The notes under the pieces were generated by a model, which ran no database searches, was not told the DNA's origin, and worked only from the letters and a program-made list of their open reading frames with translations. Shown here piece after piece: positions 1-49,311 of a stretch of DNA of 49,311 nt; within the stretch, counting starts at the first letter, position 1; every line of letters begins with the position of its first letter. A program made the position numbers and the translations under genes. The DNA is from Candidatus Brocadiaceae bacterium (GTDB taxonomy: Bacteria > Planctomycetota > Brocadiia > Brocadiales > Brocadiaceae): the NCBI GenBank assembly GCA_015661205.1, contig JACVXV010000013.1, forward strand, positions 1 through 49,311. The letters are read 5' to 3'.

Positions 1-12
1 TCTTATGCCTTT

Positions 13-43
13 AAAAAACCCTGGGGTCTGGGGCAAAGCCCCA
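13..43 (-). terminator. candidate rho-independent terminator
   Basis: On the minus strand a short G+C hairpin (perfect 6-bp arms at 29-34 and 38-43, 3-nt loop) is followed about ten bases later by six T residues (13-18 on the plus strand read as A). It lies just past the stop of the receiver-like gene. The gap between stem and T-run is longer than ideal, so termination is only probable. Confidence 0.4.
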
Positions 44-80
44 TCCTTTTGTAGCTTATTTTACATTTCAAAATTCCAAT

Positions 81-545
81 TCACGGTGAACCAGCACAGG
101 AGCATATTCGCCCACTGAAATCATTATGGCTTTTTGAGATATAAATTATATTGGGCATTTCTGAAATCATATCCTTCAAAAAAGGAGGAAGTTGGCTAAT
201 GTCATCTTTAATTCTTTCATCTGTTGTAACAAGTATAATTTCACAACTCTCATTTTTCCGCAGAATATCCTTCATGTACGGCCAACCTGTCCGTGGAGGA
301 TTAAAATTTCCAAGATCGTAATCAAGGATAGCTATATCAACAAAGTCATTCAGTTTTTTAGTACATTTTTCAGCAAAAGTATTAAAATCATTTTGATAAT
401 TAATTTTATGCAATGACAACTTTACCTCGTTTGTAAATTCTGCCTCAATATCATCTATATATTTATATTTGCTAGAATCTTGATCCTTATTAACCGGCAT
501 ATCCTCAAGTATAAGTATGGTTATATCATCTTTATTCTTAATCAT
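81..545 (-). CDS. receiver-domain-like protein (stand-alone response regulator)
   Basis: A 154-residue protein with the layout of a CheY-type receiver domain. It has an acidic pair near the N-terminus (LILEDMP, E14-D15), a predicted phospho-acceptor strand (IAILDYDLG, D75), a Thr pair after the next strand (ILVTTDE, T107/T108) and a Lys after the last strand (IIYISKSH, K138). No output domain follows, so it probably acts by protein contact. The frame stays open to an ATG at 593, but the ATG at 545 is preferred because AGAGGGG lies six bases upstream of it; the longer form would overlap the preceding gene by 29 bases. It is the last gene of a five-gene minus-strand cluster that includes a histidine-kinase-like ATPase, the obvious partner. 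The sequence is divergent, so receiver function is inferred from motif order only. Confidence 0.6.
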   Translation of the reverse strand: MIKNKDDITILILEDMPVNKDQDSSKYKYIDDIEAEFTNEVKLSLHKINYQNDFNTFAEKCTKKLNDFVDIAILDYDLGNFNPPRTGWPYMKDILRKNESCEIILVTTDERIKDDISQLPPFLKDMISEMPNIIYISKSHNDFSGRICSCAGSP

Positions 546-564
546 ATTTTTCCCCTCTGATATT

Positions 565-1002
565 TTAGTGATTAATGATTGCTTTAATTTCATTGTGATA
601 CCTTTCTGTAAATTGTATTATTATTTTATTGGGTTCTTCAATTATTATTTTCGATAACCAATCTTTACAGCTTTTACTAGAAATAATTACTTCTGATGGG
701 TCAGCTATAATTGGAAAGTCTTTTTGATAAGTTAGGTTTATAATTTTGAGTTTCCGTTCTTTATATTCTATTTCTTTACTTACTTTATCTATTATAGCTA
801 CCCACAACTTTACACTATCATAAAGATTGGTAAATAATAAGTAATGAATATCATTGGGATTATTGAGAATTATTTCTGAATTCATACGTAACTCAGTTTT
901 AATAACATTTCCACCTAAACAATAATGCAAATACCTACCTAGAGAATCGGCAATTTCTTTCCCATGCGAATCACTCTGGTAGTAAATATTTATACTATCC
1001 AC
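565..1002 (-). CDS. hypothetical protein in signalling cluster
   Basis: A 145-residue soluble protein that I do not recognise. The N-terminal stretch (INIYYQSDSHGKEIADSLGRY) loosely recalls the first strand and helix of TIR-like or receiver-like alpha/beta folds, but the key motifs are not convincing. No signal peptide or membrane segment is seen. It lies between the 275-residue unknown and the receiver-like gene in the same orientation, 19 bases before the favoured start of the latter. A role in the same signalling pathway is inferred from position only. Confidence 0.5.
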   Translation of the reverse strand: MDSINIYYQSDSHGKEIADSLGRYLHYCLGGNVIKTELRMNSEIILNNPNDIHYLLFTNLYDSVKLWVAIIDKVSKEIEYKERKLKIINLTYQKDFPIIADPSEVIISSKSCKDWLSKIIIEEPNKIIIQFTERYHNEIKAIINH

Positions 1003-1171
1003 TACAATTCTCCTTTATTCGCATTTCATATTTCAGTAAACCATTACGATTCTTTTAATTTCTTCCAAAGACAAGTCCATCTTACCCTTGAAAAATCCAT
1101 AATAATCGGATAATGTCTTCCGTTTCTCTCTTCTGGAAATTATCTTCGCCTTTAAAACCTTAAGATGCTGT

Positions 1172-1999
1172 TCAAGTCTTTTGATATGTAGTTTTATCAA
1201 CGCACCTTTCATCCAACGAATCCCTTAAGATTACGAGTTGGCTATACCAATCATGGAATGAAGTAATATCTTCCCAAAATTTTTCGTTCAGTTCTTCTCC
1301 CATTAAATTCGCTTTTCTTTTATCAAGTGAATTCAGAAAATTATGGATATCAAAACTATTTTTATCAAACAAATCATTCAGCTTTTTTCCATAATTCTCG
1401 TCAGTTATCCCTTCGATACCCTTTCTTGAGTTTTCAAATTTATTCATAAAGAAACTATCCTCTACATCACTGAGCATTTCTTTAAGATATTTACTTTTAT
1501 CAGTTAACCTTTCATCTGTTAATGCTTGTAGGTCTATATCGAGAGGAAGGAATAACGTCAGAATTAACCTCAATTTTTCCACTGCTTTAATTTTAGGAAG
1601 ATTTTTAATACACTTTTCAATATCCCATTCATTATCAGTAAAATATTTTAAAATATCACTACCACTTCCAACTATATCAAACCATGGTTGCTCTTTAGCT
1701 TCCTTAATTGCTGACCCACTCTCTGATTTACAAACTTTAAATATAACTTTTCCTCCATACTTCTCATCAATTTTCTGACGATTTTCTTTCGTTAATTCAT
1801 AACTTTCTGTGCCTGTAATATGCCACAATATTGCAAGTTCACAATCTTGTTTATTAAAATAATCCGATTTTAGAAATTCGTTTATTGTTCCAAAACTTCT
1901 TATTTTATTTATATCTTGTGTAAATCCTCTTTTCGCATCAAAACAAGAATCCAAAAAATATTCTTTAATATCTATTAAAGCATAATATATTTTTCTCAT
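1172..1999 (-). CDS. hypothetical protein, possible divergent receiver-like N-terminus
   Basis: A 275-residue soluble protein with no family I can name. The first 110 residues alternate hydrophobic strands and helices (YYALIDIKEYF, CELAILWHITG, KVIFKVCKSES) in an order that could be a degenerate receiver fold; the remainder is helical and charged. Its start codon lies three bases after the stop of the histidine-kinase-like gene, which implies translational coupling. The 169 bases after it (1003-1171) hold no further gene that I can see. Function is unknown; a place in the same signal chain is inferred from the tight spacing. Confidence 0.5.
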   Translation of the reverse strand: MRKIYYALIDIKEYFLDSCFDAKRGFTQDINKIRSFGTINEFLKSDYFNKQDCELAILWHITGTESYELTKENRQKIDEKYGGKVIFKVCKSESGSAIKEAKEQPWFDIVGSGSDILKYFTDNEWDIEKCIKNLPKIKAVEKLRLILTLFLPLDIDLQALTDERLTDKSKYLKEMLSDVEDSFFMNKFENSRKGIEGITDENYGKKLNDLFDKNSFDIHNFLNSLDKRKANLMGEELNEKFWEDITSFHDWYSQLVILRDSLDERCVDKTTYQKT

Positions 2000-2002
2000 A
2001 AT

Positions 2003-3898
2003 TTATTTCCATTCATCTGGTAAAGTTATTTTATATGATAATTTATAACTCGGCGTCTCATATTTTCCTTCGAATGGCAGCTTGTCTGAGGTTATTATCC
2101 AGTAGTAAATACCATTCTGCAATTCAATGGTTAGCTTACATTTAAATCTATTACATATCCATTGGATTATGTAATGTCCGAATCCTATATTGCTTTTTTT
2201 ATAATCTACATTATTTCCTTTTAAGTAACTTGAAAGGTCGGATGGCAATTCTGAAAGCGTTTTTCCATCTCCACGGGCACCGGTTTTATATTCTTGAGTG
2301 TAAGTAAATGTCTTGTCTATATCTATGTGCACTTGTTTAACACAAAATTTGCCACCATGTTGAAAGGTGTTTCCAATTAAGTTCAAAATAATTGTATTAA
2401 GCGCTGGCTTGTAAATAATGACATTTGGTTTTATTGTTATTGAAGGTTCTGCATCAGAAAAAAGTTTAAAAGTTTCTGCACAAATAGGTGTTCCACGAGT
2501 TAGAAGAGAAAACCGTTTAGGTTTAAAATATTCCCACAGTTGTAGAATTTCTGTTTTTTCATAAATTGATTTTTCACAATCTACGTTAATATCTTCTCCA
2601 AAGAGATTCATCATTAAGTAATTTCTCTGTTCAATAACTTTGCAAATATCTTTTTTATCAAATTTGTCATTATTACGAATTTTATTAAATAATCTAGTTG
2701 TATCATGTCCATATGCCCGGTGAACCACTACATTTCTATCGTTAATTTTGATTAGTTCAAGAGCATCATCAATCGCTAAATTCAAACTGTCTTTATGTAC
2801 TTTCAAAAGGTTTTCATCAATATCAAAGTATAAAATAAATTCTAGATTATTTTTTTTTACATATAAACCACTTTTAGACTTCAGGTAATAATTGTTTTTA
2901 TGTATGTTGCAAATACCATCAAAAGATATAGGTTTATTTAATTTATTCGCGTCTTCAAATGTGTTGCAACCATTGCACTGGTTTTCTTGCCATTCCGGGA
3001 ACAATCTATCATCATGTTTATTATAAGATAAGTATTTATATATGTTCTTTTCTTTTAAGCATGCACCAGTAATATTGAAAATATGTGGTAGATTTTTAAA
3101 GATTGATATTGCAACGTTAAAGCTGTTGTTAGGAAGATCTTTAAGAACAGCAGATAAAAATTCATATTCCTTTGCATCCTTAATGAGGGTAATGCTAACT
3201 TCTGCTGTTAACTTTAAAAATCTTATGTAATCATAATATGTAAAATATTTTAGATTTTCATCACCTATAAAAGTAGTACCAATAATTTGACCATTTAAAA
3301 ACAAAGGAGCCATTATTGCACTAGTAACTTCGTGACCCTCCCAAAACACTTTTTCAAGCTTATTAATTATTTCCCCAAAAGTCCCCTGACTTTTAGTTAA
3401 AATTTGATCTATTTTAAGATATTTCCCTGCACCACTATATTTGATTTGATTTTCATTATAAAAAATACGTGGAATACCCGTATGGTAACATTGACCTATC
3501 ACTCCATAATTAATACTTATTGGCGTCTTAAATAATAAATCTAAAAACACTTCTATAGCCACCTCCTTTTTATCAATACTTTTTGTTTGTTTATCTAAAT
3601 AATCTTTAACCTTCTTAACTAAGTTCTTTTCGTCATACCACTCTATGATATCGTTTTCTGCATTGACAATTTCGTACACTTCTTTGATAACATCGTTTAG
3701 CATTTCCTTCTTTTTCTCAGAGGTATAAAGAAGTTTTTTATAATAAGTTCTCCCATAGTAATGAAAACATTGTGTGTTTGGATTAATAAGTGCAACAAAG
3801 GGTGATATTTTATCGGAGCGAAACTCCTCACGTAATTTTTCTGCAATTTTAGATATTGTGTTATCTATGTCTTTTTCGCCAGCGATATAATTTCGCAT
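2003..3898 (-). CDS. GAF-domain / histidine-kinase-like ATPase sensor
   Basis: A 631-residue cytoplasmic protein without membrane segments. The N-terminal 250 residues look like a GAF sensor region. A cysteine-bearing stretch follows at about 305-345 (CNGCNTF then GICNIHKN), which might bind metal or cofactor. The C-terminus has a GHKL ATP-binding domain, with an N-box-like ILNLIGNTFQHGG around 504-516 and a glycine-rich SNIGFGHYI near 569-577. A possible dimerisation/phospho-His helix (VVVHRAYGHDTTRL) lies about 110 residues before the N-box, but it is not a canonical H-box. It overlaps the upstream GAF-like gene by 34 bases and is followed three bases later by the next gene, so the set is one operon. 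The likely role is a soluble sensor kinase, or a GHKL ATPase of another type; the ATPase call is firmer than the kinase call. Confidence 0.65.
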   Translation of the reverse strand: MRNYIAGEKDIDNTISKIAEKLREEFRSDKISPFVALINPNTQCFHYYGRTYYKKLLYTSEKKKEMLNDVIKEVYEIVNAENDIIEWYDEKNLVKKVKDYLDKQTKSIDKKEVAIEVFLDLLFKTPISINYGVIGQCYHTGIPRIFYNENQIKYSGAGKYLKIDQILTKSQGTFGEIINKLEKVFWEGHEVTSAIMAPLFLNGQIIGTTFIGDENLKYFTYYDYIRFLKLTAEVSITLIKDAKEYEFLSAVLKDLPNNSFNVAISIFKNLPHIFNITGACLKEKNIYKYLSYNKHDDRLFPEWQENQCNGCNTFEDANKLNKPISFDGICNIHKNNYYLKSKSGLYVKKNNLEFILYFDIDENLLKVHKDSLNLAIDDALELIKINDRNVVVHRAYGHDTTRLFNKIRNNDKFDKKDICKVIEQRNYLMMNLFGEDINVDCEKSIYEKTEILQLWEYFKPKRFSLLTRGTPICAETFKLFSDAEPSITIKPNVIIYKPALNTIILNLIGNTFQHGGKFCVKQVHIDIDKTFTYTQEYKTGARGDGKTLSELPSDLSSYLKGNNVDYKKSNIGFGHYIIQWICNRFKCKLTIELQNGIYYWIITSDKLPFEGKYETPSYKLSYKITLPDEWK

Positions 3899-4491
3899 AG
3901 TTGAATACCAAATTTGTTTAGAACGCTAAAACCTTCACCATTGCATAATGAATGATTTGTAGTACAACGATAGTTATCGTTGTTTAATAGAAAGTTAACT
4001 CTTGCTGATTGCTGTAAAACACAAGCTTTAATTTGACGATATATGTAATCTAATAATCCTTTATTAAAACCACCCGATTTTAATCTTGAAAATAAATAAA
4101 AAGAGCCAGCTAATTTGGAACAACCATTAATCACAATAGGAATTATAAGACAACTTTTAGCATCAGCGATATAGGGGAATTGTTGTAAACCATGACTTTT
4201 CCAATTACTGCAATTAAAACGTTCTAGTTTGTCATTAAATTTTGTATAAAACGTTTGCAATATTTGTTCATTCTCTGAAGATAAATAGTACGAAGATATT
4301 ACAGTCGCTCCGCTATTTAAGAAAACAATTCCAAATGATAGATCAAATAAAGGTTGGAAATATTGTAAGAATATTTTGAAGTACTCATTGCTGGGGTGTA
4401 TAGAAAGTAAATCATAGTAAATATAAGAAAATATTTCATCGATATCTTGCTTGTTACGTTTATTATTAGGTGCATCAAACAAGAGAGGCAT
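3865..4491 (-). CDS. GAF-like sensory protein
   Basis: A 208-residue soluble protein, first gene of the five-gene minus-strand signalling cluster. The central region (strand-rich, with FGIVFLNSG and SCLIIPIVINGCSKLAGSFYLF) resembles a GAF domain, and the C-terminus carries Cys/His residues (YRCTTNHSLC). The start is well supported by AGGGGAA six bases before the ATG. Its last 34 bases overlap the histidine-kinase-like gene, so it is probably translated together with it and may supply a second sensory domain. The GAF assignment rests on pattern only. Confidence 0.5.
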   Translation of the reverse strand: MPLLFDAPNNKRNKQDIDEIFSYIYYDLLSIHPSNEYFKIFLQYFQPLFDLSFGIVFLNSGATVISSYYLSSENEQILQTFYTKFNDKLERFNCSNWKSHGLQQFPYIADAKSCLIIPIVINGCSKLAGSFYLFSRLKSGGFNKGLLDYIYRQIKACVLQQSARVNFLLNNDNYRCTTNHSLCNGEGFSVLNKFGIQLCEIISLAKKT

Positions 4492-4567
4492 TTTATTCCC
4501 CTGTAATTATTAAAAAAATAATTATTTTCCCTTAAGCAAAATAAGGGACTTAATCCAAATAAACTAT

Positions 4568-5350
4568 TTATATCTTTTTTCCTACATATATATCAACATC
4601 CTTTGATTCACTATCAAATTTGATCTTTTTAATATCCTTGAAACCGGCTTTTTCAAAAGCCCTTATCAAATCTTTTTTAAAAACAAAAAAACCATCTATT
4701 GATATTAATTTATGAGAAATAGTATTGGTTTTTCTATCATAAAAAACAAAAAAGGTATTATACGTACGCAAATTCTCTTTATAATCAAATATATAAAAAC
4801 ATACGACATCTTTTGAATTTAGTCTTACATGAGATCTGTGTTCAAACAAAGGCTTTTGTTTTATAACTTCTTCGTGATTTCTAATATCTATATAGCAAAT
4901 CCCATTTTTATTTAAAACGGAACTTATATTTTCCAATGCTTCTTCAAAAGCTTCAGGATTTATATTGGAAAATGAGTTTCCTTTGCAAATCACTACATCG
5001 AACTTTTCTTCAATGTTTTTTGACAAATTGAGAATGTTGGAATGTACAAACTTAACTTTTGTTCCAGCTTTGTTTGCGTTATCAACCGCATTTTCCAACA
5101 TTCTGTTACTAATATCAGACCCTGCAACTTCATAGCCGAGTTTACTCAGTTCAATTGCTAAAAGCCCAATTCCGCAAGTACAATCAAGGATTTTCCTCGC
5201 CTTTATTGGTTTTAGTATTTTTGAATCAAGTTCTTTTGCTATATTAAAGTTAAGTTCTCCAATATTAGGATAAAGAAACTGATAATATTCAGCAAGCTCA
5301 TCAAATAAATATTCAAATGTTTTATAAATCGATTTATTAAGAAACTTCAA
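4568..5350 (-). CDS. class I SAM-dependent methyltransferase
   Basis: A 260-residue protein with a typical Rossmann-fold methyltransferase core. Motif I is ILDCTCGIGLLAIEL (about 55-69), with the acidic residue after strand 2 in VAGSDISNRML and motif IV-like DVVICKGNSFSNI. The substrate is not evident; small-molecule or ubiE-like methylation are both possible. The start is TTG, seven bases after the livK stop, with GGAG upstream at a longish spacing; no internal ATG would preserve motif I. It is therefore probably the last gene of the LIV transporter transcript, unusual company for a methyltransferase. Base composition is AT-rich like the signalling cluster beyond it, so it could instead belong to an acquired block. 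Confidence 0.8.
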   Translation of the reverse strand: MKFLNKSIYKTFEYLFDELAEYYQFLYPNIGELNFNIAKELDSKILKPIKARKILDCTCGIGLLAIELSKLGYEVAGSDISNRMLENAVDNANKAGTKVKFVHSNILNLSKNIEEKFDVVICKGNSFSNINPEAFEEALENISSVLNKNGICYIDIRNHEEVIKQKPLFEHRSHVRLNSKDVVCFYIFDYKENLRTYNTFFVFYDRKTNTISHKLISIDGFFVFKKDLIRAFEKAGFKDIKKIKFDSESKDVDIYVGKKI

Positions 5351-5357
5351 TGAAAAC

Positions 5358-6488
5358 TTACTCCGAAATATAAACGAACTGTTTATTGTTTATTGTTTTA
5401 AACACAACAGGCTTTATAACATCACCATTCTGATCAAACGTTGTGATTCCTGATACACCAGGATAGTTATTTAATTTATATAATCCCGCTTTAATTTCGT
5501 CAGAGTCATAACTATATTGCTCAATCATAAGAGCAATAATTTTCAACGCATCATACATTATTGCAGAAAATATATTAGACTCTGTACTATATTTCCGAGC
5601 GTATGCTTCTTGAAATGTTTTAACAACTGTGTCGGTATTTTTGGGGTCAAAAGTAGGGGCTGTATAAATTATGCCGTTAGCACTCTCTCCTGCAATATTT
5701 ATTAAATCAGGACTTTCAATGCCAACAGTACCCAGTATTTTGGCCTTTGTATTTAAATCTATTAGCTGTTTAATAACATGACCGTTTTCTTTCGCATGTC
5801 CAATTAAATAGATTGCATCCGGATTATATTTTTTAATCTTTATAATTTGTGCCCTCATATCAGAACTTCCTTGTTGATATGTTTCCGTTATCAAGAGATC
5901 ACCGCCAAGCCTTGAATATTCCCTCTTGAACACTTTTGCCACACCAAGTCCGTATTCATTGTTAATATGCAATATGGCAATTTTTTTAAATCCTTTTTTA
6001 ATCGCATATTTAGCCATTGCAGACCCTTCGAAATCATCCGACGGCCAATTACGAAAGATATAATCTCCAGCATGGGTAATTGCTGGACTCGATGATGAAG
6101 ACATAATAACTATTTTATATTTTTCACATATTGGTGCAACAGCAAGCGTTACAGCACTCGGTAAAGGACCAATTATTGCTTTTACTTTGTCAATACTAAT
6201 AAGCTTATTTACTGCTGAAACCCCTTTTTTAGGGTCAGCGGCGTCATCTTCATAAACAACCTCGATTTTATTACCTTTTATACCGCCCTTAGAATTTATT
6301 TCATCTACAGCCAAACTAATCCCATTTTTGCCCCACTCACCGTATTGCGCTGCATTACCACTAAGAGGCAACATCGCACCTATTTTTATAATTTCAGCCT
6401 TTTTTTCGGTACAGCTATTTAACGAAAATATACAACCATACAGAGCTACAGTTAAAAGAAACATTAAATACCTTCTCAAATTTCTCAT
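5358..6488 (-). CDS. livK: branched-chain amino acid type ABC transporter, substrate-binding lipoprotein
   Basis: A 376-residue periplasmic binding protein of the LivJ/LivK (Peripla_BP_6) family, which captures leucine-type amino acids, urea or amides for the LIV permease. The N-terminus is a lipoprotein signal with two candidate lipobox cysteines (LYGC at C19 and LNSC at C26). The mature part opens with the family signature IGAMLPLSGNAAQYG and continues through NGISLAVDEINSKGGI and VKAIIGPLPSAVT. It is downstream of livF and upstream of the methyltransferase. The ligand cannot be told from sequence. It is more AT-rich than livF to livH, which may mark a different origin. Confidence 0.88.
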   Translation of the reverse strand: MRNLRRYLMFLLTVALYGCIFSLNSCTEKKAEIIKIGAMLPLSGNAAQYGEWGKNGISLAVDEINSKGGIKGNKIEVVYEDDAADPKKGVSAVNKLISIDKVKAIIGPLPSAVTLAVAPICEKYKIVIMSSSSSPAITHAGDYIFRNWPSDDFEGSAMAKYAIKKGFKKIAILHINNEYGLGVAKVFKREYSRLGGDLLITETYQQGSSDMRAQIIKIKKYNPDAIYLIGHAKENGHVIKQLIDLNTKAKILGTVGIESPDLINIAGESANGIIYTAPTFDPKNTDTVVKTFQEAYARKYSTESNIFSAIMYDALKIIALMIEQYSYDSDEIKAGLYKLNNYPGVSGITTFDQNGDVIKPVVFKTINNKQFVYISE

Positions 6489-6516
6489 TGTACAATTTCA
6501 TCCTTATGTATATTCT

Positions 6517-7233
6517 TCACTTTTGAGTACGGACAAGCGTCCGGCTGAGCGTCTCTCGCACTTCTTCCGGTTTTCCCACAAAAGATACTTGACCATTTTT
6601 TAGCAGATAGCATCTTGTGGCTATTTTTAATGCCTCTGCTACTTTCTGCTCTACCAGTAAAATGGCCGTACCGTAAGCCTTATTGATTTTAACAATCTTC
6701 TGCATTATTTCAATGACAAGCGTTGGCGAAAGACCTGCTGATGGTTCATCAAGCAAAAGTAATCGTGGTCTGATTAGGAGCAGCATTCCCATGGCAAGCA
6801 TCTGCCGCTCACCGCCGGAAAGCAGGCCGGAACGCTTTCGACGCATGTTTTTGAGTACCGGGAATATATCATACGTTTCTTCTATTCTTTGACTCAATTC
6901 TAAACTATGTAAGCCGTTTCCGGAAACCTTTAAATTGTCGTATACGTTCAGGTCGGAGAAAATGTTGTTAGATTGCGGCAAGTAGGCCATTCCTATTTCT
7001 CTCCGTTTGTATATGGGTAGATTTGATATTTCATTGCCGAGGTATGCGATCTTGCCCTTGTTAATGCGCAGGTCGCCGAAGATTACCTTCAGTAAGGTTG
7101 ATTTGCCGGCGCCGTTGTGGCCTATCAGCAGTACGATTTCACCCGGATCGACTTTCATGGAAATCTCTTGCAGCACCGGCTTTGATGAATATGAGGCGCT
7201 TACGTTTTCTACGGACAATAAGTTGGTTGGCAT
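6517..7233 (-). CDS. livF: LIV-type ABC transporter ATP-binding protein LivF
   Basis: A 238-residue ABC ATPase that energises the branched-chain amino acid type importer together with LivG. Walker A is GHNGAGKSTLL, the signature is LLSGGERQML, Walker B is LLLLDEPSAGL, and the switch His follows in the usual place (here the LivF-type LLVEQKV). The ATG at 7233 is chosen over a TTG at 7248 because AAAAGG lies six bases before it. It is separated from livG by about 1.5 kb of repeats and a toxin-antitoxin pair, an interruption of the usual livGF adjacency. Confidence 0.88.
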   Translation of the reverse strand: MPTNLLSVENVSASYSSKPVLQEISMKVDPGEIVLLIGHNGAGKSTLLKVIFGDLRINKGKIAYLGNEISNLPIYKRREIGMAYLPQSNNIFSDLNVYDNLKVSGNGLHSLELSQRIEETYDIFPVLKNMRRKRSGLLSGGERQMLAMGMLLLIRPRLLLLDEPSAGLSPTLVIEIMQKIVKINKAYGTAILLVEQKVAEALKIATRCYLLKNGQVSFVGKPEEVRETLSRTLVRTQK

Positions 7234-7252
7234 GTAAGACCTTTTCAAAAAC

Positions 7253-7302
7253 AGTTTTACCGCAGAGGGCGCAGAGAACGCGGAGAAAAACAGCTATAAA
7301 AA
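7253..7302. repeat. direct repeat copy 1 (46 bp) flanking the toxin-antitoxin pair
   Basis: A stretch starting GTTTTACCGCAGAGGGCGC and running into GAACGCGGAGAAA and AGCTATAAA. The same sequence with only two or three changes recurs in the same orientation at 8726-8772. A shorter relative in the opposite orientation is near 29951-29970. Confidence 0.85.
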
Positions 7303-7500
7303 AACTAATAGTTTGCCACAGAGAACACTGAGAACCTGGCGCGGCCTCTGGCCGCAAACAAATTCGAAATTCGAATATCGAAATATGAAACAATTTTCGT
7401 AACACTTTAGTTTTTTGAAAAATCCAGGGGGACATAAAAAACACTATAGCCCCGTTAGGGGTGATCTGTTTGTAGCGCAATAAAATTCAATCGGGTAAAC

Positions 7501-7613
7501 AGCTCCGTAGGAGCGGCCTGTTTATGATTGACCGGCAGACAGGTCGCTCCTGACGGAGCTAATGTCTACTATGGCATCCTATCTTGCTACAAACAGGTTG
7601 CTCCTACGGAGCT
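7501..7613. repeat. inverted/direct repeat cluster with GCTCC core
   Basis: Three copies of one 22-23 bp unit. 7501-7523 is inverted relative to 7591-7613 with one mismatch, and 7540-7560 matches the latter directly with few changes. The unit begins AGCTCCGTAGGAGC and ends CCTGTTT. Related ggtaggag...ctcctacc arms occur at 22904-22984. Confidence 0.85.
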
Positions 7614-7730
7614 TATCGGTACTACGTTTTTCAAAACACTAACGTATTACCAATTTTCAAATGACAAAAAACTCAATGTCCAAAACTTTACGTAAGCCTC
7701 ATCTAATCAATGCCTTACTGTTACGCATTT

Positions 7731-7774
7731 TGAAAAACGAGCATAAAAAACAAGAAGTTGATGGATTGTAGTAC
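7731..7774 (+). repeat. 44-bp interspersed repeat copy 1
   Basis: Matches 44562-44605 on the opposite strand at 41 of 44 positions. The core CAAGAAGTTGATGGATTG is identical in both. Both copies could encode the same short tail (KKQEVDGL then stop), so they may be the end of an unrecognised mobile-element gene. Confidence 0.8.
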
Positions 7775-7901
7775 AGAGAAATATTATGAGAAGGGGACAT
7801 AATTGCATACTATTTCTGTCTCTCATTTATCATATTCTCCACAATTTTAACGATCTCCGTGGTGGATTGAACTGTTACGAAATATCGAATTCTAATTAAG
7901 G

Positions 7902-8393
7902 TTACATTTCTCCTACATCTTTCAGCAAACGATTATAAAGAACATTGCTTATGTATGCACCCACTTTTCTCAATTCGTCTAATAGCGGCTTTACCTGTTT
8001 AAGCATACCACGATCCTTTGCCAGCCGTAATATTCCAAGCGTTCCGATAATTTTAACGCCCATAGCATGGGCTATACCCCTGGCTTTTAGATCGTTTATT
8101 GCCAAAAGATCGGCGTTTGTTTCCGTATACAGAATAATACTTGCAGCCTCACCATCGCCAATGTGGATTTTCAGACTTTCTAAAGCAAGCTTATTTTTTA
8201 CCTCTTTGACCTTTATCCATTCGTTCATGGCATTTATGATGTCTGATTCTCCTGTGCCGGTTTCTTCACCAGCTAACAATTCTTCTCTAACCTCATTTGC
8301 TATCATTACGTTATTGAAGATATCCTTTAACAAATATAAGTGATTGATTTTTGAAAAGTCGATGATTATGTTCGTATCACAGGTAATCAGCAT
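7902..8393 (-). CDS. PIN-domain toxin, DUF3368 family
   Basis: A 163-residue PIN-like nuclease, the presumed toxin of a type II toxin-antitoxin pair that would cleave RNA when free. It starts with the PIN acidic strand (ITCDTNIIIDF, D6) and carries the DUF3368 signature IGDGEAASIILYTE followed by LLAINDLKARGIAHAMG and IIGTLGILRLAKDRG. The ATG is two bases past the stop of the UPF0175 gene, so the two are coupled. The pair sits inside the LIV transporter cluster, between livG and livF. Length and motifs look complete, so the toxin is probably functional. Confidence 0.88.
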   Translation of the reverse strand: MLITCDTNIIIDFSKINHLYLLKDIFNNVMIANEVREELLAGEETGTGESDIINAMNEWIKVKEVKNKLALESLKIHIGDGEAASIILYTETNADLLAINDLKARGIAHAMGVKIIGTLGILRLAKDRGMLKQVKPLLDELRKVGAYISNVLYNRLLKDVGEM

Positions 8394-8395
8394 AA

Positions 8396-8674
8396 TTAGT
8401 CTTTACACAAGGATTCAATAGTTTTCAAATCATCTTCATACGCATCTTTTGTCATGTATTCCACAGGTAAATGTTTATTTAGTAAAAGTTCTCGAAATGC
8501 TTGAATAGAAAGGCCTATTATAGATGCGGCCTTACCCATAGAAATTACGTGCTTTGAATAAAGCTGTAATACAACATCTTCAAGAAACTCTCTTTCGATA
8601 TCTTCATTTTGATAGCCAAGCGCCTTTAAAGAGTTATAAAGTTCTTCCGGTATTTTGATTTGTAGACCTGGCAT
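8396..8674 (-). CDS. UPF0175 family antitoxin
   Basis: A 92-residue protein of the UPF0175 family, the usual partner of DUF3368 PIN proteins. The central helix-turn-helix-like motif is visible (VVLQLYSKHVISMGKAASIIG then AFRELLLNKHLPVEY). It is expected to neutralise the downstream toxin and to repress the shared promoter. The start is supported by GGAGG six to seven bases before the ATG. It comes first in the pair, the normal antitoxin-toxin order. Confidence 0.88.
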   Translation of the reverse strand: MPGLQIKIPEELYNSLKALGYQNEDIEREFLEDVVLQLYSKHVISMGKAASIIGLSIQAFRELLLNKHLPVEYMTKDAYEDDLKTIESLCKD

Positions 8675-8725
8675 CGTTGTTCCTCCATGAATTATATGGT
8701 ATCGAGTAATTACATTTGACGCAAT

Positions 8726-8772
8726 AGTTTACCGCAGAGGGCGCGGAGAACGCGGAGAAAAATAGCTATAAA
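8726..8772. repeat. direct repeat copy 2 (46 bp) flanking the toxin-antitoxin pair
   Basis: Same orientation and nearly identical to 7253-7302, from TTTACCGCAGAGGGCGC to AGCTATAAA. It sits between the livG stop and the antitoxin promoter, so the two copies enclose the toxin-antitoxin module. Confidence 0.85.
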
Positions 8773-8778
8773 TCACCA

Positions 8779-9543
8779 TTAACATCCCAGATAAATTTCT
8801 TTTACTAAAGGGTTACTGAGTATTTCATCCGGCTTGCCGGTTGCAATGATTTCACCGTTGTCCATGAAATATACCCTGCTTGTTATTTGTTTTACAACGT
8901 CCATATCGTGTTCAACGAGGAAGATCGTTTTTCCCCATTGCGCAAGCGATTGTATCTTTTCCAAAATTGTTTGAACCATAACGGCGTTGATCCCGGACGT
9001 TGGCTCGTCCAGGAGAAGAAGCTCGAAGTTATTACAAAGAAGCCTCGCCAGGCCAAGAAGCCTTTGCTGTCCATAAGAAAGCCCTTTTGCCTTTTTAGTT
9101 TTATACTCTTCCAGGTTAACAAATGCAAGCCATTTTTCGGCTTCTTTCGTGTTTTTTTCTTTTATTTCCCGGTAGCGCTTGGGAAATAAAAGACGGTACG
9201 CCATGTTTTCCTTCAAGGTATCCGCTCGCGCCAGGAGCAGGTTCTCCATTACGGTTAAGCTACCCCAGATTTTGACGTCTTGAAAGAGTCTGCCGATGCC
9301 CATTCTTGCAATCTGATAATCGGACATGCCGTTAATTTTATGTGAATGGTAGCGTATTTCACCTGCATCGGGCTTGATTTGATGGGTTTTCGTGATGAGG
9401 TTGAAAAGCGTTGTTTTGCCCGCGCCGTTGGGACCGATAAGCCCCACGATTTCACCTTTCTTTATGGAAATGCAGACGTTTTTTACTGCCGTGATTCCAT
9501 CAAAGGATTTCGATACGTTATTTAGCGCCAGGACTTCATCCAC
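8779..9543 (-). CDS. livG: LIV-type ABC transporter ATP-binding protein LivG
   Basis: A 254-residue ABC ATPase. Walker A is GPNGAGKTTLFNLIT, the signature is the LivG-type LSYGQQRLLGLARLL, Walker B is LLLLDEPTSGI and the switch His is in LVEHDMDVV. It pairs with LivF on the cytoplasmic face of the LivHM permease. It has a GTG start two bases after the livM stop, so it is translationally coupled to the permease genes. The C-terminus is complete (DEILSNPLVKEIYLG), unlike the decayed second copy at 11339-12010. Confidence 0.9.
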   Translation of the reverse strand: MDEVLALNNVSKSFDGITAVKNVCISIKKGEIVGLIGPNGAGKTTLFNLITKTHQIKPDAGEIRYHSHKINGMSDYQIARMGIGRLFQDVKIWGSLTVMENLLLARADTLKENMAYRLLFPKRYREIKEKNTKEAEKWLAFVNLEEYKTKKAKGLSYGQQRLLGLARLLCNNFELLLLDEPTSGINAVMVQTILEKIQSLAQWGKTIFLVEHDMDVVKQITSRVYFMDNGEIIATGKPDEILSNPLVKEIYLGC

Positions 9544-9545
9544 TT

Positions 9546-10421
9546 TTATACACTCCCAAGTTCTTTATCCCCTGCAATGCCCCAGGGGCGGAATCTTACA
9601 ATGATGATTAATATCAGGGCATAAATAATCTGTCTGAGGTAATGGGCTATCGAATCAGGCAGTCCGATGAAGCGGAGTATTTCGGGGATAAGCAGCATTA
9701 CGAATACGCCAACGATGGTACCCTTAAAATTACCCGCGCCGCCTATGAGAACAATGGTAAGGATGAATATGGATTCATCAAGGGTAAAACTGGTTGGGTC
9801 TATATACGTTATGTACACAGCGTACAAACTGCCTGCAATTGCAGCCACGCCACTGCTCATTGCAAAGGCCAGAATTTTGAATCCAACGACGTTCTTGCCC
9901 ATAGAAATGACTGCCTGCTCTTCTTCCTTTATGGCCTTCAGTACCGTACAAAAAGGGGATTGGTAAAGGTTGTATTTAAAGAAGACTACGGCCCCCGTTA
10001 TGAGGGTGGTTAATGTGAAAAAAGCTTGCAGGCTATCTATTTTGAGGCCGAAAAGGGTTGGCCTGGGTATTCCTGCTATTCCGTAGGGACCTCTTGTCAG
10101 GTCAACCCAGTTGTAAAGGATACCAAAGATAATAATCTGAAAGGCAAAAGAGGATATTGCAAAGTAATCACCCCTCAGTTTCAATGCCGGATAAGAGATG
10201 CAAAGGGAAAAGGCGGCAGTGATAATTATTGCGCATATCATGGCAGGAAAGAAGTTAAATCCGACGTTTATCATTAAAAGGGTGGATGCATACGCGCCCA
10301 ATCCGTAAAATGATGCATGGGATAAGGAGAGAAGGCCGGTATAACCAACAACCAGATTGAGGGACAGGGCTAAAATGGTGTAAACCTCGATCATGATGAG
10401 CAGGTGGAAAATGTAATTCAT
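9546..10421 (-). CDS. livM: LIV-type ABC transporter permease LivM
   Basis: A 291-residue integral membrane protein with about eight to nine hydrophobic segments. It has the conserved permease patches LNLVVGYTGLLSLSHASFYGLGAY near the N-terminus, written here as two overlapping blocks, and IDPTSFTLDESIFIL in the C-terminal half. It forms the membrane channel with LivH. Its ATG overlaps the livH stop as ATGA, a classic coupled junction. It serves as the intact reference for the decayed copy at 13071-13632. Confidence 0.9.
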   Translation of the reverse strand: MNYIFHLLIMIEVYTILALSLNLVVGYTGLLSLSHASFYGLGAYASTLLMINVGFNFFPAMICAIIITAAFSLCISYPALKLRGDYFAISSFAFQIIIFGILYNWVDLTRGPYGIAGIPRPTLFGLKIDSLQAFFTLTTLITGAVVFFKYNLYQSPFCTVLKAIKEEEQAVISMGKNVVGFKILAFAMSSGVAAIAGSLYAVYITYIDPTSFTLDESIFILTIVLIGGAGNFKGTIVGVFVMLLIPEILRFIGLPDSIAHYLRQIIYALILIIIVRFRPWGIAGDKELGSV

Positions 10422-11290
10422 AGCTCTTCTGCCCTCTTTTTAACCTTGATGATGCCGCCTGATTGGTAAAGGAAGAATAGTATTAACATCGAAAAGGTAA
10501 CAACGCTCTCCCAACGGCCGGATAAATACCCTATTACAAGATTTTGGGTTATGCCTATGAAGAAGGCGCCTGCGATGATCCCCTCAATTCTTTTTATTCC
10601 ACCCAGGATAACCGCCGTTACGGCATTAAGGAGCGGTATCATTCCCATGTAAGGGTCTATACCAACGTCCAAACCCGTTAAAATCGAGGCGACGCCGGCA
10701 AAAAACGAACCGATGGCAAAGATGATGAATCGCAACTTTTGTAAATTTACGCCACAAAACTCCAACAGCCTGGCATTGCAGCCCATGGCCTGGATAGTTT
10801 TGCCGATCCTTGTGTAGTGCATAAAAAACAGGGAAAGTATAGATAATAGAATAAAGGTGACACATTGTGCAATTTGAATCTTCGTAAGGATAACATCGCC
10901 AAAGTGGATGGACTTTTCTATGCCATAGGACAGGAGCTTGGTCTCATTCCCAAAGATAAGCGCTGTTATGTTAATCATCAATATATAAACACCCAGAGAA
11001 CTAATTAGGTAGATGCCCTGTGGCGCCCTTTTTTTATGGAGTGGCTTATAAACAAGCAATTCTATTAACACGCCAATAACTACGGCAAAGAAAAGTGACA
11101 TCGCCAGTGAAATAATAAAGGGGAAATGCCAGGAGAGGAAGGTGTGCATTATATATGCGGCTACAACGTATACGGAGCCATAGGCAATATGGAAGAAATT
11201 GGTCGTGCTGTAGATTATACCAAATCCTATTGCCATGATCGAAATGAGGCTGCCGGTAATTATTCCATTGACTAGTAGTTGAAGTATCAT
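10418..11290 (-). CDS. livH: LIV-type ABC transporter permease LivH
   Basis: A 290-residue permease with eight or so membrane helices, starting LLVNGIITGSLISIMAIGFG, the usual LivH opening. The loop before the last helices carries TGLDVGIDPYMGMIPLLNA, and LGGI and GYLSGRWESV follow near the end. It is the first gene of the intact LIV cluster and is followed by livM through an ATGA overlap. No good Shine-Dalgarno is visible upstream; a TATAAT hexamer lies unusually close (11302-11307 on the complement), so either the transcript starts very near the gene or translation depends on upstream readthrough. Confidence 0.9.
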   Translation of the reverse strand: MILQLLVNGIITGSLISIMAIGFGIIYSTTNFFHIAYGSVYVVAAYIMHTFLSWHFPFIISLAMSLFFAVVIGVLIELLVYKPLHKKRAPQGIYLISSLGVYILMINITALIFGNETKLLSYGIEKSIHFGDVILTKIQIAQCVTFILLSILSLFFMHYTRIGKTIQAMGCNARLLEFCGVNLQKLRFIIFAIGSFFAGVASILTGLDVGIDPYMGMIPLLNAVTAVILGGIKRIEGIIAGAFFIGITQNLVIGYLSGRWESVVTFSMLILFFLYQSGGIIKVKKRAEEL

Positions 11291-11338
11291 AATTAGGGAG
11301 AATTATACCATAAGGTCGTTGAGCTGAATATCCTAAAA

Positions 11339-12010
11339 TTATCCATTACCCGAACGGATAGAAAAAAGAAGCTGGAGCTTCCGGTGCAGGCACATTCCGA
11401 AGCTGGAGCTTGGGAACAAGAGAATCCAAGGCTTTTGCGGTCTTGCCCTGGCAATGGCTACCCGCTTCATCTGACCAAGCGGAATCTTGTCGCATGACGA
11501 ATCTAACCTGTCCCCCAGCCCCAGTTTGCCCAGCCACTCGGAGGATATTTTTTTGTTCTGTCTGTTTTCCTTTTTCGCACAGTTGCTTATCAATGCAAGA
11601 ACGGGGTTTTCACCGCGCAGTCCCGGGGCAAACACCATAACGTTTTCCAGGGTGGACATGGTGGGGAAAAGCCTTATATCCTGCCAGACCCTTCCAACGC
11701 CTTCCCATACAAGCCTTTCCGGGGTGAAATGATCAAAGGGGTTTAGCGCTTTCCACCAATGGCGCGGCCAGGAAAAGAGTTCTTTGTTGCCGTTGAAGTT
11801 GAGATGGATTTCACCCTTGTCAGGCTCAAGGTTGCCGGTCAGGATGTTTACCAGGGTGGTTTTGCCGGAGCCGTTTTCGCCTCGCAGAAGGACAACCTCG
11901 CCCTGTTTGAGGTCTACGGAGATATCATCAAGTATGGCCTGCCCGCCAAAGGACTTTTTGAGTCCTCTTACGGAAAGGACGGTGTTTTCTTTTTCTGTTA
12001 TTGTTGGCAT
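11339..12010 (-). pseudogene. decayed second livG, 3' end replaced by a repeat
   Basis: The open frame of 223 codons begins as a normal LivG-type ATPase: Walker A RGENGSGKTTLV, a Q-loop region GVGRVWQDIRLF, and signature IPLGQMKRVAIARA. Homology stops just before Walker B. From about 11420 the frame runs into a copy of the AAGCTGGAGCTT repeat and encodes low-complexity text (FPSSSFGMCLHRKLQLL). The protein would lack Walker B, the switch His and the C-terminal domain, so it cannot hydrolyse ATP. It lies directly upstream of the intact livH and downstream of decayed livM and livH copies, which makes it part of a second, dying LIV operon. Confidence 0.85.
11369..11422. repeat. AAGCTGGAGCTT-type interspersed repeat
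   Basis: A copy of the unit GAAGCTGGAGCTTCCGGT plus a second GCTGGAGCTTGGGAAC half. Other copies are at 12331-12385 (same orientation), 39153-39220 (inverted), and a diverged half at about 21122-21151. This copy forms the false 3' end of the second livG. Confidence 0.85.
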
Positions 12011-12060
12011 GGTTATATTGGTGTTTTAAATAAGGTCTTCGGTGACTCTTTTAGGCACGA

Positions 12061-13000
12061 ATTACACGGACTTACACGAATTAATGCAAATTTATACGTA
12101 GGGCAAGGCTTTAGCCTTGCTCCTGTCTGAACACTCACCAGGGGCGGCAACCCTAAAAGGGTCGCCCTACGACAGGCCCAAAGGGCAGAAAGGATATAGC
12201 CAGGGGTGAAGCCCCTGGAAAATAAAATACTATAACCAGCCCCGAAGGGGTGACAGAAAAGGGCGCACAATATGGCTGTGACATTTATTTTTCCTGGAAT
12301 TTACCATGGTTTTGTTCCCGAAAATTAAACGAAGCTGGAGCTTCCGGTACAGGCTCGTTCCCAAGCCGGAGCTTGGGAACGAGAGTGTGCTCTGTCGCCC
12401 CTTCGGGGCTTGTATTCTATTATTATCTTTACAGGGGGCTTCACCCCCCGCTATATCCTGTCGGCCTTTCAGGCCTAATTTTGAATTTCCTGTACATTAA
12501 GTTAGGCATTAGGCGGCTTTTTAGTGTTCATACGCGGGGACACGGGCACAGTGTCCCTACACCAACTCGTTCCAACGCTCTGCGTGGAAATGAATCGACA
12601 GGACGCTCCGCGTCCTGTTACTCAGGCGGGTTCAGGTTACCGATGTGAACCCACTGTGAGTTACCCCACGGGTGCAACTGTATGGGGACGCAGAGCATCC
12701 CAAGGCAGCATCCCCACGCAGAGCGTGGGAACGAGTCGGAATTATGTCGCCTACGGCGACGGCATTTGTAGCGCCGACCTTTATGGTCGGCAATGGCGCG
12801 CGAACGCGCGCCAGGCGGGGGATGAACCCCCGCGCTACAAGATTGCTTTGAATTTCGTATACATTAAATGATACTTCGACGATTTTTGATGGTACACAAA
12901 AATGTTTGAGGCTTTTGTGCCGTCCCTACGGGGTTCGAAATATCATAACAACGGCTTCCCACCGCTTACGCAGTGGGCTACGATTGTGTTGCCCCTGATG
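12061..13000. repeat. composite island of palindromic repeats (about 0.9 kb)
   Basis: The gap between the decayed livG and livM contains no gene; its open frames are repeat translations. Recognisable units are: GTAGGGCAAGGCTTTAGCC (near 12098-12120); a unit with AGGGGTGAAGCCCCTGG inverted at 12140-12256 and direct at 12391-12475; AAGCTGGAGCTTCCGGT at 12331-12385; GGGACACGGGCACAGTGTCCC near 12537-12557; TGTAGCGCCGACC/GGTCGGCAATGG near 12766-12795; and GCGGGGGATGAACCCCCGC near 12817-12835. Each unit is itself a short hairpin. The same units recur near 39, 42 and 48 kb. Confidence 0.85.
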
Positions 13001-13070
13001 GGGCATTGTACGTGCTTTCTGCCGGTTCAATCTTGTGGATAGAACCGCAACGTTTGATGTCTGAATTTTT

Positions 13071-13632
13071 TTATTTAAACCGGTATTTCCCTGCCAAGCC
13101 CTGCGGTCTCAAGTGTACCATGGTAACAAGAAGTAAGCCATATATCAAAAGTCTTATGTTTGCCGCGATGGCGTCAGGGATATACAAAAACCTCAGAATT
13201 TCCGGTATTGCTATGAGGGTGAAGGCGCCTACGATGGGGCCTATGAAATTTCCCGTGCCGCCAATGATGATCATGCTGATCATTAATATGGATTCGTCCA
13301 GGGTGAAAGAGGTGGGGTCTATATAGCTCACGTACGTGGCATATAGGCTGCCAGCAATGGACACCATTGCACAGGCTATAAAGAATGCCTGCACTTTAAA
13401 TAATCGGGTGTTTTTTCCAAGCCCCCTGGCCGCAAGCTCATCGTCTCTCATCGCGTTCAGCGCCCTTCCCCAGGGTGAACGTAATAATATAAATACGATA
13501 GTCCCACACACCAGGGTAAGGGACGTGGAAAGGGAGAACATTTTAAACAAGGTGTTGATTTGATAACCAAAAATACAGGGTAATGATGATGTAGATATCC
13601 AGATAGATGAGTAGGTGGAGGATATAGTTCAT
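13071..13632 (-). pseudogene. decayed second livM with internal deletion
   Basis: The first 17 codons from the ATG at 13632 (MNYILHLLIYLDIYIII) match the start of intact LivM. Homology then jumps, in another frame, to IFGYQINTLFKMFSL, which aligns with LFGLKIDSLQAFFTL at about residue 130 of the intact protein. From there the C-terminal half is well preserved (SYIDPTSFTLDESI, IPEILRFLYIPDAIA). About 110 codons, covering membrane helices 2 to 5, are missing and the frame is broken. The start codon still overlaps the stop of the second livH as ATGA, the same junction as in the intact cluster. Confidence 0.85.
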
Positions 13633-14223
13633 AGCGCTTCGACCCTTGCCTTGCTTCCTAAAATGCCTTGTGGACGAAAGAGGAGAAAAAGGACGAGGAG
13701 AAGAAAGGTCAGCGCGTCTTCCCACCGCGCCGACGTGTGCCAGACTACCTGAGAACGGGCTATCCCCAGTAAAATGCCGCATATTACCGGGCCGGCAAAT
13801 GACCCCTTGCCGCCGATAATGGTTGCCACGATTGCGATTAATACGGCGCTTAAGCCCCCCTGGGGATCAAAACCAACGTCCAGGGCGGTAAGGGTTGCGG
13901 CAACGGTTGTGAATATCCCGCTCAGGCCAAAGGCCAATAGTCTGAGCCTGGCAACGTCATGTCCTAAAAGTGAAAGCTGGATGGGGTTGTCTGAAAGGGC
14001 TATGAGCATTAAGCCGGAAGATGGTTATTACAAAGGTAAAGAAGACAGCGAATGGGGTTCCCAGTCCACATTTCATGAAAGAAAGGAGGAGGAACGGAGA
14101 AATGGCATAAACGGCGCCCTGGGCTACGTAGATTATGCCCGTTGAGTTATAGACAATTGAAAAGCCAATTGCCAGTAAAGATATAAGTAAGCCCTGAATG
14201 GTTCCGTTTAATAGTATCTGCAT
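13629..14223 (-). pseudogene. decayed second livH with internal deletion
   Basis: The 5' part from the ATG at 14223 encodes a good LivH start (LLNGTIQGLLISLLAIGFS) up to VFFTFVITIF near residue 70. The frame then shifts, and homology resumes near 14015 with LMLIALSDNPIQLSLLGHD, the counterpart of residues around 165 of intact LivH. It continues to a normal C-terminus (ALDVGFDPQGGLSAV, RWEDALTFLLL). About 95 codons are gone. With the adjacent livM and livG remnants it shows that the second LIV operon decayed through separate lesions in each gene. Confidence 0.85.
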
Positions 14224-14434
14224 AAGGAAAGAGACGACAATTCAAAGTTACAGGGTAATTAGATGAGCGTTATCATGTAACATTATCCATAATCTCAATA
14301 AAATATCTATGAGAAAAGTTATTTGTTTTGTGTTTTGAAAGATTATATCATACGGTGGAAAGCGGCAAAAAATGACTGCACGCCGGTGCCGCCACACATA
14401 TCCACCACTTTTGCATCCGGTTTCACCGCATAGT

Positions 14435-15268
14435 TCAGCGCATTTCCAGCTTTGTCAGCCACAAACCCGGGATCATTGGCAGCCAGAGGGTAAAGCCTCT
14501 CAGGAGTAACGTTGCGGTGAACGCCGCTTCTAACGTGACGCCAAGCATACTCAACATAGCAACACATGTAGCCTCAAAAGTCCCCAATCCAAGAGGAACG
14601 GGGCTCAGGGTGGCAACCACCGATGCAACTACAAAACTGGGGAAGGCCACGAGAGCGGGAAGTGATTGTTGTTTGCCCAGGCGTTTCAGCCACAAAGACC
14701 CAACGGGGATTATTACCGCAATTACACAAAACGCGCCGGTAACCGTAACAATCCATACCTTTATAGCGTGATAAAACCACAATAACGCAATACTTGAAAG
14801 CGCTGCAACAAGGTATGCCGTATAATATGCCACCATACTGGTTAAAAGCATTGCCATACACAGCGGCGGTGGTATTCCACGGCGATTCAGCGACGCAACA
14901 AGGAAGGCGCTCCCACTCACCCCGCCACTGGGTAAGGCCTGATCAGAAAAAAGCTTCGCTATTCCCAAAGGCACAAGCGATAACAGCGAGTAACGCACGC
15001 CGGCCTGGAGAAACGTCTGTTGCCAAACGGCGGCAGCGCTGAAATAGGTCAGCGATTGAACAAACAAACCGGCAAGCAACCATAATGGTTTTGCCTGATG
15101 TAAAAGCTGTACGAAGTGTTCAAGCTCTCTGAAGTGCGTCACAAAATAAACCAGCCCGGCGAGAAATACCAAGCCAAGAAACCATGTGCGCAGTTTACGC
15201 AATTTCCAAAAGGTTTTTGTTGAAGTTTTCATTTTGACTACCATTTGACCAAGCACAAATACCCTCAT
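14435..15268 (-). CDS. UPF0104 / lysylphosphatidylglycerol-synthase-type membrane protein
   Basis: A 277-residue polytopic membrane protein of the UPF0104 family (flippase-like region of MprF). The family features include QALPSGGVSGSAFLVASL after helix 3 and PLGLGTFEATCVAMLSMLGV before the last helices. Members usually have about 310-350 residues. Here the segment between the fifth helix (ending SLWLKRLGK) and the PLGLGTFEA block looks about 60-70 residues short, so an in-frame internal deletion is possible. It starts within the mgtA stop codon (ATGA), so it is co-translated with the Mg-type P-ATPase. Substrate and activity are unknown. Confidence 0.75.
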   Translation of the reverse strand: MRVFVLGQMVVKMKTSTKTFWKLRKLRTWFLGLVFLAGLVYFVTHFRELEHFVQLLHQAKPLWLLAGLFVQSLTYFSAAAVWQQTFLQAGVRYSLLSLVPLGIAKLFSDQALPSGGVSGSAFLVASLNRRGIPPPLCMAMLLTSMVAYYTAYLVAALSSIALLWFYHAIKVWIVTVTGAFCVIAVIIPVGSLWLKRLGKQQSLPALVAFPSFVVASVVATLSPVPLGLGTFEATCVAMLSMLGVTLEAAFTATLLLRGFTLWLPMIPGLWLTKLEMR

Positions 15269-17808
15269 TTACAACCATAGCGCCTAAAAAACCAGCGTTT
15301 CATGAGTTCCGAGACGATTGCGTAGAGCGCCGAGATGCCGATAAGGGACACCATCACCGTTAATGGAAGGGGGACAAACCCAAAAATGGAACTAAACGGC
15401 AGGAATGGCAACGCAATGGTAATACCCATAATAACGATGATTGCAATCAGCACGAAATAACAGGGACGGCTCTTGTAGAATGGCTTATACGTGCGTATAA
15501 CCAGGATGATCAACAACTCGGTAAGGAGCGATTCAACGAACCATCCCGTGCGAAACATATCGGGTATTTTGCCGGCCAGGTAAAACAACGTCCCAAAAGT
15601 AATCAGGTCAAAAACAGTGCTTACCAGACCGAACGAAATCATAAAATTGCGGATCATCCGTATGTCCCACCGGTGAGGAGTGACCTCCCACTCGCGGTCC
15701 ACGTTGTCGCCGGCAATGCCCAGCGCCGGAATATCTGACAAGAAATTGTTGAGGAGTATCTGCTTTGCCAGGAGCGGTATAAAAGGCAAAAACAAGGAGG
15801 CAAACGCCATGCTTATCATATTGCCAAAGTTGGCGCTGGTGGTTATAAACAGGTATTTCATGGTATTACCAATCGTCCGCCTGCCTTCCATAATCCCCTG
15901 GCGAAGCACCTCCAGGTCATGCTCCAGGAGGACAAAGTCGGCGACCTCTTTGGCGATATCGACGGCGTTGTTAACGGAGATACCGACGTCTGCCGCGTAT
16001 AATGCGGGCGCGTCATTAATGCCGTCGCCGAGATACCCTACCACGTGTCCCGTTTTCTGCAGGGCAAGGATGATGCGTTCCTTTTGATTTGGGTCTACTT
16101 CGGCAAACAACGTCACCAGGGGGGCAATCTGCCACAAGGATTCATCGTTCAGCGTCAACAGTTCCTTTCCCGTTACGACGCGTTCCACCTTCATACCCAC
16201 TGATTCAGCCACGTGGCGGGCAACGAAACAATTGTCACCGGTTATAATCTTAATACCCACGCCTAAACGGCGCAGTTCGTCCAGCGTTTGGAGTACACCA
16301 GGTTCCGGCGGGTCAAAGAAAAGCAAAAACCCCATGAACACCATGCCCACCTCATCCGAGCAATTGTAAACCGGTTTGGATTGGACGGCTCTTTGCGCAA
16401 CACCCAACACACGGAACCCCTCCTGGCTCCACCCGGTATACCGGTCAAATATTGCGGCACGCACGCCGTCATCAAGCGCTTCAATATTGTTGTCGTGTTG
16501 AACATGGTCGCATACCTCCAATACGCTCTGTAATGCCCCCTTTGTTATCAAAATAGGCTGGACGTCCTTTCCTTTGCTAACCACGACACTCAGCCGTTTC
16601 CGGACAAAGTCGTAAGGGACTTCGCCGAGCTTGTGGTAGTCCAGGGCATTCATGCCGGCGGCCTCCGCATGCAGGATAACGGCTGCGTCCAAAGGATTAT
16701 CCAACCCGGTCTGAAAATGGGAGTTGATATAGGTCAGGTGTAAAAGCGTATCGGAAGACGTCCCTTTATAATCAAACGTGCCGTCCAGTTTTACAACCCC
16801 TTCCGTCAGCGTGCCGGTCTTGTCCGTACAGAGGACGTCCATACTTCCCAGGTTTTCAATGGCGTTCAGGCGTTTTACAATCACCCCTCGTTTCGCCATG
16901 TTCTGTGCGCCGCGCGCGAGCGTGATGCTTAAAATTGCGGGGAGCATTTCCGGTGATATGCCGACGGCCAGGGCCATCGTAAAGAGGAGTATCTCCATCG
17001 TGGGGTGGCGAAACATAATGTTTACCGCCAGAACGGAGACCACAATGATGAACATGACCTGAATAAGCAATCCGCCAAAATGCCGCAGCCCGCGTTCAAA
17101 CTCGGTTTCAGGCGGGGCGACCATGAGCTTTTTTGATATTTGGCCGTACGCCGTATCGCCTGCGGTGTGTACAATCAGGGCGGACGCCGAGCCGCTGCGT
17201 ACCGTTGTCCCCATGAACACACAATTGCTCCGTTCTGCAAGGCCGGCGTCTTTCGCCACCGTACCGGGTTGCTTTTCCACCGGAAAGGACTCGCCGGTCA
17301 ATATCGCCTGCGAGACAAAAAAATCCTTTACCTCCAGCAGCAACCCATCGGCGGGAATAAGGCTGCCCGCCGCGAGATGGATAATATCCCCCGGCACAAC
17401 GTTTTCGCTCGCAATAACGCTCCTTTGCCCGTCGCGGATTACCGTCGTCTTTGCAGATACCTGCTTGCGAAGCTTTTCAACGGCAATGGATGAGCGGTGT
17501 TCCTGTATAAGACTGAACACATTGCTGATAACAATGACGGCAAGCACAATCGTCGCATCAACCCAGTCGTGCAGCACCAGAGCGAGGGACGCCGCGCATA
17601 TCAGTATGAGGATAAGGGGATTGGCAAACCGCTTCACCAGCAATCTCAGGAATCTGTCGCGTTTTCGGTTATGGATGGTATTTGGCCCAAAGAACTGCAT
17701 GCGCTCTGCAGCCACAGATGAGGTGAGGCCGGCAGAACTGCTTTCCATGGCGTTTAATGCCTTGTCGATAGGCAAACACCAGTAGGTTGAGGTTGCTATA
17801 GTATCCAT
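15265..17808 (-). CDS. mgtA: magnesium-translocating P-type ATPase
   Basis: An 847-residue P-type (P3B) ATPase that would import Mg2+ across the inner membrane. The phosphorylation loop is CTDKTGTLTEG, the actuator motif is LTGESFPVEK, the hinge is GDGINDAPAL, and TGDN is present in IKIITGDNCF. About ten membrane segments are seen. The C-terminal block GIAGDNVDREWEVTPHRWD is typical of MgtA/MgtB. Length is close to the usual 890. The 178-bp divergent gap to the octaheme gene should hold its promoter; I see no clear Mg2+ riboswitch there. Confidence 0.92.
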   Translation of the reverse strand: MDTIATSTYWCLPIDKALNAMESSSAGLTSSVAAERMQFFGPNTIHNRKRDRFLRLLVKRFANPLILILICAASLALVLHDWVDATIVLAVIVISNVFSLIQEHRSSIAVEKLRKQVSAKTTVIRDGQRSVIASENVVPGDIIHLAAGSLIPADGLLLEVKDFFVSQAILTGESFPVEKQPGTVAKDAGLAERSNCVFMGTTVRSGSASALIVHTAGDTAYGQISKKLMVAPPETEFERGLRHFGGLLIQVMFIIVVSVLAVNIMFRHPTMEILLFTMALAVGISPEMLPAILSITLARGAQNMAKRGVIVKRLNAIENLGSMDVLCTDKTGTLTEGVVKLDGTFDYKGTSSDTLLHLTYINSHFQTGLDNPLDAAVILHAEAAGMNALDYHKLGEVPYDFVRKRLSVVVSKGKDVQPILITKGALQSVLEVCDHVQHDNNIEALDDGVRAAIFDRYTGWSQEGFRVLGVAQRAVQSKPVYNCSDEVGMVFMGFLLFFDPPEPGVLQTLDELRRLGVGIKIITGDNCFVARHVAESVGMKVERVVTGKELLTLNDESLWQIAPLVTLFAEVDPNQKERIILALQKTGHVVGYLGDGINDAPALYAADVGISVNNAVDIAKEVADFVLLEHDLEVLRQGIMEGRRTIGNTMKYLFITTSANFGNMISMAFASLFLPFIPLLAKQILLNNFLSDIPALGIAGDNVDREWEVTPHRWDIRMIRNFMISFGLVSTVFDLITFGTLFYLAGKIPDMFRTGWFVESLLTELLIILVIRTYKPFYKSRPCYFVLIAIIVIMGITIALPFLPFSSIFGFVPLPLTVMVSLIGISALYAIVSELMKRWFFRRYGCK

Positions 17809-17986
17809 AAATAACCGATTGTCCCGTTTGTGATATTCAAAACAGCACCACAGCTATACTACACAATGATATAGCACAGCGCAAATGTTTTGCATCATTA
17901 ATTGATAGGCTAATACGCGTTTGTTTGATATAATACCTGTAGTTGGCTTTACCATGGTTTTTCTATAAAAAATGGAGGAAGAGTAA

Positions 17987-19432
17987 ATGAAAGACATTTT
18001 GTCGTTTGTTGTCGTGTCAGTATTTTTAGGCATGTTTGGCGGTGTTCTTCAGGCTCAGAAGCTTGACAAAGGCGTTGGCCCGTATGGCGAATTCTGGAAA
18101 CCGATTCCTACCCAACGATACTGGGCGCCCGATTACTTTTACTCGCCGCCCCAGGAGCCGAAAGGCGTCTACACTGCGGCTGAATGCACGATATGCCATA
18201 AGGCGTTGAACCCCGGCTTGGTCAAGGCCTGGGAGGAGAGCAGCCATGCCCGTTTTGACAAGCTCCTGGACTATCAGAAGGTAAAATTAGCCGAAATTGA
18301 AAAAGACCTGGGGCGAAAGCTGGCCAGCGTCGGCTGTATTGACTGTCATGGCAAGGTTGGGGCGGAAAAGCTCGACCACGAAAAGGAACTGATTATGCCG
18401 GGGACTGCCCTTTGCGGTGAATGCCATAAGCAGGAATTAGCGGAATTTGAATCTGAGGCACAGTATGGTATCCCCGATTGGAAGCCGGGCAGGGAAAGCC
18501 ATGCTAGGGCGTATGACGCGAATCTGGACGTAGACGTGTGGGCTGCCACGGACAAGAACATAGTCCAGGGATGCGATATGTGCCACAATATCCAGCATAA
18601 GTGCGATAGCTGCCACACCCGCCATGCCTTTAAGGCCTCAGAATCAAGAAGGCCTGAGGCGTGTCAAACCTGCCACAACGGACCTGACCACCCCGATATT
18701 GAATATTACCGGGACTCAAAGCACGGCACGATATACTTCATTGAAGGCCACAGTTGGGATTGGACCAAGCAGTTAAAGGATGCGCAATATATTTCACCCA
18801 CCTGCCAATCGTGCCACATGTATTATAAAGGACAGTATTCCCACAACATGGTAAGAAAGGCCATTATGGGTGAAGGCGACGTGCTGTTTTATGACAACGT
18901 TTTAAAAGGCGTCAAGCCGACTGATTACATAAAAGACAGCAAGGAATTGTTGTCCCGGCGCGAGGCGTGGGTTGAGGTGTGCGTCCAGTGCCATTCTAAC
19001 AGATTTTCCAGGGATTATCTGGACTCAATGGACAAGGCGTCTGACTCCATTTTCCAATACGTAAGCGATGCTTACGCAACGATAAAATCATTGCATGAAG
19101 AGGGCATACTCTATCCAATGCCCGAGAACAGACCAAAAGCACCTGCGCCGGTAACGGAGAAATACCCTGACCTGTTAGGCGGTTTCTACGGTGAGTTCTG
19201 GGCAAAGAACGGAAATCCGAGCAGGATTGAAAAAGATTTCCTGTACATGTGGGAAAATGATGCCTTCCTGGTGAGAAAGGGTTTGGCCCACATGAACCCC
19301 AACGGATTCACCTACATCTCCTGGTCGAACCTGCTCAAGAAATACGTGGACATACAGAGCGAGGCGAACACCCTCAGAAGATTGGCGGAACTGGAGAAGA
19401 AGGCAAAGATCAGGAAGAAGGTAAAGAAGTAA
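17987..19432 (+). CDS. octaheme c-type cytochrome, hydroxylamine oxidoreductase family
   Basis: A 481-residue secreted cytochrome. The signal peptide ends near residue 23 (GVLQA before QKL). Eight CxxCH haem sites start at C67, C117, C143, C196, C206, C226, C273 and C332. Family hallmarks include CDSCHTRHAF and the stretch GPDHPDIEYYRDSKHG. After haem 8 there are about 145 residues with GLAHMNPNGFTYISW; Tyr443 in this stretch is a candidate for the tyrosine that cross-links the catalytic haem in oxidative members, which would need structural alignment. The protein is shorter than the classical enzyme (about 540). In anammox bacteria such paralogues oxidise hydroxylamine or hydrazine, or reduce nitrite, in the anammoxosome. 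The Shine-Dalgarno GGAGGA is eight bases before the ATG. It stands alone, with no adjacent cytochrome or quinone partner. Confidence 0.9.
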   Translation: MKDILSFVVVSVFLGMFGGVLQAQKLDKGVGPYGEFWKPIPTQRYWAPDYFYSPPQEPKGVYTAAECTICHKALNPGLVKAWEESSHARFDKLLDYQKVKLAEIEKDLGRKLASVGCIDCHGKVGAEKLDHEKELIMPGTALCGECHKQELAEFESEAQYGIPDWKPGRESHARAYDANLDVDVWAATDKNIVQGCDMCHNIQHKCDSCHTRHAFKASESRRPEACQTCHNGPDHPDIEYYRDSKHGTIYFIEGHSWDWTKQLKDAQYISPTCQSCHMYYKGQYSHNMVRKAIMGEGDVLFYDNVLKGVKPTDYIKDSKELLSRREAWVEVCVQCHSNRFSRDYLDSMDKASDSIFQYVSDAYATIKSLHEEGILYPMPENRPKAPAPVTEKYPDLLGGFYGEFWAKNGNPSRIEKDFLYMWENDAFLVRKGLAHMNPNGFTYISWSNLLKKYVDIQSEANTLRRLAELEKKAKIRKKVKK

Positions 19433-19702
19433 TTTGATTGTATAGCGTTTCGCCTTGTTTCTGCGAGTTAGCGGTGAGGTGTAGCGGTAGGGTCGTTATG
19501 ATAATGCAGCGTTTGCAATAGAGACATCCTCATTAGATTTTTCTAGAGGTACCCTGATAATATTGCTTTAAGAAAGGTATTTCTAACAACTCAAACAGAG
19601 GGAAATATACGTATTGCTTCTAAACGGCACGCTGATACTCTGGCAGAACGGAAGCAACCGAGTTACATGTTACCAGAACTGAACCTCATAGGAGATTTTT
19701 AA

Positions 19703-21031
19703 ATGCCAAAACTGGAAGAAGTATTTGGGGTAAGGAAAGAACCTGTATTAAGTTATCTTTCCAGGAACCATGTTGACAGCATATTCCAGGATGCTTTGCA
19801 AACTGATAGGCAAATCATTGTATACGGTTCGTCGAAGCAAGGAAAGACTTCCCTTGTAGAGAGGTATGTTCCTTACAAAGATAATATCTCGATCAGTTGC
19901 AGTCCAAAGACAGAAGTTACAGACATTTACAAATCTATACTGCGACAAGTAAACATTGAAATAGTTACCGAATCCGAAACGAAGTCAAGCGTTGGAGCCG
20001 AAGCCTCCCTTATTGCGAAAGTTAAGGCCAGAATTCCATTTATAGGTGGGGAAGTGGAAGCAGGTGGAAAATTAAAAGGTTCTAGTGAAGAATCTGATCA
20101 CATTAAAACCATCGAGTTCAATTTAGCGCTTCCCCAAGACATTTTTGAATTATTGAAAAAAGTTAAGAGTAATAAGTTTGTTATTCTAGAGAATTTTCAT
20201 TACTTAGATGATGCATTACAAAAACAGTTATCTTTTGATCTTAGAACTTTCCAGGAACTTGGAGTTAGATTTGTAATTCTTGGGGTATGGAGAGAGAAAA
20301 ATCGGTTGGCCCAATTTAATGGAGATTTACTCGATCGGGTTGTTGAAATACCTGTCGAACCTTGGCAGGGAGCAGAGTTTGAAAAAGTTTTAGAAATCGG
20401 AGAAGAAAAGCTAAACATTAAGTTTTCCCAACAGATTACAAAAGAAATAATCGAAAAAGCATTTGACAGTATTGGGGTAGTCCAAGAATTAGCAAAAGCC
20501 GTATGTCAAAACGAAGGCGTCTTAGAAACACAGAAGTACCTTCGTGAACTTTCAAATCTATCTGCACTTAATAAAGCTGTAAGTACAAAGACTGATGACT
20601 ATTCTGCTCGGCACATCAGAGCGCTCGAAGACATAGCAAAAGGACAAAAAGCTACTAAATTAAAGGAAGGACAGCCAGCACCGCTCTTTTTACCCCACTA
20701 TTTAATACGAACAATACTATCAACGGATTTTGATAACATAGTAAAAGGAATTAAACGACAACAGTTGGAAGATCAAATCAAAAAAATGCATCATCGACCT
20801 GATGATGTAAGGCCAAGTGACATGAGTAACTTATTATACAACCTTTCGAAAATGCAAAACGATAAGGGTATAACACCACCAATATTTGATTTTGATAAAG
20901 TCCATCAAGAATTAAAAATCATAGATTCGACTTTTTATTTCTTCTTACGAAACACGAATACAAAATCAATAATTACTAGACTTGCTTCACCATTAGAGGA
21001 AAGTGAAGATACTTATGCGAGCTGTGTGTAA
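19703..21031 (+). CDS. P-loop ATPase, ORC/STAND-like
   Basis: A 442-residue soluble protein. The N-terminal third is an AAA/STAND-like NTPase: Walker A YGSSKQGKTSLVERY (about 42-56), with a Walker B candidate KFVILENFHYLD near 155-166. It carries Glu but lacks the usual second acid, so it is slightly atypical. The remainder is helical without a recognised effector domain. AGGAGA precedes the ATG. It is a single gene flanked by 270-bp gaps on both sides that contain repeats. Such orphan ATPases are frequent in defence islands and transposon cargo, but no partner is present, so function is left open. It is more AT-rich than its neighbours, which hints at transfer. Confidence 0.7.
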   Translation: MPKLEEVFGVRKEPVLSYLSRNHVDSIFQDALQTDRQIIVYGSSKQGKTSLVERYVPYKDNISISCSPKTEVTDIYKSILRQVNIEIVTESETKSSVGAEASLIAKVKARIPFIGGEVEAGGKLKGSSEESDHIKTIEFNLALPQDIFELLKKVKSNKFVILENFHYLDDALQKQLSFDLRTFQELGVRFVILGVWREKNRLAQFNGDLLDRVVEIPVEPWQGAEFEKVLEIGEEKLNIKFSQQITKEIIEKAFDSIGVVQELAKAVCQNEGVLETQKYLRELSNLSALNKAVSTKTDDYSARHIRALEDIAKGQKATKLKEGQPAPLFLPHYLIRTILSTDFDNIVKGIKRQQLEDQIKKMHHRPDDVRPSDMSNLLYNLSKMQNDKGITPPIFDFDKVHQELKIIDSTFYFFLRNTNTKSIITRLASPLEESEDTYASCV

Positions 21032-21304
21032 TCCAGTGAACACGCTCTATACTAGTGGTGGTTATATTTGTCGGGAGACAACTCCCAGCAACACTGAAAT
21101 CTGGAGATTCTTGTACCATTGCGTTCCCAAACTGGAGTTCGGGAACAAGCAAGTATCTGTTTAATTTTCATCTGTGAAATCTGTGCAATCTGTGGTTCCA
21201 GCAGTTCTTTTCAAAACCCGACTCATGTGTGAAGATACATTGCGCACGGCGCTATTCCAAACTCTATGTAATCTGAATTTTCCATTTTATAAAGACTTAC
21301 CAAT
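21032..21304. other. gene-free gap with repeat fragments
   Basis: No gene seen. It contains a diverged copy of the GTTCCCAAACTGGAGTTCGGGAAC hairpin unit, described here as arms GTTCCCAA and TTCGGGAAC around 21123-21147. It also contains a short tract of the type 'aatctgtgcaatctgtgg' near 21178-21198 that is common as filler in repeat-rich bacterial genomes. Confidence 0.5.
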
Positions 21305-22855
21305 GTGAACATCCTTTTAATTGACCCGCCTTTTTACCGGTTTTTCAACTACTACAATCGTTATTTCCCCCTTGGGCTGTGCTATCTGGCCTCAACGTTG
21401 AAGAACGCAGGACACCGCGTTACTATTTACGACGCCGATTGCAACAAGCCGTCGGACGCAACCGCCTCTGCAAAAAGGAAGGGTATGGACTATTCCCGGC
21501 TGCCGGAAAAATACCGGATATACCTCCGGGAGTTGCAAAATCCAGCCAATCCCATCATACAAGAGATATCGGAAACCCTTGACAGGTGCCAACCCGATCT
21601 CGTTGGCATAACGGTAATGACACCAAAGGCCGCCTCTGCCTTTACTATTGCCGCCCTGGTAAAAAAGCGTCTTAAGGGATGCCACGTCGTCTTCGGTGGG
21701 CCTCATGCAACGCTTATGCCGGATGAGATACTGAAAAACACGGGCGACGTGGATTTTGTGGTAAGCGGAGAGGGGGAGAACGTCTTGCTTGAATTGGCAA
21801 ACCTGTTAAGCGCCGGGAACCGGAATGTACAGGCCGCACACCATGAAGAGGGCGACGCGCCCGGCCTCAGCAAATTAGGCGGAATTTCTTATTGCAGTAA
21901 CGGCAAGCGAGTTCACCAACCGGCAAGAAAGTTTATCGACGACCTCGATACCCTCCCGTTTCCTGACAGGGAAGCCATGTTGGGCGCCGACACCTATACC
22001 TCGGAAGACAGCGGCCTGCTGATGGGAAGCCGCGGATGCCCCTATAATTGCTCTTATTGCGCTACACAGATATGGACGCGTAAGGTGCGCTACCGCTCGT
22101 TGCCGAATATCCTGGAAGAGATTAAGCACGTCCGCCGGCGCTACAAGACGCGCCAATTTACTTTTAAGGACGATTCCTTTACCGTTAACAGAAAACGGGT
22201 GCTGGAATTTTGCAACACCCTGTTGGATGAAAATATAAAAATCAACTGGGATTGCAATACGCGGGCGGATTTGGTTGATTTAGAGATGTTGAAGAAGATG
22301 AAAAAAGCGGGCTGCAACAGCATAAAGGTTGGCGTAGAATCGGGGAGCGAACGGATATTGCAGTTAATGGACAAAGGTACAACCTTGCAGGGCATAAAGG
22401 ACGCCGCACGCCTTTTCCGCGAGGCGGGCATCCACTGGACGGCCTATTTTATGATGGGCATCCCTACTGAGACGGAAGAAGACGTGCGAAAAACCCTGGC
22501 GCTGCTGCACACAATAAAACCCGGCTTTGCCTCTATCGGTGTTTACGAACCGTTCCCCGGCACCAAGCTCTTCGACGTTGGTGTTGAGAAAGGGTTGGTA
22601 AACAAGGAAATGTCTTACGATGAGTTCTTTACGAGGATACCGAGCGATTACTATCTGAAGGACGTAACCAGGCGGGTAGATACCATGGGTACCCTGGAAT
22701 TTGCCGCATTGGAGAACGAAATGAAGCAAGCGTTCCACACCTACAACAGAGGTTTTCGCCGCATCCTGGAAAGGGCTAAGGCCAGAAGCAGCCTGTACCT
22801 GCACGATCCGGGGATTTTTTTTGGCGATATTGAAAAATTTATTGGATGGATTTGA
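21305..22855 (+). CDS. B12-binding radical SAM protein
   Basis: A 516-residue enzyme. The N-terminal cobalamin-binding fold begins NILLIDPPFYRFFNYYNRYF, with GITVMTPKAASAF and HVVFGGPHATLMPDE. It is followed by a radical SAM core whose cluster motif is GCPYNCSYCATQIW (CxxxCxxC, around 246-253). The C-terminal part has no domain I can name. The family (BchE-like) carries out methylations, ring closures or other radical chemistry on lipids, tetrapyrroles or natural products. The start is GTG with a weak ribosome site; it is the only start that keeps the first beta strand. It is followed by a sugar-phosphate transferase gene in the same direction, but a repeat separates the two. Confidence 0.85.
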   Translation: MNILLIDPPFYRFFNYYNRYFPLGLCYLASTLKNAGHRVTIYDADCNKPSDATASAKRKGMDYSRLPEKYRIYLRELQNPANPIIQEISETLDRCQPDLVGITVMTPKAASAFTIAALVKKRLKGCHVVFGGPHATLMPDEILKNTGDVDFVVSGEGENVLLELANLLSAGNRNVQAAHHEEGDAPGLSKLGGISYCSNGKRVHQPARKFIDDLDTLPFPDREAMLGADTYTSEDSGLLMGSRGCPYNCSYCATQIWTRKVRYRSLPNILEEIKHVRRRYKTRQFTFKDDSFTVNRKRVLEFCNTLLDENIKINWDCNTRADLVDLEMLKKMKKAGCNSIKVGVESGSERILQLMDKGTTLQGIKDAARLFREAGIHWTAYFMMGIPTETEEDVRKTLALLHTIKPGFASIGVYEPFPGTKLFDVGVEKGLVNKEMSYDEFFTRIPSDYYLKDVTRRVDTMGTLEFAALENEMKQAFHTYNRGFRRILERAKARSSLYLHDPGIFFGDIEKFIGWI

Positions 22856-22903
22856 CGACACGAAAACACGTTTTCAATAATAAATTAGGCTTCGGCAACT
22901 TGC

Positions 22904-22984
22904 GGTAGGAGTCGTCTCCTGACGGCTATTGGCAATGCACAATGGTGTGCACGTGCCTGTCGCCAACAGGAGTTGGCTCCTACC
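22904..22984. repeat. inverted repeat, GGTAGGAG ... CTCCTACC
   Basis: Outer arms at 22904-22911 and 22977-22984 are perfect complements. Internal halves GTCGTCTCCTGACGG and CGCCAACAGGAGTTGGCTCC are related to the 7501-7613 repeat. It lies in the gap between the radical SAM and sugar-transferase genes and provides an in-frame TTG that is unlikely to be a real start. Confidence 0.75.
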
Positions 22985-23020
22985 AAAAACATTAAAATCC
23001 CTATATGTCAAGATACCTTT

Positions 23021-24415
23021 ATGCAAAACAACCAATTTAACCCTTCGATATCCACCCGGAAAATAATCCTCTTTCTAGGGGATATTTTTATTGTGCATGG
23101 TTCGATCTTTTTGTCGGCCGTTATTCGTCTGGGATGGTACAATGGCCTTGAATACCTGAAACACAACCCCCTCTCGTTTATGCTGACGGGACTCACCTTC
23201 ATTATCACGTTCTTCTTTGCGGAGCTTTACGACACGCGGAAGGATTTCAAATCGCTCGGCTACATCATGACCATTGTTTTTGCGTCTGCCTGCGCCTTCG
23301 TCATCACCACGGTGTTGGTCTACTTTACCTGGTGGCAGCGCATTGGAAGAGGCGTATTTATTATGCTGGGATTGCTTATCCCCCTCTTTGTCATTGGGTG
23401 GAGGTACATTTACAGCTATCTGGCAGACCAGCCAATATTCAGGAGAAACGCCCTAATCCTCGGCGCGGGTTGGGCAGGCAAAACGATTTTAGAAGAGATA
23501 ACGAAGTCAAAAAAGGCCGCCGGGTTAACGGTCATGGGTTTTATTGATGACGACCCGGCAAAGCAAAATACCCGGATCGGGGGGCTTCCGGTATTGGGCA
23601 ACCGGTACGGCCTGCACAATGCCATCCAACAAAACAACGTCAATCTGCTCATCACGGCGATTACCCATGAAAAACACGCGGACTTAATAAAAACGCTTAT
23701 TAACTGCTCGTGGAGCGGAATCGAGATACTTGACATGCCGACCATGTATGAGCAACTCACGGGCAAAATACCTTTTAAGCACATCAACGACTTGTGGATG
23801 TTGCACACCGTCATTAGCAAGCCCAAATTATACGGCAGGGTAGTCAAGCCTATAATCGAATGCTGCGTAGCGTTGATCCTCTTTATCCTCTTGTTGCCGG
23901 CAATGGCAATCATCGCCGTCCTGGTAAAACTCGATTCGCGGGGTGGGATATTTTATACCCAGGAACGCATTGGAAAAGACGGCAGAACGTTCACCATAAT
24001 AAAATTTCGCACCATGACTGAAAACGCTGAGATACATACCGGCGCAATCTATACGGCCGACAAAGACCCACGGATAACCAGGGTAGGAAGATTTCTGAGA
24101 AAACTGAGGCTGGACGAGATACCACAATTATTAAACGTCATTCAAGGGTGCATGAGCCTGGTCGGCCCGCGTCCGGAAAGACAAGTCTTCATAAAAGAGT
24201 TTGAAGAAAAAATACCTTTTTACGCCCAGCGGTTAACCGTTAAGCCCGGCCTAACGGGTTGGGCGCAGGTAAAGTATCTTTACGCGTCTTCGGTGGAGCA
24301 AACGGAGGAAAAATTACAGTATGACCTCTATTACGTCAAAAACATGTCCTTTATCCTCGATATCGTAATACTCCTCAAAACCATAAAGGTCGTACTCTTT
24401 GGCAGTGGAAAGTAA
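23021..24415 (+). CDS. polyprenyl-phosphate sugar-1-phosphate transferase (exopolysaccharide initiation)
   Basis: A 464-residue inner-membrane enzyme that links a sugar phosphate to undecaprenyl phosphate, the first step of extracellular polysaccharide or O-unit assembly. Four to five N-terminal helices are followed by a Rossmann-like CoA_binding_3 domain (NALILGAGWAGKTIL), a helix, and the bacterial sugar transferase catalytic domain. The latter shows IIKFRTM, RITRVGRFLRKLRLDEIPQL, MSLVGPRPER and KPGLTGWAQV. The ATG at 23021 is preferred to a TTG at 22973 that lies in a repeat. No glycosyltransferase neighbours follow, so it is an isolated initiation enzyme here. Confidence 0.9.
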   Translation: MQNNQFNPSISTRKIILFLGDIFIVHGSIFLSAVIRLGWYNGLEYLKHNPLSFMLTGLTFIITFFFAELYDTRKDFKSLGYIMTIVFASACAFVITTVLVYFTWWQRIGRGVFIMLGLLIPLFVIGWRYIYSYLADQPIFRRNALILGAGWAGKTILEEITKSKKAAGLTVMGFIDDDPAKQNTRIGGLPVLGNRYGLHNAIQQNNVNLLITAITHEKHADLIKTLINCSWSGIEILDMPTMYEQLTGKIPFKHINDLWMLHTVISKPKLYGRVVKPIIECCVALILFILLLPAMAIIAVLVKLDSRGGIFYTQERIGKDGRTFTIIKFRTMTENAEIHTGAIYTADKDPRITRVGRFLRKLRLDEIPQLLNVIQGCMSLVGPRPERQVFIKEFEEKIPFYAQRLTVKPGLTGWAQVKYLYASSVEQTEEKLQYDLYYVKNMSFILDIVILLKTIKVVLFGSGK

Positions 24416-24519
24416 GCGCTTTTTATAGCCAAATCCTGACCAACTGTTCTGCTTCAGACGGAAATAGAATTTCTCTTATTGAAATAAGCTATACTTAAAT
24501 TATTTCAGAGGAGTGAAAA

Positions 24520-24801
24520 ATGGAACAAGCAAATGAGAGAAAAAAGTATCTACCGGAGAAATGAGCGGAAATAATGAAGCAGGAAAGTATTCGCTCCTAT
24601 TGCCCGGTAAACTTGCAAGACGCCCGGCGAATTGTGGAGGAATTCATCGCGCATTACAACACGAAACGATTGCATAGCGCAACAGGTTATATCGCTCCGC
24701 AGGACAAATTGATCGGACGTGAAAAAGAAATCTTTTCCGAACGAGACCGAAAATTAAGTGACGCGCTGGAACGGCGGGCGGCTAAACGGAAAACCGCTTG
24801 A
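24520..24801 (+). pseudogene. IS3-type insertion sequence remnant with internal deletion
   Basis: The remnant starts like the first transposase gene of an IS3-type element (MEQANERKKYLPEK, with AGAGGAG upstream), reaches a stop, and resumes in the same frame as the C-terminus of the integrase-type transposase. The key text there is CPVNLQDARRIVEEFIAHYN followed by KRLHSATGYIAPQDKL. The DDE catalytic core between them is missing. The whole piece is 282 bp, against more than 1 kb for an intact element. Its end meets the truncated GGDEF gene on the other strand. Confidence 0.75.
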
Positions 24802-25530
24802 CAGGACGGAGGTGCAGGCTTAACTCAATGTTGAGTGATTCGTCGAGTTTGAGCCGGTTGAATATATGGGTAAGCTTGTCTGTGGTAGAACGTAATAATA
24901 ATTCATGGTTAGCCTGCTCAAGTTCCACACGCATGACATTTATGAAGTGAAGAAGACGAGCAATTACACTCGTGTGCGAACTTGAATATACGTCATCTGT
25001 AGATACCCTATGAACATCAACTGGATTATCAGATAAGCCAGATTCGCTTTTTCGCGGCTCCTCGCGCATGCTCACGGCGACAAAAGCAAGGCTTAGCATG
25101 GGAATCCTGTCTTTTTGATTGCAAAACTCGCCAATGGTGTAAAAACCTGCGGTGGGGGCAATCGCTTCAAATGGCTTTGTTTCAGCCTCAGCATCATCTC
25201 GCAGCACCCAGCGCCTGCAACCACAGGTGAACAACAGGATCGCCTCTGGCTCAAAGGCCAGCATTTTGCGCTGAGCAGCGACGGAACTTTCCCTGAGAAA
25301 CTTGGGATCGGCAAATCCAATGCGGAATTCCTCACCCTCCCGAATATCCGAGATGAATACCAGTGAGCCACTCGGCCCCACCGCCACAGGCTCACTGGCA
25401 ATGATCTGATCGCCACGGTAAGCCAACAGCGGGAAGCCGAGCGCATGGTTAAAGAAGTCTTTGTCATCTTGAATGTCGAAGTAGCGCTGATATATTTCTA
25501 GGACTGGCAGCTTTCGCCTATCCTCCCTCA
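24782..25530 (-). pseudogene. FIST-GGDEF sensory protein broken at both ends
   Basis: The open frame (to 25600) encodes a FIST_C sensory domain (LGFPLLAYRGDQ, EPEAILLFTCGCRRW, PTAGFYTIGEFCN). A coiled linker follows (MRVELEQANHELLLRSTTDKL), then the first 20 or so residues of a GGDEF domain (LTHIFNRLKLDESL). The GGDEF catalytic loop is absent because the frame runs into the IS3 remnant. The N-terminal FIST_N domain is also absent; the upstream codons derive from the group II intron-like sequence. The ancestor would have been a diguanylate cyclase sensing small ligands such as amino acids. The remnant cannot make cyclic di-GMP. Confidence 0.8.
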
Positions 25531-25532
25531 TC

Positions 25533-25608
25533 AAACCGTGCATGCAGTTTTGCGAGCTTTCTCCTTTCGGCGAAATGCCTGCTAACCCCGCTTCCCGCAC
25601 ACGGCTTT
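25533..25608 (-). other. group II intron domain V-like remnant
   Basis: Read on the minus strand, the sequence gives AAAGCCGTGTGCGGG (from 25608) and GCATGCACGGTTT (to about 25533). These complementary arms have the conserved AGC ... GGTT pattern of domain V, followed by a GAAA-capped domain VI-like hairpin near 25510-25530. Instead of a tetraloop, about 45 bases lie between the arms. Upstream sequence (25609-25690) also looks like intron text, but no reverse transcriptase gene is present. It abuts the truncated FIST gene. Family identification is by pattern recognition. Confidence 0.5.
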
Positions 25609-25928
25609 CCGAAGTTCTTCACGCCAAGGCATACGCACCTCTCCACCCAGGTTTGCTAGCACGACTGAGGGTGTCGTACCTGTTCACTCAACATTGATCA
25701 CATACAAAAACGGTCTCTAGCTTGGCCTTGGTATATAGCTTCCTCTGTTGCTTTTCCCCCCGGCAACTACTGCGTTTCCAACCTCAACTCAACCCACTTC
25801 GCTTCCCAATCCACCATTCTGCGGAGGCGGTTGCCAGGAGGATGAATTGGTGTGGACAAGAGTTGCAGCCTGCCTGCGCCACATCCGTCACGGACGGCAG
25901 ATAGCTGTCGAGACACTTACGGCTGCTT
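25609..25928. other. gene-free junction region with a copied gene tail
   Basis: No intact gene. It holds probable intron-derived sequence near 25609-25690 and a 72-bp copy of the 3' end of the VWA-protein gene at 25774-25845 (see that entry). Confidence 0.6.
25774..25845 (-). repeat. 72-bp copy of the 3' end of the VWA-protein gene
   Basis: Matches 29995-30066 in the same orientation. The last 35 bases (ccaccattctgcg through ggatga) are identical and the first half has a few changes. At 30005-30066 this sequence encodes the final transmembrane/stop segment (LLATASAEWW ... RSGLS) of the 765-residue protein. Here it has no gene body attached. Confidence 0.85.
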
Positions 25929-27110
25929 TCATATTGCCTCTTTCCGTAGTATCCTTGCCGTAAACAGGTTGCGGTCATGATCCGACTCCAGCTCAAGCGC
26001 AGGCACTACCGCCAGCGCACGGCGGATGCCCGTGCCGATGCCGCGATAGGGGAGTTCGTCGCCTTTGGTTGCAAAGGAGGCGATGAGCGGATTACGGATA
26101 ACCGACACGCCGTTGCGGATGTTTTCAACGGTTAGATTGTTCGGCAAAGCCCCCGGACTGATCAACTCCACGCGATTGTCAAATAACATGACCCGCCATG
26201 GCGCGGAAATAAAGTAGTCCCGATGCAGCAGCATATTGGCGACAAGTTCTTCCAGTGCCGCCTGCGGTACTTCCAGGCAGCCTTCCGTATTGAAACCTTT
26301 TCCTTCTTGCAATTGCCGCAGATTGCGGGTAAGAAAGGATATCGTCCCCTTGTACAGATCACGCAAGCACCCTTGCACGTCCTGGCTGTCCCGGTATTTG
26401 TCACCGGCAGGGTCGTTGCCGACGAAGGATACCGCCTTGACGACAAAGGCGGGGCGATGCCTTTGGGGATTGCGCCCGAACAGCATAACCCCGGCGAGAT
26501 TGAGCGTTGCACCACGAGCCAAACTCAGATTGTTCAGCAATTGTCCAAGCGAAACACCCTCCTTGTCCAGCGTATTGTCGAGAGGCTCGCCGTACTGCTT
26601 CTCAAAGAAGGCGCTGAAGTGTCCAAAATCTATATCTCCTGCTGTAGCTCCCTCAACGGGAACCTCGTCCGCGTAAACGAGATTTGCGCTCTGAAGCATC
26701 CTCTGGACTTCTTCGCGGGAAGTTACCCGGCGCTTGTCCGCTCCTGACTTTACCCAGAATACGCCATCATTATCGGCGTAGGGCTTTGAGACGCCTTCCG
26801 GCACGGTGACAACCATAACCAAAAGTCCGCCGATAGAGACGTTATCGGTTTCCGGGTTAATAGAGGGACGGACGCAATCAGTCGCCGTGTTGGAAATGAG
26901 CTGATTAATCCTGCGTACGTCACCGGACGTTAACCCGACAACCGATCCGGCATCGTCAACGCCAATCAGTATCCGTCCACCCTTACTATTCGCAAACGCG
27001 GCCATTTCACCGGCCAGCGACTTAGTATTGGTGACGTCCTGGCCTTGTTTAAATTGAGTTCTGCTGTCTTCACCGCGGCTGATCAATTCAATAAGTTCTA
27101 TTGCTTCCAC
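25929..27110 (-). CDS. AlbA_2 / HATPase_c_4 protein (Schlafen-like putative DNA-binding ATPase)
   Basis: A 393-residue protein. The N-terminal AlbA_2 (SLFN) domain is recognisable by EDSRTQFKQ, LAGEMAAFANSKGGRILIGV and the ending GVFWVKSGADKRRVTSREE. A HATPase_c_4 region follows with PQAALEELVANMLLHRDY and LISPGALPNNL, then PYRGIGTGIRRAL. The family is often annotated as a RecG-like or transcriptional regulator, and relatives occur in defence loci. The start is GTG with AAGGAG 11 bases upstream; it overlaps the preceding PHP/SMC gene by 13 bases, so the two are co-translated. The length appears a little short at the C-terminus, since a winged helix is often present in longer members. Confidence 0.82.
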   Translation of the reverse strand: MEAIELIELISRGEDSRTQFKQGQDVTNTKSLAGEMAAFANSKGGRILIGVDDAGSVVGLTSGDVRRINQLISNTATDCVRPSINPETDNVSIGGLLVMVVTVPEGVSKPYADNDGVFWVKSGADKRRVTSREEVQRMLQSANLVYADEVPVEGATAGDIDFGHFSAFFEKQYGEPLDNTLDKEGVSLGQLLNNLSLARGATLNLAGVMLFGRNPQRHRPAFVVKAVSFVGNDPAGDKYRDSQDVQGCLRDLYKGTISFLTRNLRQLQEGKGFNTEGCLEVPQAALEELVANMLLHRDYFISAPWRVMLFDNRVELISPGALPNNLTVENIRNGVSVIRNPLIASFATKGDELPYRGIGTGIRRALAVVPALELESDHDRNLFTARILRKEAI

Positions 27111-29706
27111 AGTTGGTAAATCTCCTTCCGGCGGACGAAGGCTTCATGCCCGCCTTCCATGATAGATACGATGGCCTTTTGAATTTCAGGTTTGTCAATA
27201 CTACCAACCTGGACGTTGGCGCTTCCACCGGTGAAAGCGCATGCGCCTACCTGTTCCGCATCTCCCAGTACAGGGAAATTGGCGTTGTGTGTCGCAAAGA
27301 CAAACTGGATACGTTTTTTGAGTGTCCTCACCAGCTTAATGACGTCCTCAAAGATGGTCTGGTTGTCCAAGTCGTCTTCCGGTTGGTCAATAACAATAAC
27401 ATCGTTGTCACGCTGACTCAAAATGAAGAGGATTAACGCTGAAGCCCTTTGCCCCAGTGAGTGATCGCGTAGCTCCTTCCCGTGATACTCGATTTGGAAG
27501 ACGTTTGGCACCTGCCAGGTAAGCAATTCCGCCCTAGCTTCGTTGAAGTGCCTTCGAAACACATCTCCTGAATCTCCGAGGCGGTTACAGATTGTATCCA
27601 GCGCTTCGTAGACAGAGATGAAATCGGGATGAGAATCCAACACACCCTTCAAGGTTGCCTCCCGGAGCTTGCTGCCGCGGAAATGATTTTGCAATTCTTT
27701 CAAAAATGCGGGCTTGTCTCCCTTATACTGCGGAACAATCCGAAGCGCATTTTGACTTTCATTCAGTTTTTTGATTTCCACTTCGATTTGCTTGAACTCC
27801 TGATGCCATAAATCGGCAAGCCTCTTCAATTCCTTCAGAAGTTCGTCTTGAAGGGCGCTCTTTCGTTTACGGACCTTCGCCATTTCTTCGAGCGCAAGAT
27901 TGGCTTTCTGTAATTCGGTGTTAAGCTTTACGAAATCGTCCGGACGAATACTGATGCCTCCTGCTTGTTTCAGTTGCTCGCTCAATTTCCGCTCAATGGA
28001 AGCAAAATCGTCCTTGAGCGCCTCGCGACGACGCTCCAGTTCCCCAAGCTTCTCGCGCAAGGAGCGGGCGTCGTTGCGCGTCTCGTCAAGGAACTTCCGC
28101 ACGGTTTCAGGCGACTTGAGTATACGGTCAAGAATGGCATTGACGTCCGTGATGACATCAACGTTTTCCTTGGACACAAGCTTGGATTGCGCGGCCAGCT
28201 CAGATTCCTGTTCCTTCAGAAATGTGTCGAAAGACCGGACAAAGGCGTCTACGGCATCGGCGACGCGACGCGTGTGCGTAACGTCCGCATTGAACTCCAC
28301 CTGACGCCGAAGTTGCTGTTCAACGCCGTATTTTCTAAAAAGCTCCAGACGGAACTCTGTGTCCCTCCTCTTGCTCTGGTATTCCTGATCCCGTGCGTCC
28401 AAGTCTTTCAGTTTGTCGATATGAGACATTAAATCCAACACCCTTTGCCGTTGAGTAGCAATCTCGCGGCGGACGGCGTCAAGTTTCGAGCCTAACAAGC
28501 GTTCCACAAGTTCGCGCTCGGAACCTTCGCCTCTCTTCACCAATTCCTTTTGCCCGAAGAACAGGGGGTTCTTCAAGGGAATATGCACGCCGGGACGCAA
28601 TTCTCCATCGAAATAAACGTCCGCTCGTTCGTTTAGGATACGGCGGATTTCGTAACGCTGCCCTTGTGCGTCTTCCACCTCGACCACGACCTTTCCGCCG
28701 CAAACCGCACAAGCTCCTGCTTGTACTTAAGGTCCAATTCTTCTATGGATTCAGGCAACTGCAAATCAAGCGCAAAGCGTAAGCACTCGAGAACAGCCGA
28801 CTTTCCACTTCCCCGAATGCCGATTAAGCAGTTCATCTCATCGGAAAAGTCAACCCTCTTCCCATCCAATATCCCCCCCTCAAATCTAATAGAACGAACC
28901 CAGGAGTGCGCCTGCCTCTGAATGGCCTTGTCGGATAAGCGTTCAGCCTCGGGTTTCAAGGCAAACTGGACTGCCTCAAAGGTGAAAGCGCCGATCTTGA
29001 TGAATGACGGTTCTCCACGTCCGACTTCATCCAACACATTGGGGTCAGAGCCTTCCACTTCCGAAGGATACCAAGCGTCGAGCCAATTCTTTACTTTCTC
29101 CCGCAGGTCTCGCGTCCGCACTTTTTGAAAAGCTGCCGTGCGTGAGCGGAACAGTTCGTTTTTGCCGAGGTCGGTAATTCTCCCTCCATCAAGCGCTTCC
29201 CAGAGACCACTACTCTCTTCTACGTGTGCAAAGATTAGCAAGTAATCTCTTTCAAACTTGTCTAGTTCGCGAATGGTTTCCAGCAGATCGTGGTTAGAGC
29301 GGGAACAATTGTTGTCATAACCGGTCTGTCCGGCAAAGGTCACGCCGAGAAAGGAGTTGATGTAATCTTTATTATCGCAATTATCGACCCAGTTCTCATG
29401 GAATATCACCAGTGTATGAATACCATTTCTCCCGTCCTTAATCGACAACTCAACCCCGGGCAGTAGATATATATCTTCCTTTATTGCAGCTTTCCGGAGC
29501 GATCTGAATTCGTCCCGGTCGAACTTATTGTGGTTGGTGATAACGCCAACCCGAACGTCCGCATGCTTCAGCGCGGTAATGTAACGCGGCACAAAATCCT
29601 GCTCAGTACATGCGTCTTTAAATTTTTTATCACTCCTGGTGTGTAGATGAAAGTCAGCCCGCACCCACCGGCTTCCTTGAGTAAAGAAACGAACTTCTTC
29701 AGACAT
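27098..29706 (-). pseudogene. PHP-SMC (TrlF-type) ATPase gene split by a frameshift
   Basis: Two overlapping frames encode one protein of about 870 residues. The first (29706 to about 28720) has a PHP phosphoesterase domain (RADFHLHTRSDKKF, VITNHNKFD, LLPGVELS) and Walker A of an SMC/AAA-like ATPase (GIRGSGKSAVLE). The second (from about 28735 to 27098) has a long coiled coil, the signature SLGQRASALILF, Walker B DVIVIDQPEDDLDNQ, and FVFATHNANFPV. The switch lies within 28688-28740 and equals loss of one base (modulo three). It could be a real mutation, or a sequencing error. The family resembles TrlF-type ATPases and is inferred to act on nucleic acid ends. It overlaps the AlbA_2 gene by 13 bases, forming a two-gene unit. 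Confidence 0.8.
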
Positions 29707-30004
29707 TTTCCTTGTCTCCGAATGATAAATGATTGGAAATTGCTTTTTTCTACCTGAAAGCTACTATAGCGAAAGCGAAGAAGATTTCAAGCGTTTTTTA
29801 ATTCTTTCGGCAAAATTAAAAAAGCAAAGATAATGAATAAGGAATAATCATTGTGTCAACTGGGGACGGTTGACTTACCGATTTCTTCTCCGCCGTTTCT
29901 TCGCTCTCTTTGGTCTGCGTAGTTATGAAAAGAAGCACTTCTCTCTTTATTCTCCGCGTCCTCTGCGGATTTCCCTTTCCCTCGTCACCGCCGCGTTTTC
30001 ACCC

Positions 30005-32302
30005 TCAACTCAACCCGCTTCGTTTCCTTATCCACCATTCTGCGGAGGCGGTTGCCAGGAGGATGATGAAGATGTAGCTGTTGTCCCATAAGGTGATGCG
30101 GCGGTTGCCAACGAGTTTTGTGACGGCGGGGTTTTCCAGCGATACTTTTTCTTCTATGTCCTTTACCGGAAGATCAAAGTATCTCCCCCCGGATACGCCG
30201 GACAATTTGGCAAGCAAGTCTCTCCTGATGGCGGGGTCTTTAAACTCCTTGTTTTCCGCGGCTATGCTGAAGACGGCGTAGTCCTGCCCGATTTCTTCGT
30301 TTTCTTTTTTCGCCGTTACCTTGACGATGTAGTACCCCTCTTTGTCATGCTTTATCGCAAGACGATACTGGCCGTTGGCGTCTGTGACGCCTTTTGCGGA
30401 GAGTATGCGTTCTCCTGAAAATTCGTTGGTAACGTCCATATCCAACGGTACCCCTTCCAGCGGCTGGTAATTCCTGCCCAGCGCCTCAACCCTCGCCTGC
30501 ACCTCTTCGTTGGGCAAAAAGGTCTCCTTGTTTATGCGTATGTGGACGGGGTTCAGGGAGGCGTCTTTAATGAGCCACTTAATGGAGTTTTGCCAGAATT
30601 TCAGATAATGCCTGTTACTGCCGCCCTGCCCTACGGTAACAAAATTCCAGCGCCACAGGGAATCGGTGGTAATGGCCATGCAGCGGCCTTGCCCGGCGTC
30701 CATGACGGAAATCAGGGGGGGATTCCCCGATATCGGGAAGGTTGTCAGGGGTACGGCGTCTGCCTTCAGGCGGGCAACTTTATTGCACCCATCGAGTGCG
30801 GGAAGCTCGTTCCAGAGCGCGGCATTTCTGTCCGTATCGCCTTCAAGGAAGGTTATCGGGTGTTTCATGCCGTCGTTGGTCAGTGTGGCCTTTAACCGGG
30901 AGAGGTCGATGGTGTCTTTCCCGCCGTTGAGTTCCACGGGGAGTATTTCCTCTAAGGCCGTGCCGTCGTATCCGCCCTGGGAAAAGGAGATGTCGCCGCC
31001 AATCATGACAAATCCGCCGCCCTGATCGGTAACGAATTTTTTGATGTTGTTCAAATAATGTGAAAAGCGGAAAAAGGCCGCGTCGTACGGACGGTAGTCA
31101 AAGTTTTGGAATATCACCAGGTCGAAGCTGCTGAGTGCCTGGGTGAACAACTCGTCGATAGGAAAGGGGATGAGGCTCAGCTCGTCGTTTCTCGCCTCTG
31201 AGTTGTCGGTGGGAGACCGGAGGATGAAAAAAGATATCAGATCGATGTTGGGGTCGTTTTTCAGTATGCGCCTGAGAAACCGTTCGTCCCAGGATGGACG
31301 TCCGCAGACATGCATGATCCTGATCTTATCACGCACCACCTTTACCAAAAAGCTGACCTGGTTGTTTTCAGCAATGGCCTCCTGGGGCTGGACGGGCAGG
31401 GAGACGGTGTAAAGGAACGTCCCGGTGGTATAGGGTGTGAACGACAAATCTATATGGACTTCCTTCTCGTTTCCAACGTCTATGACCTTTGAGGAGATGA
31501 TATCGTTGCCTTGCTTTAAGGTAATGGGGAGCCGCATGCCCTTGTACCCAAAGATTTTGATAACGACGTCCGCCCGCCACGGGCTCCGCACAAAGGTAAA
31601 TCCATCATAAACGACGTCGCTGATGGCAATGTCCTTTACCTCCATGTTGCCGCCCGGCGCGAAGGTGAAAAAGGGCGCGGCGAGTCCCGCTGCAAGGTTT
31701 GACACGATTTCGAGCTTATCGACGCCCTGGGGATACTCGCCTGTGTCAGCGCCATCGGAAAAGAGGAAGCAGCCTTTAACGGATTTGCCCTCATACCGTT
31801 TTTTCAAATACTGGAGCATCCGGACAACGTCGGTATTAACGCCGTCGTAAACAATCCCTTTCCTCACGTCGGCAACCGAAATCTCTTTTACGGCGTCGGA
31901 AAAGGTTACAAAATCGACGTCGAAGTCATCCTGCAGTTTTTTGATGAACGACGCGTTTTCTTTGAAAAAGGTATCGACAAGCTGAGACCGGGCAATGCCC
32001 GTATCGCCGCCCTTGAGGGTCATGCTCATGGAATTATCCAGGACGCATACGATCTTGTTTTTTAACCTAAGCACCTCCTTTTGCTCCATCTGCGGCTGAA
32101 GGAGCATGAGGACGATGATGGCAACAGCGGTAAACCGCAGAAACATGACCATCCACCGCTTGACTGGTGGATGGAGCGTTTTAATGCTTGTCCAGGAAAA
32201 GTAGAGAGCGGCCAGCGCCAAGATCAGCGCCAGCGCACGCAGCCAGGGGCTTTCCATGCCGGTGAAGGTGAGATTCCATTGATTGATGTTTTCAGTGTTC
32301 AT
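30005..32302 (-). CDS. VWA-domain membrane protein with amidotransferase-like region
   Basis: A 765-residue inner-membrane protein. It has two N-terminal helices (about 20-40 and 50-70) and a von Willebrand A domain whose MIDAS is DNSMSMT, with CFLFSDGADTGE. A central region resembles class I glutamine amidotransferase folds (VMIGGDISFSQGGYDGT) without an evident catalytic Cys. A C-terminal helix ends the protein. Similar proteins occur beside MoxR/DUF58/DUF4159 genes in planctomycetes and are thought to sit in membrane complexes tied to chaperone AAA ATPases. The DUF4159 gene lies upstream in the same direction, separated by a 155-bp gap with two hairpin repeats. The last 62 bases are duplicated at 25784-25845. 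Confidence 0.8.
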   Translation of the reverse strand: MNTENINQWNLTFTGMESPWLRALALILALAALYFSWTSIKTLHPPVKRWMVMFLRFTAVAIIVLMLLQPQMEQKEVLRLKNKIVCVLDNSMSMTLKGGDTGIARSQLVDTFFKENASFIKKLQDDFDVDFVTFSDAVKEISVADVRKGIVYDGVNTDVVRMLQYLKKRYEGKSVKGCFLFSDGADTGEYPQGVDKLEIVSNLAAGLAAPFFTFAPGGNMEVKDIAISDVVYDGFTFVRSPWRADVVIKIFGYKGMRLPITLKQGNDIISSKVIDVGNEKEVHIDLSFTPYTTGTFLYTVSLPVQPQEAIAENNQVSFLVKVVRDKIRIMHVCGRPSWDERFLRRILKNDPNIDLISFFILRSPTDNSEARNDELSLIPFPIDELFTQALSSFDLVIFQNFDYRPYDAAFFRFSHYLNNIKKFVTDQGGGFVMIGGDISFSQGGYDGTALEEILPVELNGGKDTIDLSRLKATLTNDGMKHPITFLEGDTDRNAALWNELPALDGCNKVARLKADAVPLTTFPISGNPPLISVMDAGQGRCMAITTDSLWRWNFVTVGQGGSNRHYLKFWQNSIKWLIKDASLNPVHIRINKETFLPNEEVQARVEALGRNYQPLEGVPLDMDVTNEFSGERILSAKGVTDANGQYRLAIKHDKEGYYIVKVTAKKENEEIGQDYAVFSIAAENKEFKDPAIRRDLLAKLSGVSGGRYFDLPVKDIEEKVSLENPAVTKLVGNRRITLWDNSYIFIILLATASAEWWIRKRSGLS

Positions 32303-32330
32303 AATTTAAATGTCTAGGAATTTCAAAACA

Positions 32331-32413
32331 ATCTCGTAGGGGCGGGGTTTCCCCGCCCTTTATTGTCAGGAAATCAAATGTACGTGTAGTGGCAAGGCGC
32401 GCCTTGCCACTAC
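32331..32413. repeat. two hairpin repeats, one a perfect 28-bp palindrome
   Basis: GGGGCGGGGTTTCCCCGCCC near 32339-32358 also occurs at about 39425-39445. The second unit, 32386-32413, is a perfect palindrome with 14-bp arms (GTAGTGGCAAGGCG and its complement). Both lie between the DUF4159 and VWA genes, which makes readthrough, termination or mRNA processing possible there. Confidence 0.85.
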
Positions 32414-32457
32414 GCTGTTGAATGCCGCCAAAAGCCAAAAGTCGCAACTGTCCCCCC

Positions 32458-33306
32458 TTACATCTGCCGCTTCAAAATAAAAGGCAGGTGTACCTGGTCT
32501 TGCTTGTAATTGCCCGTCAGGGCGTACATGACGATGTTGACGCCCAGCCGAAAGGCCATTGATCTTTGGGTGTCACCGCCGGGGATTACCTCGTACTCCC
32601 AGTTTCCCATCAAGTCTCGTGACCATGCGCCGCCCAGGTCGTTTTGTGAAAATACAATGACGGTGCGGTTTTCTATCGTGATGCCTTCCAGATACGGTTT
32701 TTCCGCAATCCTGCCGTAAGCCTGACTCAGCAGGTAGAAAGACTTGAAAACCGTGTGGTCCGCAGGCAGCCTTTCCAGCGGCCTGCCGGGGAACAATCTT
32801 TTAATCTCACGCCGCGCCGATGTATCAAACCCAAAACCCGCCTTTCCCATGCAGTCGTCAATCAGGAGCATTCCTCCGAACTCCAGGTACAATTTCAAGT
32901 TGCTGATCTCGGCGTCGCTGAACGGCGGGAATTCCTGATCGCCGGAGAGATAGATAAACGGGTATTCGAAGATTTCCGTATCACCGGGGGAAACGGCAAC
33001 CGATTCGATACGCGCTTCAACGCTGGTTCTTTTGACCAGTTCCCACATAAGCCGCTTTCCGGCATTGGGGCGCGGGTTCCAGTTGCCGCCGTTATAGCGC
33101 AATTGAGCAAAGGTGAACTTGGAGACGTCCCCCATGGCAAGGACGTTGGGAGAAAAGCAGAGGAAATTGCAAAGGATGCCGATTGCAAAGGCCAGGAACG
33201 TAAGATTCTTGTAACCGGCAAGCCGCAATTGCCGCAAGGTGTAAAAACGACAAGACACCCCTTTTCCTCTTAATAGTGTTTTTTTGCAAACAAGCAGCGC
33301 TGACAT
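32458..33306 (-). CDS. DUF4159 protein
   Basis: A 282-residue protein with an N-terminal hydrophobic segment (about 35-57, signal or anchor) and the DUF4159 start FTFAQLRYNGGNWNPRP. Further family blocks are PFIYLSGDQEFPPFSDAE, GGMLLIDDCMG and AFRLGVNIVMYALTGNYK. It is typically encoded next to VWA, DUF58 and MoxR genes in planctomycetes, as here with the VWA gene; MoxR and DUF58 are not in this window. AGAGG is four bases before the ATG. Function unknown, envelope-located. Confidence 0.85.
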   Translation of the reverse strand: MSALLVCKKTLLRGKGVSCRFYTLRQLRLAGYKNLTFLAFAIGILCNFLCFSPNVLAMGDVSKFTFAQLRYNGGNWNPRPNAGKRLMWELVKRTSVEARIESVAVSPGDTEIFEYPFIYLSGDQEFPPFSDAEISNLKLYLEFGGMLLIDDCMGKAGFGFDTSARREIKRLFPGRPLERLPADHTVFKSFYLLSQAYGRIAEKPYLEGITIENRTVIVFSQNDLGGAWSRDLMGNWEYEVIPGGDTQRSMAFRLGVNIVMYALTGNYKQDQVHLPFILKRQM

Positions 33307-33930
33307 AAAACCTCTGGCGAGGGAGTACCTCAGATCAATTAAAAACGATTGGAATCTCCGGCTTCACGGATAATACAGGTTTTGGGTTTTGTAAATGTGG
33401 TAAGGCGACAATGCCCTAATGTCCATTTTACAGGCGAGTGGGTGTTATGGCAATGGGGAGTTGAAATTTATTTGCAATTCACGTACACTGTTAGTTTCCT
33501 TTATAGCCTGCTGGAGTTTGGCTGAATCCGATACCTTCCGCCGGGAAAAGGCATCCATGGAGTTTGGCTTCACCCAATGACCGAAAGCACAGGGGAGTCT
33601 TCTTTTTCACGAGTATGTGGCAGGACAGGAACGGAAGGTTCCCGGGGCGCTGGCGGCTTGGCGGTATTTGCTTCGGTTGTAGTCCGGTGGGTTGGTTGAG
33701 GTATGAAATCTAACGGATTATTGAATGCCACGGGAGTAATCGGAATAATTATTATGACAAGCAGGGATGCTTGTCCCACCATGTATGTGACAAGTTTGAA
33801 TGTTGCAGACGGGCTTTGTTGGGTTTTGCTTCAATCAACTCAATGTGGCCAGGCGTATGGCAAACCTAAAGGTTCGCCCTACGGGACGTTTTAAAAATCA
33901 GAGGGATTTCATTCAACTAATTCAAAGTAA
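33307..33930. other. 620-bp gene-free region
   Basis: I see no gene here. Open frames of 60-70 codons lack ribosome sites and family similarity. It contains a short palindrome around 33759-33776 (CAAGCAGGGATGCTTG) and another hairpin with CCTAAAGGTTCGCCCTAC near 33868-33885, which also occurs near 39368-39390. Confidence 0.55.
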
Positions 33931-33938
33931 ATAATGGA

Positions 33939-33983
33939 TTGCCAACCTGTCGATTGGCATATACACTATAAGACAATCGACAG
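33939..33983 (+). promoter_or_regulatory. promoter with overlapping operator for the Xre/RES pair
   Basis: TTGCCA (33939-33944) and TACACT (33962-33967) are spaced by exactly 17 bases. A perfect 10-bp inverted repeat (CTGTCGATTG at 33947-33956, CAATCGACAG at 33974-33983) covers the spacer and the -10 box. The ribosome site AGAGGTGG and the ATG of the antitoxin follow 14 bases later. Antitoxins of this family repress their own promoter by binding such repeats, so this is a credible operator that survived the decay of the genes behind it. Confidence 0.6.
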
Positions 33984-33996
33984 AAAGAGGTGGAAA

Positions 33997-34261
33997 ATGA
34001 TTGACGTAACTGCGGTACTGGGTGGGGAGAAAGAACACAGAAATGCTTTCCCCCGTCGAAAGCGACAGGATATACCGTTTTGCCAGGGTTGTTGCGCTTG
34101 CTGAGGACGTGTTTGAGAATAGAATGGACGCCCTTGAGTGGCTCAAATCTCTCCAACATGGGCTCGGAGGTTGCATTCCGTTCAACATGCTCCAGACGGA
34201 CGCCGGTTCCCGTGAGGTCGAGGAACTCTTGAACCGTATTGACTACGGGGTCATTTCGTGA
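33997..34261 (+). pseudogene. Xre/MbcA/ParS antitoxin with internal deletion
   Basis: From the ATG at 33997 the first codons give IDVTAVLGG, a normal opening for this family. The rest of the family match, KNTEMLSPVESDRIYRFARV to the C-terminal DUF2384 block (GGCIPFNMLQTDAGSREVEE, RIDYGV), is in another frame that is open from 34022. The helix-turn-helix part of about 45 codons between them is missing. The C-terminal toxin-binding half is intact and could still be made if a start (GTG 34022) is used. The stop overlaps the GTG of the RES gene. Confidence 0.8.
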
Positions 34262-34446
34262 CCAGGACATGGCGACTTATCCGGAAAAAGCGGTTGCAGG
34301 ATGCCTTTACCGGAGAAGGGGCGCGCATTGGCGGTGGACGCGGGAATCACGTTGGAACGCCGGTTATCTACGTCAGCGAAAATCTATCGCTGGCGGCATT
34401 AGAGCTTTTTGTCCATACCCAACGAATTGTTGATTGCCACGTATGA
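34258..34446 (+). pseudogene. RES-domain toxin, truncated
   Basis: A 62-codon frame with GTG start overlapping the antitoxin stop (GTGA). It matches the N-terminal third of RES toxins (WRLIRKKRLQDAFTGEGAR, GTPVIYVSENLSLAALELFVH). RES proteins degrade NAD+ and are about 150-160 residues long; here the match stops at a nested inverted repeat (34451-34565) and the remaining catalytic residues are absent. Surely inactive. Confidence 0.85.
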
Positions 34447-34450
34447 ATTG

Positions 34451-34565
34451 GGGATGAATAAACATTGGCAGGCCTTAAGCAATCTCCTGCCCGTTTGGGC
34501 TGGAGATTGCTTACCTCAAGGCTTGTTCATGCCAATCGTCTCGTTTGTTGTATTGGGTTCATCCC
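34451..34565. repeat. nested inverted repeat, MITE-like
   Basis: Three sets of arms are nested around one centre: GGGATGAA (34451-34458) with TTCATCCC (34558-34565), ATTGGCA (34464-34470) with TGCCAAT (34530-34536), and TAAGCAATCTCC (34476-34487) with GGAGATTGCTTA (34502-34513). The 115-bp element has no coding capacity and ends both the truncated RES gene and the converging radical SAM gene, so it may be a small mobile element or a two-way terminator. Confidence 0.7.
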
Positions 34566-36043
34566 TAAAGCACGTGTAATTCGCTGACCTTCCGGTAATG
34601 ATGTCCGTAAATTGCCAGGGTGATGGACAGCGGCAGTAATTCACGATGGTATACGCACGTCCATAACATGAGTTTCCAGAAGTGGACGCGCTCTTTGCCA
34701 AGGAATCCCAGGTGGTACATAGCGCGAAATAACGCAAATATATTATTGAATTTAATGTTGCTTCTCATCTTTGGCGCTTTATATTCCCTGAAAAAGGTTT
34801 TTATGCGCTGATAGTAGTTTTCCGGGGAATAAATGTGCTTCAATATCTTTTTATAGCCCGTCTGGAACGTATTGGCGTCCATGATTGGGATAATGTTCGA
34901 TGTCCCGTCCACGTTGTCGCCTGACATCGGCCCAAGCAAGCGCCCTTCCAGCTTCATGCGGTCGTACAGCTTTGTTCCCGTTGGAGCCTGGAGCAAGCCG
35001 ATCATCGCCGATACAATTCCGCTTTTCTGGATAAAGTCGATCTGCCGCTGAAAAATGGACGGTGTATCACTGTCAAAGCCCACAATAAAGCCCGCCTGTA
35101 CTTGCAGCCCCGCCCGCTGGATACGCTGGACGTCTTCAAGCAGGTTGCGGTTCTTGTTTTGCTTTTTGTTGCATTCCGCAAGGCCTTCGGTGTCCGGCGT
35201 TTCAATCCCGACAAATATGGTGTCAAATCCGGCGTCCGACATCATTCTCATCAGGTCTTCATCATCGGCGACGTTGATGGAGACCTCCGTGTTAAAGGTT
35301 AGCTCTTTATGCTTCTTACGCCATTCTATCAATGTCGGCAGCAATTCGTTCTTGAGGTGTTTTTTGTTCCCGATGAGGTTGTCGTCAACAAAAAACACGT
35401 TTCCACGCCAGCCTTTGCGGTAAAAGCTGTCCAATTCCGTAATGATCTGCGCGGAAGTTTTTGTGCGCGTCTGCTTTCCGAACAACGTGGTTACGTTGCA
35501 AAACTCGCAATGGTAGGGACAGCCGCGTGTATACTGCACGCTCATTGATGCATAGTGATTGAGGTTGACTAATTCCCAACGGGGCGCCGGTGTTGTTTGA
35601 ATGTCGGCAAACTGAGATGACGTATAGGTGCGCTTGACGGAATTGTTTTTCATGTCTTCCAGGAATGGGGGGAGGGTAATCTCCGCTTCATTCAGCACAA
35701 AATGGTCAACAAGCTCAAAATTTTCGTGCTCACTCGTGAACAAAGGCCCGCCTGCAACAGTCGTGACGCCGGCATTTTTGCAGCGTTCGATAATCTGCCG
35801 TGCGGACTTTCTTTGCACAACCATACTGCTGATAAATGCATAATCAGCCCATTCCAGATCTTTTTCGGTAAGGTTTGCCACATTAACGTCAACGAGGCGC
35901 ATTAACCACTCTTTTGGCAACATCGCGGCAACGGTCATCAGTCCTAACGGCGGGAAAGAGGCCTTTTTTCGGACAAATTTAAGGGCATGCTTGAAGCTCC
36001 AGAAGGTGTCTGGGAATTCCGGGTATATTAGTAGTACATTCAA
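34565..36043 (-). CDS. B12-binding radical SAM protein with DUF4070-like C-terminus
   Basis: A 492-residue protein. The N-terminal cobalamin-binding domain (NVLLIYPEFPDTFWSF, FPPLGLMTVAAMLPKEW) is followed by the radical SAM motif GCPYHCEFCNVTTLFG (CxxxCxxC) with KTSAQIITELDSFY and VFFVDDNLIGN downstream. The C-terminus (YYQRIKTFFREYKAP) is DUF4070-like. This arrangement is shared with the hopanoid C-2 methylase family and many uncharacterised relatives, so a methyl transfer to lipid or other hydrophobic substrate is possible. TTG start; a GAGG lies 13 bases upstream. It stands alone between repeats. Confidence 0.85.
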   Translation of the reverse strand: MNVLLIYPEFPDTFWSFKHALKFVRKKASFPPLGLMTVAAMLPKEWLMRLVDVNVANLTEKDLEWADYAFISSMVVQRKSARQIIERCKNAGVTTVAGGPLFTSEHENFELVDHFVLNEAEITLPPFLEDMKNNSVKRTYTSSQFADIQTTPAPRWELVNLNHYASMSVQYTRGCPYHCEFCNVTTLFGKQTRTKTSAQIITELDSFYRKGWRGNVFFVDDNLIGNKKHLKNELLPTLIEWRKKHKELTFNTEVSINVADDEDLMRMMSDAGFDTIFVGIETPDTEGLAECNKKQNKNRNLLEDVQRIQRAGLQVQAGFIVGFDSDTPSIFQRQIDFIQKSGIVSAMIGLLQAPTGTKLYDRMKLEGRLLGPMSGDNVDGTSNIIPIMDANTFQTGYKKILKHIYSPENYYQRIKTFFREYKAPKMRSNIKFNNIFALFRAMYHLGFLGKERVHFWKLMLWTCVYHRELLPLSITLAIYGHHYRKVSELHVL

Positions 36044-36196
36044 ATTATTTTCAATACCTCACAGAAGTGTAGGGCAGGCATCGCCTGCCGGTATAAAATA
36101 CGGGGGAAACTATTAGCGAGGCAACGCCTCAGACTGATTAAAGCCTTTGGTACACGGATTACACGGATTTTTCATGTAGAGCGAAGAGTCTCTTCG

Positions 36197-37174
36197 CTAT
36201 TTCACCTTCGCAGCCGCAGTCTTTACTTGCTTATTGTAGAGACCAAAGTAATCCTCTGCCTCTTTCGTCATGCCCTTCGCCAGGTATACCTTGCCGATGT
36301 CGTTGTAGGCTTCTATGTTGGTAGGCTCGGACATTACGGCAGTTTGAAATGCATTGATGGCGTCATCATATTGTTTTTTTGTCAGATAAATTTTACCCAG
36401 ACGATATTGGACTGACGCATTGCTCATGTTGACGTCAACGATCTTCGTGTAATATTGGAGTGCCAAATCGACGTCGCCGGTCTTTTCATAGAGAAGGCCG
36501 GTATTGTAGAGGGCGTTTTCTTGCTGTGGGTTAATTTCCAGCGTCTTTTTGAACTCCTCAAGGGCCTCTTTATCCATTCCCTTCATAGAGTAAACGATAC
36601 CCAGGTTCGAATGGGCTACGGCCAGACCAGGGTCTATTTCGATACACTTCTTAAAGGACTGGATGGCCTCATCGAATTTGCCGAGCTTAGAATAAGCAAT
36701 GCCCAGCAGAGAGTATGCAGACCGATTATCAAGGTTTATGAGCGTGGCCTTTTTAAAAGAGTCTATGGCTTGTTCAAATAAGCCTTTCTCAAAATACAGC
36801 GAACCCAGGTTGTACTGGGCGTCAAACGAGTTGGGTCTTTTTGCAATGACCACGAGAAATGCCGCAATCGCATCGTCGGGCATACCATTTTGCGCATAAG
36901 ACTTACCCATATCAGTGTATATATCAAGGTTCGTTGTATCTTTCGACAGCGCCTTCTTGTACATATCAATTGCCTCGGTATGGAGGCCGTATTGTGCATA
37001 TTTTAGTCCCTGTTTGTATTGTTCGGTTACAAAGTTTAAACCGGAGTGGGTACCGTTGTTTTTTGTTACCGGGGTGGTTGCGTCGTTTGAAAAACATTGG
37101 GTTGAATTCAGCAACAGTAATGCAATCGCTGCGCTGCAAAGGGTTGCTGTGGCTAGTGGCCATCTTTTCTGCAT
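36197..37174 (-). CDS. secreted tetratricopeptide-repeat protein
   Basis: A 325-residue protein with a signal peptide (ATLCSAAIALLLLNSTQCFS) and about seven TPR units. Examples are TNLDIYTDMGKSYAQNGMPD and DNRSAYSLLGIAYSKLGKFD. The last helix ends TKEAEDYFGLYNKQ. It is expected in the periplasm or paryphoplasm as a scaffold. The frame is open to 37321, but the ATG at 37174 is chosen since it starts the signal peptide and has GGAG eight bases before it. No partner gene is adjacent. Confidence 0.85.
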   Translation of the reverse strand: MQKRWPLATATLCSAAIALLLLNSTQCFSNDATTPVTKNNGTHSGLNFVTEQYKQGLKYAQYGLHTEAIDMYKKALSKDTTNLDIYTDMGKSYAQNGMPDDAIAAFLVVIAKRPNSFDAQYNLGSLYFEKGLFEQAIDSFKKATLINLDNRSAYSLLGIAYSKLGKFDEAIQSFKKCIEIDPGLAVAHSNLGIVYSMKGMDKEALEEFKKTLEINPQQENALYNTGLLYEKTGDVDLALQYYTKIVDVNMSNASVQYRLGKIYLTKKQYDDAINAFQTAVMSEPTNIEAYNDIGKVYLAKGMTKEAEDYFGLYNKQVKTAAAKVK

Positions 37175-37240
37175 TCTTGAGTCTCCGTTCGAAAGTAGTT
37201 GTTTTATAATTTTACAACAATGCTTGTAAAAAATACCCCT

Positions 37241-37274
37241 CCCCGGAAAAAGGCAGGGGGTGGGTTTTCCGGGG
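37241..37274 (-). terminator. rho-independent terminator downstream of the metal-transporter genes
   Basis: Perfect 10-bp arms CCCCGGAAAA and TTTTCCGGGG with a 14-base loop. On the minus strand they are followed by GGGGTATTTTTTAC. It lies 111 bases past the znuB stop and ahead of the TPR gene, so it would end the metal-transport transcript. Confidence 0.6.
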
Positions 37275-37384
37275 TGTATGAGATCGTATCGCTTTGCCGT
37301 AGCTATTGTTACAAACCTCATCTACCCCCAAACCCGCATAAATAAAATGAATTCCACCTATCTTTAACATCATATACTATCACG

Positions 37385-38269
37385 TTAGTTCCCTATAATG
37401 CTATTCTTTTTTGTTTTTATGAGTATTTTTCCTAAGAAAAGCAGCGAAAGTATTATGCACAAAAGGGCGACGTCCGTGGGGCCGGTCGGAAGGTCGAACC
37501 GGTAGGAAACGTAAAAACCGAGGAAGGCGGCAACCACCCCAATAACCGATGAGACAATACAAAAGAGGAAGATACCGCGGGTAACCATTCTTGCGGCAAT
37601 GGCCGGAATTAAAAGGAAACCGAAGATGACCAGGGCGCCGACGGTCATTACCCCAAAAGATATGACAACGCCGATGATCAGATAGAGCAGGACGTCCCAC
37701 AGGATAACCCTTTTGCCGATGGTGGTTGCCATATCGACGTCATAAGACACCAGTATGAAGTTGCGGTGAAATCCGATTAAGACAACAAAGATTACGCCAT
37801 AAATAGCAACCATAGACCACAAATAGGCGTCGGGGACGGAAAGTATCTCCCCCTTCAGCAAAGAAAGCACCTCCGACTGCCCGAATGGATTCCAGGACAC
37901 AAACAAGATGGAAGCCGCCCCGGCCAGGGCGTAAGTGAATCCGATGCGATTTTCCGTGAACCCCTTCCCCTTCCTTTCGAGGACCGACAGGGTAAAGATA
38001 GTAATAAGTGTAAATACGATAGAGCCGGCCAGGGCCATTGTCTTTTCCGATTCCATGTGCGGTAAAAAATGCCACCCGATGGAATGCAGTAAGAAGGCAA
38101 AGGCAATGCCCGCGTTGGAAACCTGAGGCAAGGCGATGCCCAACAAAACCATGCGCCGCAGCATGAAAAAAATACCCACTTGAGGACATACCAGGCCTAC
38201 CAGTAAACTGGCATAAAGGGTATTTTTTAAAAGGAAATGAGGACTCAGTATTTCGATTAGTTGTTCCAT
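37385..38269 (-). CDS. znuB: metal ABC transporter permease (ZnuB-type)
   Basis: A 294-residue membrane protein with about eight helices, ABC-3 family. It is recognised by QVGIFFMLRRMVLLGIALPQ, VLLIGFHRNFILVSYDVDMA and SFGVMTVGALVIFGFLLIPA. It forms the inner-membrane channel for Zn2+ or Mn2+/Fe2+ uptake with the ATPase encoded 15 bases upstream. Metal identity cannot be read from the sequence; zinc is the default for this layout. Confidence 0.88.
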   Translation of the reverse strand: MEQLIEILSPHFLLKNTLYASLLVGLVCPQVGIFFMLRRMVLLGIALPQVSNAGIAFAFLLHSIGWHFLPHMESEKTMALAGSIVFTLITIFTLSVLERKGKGFTENRIGFTYALAGAASILFVSWNPFGQSEVLSLLKGEILSVPDAYLWSMVAIYGVIFVVLIGFHRNFILVSYDVDMATTIGKRVILWDVLLYLIIGVVISFGVMTVGALVIFGFLLIPAIAARMVTRGIFLFCIVSSVIGVVAAFLGFYVSYRFDLPTGPTDVALLCIILSLLFLGKILIKTKKNSIIGN

Positions 38270-38284
38270 TAGTTATACCGTAGA

Positions 38285-38980
38285 TTACGTTTTTAGCCCT
38301 GTAAACATTGAAAGCATCTCTGCCATATTACCGAGGTTTAATTTGTTATCGTGAATCCACAGTAGTTCGTTTATCCAGTGGGGAAGACTGTGGATTTCAT
38401 GGGTGACCATGAGAACGGTTAGGTTATGCTTTTTGTGCAATTGGGAGATAAGTTCCATAATTATTTTCTGTGCAAAAATGTCAACCCCCGTTATGGGTTC
38501 GTCGAGGAGCAGTATATCAGGCTCCGTGGCGAGCGCACGCGCAATAAGAATGCGCTGTTTTTGGCCGCCCGACAGTTGAGAAAACAGTTGCCGCTTTTGC
38601 TCCAGTAAACCGACGTCTTTCAAACACTGCTCCACCAAAAGGCGGCTAGTTTTGGAAATGGAACAAAATGGTTTTATTTGCCCGAAGGTTCCCATGGATA
38701 CCACCTCTCCGGCGGTAAACGGGTATATCTCGTCAAGAAACATCCGCTGCGGAACGTAGCCGAGCCGTGGATGGGCGCCGGTTCCATAAATAACGGAACC
38801 ACAGACCGGGGGAATAAGCCGCAGAATGGTTTTGAACAGGGTGGTTTTCCCGGAACCATTGGGACCCACCAGGACGGTGAATGCTCCCTTCCTAATAGAA
38901 AAGTTCACGTCTCTGAGTACCGGATTGCCGTGATATCCGATGGTTACGTCTTGTAATGTAATACAATTTTCTGTGTGCAT
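38285..38980 (-). CDS. znuC: metal ABC transporter ATP-binding protein (ZnuC-type)
   Basis: A 231-residue ABC ATPase. Walker A is GPNGSGKTTLFKTIL, the Q-loop follows in LGYVPQRMFLDE, the signature is QLSGGQKQRILIARAL, Walker B is ILLLDEPITGVD and the switch His is in MVTHEIHSL. It is followed by the permease gene. About 520 bp of repeats separate it from the binding-protein gene znuA, which is unusual for a znu operon. Confidence 0.9.
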   Translation of the reverse strand: MHTENCITLQDVTIGYHGNPVLRDVNFSIRKGAFTVLVGPNGSGKTTLFKTILRLIPPVCGSVIYGTGAHPRLGYVPQRMFLDEIYPFTAGEVVSMGTFGQIKPFCSISKTSRLLVEQCLKDVGLLEQKRQLFSQLSGGQKQRILIARALATEPDILLLDEPITGVDIFAQKIIMELISQLHKKHNLTVLMVTHEIHSLPHWINELLWIHDNKLNLGNMAEMLSMFTGLKT

Positions 38981-38989
38981 GGGTAGTTA

Positions 38990-39504
38990 TTGTTTAGTAG
39001 GGACACGGCGCGCCGTGTCCTTGCGTGTGAATATAAAAAACATCTTGTAGCGCGGGGGTTCATCCCCCGCTGGGTGTGCATCCCCAATACCATTGCCGGC
39101 CATGAAGGCAGGCACTACACAAACGCCGTCGCCGTAGGCGACCTGATTCACTCATTCCCAAGCTCCAGCTTGGGAATGCGCCTGTACCAGAAGATCCAGC
39201 TTCATTTAGTTTTCGGGAACAAAACAATAATAAATTCCAGGAAAGATAAATGTCCCATCCATATTAAACATCCTTTTCTGTCGCCCCTTCAGGGCTTGTT
39301 ATATTATTCCATTTTACCAGGGGCTTCACCACTGGCTATATCCTTTCAGCCCTTCGGGCCTGCGGTAGGGCGAACCTTTAGGTTTGCGCCCCCTGGTACA
39401 TATTCAGACAATTGCAAGGCGTAGGGGCGGGGTTTCCCCGCCCTTTATTAACCGAGTGCAATCACTGGTATGTATTCAAAGAGTTGCAAGGCTGAAGCCC
39501 TGCC
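38990..39504. repeat. composite repeat island between znuC and znuA (about 0.5 kb)
   Basis: No gene. Units seen in order: a perfect 20-bp palindrome GGACACGGCGCG... at 39001-39020; a CATCCCCCGC hairpin near 39050-39072; the CCCAAGCTCCAGCTTGGG unit at 39153-39220 (inverted relative to 12331-12385); the CGCCCCTTCAGGGCTTG/AGGGGCTTCACC unit at 39276-39400; and GGGGCGGGGTTTCCCCGCCC near 39425-39445. The same units build the 12-13 kb, 42 kb and 48 kb islands. Confidence 0.85.
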
Positions 39505-40410
39505 CTACTTCAGCGCAGAAACAATCTTGCCTATAGTATAGTCAAAAAACGACAAATAATCTTCCGTTTCTTTTTGCCCTCCTGCCATGATTGGCAGAAT
39601 CACAATCTTTGCCCCGGTCTGCGATGCAACAAATTCAGGGGTTTTGCGTTCCCTGAATTCCTCGACGATGATGAGTTTTACCCCTTCGTTCTTCATCATG
39701 GGTACCAGGCCGTTGATGTGCGTGGGGGATGGCGGGATTCCCGGTTTTTGCTCAAGCTCTCCCACCACGTTGAGATTAAACCGCTGCGCAAAATAGGAAA
39801 AGGTCTTGTGATACGTAACTACCTTTGTCCCGCGAAACGGCTCCACCGCCTTTTGCCACTCGGCCAGCTTCCGGTCAAGCCTCTGTGTGAAATTCTTTAC
39901 GTTTTCTTTGTAATAGCCGCTATTTTCCTTATCTATTTGACACAACTGCTCGCAGAGTTGCGCGGCAAATATCTTCCCGTTGGCCGGGTCCAGCATGTAG
40001 TGGGGATTTCCGCACGGATGGATGTCTCCCATGGCGCGGGTGGTTTCCGTGGCGGCGATTTCCAGGGGAAGGATTCCCGTTGACGCAACCACACATCCGG
40101 GGGTCCCCGGCAGTATTTTTTTGTTTCTTGCGCTTTGAACCAATGGCGATAGCCACCCCGATTCCAACTGTAACCCCCCATCGATAAGCATATCCGCCTT
40201 ATTGAGCTTCACAATAAAACTCGGCTTCGCGTCCACGAAGTGCGGGTCTTCCGTGGGCTTTGCAATACTGGTCACCTCCACCTTGTCTCTCCCAATTTCC
40301 TTAGCAATAGCGCCCAGATCTGGCGTTGTGGCAACAATATTTAATTTGGCATGGGCTATGGACACCCATCCAACGACGATCAGTAGGCAAAAACACCATT
40401 TTATTTTCAT
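39505..40410 (-). CDS. znuA: metal ABC transporter substrate-binding protein (ZnuA-type)
   Basis: A 301-residue cluster A-I binding protein. Its signal peptide ends AHA before KLN. Candidate metal ligands are in the expected places: TEDPHFVDAKPS, GNPHYMLDPANG and VTYHKTFSYFAQRF, and a C-terminal region KLIIVEEFRERKTPE. There is no His-rich loop of the kind found in some zinc-specific members. A strong AAGGAGG precedes the ATG. The outer-membrane protein gene lies 17 bases upstream, so the two are co-transcribed. Confidence 0.88.
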   Translation of the reverse strand: MKIKWCFCLLIVVGWVSIAHAKLNIVATTPDLGAIAKEIGRDKVEVTSIAKPTEDPHFVDAKPSFIVKLNKADMLIDGGLQLESGWLSPLVQSARNKKILPGTPGCVVASTGILPLEIAATETTRAMGDIHPCGNPHYMLDPANGKIFAAQLCEQLCQIDKENSGYYKENVKNFTQRLDRKLAEWQKAVEPFRGTKVVTYHKTFSYFAQRFNLNVVGELEQKPGIPPSPTHINGLVPMMKNEGVKLIIVEEFRERKTPEFVASQTGAKIVILPIMAGGQKETEDYLSFFDYTIGKIVSALK

Positions 40411-40427
40411 ACCTTCATCCTCCTTAA

Positions 40428-42044
40428 CTAAAATTTATGCGCGCCGTGCGAACCCAGCAAAAATTCACATTGCAGCATCACGGAATGTTCAGAACTGTTG
40501 TTTCCCAACACGTCATCGTAGTTATATTGCAGCCGTATCTTTGAAAATTCGGATGAATAAAACGTGAGATTAGGCGAAAGCCTCCAGCGTTCAAACCCTA
40601 AAGGGTCGGCAGCCTCTTTCTCTCCATCAACGTAATCCCCGCGGATTCCGGCCACCCATCGCTTATTGAACCCCCAGCACAACTGCGAATAGGCGCCCCA
40701 GTTATCCATCGTTTCTTCGGACAAACCGGCGTCTATATCTTCGCCCGCCTCGAAATGCCTTCCCATAACCTCCGTCTGCCAGGTTACAAAGGGAAATCCG
40801 CCACTTGCATACCTGGATTTCCACTTCCAGAACATGTCAAGTCCGTAGATCAGGGTATCCCTATCGGTTCCGGTGGAATTTGGGCCAAAGGCCGCCGATG
40901 CGCCCAGCAAGAGGGTCTGCTCATTCGTTACATCGAAAGAGGTGGCAATGCGCTGTGTATAAAGCATGTCGTCCATGCTGCGCACGCGGGTTTCAGCGGC
41001 TTCGCGCCCAAACAATGCCTCTTCATTCCTGAAGCTGTGGGCGGTTTCCCCCTGGCTGTTTTGCACGGCAAAGAATAATTCCGTATAGTTGCTCGTGGGC
41101 GCCAGCCACGAAAGCCTTGCCCCGGGGCCGCGCAATCCATCAGGTCCGAGAAACCTGCCGTTGACTAACGGCTGGTCTGCAAAGCTCCACGCGTGGGGAT
41201 GTTGTGGGTTCAGCCTCCCAAACTCTGTAAAGAACGTCCCTGCCTTTACCTGTAAATTTAAGGGAAGTGACATAGAGGTGAGAAAGGCCTCTTCTACTTC
41301 AAGAAGCGATTCCCCATCCTTATCAATTTGAAACACAATGCTGGCCTGTCCGTTAAAGTATGGGTCTATGGCCCCATCGAAGGTTGTTTCCAGGTTTTGA
41401 ACCGTAAACCCACGCTGATTGGGGTCGTGTGCGCCCGTCTCAAGGGTTTCGAAATCCCCCGTAGAACCTGCAGCCGCAAACAACCCATCAAAAGAAATAT
41501 TCATATAGCTCTTTCCCGAGCTTAACAAGGTCAAAGGCTGTGCGGGCGACCACTTTCCGCTCTCAGGGTTCTCTGCCTGTGGGACAGCGGATGCCGTTTG
41601 CCGGGAATCTTCGGATTGCGAATAAGGGGCATTCGGTCTCTTTTCTAACGGTGAACCGGAGTTTTGTTCCACTTCAGGGGAATTGGACTCCATTTCCCCT
41701 GATTTTCCGGCAACAGAAACAGGGGTGTTTTTTTCACCAGGCGCGTCTTTGTTTTCTCCACGGACGGCTTCGGCAGGTTTCATTGGCTGGCCGGTGTTTT
41801 CCGCTATCAGCCTTCCCTTGTTCTCAAGAGTGGCAATCTTTTCCTGCATCTCGCCAAAACGCCGCTCGTAATCACGCCTCATATCTTCAAGCGCAGCCTT
41901 CATACCTTGCAATTGGCCGTCAAGCTCACTATATCCATCTCCAGCGCTTTGCCCAGCCACAGAAGGTGGTTCATTAAAACCATACGAAGTAAAACACTCC
42001 AGAAAAAACAGACATGCCATAAGAGGGCAGATTATTCGCCACAT
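40428..42044 (-). CDS. outer-membrane beta-barrel protein linked to metal uptake
   Basis: A 538-residue exported protein. A signal peptide is followed by a coiled coil (about 35-75, LQGMKAALEDMRRDYERRFG), a Ser/Pro/Glu-rich linker, and a C-terminal half with alternating aromatic strands typical of porins (SYMNISFDGLFAAAG, VKAGTFFTEFGRLNPQH, the final EHSVMLQCEFLLG). The domain plan matches trimeric porins with a coiled-coil peptidoglycan-binding stem. It is 17 bases from znuA, which suggests it lets the metal through the outer membrane. The specific family is not assigned. Confidence 0.75.
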   Translation of the reverse strand: MWRIICPLMACLFFLECFTSYGFNEPPSVAGQSAGDGYSELDGQLQGMKAALEDMRRDYERRFGEMQEKIATLENKGRLIAENTGQPMKPAEAVRGENKDAPGEKNTPVSVAGKSGEMESNSPEVEQNSGSPLEKRPNAPYSQSEDSRQTASAVPQAENPESGKWSPAQPLTLLSSGKSYMNISFDGLFAAAGSTGDFETLETGAHDPNQRGFTVQNLETTFDGAIDPYFNGQASIVFQIDKDGESLLEVEEAFLTSMSLPLNLQVKAGTFFTEFGRLNPQHPHAWSFADQPLVNGRFLGPDGLRGPGARLSWLAPTSNYTELFFAVQNSQGETAHSFRNEEALFGREAAETRVRSMDDMLYTQRIATSFDVTNEQTLLLGASAAFGPNSTGTDRDTLIYGLDMFWKWKSRYASGGFPFVTWQTEVMGRHFEAGEDIDAGLSEETMDNWGAYSQLCWGFNKRWVAGIRGDYVDGEKEAADPLGFERWRLSPNLTFYSSEFSKIRLQYNYDDVLGNNSSEHSVMLQCEFLLGSHGAHKF

Positions 42045-42407
42045 AGTATTCTCCTGTCAAAAACTATCAGAGGGTAATGTGACAGACCTCGCCGGTGTTT
42101 CATCCTTTTCGGTCGCGGCAACGCTTATTGGGCTGTGCGGACGTTGTTATGCACACCCGGGTACGCTTTTATATCGACGCCCGTGGCAACGGCATTTGTA
42201 GCGCCGGCCTTCATGGCCGGCAATGGGATTGGGAATGCACTCCCAGCGGGGGATAAACCCCCTCGTACGTAGGGCAAGGCTTTAGCCTTGCAACTGCCTG
42301 AATACGTACCAGGGAATGCACCCGCTTGCAACCCTAAAGGGGGTCGCCTTACCAAAAAGGACATAGCGTGTAAGCGGTCTGTTACCAGTTATAAATAGGT
42401 AGTCTGA
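42045..42407. repeat. gap with palindromic repeats (42163-42360)
   Basis: No gene. It contains TTGTAGCGCCGGCC/GGCCGGCAATGG near 42195-42224 (relative of 12766-12795), GCGGGGGATAAACCCCCTC near 42246-42264 and GTAGGGCAAGGCTTTAGCC near 42272-42292 (relative of 12098-12120). The order of these three units resembles part of the 12-13 kb island. Confidence 0.75.
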
Positions 42408-42815
42408 TTATACGAAAAGACAGGGAGAAGGGGGTGGACGGATGGTAAATTTACGAAGGGGTAACGTGGGAATAATCGGATTTGAATAGCACACCGTCCG
42501 AACGATAACGTAATCGAAGTGTGTGTTATCAAGAAAAATCTGCCCAGGTGTTGAAGGCGTTTTTAACCACTGGCAAACCTGGCATGTGGCGGCGTCGTGC
42601 CGCGAGGAATCTTGCACCATGCTGCCGGATAAAACAACCGGCGCATCGTGAGGCACAGACACGGGCTGCAATGAGTGGCCGCAGTGCTTGCCATTGATAA
42701 TATTTTCATGAAGCCCGCCCAGGGTGAAACACAAAAAAAGATAGGGCAGCAGCAGAAAGACAACTACCGGGCTGGTGAAACCTTTATTTTTTATGAGGTT
42801 TTTTAACAATGCCAT
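42408..42815 (-). CDS. small membrane-anchored Cys/His protein upstream of znu cluster
   Basis: A 135-residue protein with one N-terminal hydrophobic segment (SPVVVFLLLPYLFLCFTLGG). A Cys/His-containing exported part follows (GKHCGHS, RHDAATCQVCQWLK), loosely like DUF2946 proteins found next to metal-handling genes. A metal-binding role is plausible because of the CxxC and His residues and the neighbouring outer-membrane and ZnuA genes in the same direction, 363 bp downstream. I cannot assign a firm family. Confidence 0.55.
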   Translation of the reverse strand: MALLKNLIKNKGFTSPVVVFLLLPYLFLCFTLGGLHENIINGKHCGHSLQPVSVPHDAPVVLSGSMVQDSSRHDAATCQVCQWLKTPSTPGQIFLDNTHFDYVIVRTVCYSNPIIPTLPLRKFTIRPPPSPCLFV

Positions 42816-43165
42816 TTTGGGGACTGCATGAAAGTGGTTGCAAATTAAATGGGCACGCTAAACGAGCCGAAACCGATTTGATAATAATCCCGTTTTCAGA
42901 TAGAGTCAAGCAAAAACGCCATCGATTGACATTTATAGTTCCCCCCCCGCGAATCCATCCGTAAACGTGGGGGAAAAAGGAGGAAATTTGGTTGCGGCTC
43001 AGAAAAGTTCTTTTTAGTTATATGGCCTGTCTTTTAATAGTGGTGGTACTGTTATAAAAACAAACCCACGTGTCAGAACACTTTTACAACCTTAAGATAG
43101 GCAAGCGCCTGACACGTGGGTAATTTTCGAAATAAGCTGTTTTTCTTAAATTCAGAATTCTAACA
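42816..43165. other. 350-bp gap, no gene seen
   Basis: It holds the likely promoter area of the small Cys/His gene (no clear boxes found) and the 13-bp inverted repeat at 43064-43121. No Zur-type operator could be picked out by eye. Confidence 0.5.
43056..43121 (-). terminator. terminator-like inverted repeat after the secreted-protein gene
   Basis: Perfect 13-bp arms ACCCACGTGTCAG (43064-43076) and CTGACACGTGGGT (43109-43121) with a 32-base loop. On the minus strand the stem is followed by TTGTTTTTA, as expected for an intrinsic terminator 45 bases after the stop. The loop is unusually long, so a protein site or RNA element is possible instead. Confidence 0.5.
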
Positions 43166-43657
43166 TCAGTTGCCACAAGGCCCCTCATACGTAAAGTTCA
43201 GCGATCCATCAACACCGTCACCATTCCAATCATACGTACCAGTACCGGTTTTGGCCCTTTTGAACTTTTTGTCTGCAACCCCTTTTACAATATAATATTG
43301 AAGGTCGCAAGTTGTTGGATTTGTTACGGTAAAGGTATAATTCTTTCCCTTATAGCTGCCTGATACGTCAAACGCTCCCGTATAGCCACAAGACTGTGCA
43401 CCGTTTGCCGTACCGGTAATCTTACCCTTCGCTATGGCAAGGCAATAATGTATACCAAAATTATCCACAAATTCCCTTTTCTTTACTTTCAGAATGTCGT
43501 CAAATGGTCCTTCTTCAATCGTATAGGGTTCAACATAAGCACCGGCTTCACTCGTACTGGACGTCTTTGGTGGATATTCATCGCCAGCATTCACGATAAA
43601 TGGTGAAAGGCTTATTGGTAACAACAATAAGCAAAACATAAGTAATAGCTTTTTCAT
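43166..43657 (-). CDS. secreted hypothetical protein
   Basis: A 163-residue protein with a clear signal peptide (KLLLMFCLLLLPISLSPFIV, cleavage after VNAG). The mature domain is Gly/Thr-rich and beta-like, with four Cys (HYCLAIAKG, GAQSCGYTG, NPTTCDLQYY, the terminal GPCGN) that could form two disulfides. AAAGGAGGA is optimally placed before the ATG. No family recognised. It is a monocistronic gene with its own terminator-like repeat, in an otherwise gene-poor stretch. Confidence 0.7.
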   Translation of the reverse strand: MKKLLLMFCLLLLPISLSPFIVNAGDEYPPKTSSTSEAGAYVEPYTIEEGPFDDILKVKKREFVDNFGIHYCLAIAKGKITGTANGAQSCGYTGAFDVSGSYKGKNYTFTVTNPTTCDLQYYIVKGVADKKFKRAKTGTGTYDWNGDGVDGSLNFTYEGPCGN

Positions 43658-44061
43658 AAGTATCCTCCTTTAAATTTATAATAGATTTTCTTCGGCACTT
43701 CGCATCCACTCCTCTTACCTATCTGTACCTCCTTTCAATATCGAAAGAAATACCCATCTTACTTGGTTTTAAGAAGAATCCACACTTCTCATTTTCGCTT
43801 TACCACTACTGCCAAAATATCTTATAGCTCACCCTCCCTTTCTCAGTTCTGCCACTTATATTATAACATAAAACCAGAAAATAACAAAACCAGCCAAATG
43901 AATGTTCTTAATTGAAAACTATTTAGAGAGAATGTATGATTTTCGCGAAAGGAGAAAAATGGACATTGTCAAAATAGGGACAAAAGTCTCATACAAAGCT
44001 TAACTCAAGGCTTCGCAAAAAATATTTTTACTGAAAATGTCAAAACAATTTTTGGTAGACA
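43658..44061. other. 404-bp gene-free region
   Basis: AT-rich leader of the secreted-protein gene followed by non-coding sequence. A second strong AAAGGAGGT on the minus strand (near 43728-43737) has no start codon at a usable distance. Nothing else seen. Confidence 0.5.
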
Positions 44062-44415
44062 CTATGGGTATGAAGCCCCGATTTGTGCTATTAACTTTAC
44101 CAATGCGGACTCGATATGGGATAGTTTTACATCCGGTGGGAGGGAATACCGTGGGATGGCAACGATATCTACCGAAATCTTCAACAGATGTTTGTTCAAC
44201 CGGTACGCCTCCCTGAGCAGCCTTTTCACCCGGTTGCGGCGCACGGCATTTCCAACCTTTTTGCTTACCACCAGCCCCAGCCGCGAGACGCCCAGGCTGT
44301 TTGGCATTACATAAAGGACAAGCTTCCCGTTCTTAACTACCTTTCCCTCCTGGAAAACCTTTTCAAACTCCCTCTTTTTTCTTAGCCGTTCTTGTTTGGT
44401 AAACCGGAAGTCCAT
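44062..44415 (-). CDS. rnpA: ribonuclease P protein component
   Basis: A 117-residue basic protein that binds the RNase P RNA for tRNA 5' maturation. The hallmark RNR motif region is VVSKKVGNAVRRNRVKRLLRE, within the RnpA fold, preceded by KKREFEKVFQEGK. The usual rpmH gene is not upstream: the 160 bases before the start code for no L34, and the following sequence is repeat-like. Downstream yidD/yidC are also missing. The gene has therefore been separated from the classical rpmH-rnpA-yidC order. Confidence 0.92.
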   Translation of the reverse strand: MDFRFTKQERLRKKREFEKVFQEGKVVKNGKLVLYVMPNSLGVSRLGLVVSKKVGNAVRRNRVKRLLREAYRLNKHLLKISVDIVAIPRYSLPPDVKLSHIESALVKLIAQIGASYP

Positions 44416-44561
44416 AAATTATGCGCCTTTGTTTTCTTTCTGTAGTGTTTGTAAAGTGGATAGGAAACAATTCAGTCGGTATTACCCCCCTGGCAAGCTT
44501 CTCTTTTTGCCTAAGTATAACCTCTCCGTAGTACCCTGACAAATGTATTATTGTGAAATCG

Positions 44562-44605
44562 GTACTACAATCCATCAACTTCTTGTTTTTTCTGCGTGTT
44601 TTTCA
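44562..44605 (-). repeat. 44-bp interspersed repeat copy 2
   Basis: Matches 7731-7774 at 41 of 44 positions on the opposite strand. It is followed on the same strand by rnpA. Confidence 0.8.
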
Positions 44606-44757
44606 TGCCGCCATTTCCGTAAGCGCTTTAATATCAAGGGACGAAGAACCTGCGACAATGCCGGGCAACTGCCCAACGCAAGCCCGTTAAGCAGCTTTGC
44701 CCAGTCAGTCTTTAGCTGCTCATGGACAGGAATAAAATTCAACCTAGGAATAACCAC

Positions 44758-45069
44758 ATGAACGCCAAAGTCAACCCCTCATCAATTAGCTTCCGCCCTA
44801 TCACCGACAATGACCTTGAGTTCCTCTACAAGGTCTATGCCTCCACCCGCAGCGAAGAGATGGCCGTAACGGTATGGAGAAATGAGGAGATAGACGCCTT
44901 TTTGCGCATGCAGTTCAGGTTACAACATACCCAGTATCTGCAAAACAACCCCCATGCGTCTTTTAACGTGATACTCGTGGACACAACCCCGGCCGGGAGT
45001 TGTAAAAGTAAACGAACTGATTGCCGATGCGCTAAAACGTACCAATGGAAACAAGGCACAGGCTGCTAA
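44758..45069 (+). pseudogene. GNAT acetyltransferase, 5' fragment
   Basis: The ATG at 44758 starts a good GNAT N-terminus (ISFRPITDNDLEFLYKVYAS, then RMQFRLQHTQYLQNNP and FNVILVD). About 75 codons match the family, then the frame leaves it near 44985, before the acetyl-CoA binding core. The rest of the frame is an out-of-phase reading of the Fis-type fragment. Inactive. Confidence 0.75.
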
Positions 45070-45136
45070 AATACTCAAGATTGATTACAAGACCATGTAT
45101 TCCAAGGTAAAGAAATACGGGCAAGAAAGAAGCTGA
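44999..45136 (+). pseudogene. Fis-type helix-turn-helix, 3' fragment of a sigma-54 activator
   Basis: The 45 codons before the TGA at 45134 encode VNELIADALKRTNGNKAQAA then [18 protein letters not shown], the C-terminal DNA-binding domain typical of NtrC-family activators. The AAA+ and receiver parts are missing; the sequence before it is the GNAT fragment. It precedes the GvpH piece, so the regulator may once have controlled the gas-vesicle genes. Confidence 0.75.
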
Positions 45137-45155
45137 AGGCCTACATGACGTTGGA

Positions 45156-46223
45156 TTGGGCGGCATCTTTAAGGGCTTGGGCGACCTGGTAGAAAAACTT
45201 TCAGACCTTGCTGAAACGGGAAAGGAATTCAAGAAAACGGGGGAAATCAAGGGACTAGACAAAAATCTGAGCGGACTCTTCGGAGAATCCGAGCGGGGTA
45301 TCCGGGACATGTTTAAAAAGGCGAAACAGGCGGCGCCCTGCATTATCTTCTTCGACGAACTGGACGTCATCGCTTCAAAACGGGGAGAAGGAGGCGATTC
45401 GCACGTGACCGAACGCGTCATCGGGCAATTCCTCACGGAAATGGACAGCATAGAAGAACTGAAGGGCGTTCTTGTGCTTGCGGCCACAAACCACATGGAT
45501 CAGATAGACCCGGCACTGCTGCGAGCGGGGCGTTTTGATTACCTCATCGAAATCCCCATCCCCGACGAAAATGCCCTGGAGAAAAATATGACGGACGTGG
45601 CATGGCTTGCGCCTCTGGCAAAGAGACATGAAGAGGTAATCGCATTTGTCATGACTCATAACCCTACAGACCGCTGCGGAATTACGCCCGTAGTCCCCTT
45701 ACGGTTTTGCACGATTTATAAAAACCAGGAGGCACTCTTTCAGGCAGTGGCGCCCCATAAGGAAAAGATATTGAGTTTCGTCGAATACACCTCGGATAAG
45801 GCCGAGTGGGCAGTAAAAATCTTTTGTGACCGAAAAACCTTCATGGATGGACATGACAAAAAAATATCTGGCGCCACCCACGAGCCTGCGTCATTACTAC
45901 CGGGAGAAAATTATTTATTGGCAAAGAAGATGCGCAGGATACGGGAGGAGACATTCACCGTGGACATTCAAGCAATTTTGAGCGATATCCATTGCGCCGT
46001 AACACCCCATGTTGACTGCCACAGATTCTTGCGGTGTACCGAAAAAAACGTCCATGACAGACCATTTGATATGGTTATGAATACGGCCTTCCTTGTAGAG
46101 CAGCAGACGCTCCCCGTATTTCAAGGCGTCGTGGATACCCTGGCAGAAAAGTATAAGGCAGATGGATTCGTATTTGAATTGTTAGTCCCCTGGCCGCCGT
46201 ATAATTTCTGCCCGGAATTGTGA
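45156..46223 (+). pseudogene. fused remnant of gvpH, a Cdc48-like ATPase gene and gvpF/L
   Basis: One 355-codon frame joins three gas-vesicle cluster proteins. Residues 1-35 ([19 protein letters not shown]) are GvpH-like; the homology extends upstream without a start codon. Residues 40-139 are the middle of a Cdc48/FtsH-type AAA domain: [11 protein letters not shown], Walker [11 protein letters not shown], and the arginine-finger stretch [10 protein letters not shown], but no Walker A. Residues 148-355 are Gvp[35 protein letters not shown] and the end PWPPYNF. Each junction keeps the frame. No ribosome site or normal start is visible (the frame opens at TTG). It is best read as deletion-fused pseudogenes; a working fusion protein is less likely. 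Confidence 0.8.
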
Positions 46224-46495
46224 AAAACCAAAACAGGTAATAGTTGCGGTTGCATCCCCATATCGGAGTAATATTCCTGGACGTTAAACTGCCTGATATT
46301 GATGGTCTGGAACTGGCATACCTCATCAGGCTACACTACCCGGGAATGAAAATTGTTATCATCACGGGATATTATTATCGTGACTCCGAGGCTGTGCAGC
46401 AGTGACTCGTAAACGGCATCTTCAATGGCTTCATCGGCAAGCCCTTCAATATTTCCGAGATTCTCGCAGTCTTAGAGTCTCCCCTCCACCCGTAA
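46222..46495 (+). pseudogene. response-regulator receiver domain, deleted and interrupted
   Basis: KPKQVIVAV (46225-46251) is a typical first strand. The sequence then switches frame to VIFLDVKLPDIDGLELAYLI and GMKIVIITGYYY, hits a TGA at 46403-46405, and continues in the same frame with GFIGKPFNISEILAVLE to a stop at 46493. The segment with the acidic pair and helix 1 is gone. It is another remnant with both ends present. Confidence 0.75.
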
Positions 46496-47148
46496 TAGTC
46501 CATACCGCAGCCTGTTTGGCGCAAAGATTATAGAAAAGCATCGCTTGAAATAAGAGACAATGTCTTATAAACAATAATTTGACATTTTCCAGCAAACATT
46601 TTTTGCGAAGTCTCGTATTCAGCCTTGTATATGGCTTTGGGGAAGATTTTAACACTTCCTGACTTTCGGCTCTCTTCCGGCTCGTTTGGGTTATGGTAAC
46701 GCTATTAATCTTCTGAGAAACCCAATATCAAATATCGAACCAGGAATAATGAATCTTGTATCCCATATCCGATAGGGCATCCGTGAACGGAATCATGGCA
46801 ATCATACCATAGAATCACTTCCCTGTAAGGCACGCCGCATAAGCAAGGCGTCTTGTTTGTATAAAACATAATCCTCCTATTCCCTCTTTGCTCATGAAGA
46901 TATAACTTGTTTGAAAATAATTTTACGAGGCATAATTGCAAGGCATGGCTTTCGCTTCGTGTACATCAGCAAAAGAATCCTTGCGGATGTAAGGGAATAG
47001 AGAAGTAAGAACGGGCGGCAGGATGTTCAACATTCTTTCTTATTGCTCATACTTCCAACTTCATAATATAGAGTTAATTACTTGTAATTTTGTGGTTTGT
47101 ATTTTATATCTTGTTGTAATATTTATCGAATGAGAGGGGGTGATAAAC
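46496..47148. other. 650-bp gene-free region before gvpA
   Basis: No gene recognised; open frames here are short and lack ribosome sites or family similarity. The AT-rich last 100 bases should contain the gvpA promoter, but no convincing sigma-70 or sigma-54 boxes were found. Confidence 0.5.
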
Positions 47149-47367
47149 ATGGCAAAGGTACAGAAATCCACGGATTCGTCCAGCCTGGCAGAGGTTGTTG
47201 ACAGAATACTCGACAAGGGTATCGTTATCAATGCATGGGTCAAGGTGTCTTTGGTAGGTATTGAGTTGCTTTCCATAGAGGCCTGGGTCGTCATTGCATC
47301 AGTTGAGACGTATTTAAAGTACGCCGAGGCAATCGGTTTGACGGCAACGGCAGCAGCGCCAGCATAG
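47149..47367 (+). CDS. gvpA: gas vesicle major structural protein GvpA
   Basis: A 72-residue protein, nearly all family signature: [20 protein letters not shown] then [20 protein letters not shown] and [15 protein letters not shown]. GvpA polymerises into the gas-permeable wall of the vesicle. The ATG at 47149 follows a strong GAGAGGGGGTGAT; an in-frame GTG nine bases earlier is inside that site and is rejected. It is intact although the neighbouring accessory genes upstream are wrecked. Confidence 0.95.
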
Positions 47368-47736
47368 TATGGGATTTTTGGGGGCGGGCCTTGTGTTTGC
47401 CTATGCCTTAAGACAGGTTCACAATTCGGCTCATCGCAGAGAACGCCGGGATCGCAGAGATAGTTAGAGGCAGGGGTTTTTATGAATTGCCCCTACGATA
47501 GCTACATTGAATTTCCTCAGCGCCAAACTATGTGGTTTCTCTCGATTCAATAGTTTTCTCCGCATACTTGCGCACTCTGCGGTGAACGACTACAAAGCCG
47601 ATGGGGTTTATCCCAGGGCGGGAGAACGCAAGGTTTCGCCCCTACAACGCTTTGCACTTTAGCATTTTTGAAGATAAATTAAGTATAAAGTATCTAATGG
47701 CCTTACAAACAGCGCATTTTTAATAAGGAGGGTACC
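47368..47736. other. 370-bp gap with repeat fragments
   Basis: No gene. It contains fragments of the CGCAGAGAACGC repeat (near 47437-47460) and its inverse (near 47569-47586), and a GCCCCTACG tract. The strong ribosome site of the next gene is at 47725-47732. Confidence 0.5.
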
Positions 47737-47943
47737 GTGGGAAAACAAACAGATGATATGACAAGATTGGTTGGAGAGATACGCGCTTGTGATGAACATC
47801 GGGCAGATTTTATTAAAGGAGTGCAGAACAGGGTTAAACAGTGTGCTGAAGAAACGAGATGGATGATTGCCAACTTCAGAAACGATATAGAGGGCGCCCA
47901 TTCAGTTTTTGGTGGGAGAAAAACCGCTCATCACAAAAGATAG
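47737..47943 (+). CDS. small helical protein downstream of gvpA
   Basis: A 68-residue charged, helical protein (MTRLVGEIRACDEHRADFIK, VKQCAEETRWMIANFRNDIE) ending in a basic tail. A perfect AAGGAGG five to seven bases before the GTG start supports it as a real gene. I do not recognise the family. Its position 370 bp after gvpA in the same direction suggests a gas-vesicle accessory role, but this is inference. Confidence 0.65.
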   Translation: MGKQTDDMTRLVGEIRACDEHRADFIKGVQNRVKQCAEETRWMIANFRNDIEGAHSVFGGRKTAHHKR

Positions 47944-47987
47944 CATTGTTAGGAAAAGTCAATAGTGCATTGTATAGAGATTTCAAA

Positions 47988-48150
47988 GTAGGGACACGGT
48001 GCCCGTGTCCCTGCGTGTGAACAAAAAAGTCGCCAAAGGCCTCATTTAATCGTATAGGAATTTTCATTTTATGTAAGAGGTTTTGGGCTGGCACGGTTGA
48101 AACCGTGCCTACAAAGCGGATGGTAAAAATGGTAGGCACGTATTTATCCG
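47988..48150. repeat. palindromic repeats between small genes
   Basis: GGGACACGG with CCGTGTCCC (47991-48011; relative of 39001-39020) and GGCACGGTT/AACCGTGCC (48090-48109), with a further GGCACG...CGTGCC pair near 48135-48156. Confidence 0.8.
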
Positions 48151-48184
48151 TGCCTGGCATAACTCATAAAGGCAGAGGAAACCA

Positions 48185-48535
48185 GTGTTAAGAAATTCTC
48201 ACAAAATAAAAGTAATAAACGCCACGTGCGCGTTTTGCCGGGGAAAGGGAATAGACCCCTTCGGCATTATGTCATATACCTCACGGTGTTGTGTGTGTGG
48301 TGGAAAGGGTACCATGCCGGTTCAGCCGCCTTTCTTCAAGTGCGCGCACTGCTGCGGCACGGGGGCTATCAAGACGTTAACGTGTACTGCATGCATGGGA
48401 AAAGGCGTTCTGCCCATTACGACGAAACCTACCCGGATATGCCCCACATGCCGTGGTTCCGGCGATGACCTGTCGAATCGGGCGATGTATTGCCTGCAAT
48501 GCCGTGGAAGTGGGATGGTGGTTGCTTGTAAATAA
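48185..48535 (+). CDS. protein of six DnaJ-type zinc-finger motifs
   Basis: A 116-residue protein made almost wholly of CxxCxGxG repeats: CAFCRGKG (15), CCVCGGKG (35), CAHCCGTG (53), CTACMGKG (67), CPTCRGSG (86) and CLQCRGSG (103). DnaJ has four such motifs in a larger protein with J and C-terminal domains; here the cysteine-rich part stands alone with two extra units. It should bind three zinc ions and may hold unfolded chains, perhaps gas-vesicle proteins. GTG start, with AGAGGA five bases upstream. Function unproven. Confidence 0.75.
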   Translation: MLRNSHKIKVINATCAFCRGKGIDPFGIMSYTSRCCVCGGKGTMPVQPPFFKCAHCCGTGAIKTLTCTACMGKGVLPITTKPTRICPTCRGSGDDLSNRAMYCLQCRGSGMVVACK

Positions 48536-48536
48536 T

Positions 48537-48612
48537 ACCCTGCCTCCCCTTCGGGGCTTGTATTATTTTGTTGTCTGTAACAGGGGGCTTCACCCCCCGC
48601 TATATCCTGATC
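48537..48612 (+). repeat. CCCCTTCGGGGCTTG repeat unit
   Basis: Direct copy of the unit at 12391-12475 (CCTTCGGGGCTTGTATT, then AGGGGGCTTCACCCCCCGC and TATATCCTG). Inverted and diverged copies are at 12140-12256 and 39276-39400. Confidence 0.85.
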
Positions 48613-48638
48613 TTTACCCACACTTAACGCCGTTGGTT

Positions 48639-48980
48639 TCAGGGCGCTGAGCTAGGTGGCTGGAGTGCGTAGGGATAAAATTGCCGTATACGTGGAAGAG
48701 GGAGTTTTTTGAAAATGGCATACATTTCAATTCCGGTGTCCAAACGTTGTAAGCCACGCCAGATGCACTCCGTGCCGGGCATACCGTCGCGCTTACGCCC
48801 CAAGTGACCACCGATGATACCTACCATCCATCCAAGATTTGCCCTTGTGCCAGCCCCCCGATCTCCCGTCAGCGGGGGACAGTGGCTTGCCACATTCCTT
48901 ACAACTTTCATACCGCCGTGAGTCACGAGACGTGGGCAGTCGGTACGCGCTCTTATAATACATGCGTGCATATAATACAC
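48639..48980 (-). pseudogene. IS4-type transposase, C-terminal remnant
   Basis: The frame contains GWMVGIIGGHLGRKRDGMPG then TECIWRGLQRLD, the conserved C-terminal stretch of IS4/Tn5-type transposases (compare GGxLxRKGDGxPGxxTxWxGLQR). The rest of the transposase is missing; the first 30 codons are unrelated. A dead fragment. Confidence 0.7.
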
Positions 48981-49149
48981 ATATGTATTGTTCGTGCCAA
49001 GACTTTAATTGATTTTCTACCCGTAGGGCACGGCTTCAGCCTTGCGCCTTTCTGAAATCGCACGAGGAGGTTGCAAACCATAAGGGCTGTCCTGTTGCCG
49101 CCCTGAAATTCCTACACGGGCAAACAACAATTAAATTCCGTTGAATGGA

Positions 49150-49178
49150 TTGAAAAGGTTGGTAAAATAGTGTCATAT
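49150..49178 (+). promoter_or_regulatory. candidate promoter for the comM/yifB-like gene
   Basis: TTGAAA (49150-49155) and TCATAT (49173-49178) with 17 bases between, 28 bases before the ATG. It matches the sigma-70 pattern at nine of twelve positions. Confidence 0.4.
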
Positions 49179-49206
49179 CCATGGGACATTATTTGAGGAA
49201 TAATGT

Positions 49207-49311
49207 ATGCTTGCGAAGGTTAAAAGTATCGCGGTATTTGGAATTGACGCGTATTTGCTGGACGTTGAGGTGTACGTTACCGGCGGCGAGATGCCTTACA
49301 CGGTGATTGTC
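49207..49311 (+). CDS. Mg-chelatase-like AAA ATPase, YifB/ComM family (5' end only)
   Basis: Only the first 35 codons are inside the window. They give LAKVKSIAVFGIDAYLLDVE and EMPYTVIV, the conserved N-terminus of YifB/ComM proteins, a ring helicase family involved in natural transformation and branch migration. GAGGA lies seven bases before the ATG. The gene runs off the end. Confidence 0.8.
   Translation, partial: MLAKVKSIAVFGIDAYLLDVEVYVTGGEMPYTVIV

What the first reader, a model, noticed from the sequence alone, without database searches (positions are those of the whole stretch)
25929..29706. PHP-SMC ATPase paired with an AlbA_2/HATPase protein: candidate defence module
A PHP phosphoesterase fused to an SMC-like ATPase (TrlF-type) overlaps by 13 bases a Schlafen-type AlbA_2 protein with a GHKL-like domain. 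Nuclease-like plus coiled-coil ATPase plus regulator, next to an IS remnant and a group II intron remnant, is typical of defence islands (established for related architectures; function inferred here). The frameshift inside the ATPase Walker A to coiled-coil junction means it is off, phase-variable or mis-sequenced.
Basis: partly seen in the sequence, partly recalled or inferred. Interest (0 to 1): 0.6.

Follow-up and report, generated by a model that had tools for sequence, protein, structure and literature searches.

The report
Damaged TrlF-TrlG gene pair, likely antiphage
A relative of the ammonium-oxidising bacterium Kuenenia carries a two-gene module, a DNA-clipping-type enzyme and a partner protein, that other bacteria often keep inside their anti-virus restriction systems; here the first gene has lost a few bases, so this copy is probably switched off.

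Summary
29706-25929 (-) encodes a PHP-SMC-like ATPase split into two frames (28633-29706, 27098-28687) and, overlapping by 13 nt, an AlbA_2/GHKL protein (25929-27110). They are TrlF and TrlG, named in Photorhabdus as the "temperature restriction locus" (PMC7554251), where no defence role was proposed. In a scan of 84,980 species genomes, 78 of the 80 best TrlF loci have trlG directly downstream, usually overlapping. 20 of 80 are nested in a type III restriction-modification operon (mod and/or res adjacent); genes near the pair are Mod or Res in 34/186 cases against 0/230 further away. On plasmids and one viral contig the pair lies inside type I hsd operons, once beside Tn7-like transposition genes. 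I infer a defence module: TrlF a Ppl-like nuclease-ATPase, TrlG a Schlafen-fold partner whose catalytic Glu is Gln in 77 of 79 aligned relatives. Defence is not demonstrated. The window copy is stand-alone, bracketed by a 74-bp direct repeat, in a family where TrlF is sporadic. Its trlF lesion is a net loss of 10 nt with no repeat tract: a true deletion or an assembly fault, not phase variation. Type III nesting appears unreported in the papers I could search.

The parts
28633..29706 (-). trlF 5' part: PHP phosphoesterase/nuclease domain plus Walker A (GSGKS at residues 299-303, window 28798-28812) of the SMC-like ATPase
   Evidence: NF045780 positions 2-369, E 1.1e-62; AAA_23 E 3.9e-6; the checked PHP residues (H20, H22, D26, H59, E86, H97, H161, D221) are present and near-invariant in about 87 aligned homologues
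28699..28708 (-). lesion in trlF: net loss of 10 nt relative to relatives, shifting the frame
   Evidence: 8 nt in the window against 18 nt in all 65 parsed relatives
27098..28687 (-). trlF 3' part: coiled coil, ABC signature (HSLGQR), Walker B (IDQPEDD), H-loop (ATHNAN)
   Evidence: NF045780 positions 368-944, E 1.5e-82; checked motif residues near-invariant in about 87 aligned homologues
25929..27110 (-). trlG: Schlafen/AlbA_2 domain plus GHKL (HATPase_c_4) domain, intact, 393 aa
   Evidence: Pfam E 1.6e-22 and 6.5e-11; AF2 model pLDDT 92.4; Foldseek 3lmm E 1.8e-20, SLFN11/13/14 and SAMD9 tRNase; 37-55% identity to 63 aligned relatives
27098..27110 (-). 13-nt overlap of trlF stop and trlG start, one of the overlap classes seen in relatives
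   Evidence: (most pairs overlap by 4-22 nt)
29993..30066 (+). right copy of 74-bp direct repeat = 3' end of the neighbouring gene 30005-32302 (GATase1-like)
   Evidence: 3' end comparable in relatives
25772..25845 (+). left copy of the 74-bp direct repeat (92% identical), just beyond trlG; the copies are 4221 bp apart and bracket the module
24574..24801 (+). truncated transposase (rve_3) fragment of an IS
25475..25609 (-). group II intron domain V/VI-like remnant (weak)
   Evidence: RF00029, 30 bits (gathering 40), E 0.0015

Best explanation
The module is a horizontally acquired trlF-trlG operon, a two-gene defence module against foreign DNA. TrlF is the effector: a Ppl-like PHP nuclease fused to an SMC/Rad50-type ATPase that would bind and degrade invader DNA from free ends. 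TrlG is its co-translated controller: a Schlafen-fold nucleic-acid-binding domain with an altered active site, joined to a GHKL ATP-binding domain, that would keep TrlF silent or license it according to a nucleic-acid or nucleotide signal. Where the pair sits between mod and res, or inside hsd operons, it would back up restriction by attacking restriction-generated ends or by firing when restriction is blocked. In this genome the copy is stand-alone and probably dead: trlF is frameshifted by a net 10-nt loss while trlG remains open. Shown here: domain content, obligate coupled pairing, R-M nesting, mobile-element carriage, the lesion. Inferred: the defence function, which protein is the effector, the substrate and the trigger.
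For: Pair obligate and coupled: 78/80 loci with trlG directly downstream on the same strand. R-M nesting: 20/80 with type III Mod and/or Res adjacent; 34/186 near genes against 0/230 far genes, Fisher p 2e-13, with the caveat that loci are not independent; nested loci fall in several clades of the TrlG tree. An independent Pfam comparison of 138 near and 138 far genes gives N6_N4_Mtase 18 and ResIII 11 near; neither is among the families listed for the far set. Type I nesting in several gene orders: hsdR-trlF-trlG-hsdS-AAA-hsdM beside tnsABCD-type genes on an IncC plasmid; the same order in Aeromonas caviae; hsdM-hsdS-trlF-trlG-hsdR in Vibrio cidicii; hsdM-hsdS-AAA-trlF-trlG-hsdR on a viral contig. 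Sporadic in the host family: strong TrlF-type matches (over 90 bits) in 6 of 33 genomes. Plasmid carriage: 112 plasmid records with a trlG-like gene, 50 of them predicted conjugative. Checked PHP residues and ATPase motifs are near-invariant and present in the window. TrlF resembles Ppl weakly by sequence (NF042955 E 7e-17 and 9.3e-22), and Ppl is reviewed as an NTP-gated 3'-5' exonuclease defence (PMC12904381). TrlF fold matches Smc, MukB, Rad50, JetABC and Lamassu LmuACB heads.
Against: No phage or plasmid protection assay exists in the literature I could search. In Photorhabdus, 16 distinct suppressor mutations of heat-induced growth arrest fell in trlG and none in the longer trlF (PMC7554251). 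If loss of either gene relieved the arrest equally, this has probability about 6e-9, so TrlF loss apparently does not relieve it, which does not fit a simple 'TrlF kills, TrlG licenses' scheme. 60 of the 80 loci showed no adjacent type III gene, although many are short contigs. The window has no R-M genes beside the pair.
Confidence: 0.55

Rival explanations
1. TrlG, not TrlF, is the growth-arresting effector (a Schlafen-type RNase or another toxic nucleic-acid-binding activity) and TrlF is its sensor or brake. The pair is then an abortive-infection or toxin-antitoxin-like module.
For: All 16 Photorhabdus suppressors, including stops and IS insertions, hit trlG and none hit trlF. The Schlafen plus minimal histidine kinase plus wHTH architecture is described as an RNase effector widespread in BREX-type loci (PMC12839542). 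TrlG fold matches SLFN11/13/14 and the SAMD9 tRNase.
Against: The residue aligned with SLFN14 E211 (the position mutated in PDB entries 9jr9 and 9uie) is Gln in 77 of 79 aligned TrlG, one of the others being a gap. The window TrlG ends after the GHKL domain without the wHTH. The checked TrlF catalytic residues are near-invariant, odd for a mere brake.
Confidence: 0.25
2. TrlFG is a temperature or stress growth-control locus, as the Photorhabdus authors proposed, and its presence near R-M genes is incidental.
For: The only experimental phenotype is transcription induced by temperature upshift and growth arrest at 36 C (PMC7554251).
Against: Strong local R-M enrichment, carriage on plasmids and viral contigs and sporadic distribution do not look like a housekeeping stress response. 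A misfiring defence effector would give the same phenotype.
Confidence: 0.12
3. The trlF break in the window is an assembly error and the operon is functional.
For: Only one lesion in about 2.6 kb of otherwise conserved coding sequence; the genome is a 292-contig draft; no second assembly of this species was available.
Against: The discrepancy is 10 nt, not one base, outside any repeat or homopolymer. The surroundings hold other truncated remnants (FIST_C fragment 24782-25600, IS fragment 24574-24801).
Confidence: 0.25

Closest known systems
TRL locus (trlR-trlF-trlG) of Photorhabdus laumondii and its plasmid homologues (e.g. pYR3)
   Same: Same two proteins in the same order; TrlG domain positions nearly identical (AlbA_2 14-128 and HATPase_c_4 298-365 there, 14-129 and 306-371 here).
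   Different: No trlR-like ORF in the window (the longest minus-strand ORF between trlF and the upstream gene is 40 aa); trlF is broken here; the published role is growth-temperature restriction, not defence.
Ppl (single-gene PHP-SMC anti-phage protein)
   Same: N-terminal PHP plus SMC-like ATPase; weak profile match over both ends.
   Different: Far below the Ppl model cut-off (60.7 and 76.8 bits against 1000); TrlF is tied to a second gene, trlG.
Bacterial Schlafen proteins (AlbA_2 plus GHKL plus wHTH) in BREX-related loci, and vertebrate SLFN
   Same: AlbA_2/Schlafen fold plus GHKL domain; association with defence operons.
   Different: TrlG has Gln at the catalytic Glu position, lacks the wHTH in the window copy, and was found tied to TrlF.
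PrrC / RloC effectors embedded in R-M loci (from memory, not tested)
   Same: An ATPase-linked effector encoded inside an R-M operon, thought to fire when restriction is compromised.
   Different: No anticodon-nuclease domain was seen; two genes; mostly type III rather than type I operons.
Wadjet JetABC, Lamassu LmuACB, Rad50-Mre11
   Same: SMC/Rad50-type ATPase head with coiled coil in the predicted TrlF structure.
   Different: The nuclease-like domain is PHP and fused in cis.

Membership tests
TrlF (NCBIfam NF045780) | Full-length profile match above the 350-bit cut-off | tested here: inconclusive
   The two frames score 213 and 279 bits over complementary profile halves; each alone is below the cut-off because of the frameshift.
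TrlF-TrlG (TRL) pair | trlG directly downstream of trlF, same strand, overlapping | tested here: met
   13-nt overlap; the same layout in 78/80 loci.
TrlF-TrlG (TRL) pair | Small regulator trlR upstream, as in Photorhabdus | tested here: not met
   No comparable ORF upstream of the window trlF; by the 2020 paper the full three-gene set is conserved only in a few taxa.
Ppl | Match above the Ppl equivalog cut-off (NF042955, 1000 bits) | tested here: not met
   60.7 and 76.8 bits.
Ppl-like PHP-SMC protein | PHP catalytic residues and complete ABC-type ATPase motifs | tested here: met
   Checked residues near-invariant in about 87 homologues and present in the window, split over two frames.
Ppl-like PHP-SMC protein | 3'-5' exonuclease activity gated by NTPs | not testable with these tools
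   Biochemical.
Schlafen RNase | Schlafen/AlbA_2 fold | tested here: met
   Pfam E 1.6e-22; Foldseek to SLFN11/13/14.
Schlafen RNase | Three acidic catalytic residues (SLFN14 E206, E211, D249 by the alignment here) | tested here: not met
   E14 and D53 present, but Q19 aligns with E211; Gln in 77 of 79 aligned TrlG.
R-M-nested accessory module | Located inside an R-M operon | tested here: not met
   Window copy is stand-alone; met in 20/80 relatives.
Anti-phage defence system | Demonstrated protection against phage or plasmid | not testable with these tools
   No assay found in the searched literature.

The most novel reading that the evidence does not exclude
TrlFG is an unrecognised two-gene anti-phage system that repeatedly inserts into type III and type I R-M operons as a back-up layer. 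In it a Schlafen-fold protein with a converted (Glu to Gln) active site controls a Ppl-like nuclease, and the Photorhabdus growth-temperature limit is heat-triggered autoimmunity of that system.
Probability: 0.35. Interest if true: 0.72.

Novelty: new variant of a known kind. Interest (0 to 1): 0.5.

Why it matters
It connects a locus known only as a growth-temperature limiter to the R-M machinery of many phyla, which makes two open questions directly testable: what TRL is for, and what a Schlafen-fold protein does after losing a catalytic Glu. It also adds a two-gene relative of Ppl that annotation pipelines label 'TrlF family AAA-like ATPase' plus 'RNA-binding domain-containing protein' without linking them. 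The window copy itself adds little, being probably inactive.

Tried and rejected
Phase variation: rejected, no repeat tract and a 10-nt net loss. Programmed frameshift: not favoured, since TrlF was read as a single ORF in nearly all the loci, though the 80 best matches are biased towards intact copies. Clean integration at an att-like site: not proven. The 74-bp repeat brackets the module, but in eight of nine relatives read the gene upstream is followed by cmk-rpsA, while in this genome cmk is on another contig without that gene upstream, so a rearrangement lies here. Defence island in the window: only one other candidate. Type I linkage in chromosomes: few cases, 2 of 80. TrlG in viral contigs by single sequence: nothing. 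Literature on TrlF as defence: none found. PDB sequence search with TrlF: only Smc.

Full report
Observation. ORF A (28633-29706, -) and ORF B (27098-28687, -) match complementary halves of one profile, NCBIfam TrlF NF045780: positions 2-369 at E 1.1e-62 and 368-944 at E 1.5e-82. They are one gene broken once. ORF C (25929-27110, -) carries SLFN_AlbA_2 and HATPase_c_4 and starts inside the last 13 nt of ORF B. The checked PHP residues and the Walker A, signature, Walker B and H-loop residues are present in the window and near-invariant in about 87 homologues.

The lesion. In all 65 relatives that could be parsed, 6 codons separate the conserved L[VI] and GGK motifs after Walker A; the window has 8 nt there, a net loss of 10 nt. 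There is no homopolymer or tandem repeat, so phase variation and a simple one-base error are both unlikely. A small deletion is the easiest reading; an assembly fault remains possible because no second assembly of the species was available. Intact copies exist elsewhere.

Identity. The pair is trlF-trlG. In Photorhabdus laumondii these genes, with a small regulator trlR, form the temperature restriction locus: transcription rises on temperature upshift and growth arrests at 36 C; mutations in trlG restore growth (PMC7554251). TrlG there has AlbA_2 at 14-128 and HATPase_c_4 at 298-365, nearly the window's layout. No trlR-like ORF lies upstream here.

Pairing elsewhere. A scan of 84,980 species genomes with a TrlF alignment found 455 relatives and returned the best 80. 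In 78 of 80, trlG is directly downstream on the same strand, usually overlapping by 4-22 nt.

Context elsewhere. 20 of 80 loci have a type III Mod directly upstream and/or Res directly downstream (mod-trlF-trlG-res). Among genes of at least 110 aa, 34 of 186 within 1.5 kb are Mod or Res against 0 of 230 beyond 4 kb (Fisher p 2e-13). Loci are related, so the p value overstates the evidence, but nested loci occur in several clades of the TrlG tree. An independent Pfam comparison of 138 near and 138 far genes gives N6_N4_Mtase 18 and ResIII 11 near, neither among the families listed far; PADLOC agrees. On plasmids and one viral contig the pair is inside type I operons in three orders: hsdR-trlF-trlG-hsdS-AAA-hsdM next to Tn7-like genes (A. 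caviae the same hsd order), hsdM-hsdS-trlF-trlG-hsdR (V. cidicii) and hsdM-hsdS-AAA-trlF-trlG-hsdR (L162). Among the 80 chromosomal loci type I genes are rare (2). In the host family more distant TrlF-like genes also sit near Mod/Res-like genes (L034, L036), and in L034, L035 and L037 with an AlbA_2 gene and a DUF2130-type gene.

Mobility. Strong TrlF-type matches (over 90 bits) occur in 6 of 33 family genomes. 112 plasmid records carry a trlG-like gene, 50 of them predicted conjugative. The module's G+C is 51.4% against 45.3% for the window. A 74-bp direct repeat (92%) brackets it; the right copy is the 3' end of the neighbouring gene 30005-32302. In eight of nine relatives read that gene is followed by cmk and rpsA (gene names by eye, cmk checked by search); in this genome cmk is on another contig without that gene upstream. 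The site is therefore rearranged and I do not claim a clean insertion.

Mechanism. TrlF: fused PHP and SMC/Rad50-type head, the fold supported by a model of the Scalindua relative (L155, pLDDT 86.7) matching Smc, MukB, Rad50, JetABC and LmuACB. Ppl, a single-gene PHP-SMC defence protein, is reviewed as a 3'-5' exonuclease released by nucleotide depletion and 3'-OH ends (PMC12904381). By analogy TrlF should be a nuclease effector; that step is inferred. TrlG: model pLDDT 92.4, matching the AlbA_2-GHKL protein 3lmm and SLFN11/13/14 and SAMD9 tRNase. A profile alignment puts TrlG E14 on SLFN14 E206 and Q19 on E211, the position mutated in PDB entries 9jr9 and 9uie. Q19 is Gln in 77 of 79 aligned TrlG, the others being one Glu and one gap. 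I read TrlG as a nucleic-acid and ATP-responsive controller rather than a standard Schlafen RNase.

Tension. In Photorhabdus 16 distinct suppressors hit trlG and none trlF (my count from the paper's Table 1). With target size alone this has probability about 6e-9 (gene lengths taken from plasmid homologues), so loss of TrlF does not seem to relieve arrest. This favours TrlG as the toxic party, or a TrlF that restrains it. I therefore keep the TrlG-effector rival at 0.25.

Verdict. A member of a named gene pair whose link with type III and type I R-M operons I did not find reported in the papers searched, apart from a remark on small type I hsdM-like genes beside the pYR3 copy. The defence role is probable but undemonstrated; the copy in the window is probably inactive.

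Noticed in passing
L033 (G000:C132), 296-1573 (-) and 1548-4430 (-): The same genome holds a second, intact and distant TrlF-TrlG pair (NF045780 627 bits; TrlG 29% identical). The contig end next to it (bases 1-98) is 95% identical to window 24445-24542, beside the IS fragment.
   Followed up: partly
L034, L035, L037: Family relatives show a different three-gene layout: AlbA_2/GHKL protein, DUF2130 protein and a TrlF-like ATPase, with type III Mod/Res-like genes nearby in L034.
   Followed up: partly
window 19703-21031 (+): AAA protein with a full-length match to PADLOC candidate PDC-S59 (E 9.8e-77), 4.9 kb from trlG.
   Followed up: no
window 81-4491 (-): Run of genes on one strand (170, 145, 275, 631 and 208 aa); the four scanned have no Pfam match at E 0.001, and the two scanned against PADLOC have no match.
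   Followed up: no
window 25772-25845 and 29993-30066: 74-bp direct repeat (92%) bracketing the module; a weaker 41-bp match lies on contig C271 of the same genome.
   Followed up: partly
window 11339-14009 (-): Apparent truncated second copies of branched-chain amino-acid ABC transporter genes, suggesting decay in this region too; judged by eye from the ORF list.
   Followed up: no
L163 6001-8589 (+): Viral contig with trlF but no trlG found nearby, preceded by a gene that looks like a cytosine methyltransferase.
   Followed up: partly
L118 and L131: Two of 80 TrlF loci without trlG; neighbours include an AAA_21 ATPase (L118) and a C5 cytosine methylase (L131).
   Followed up: partly
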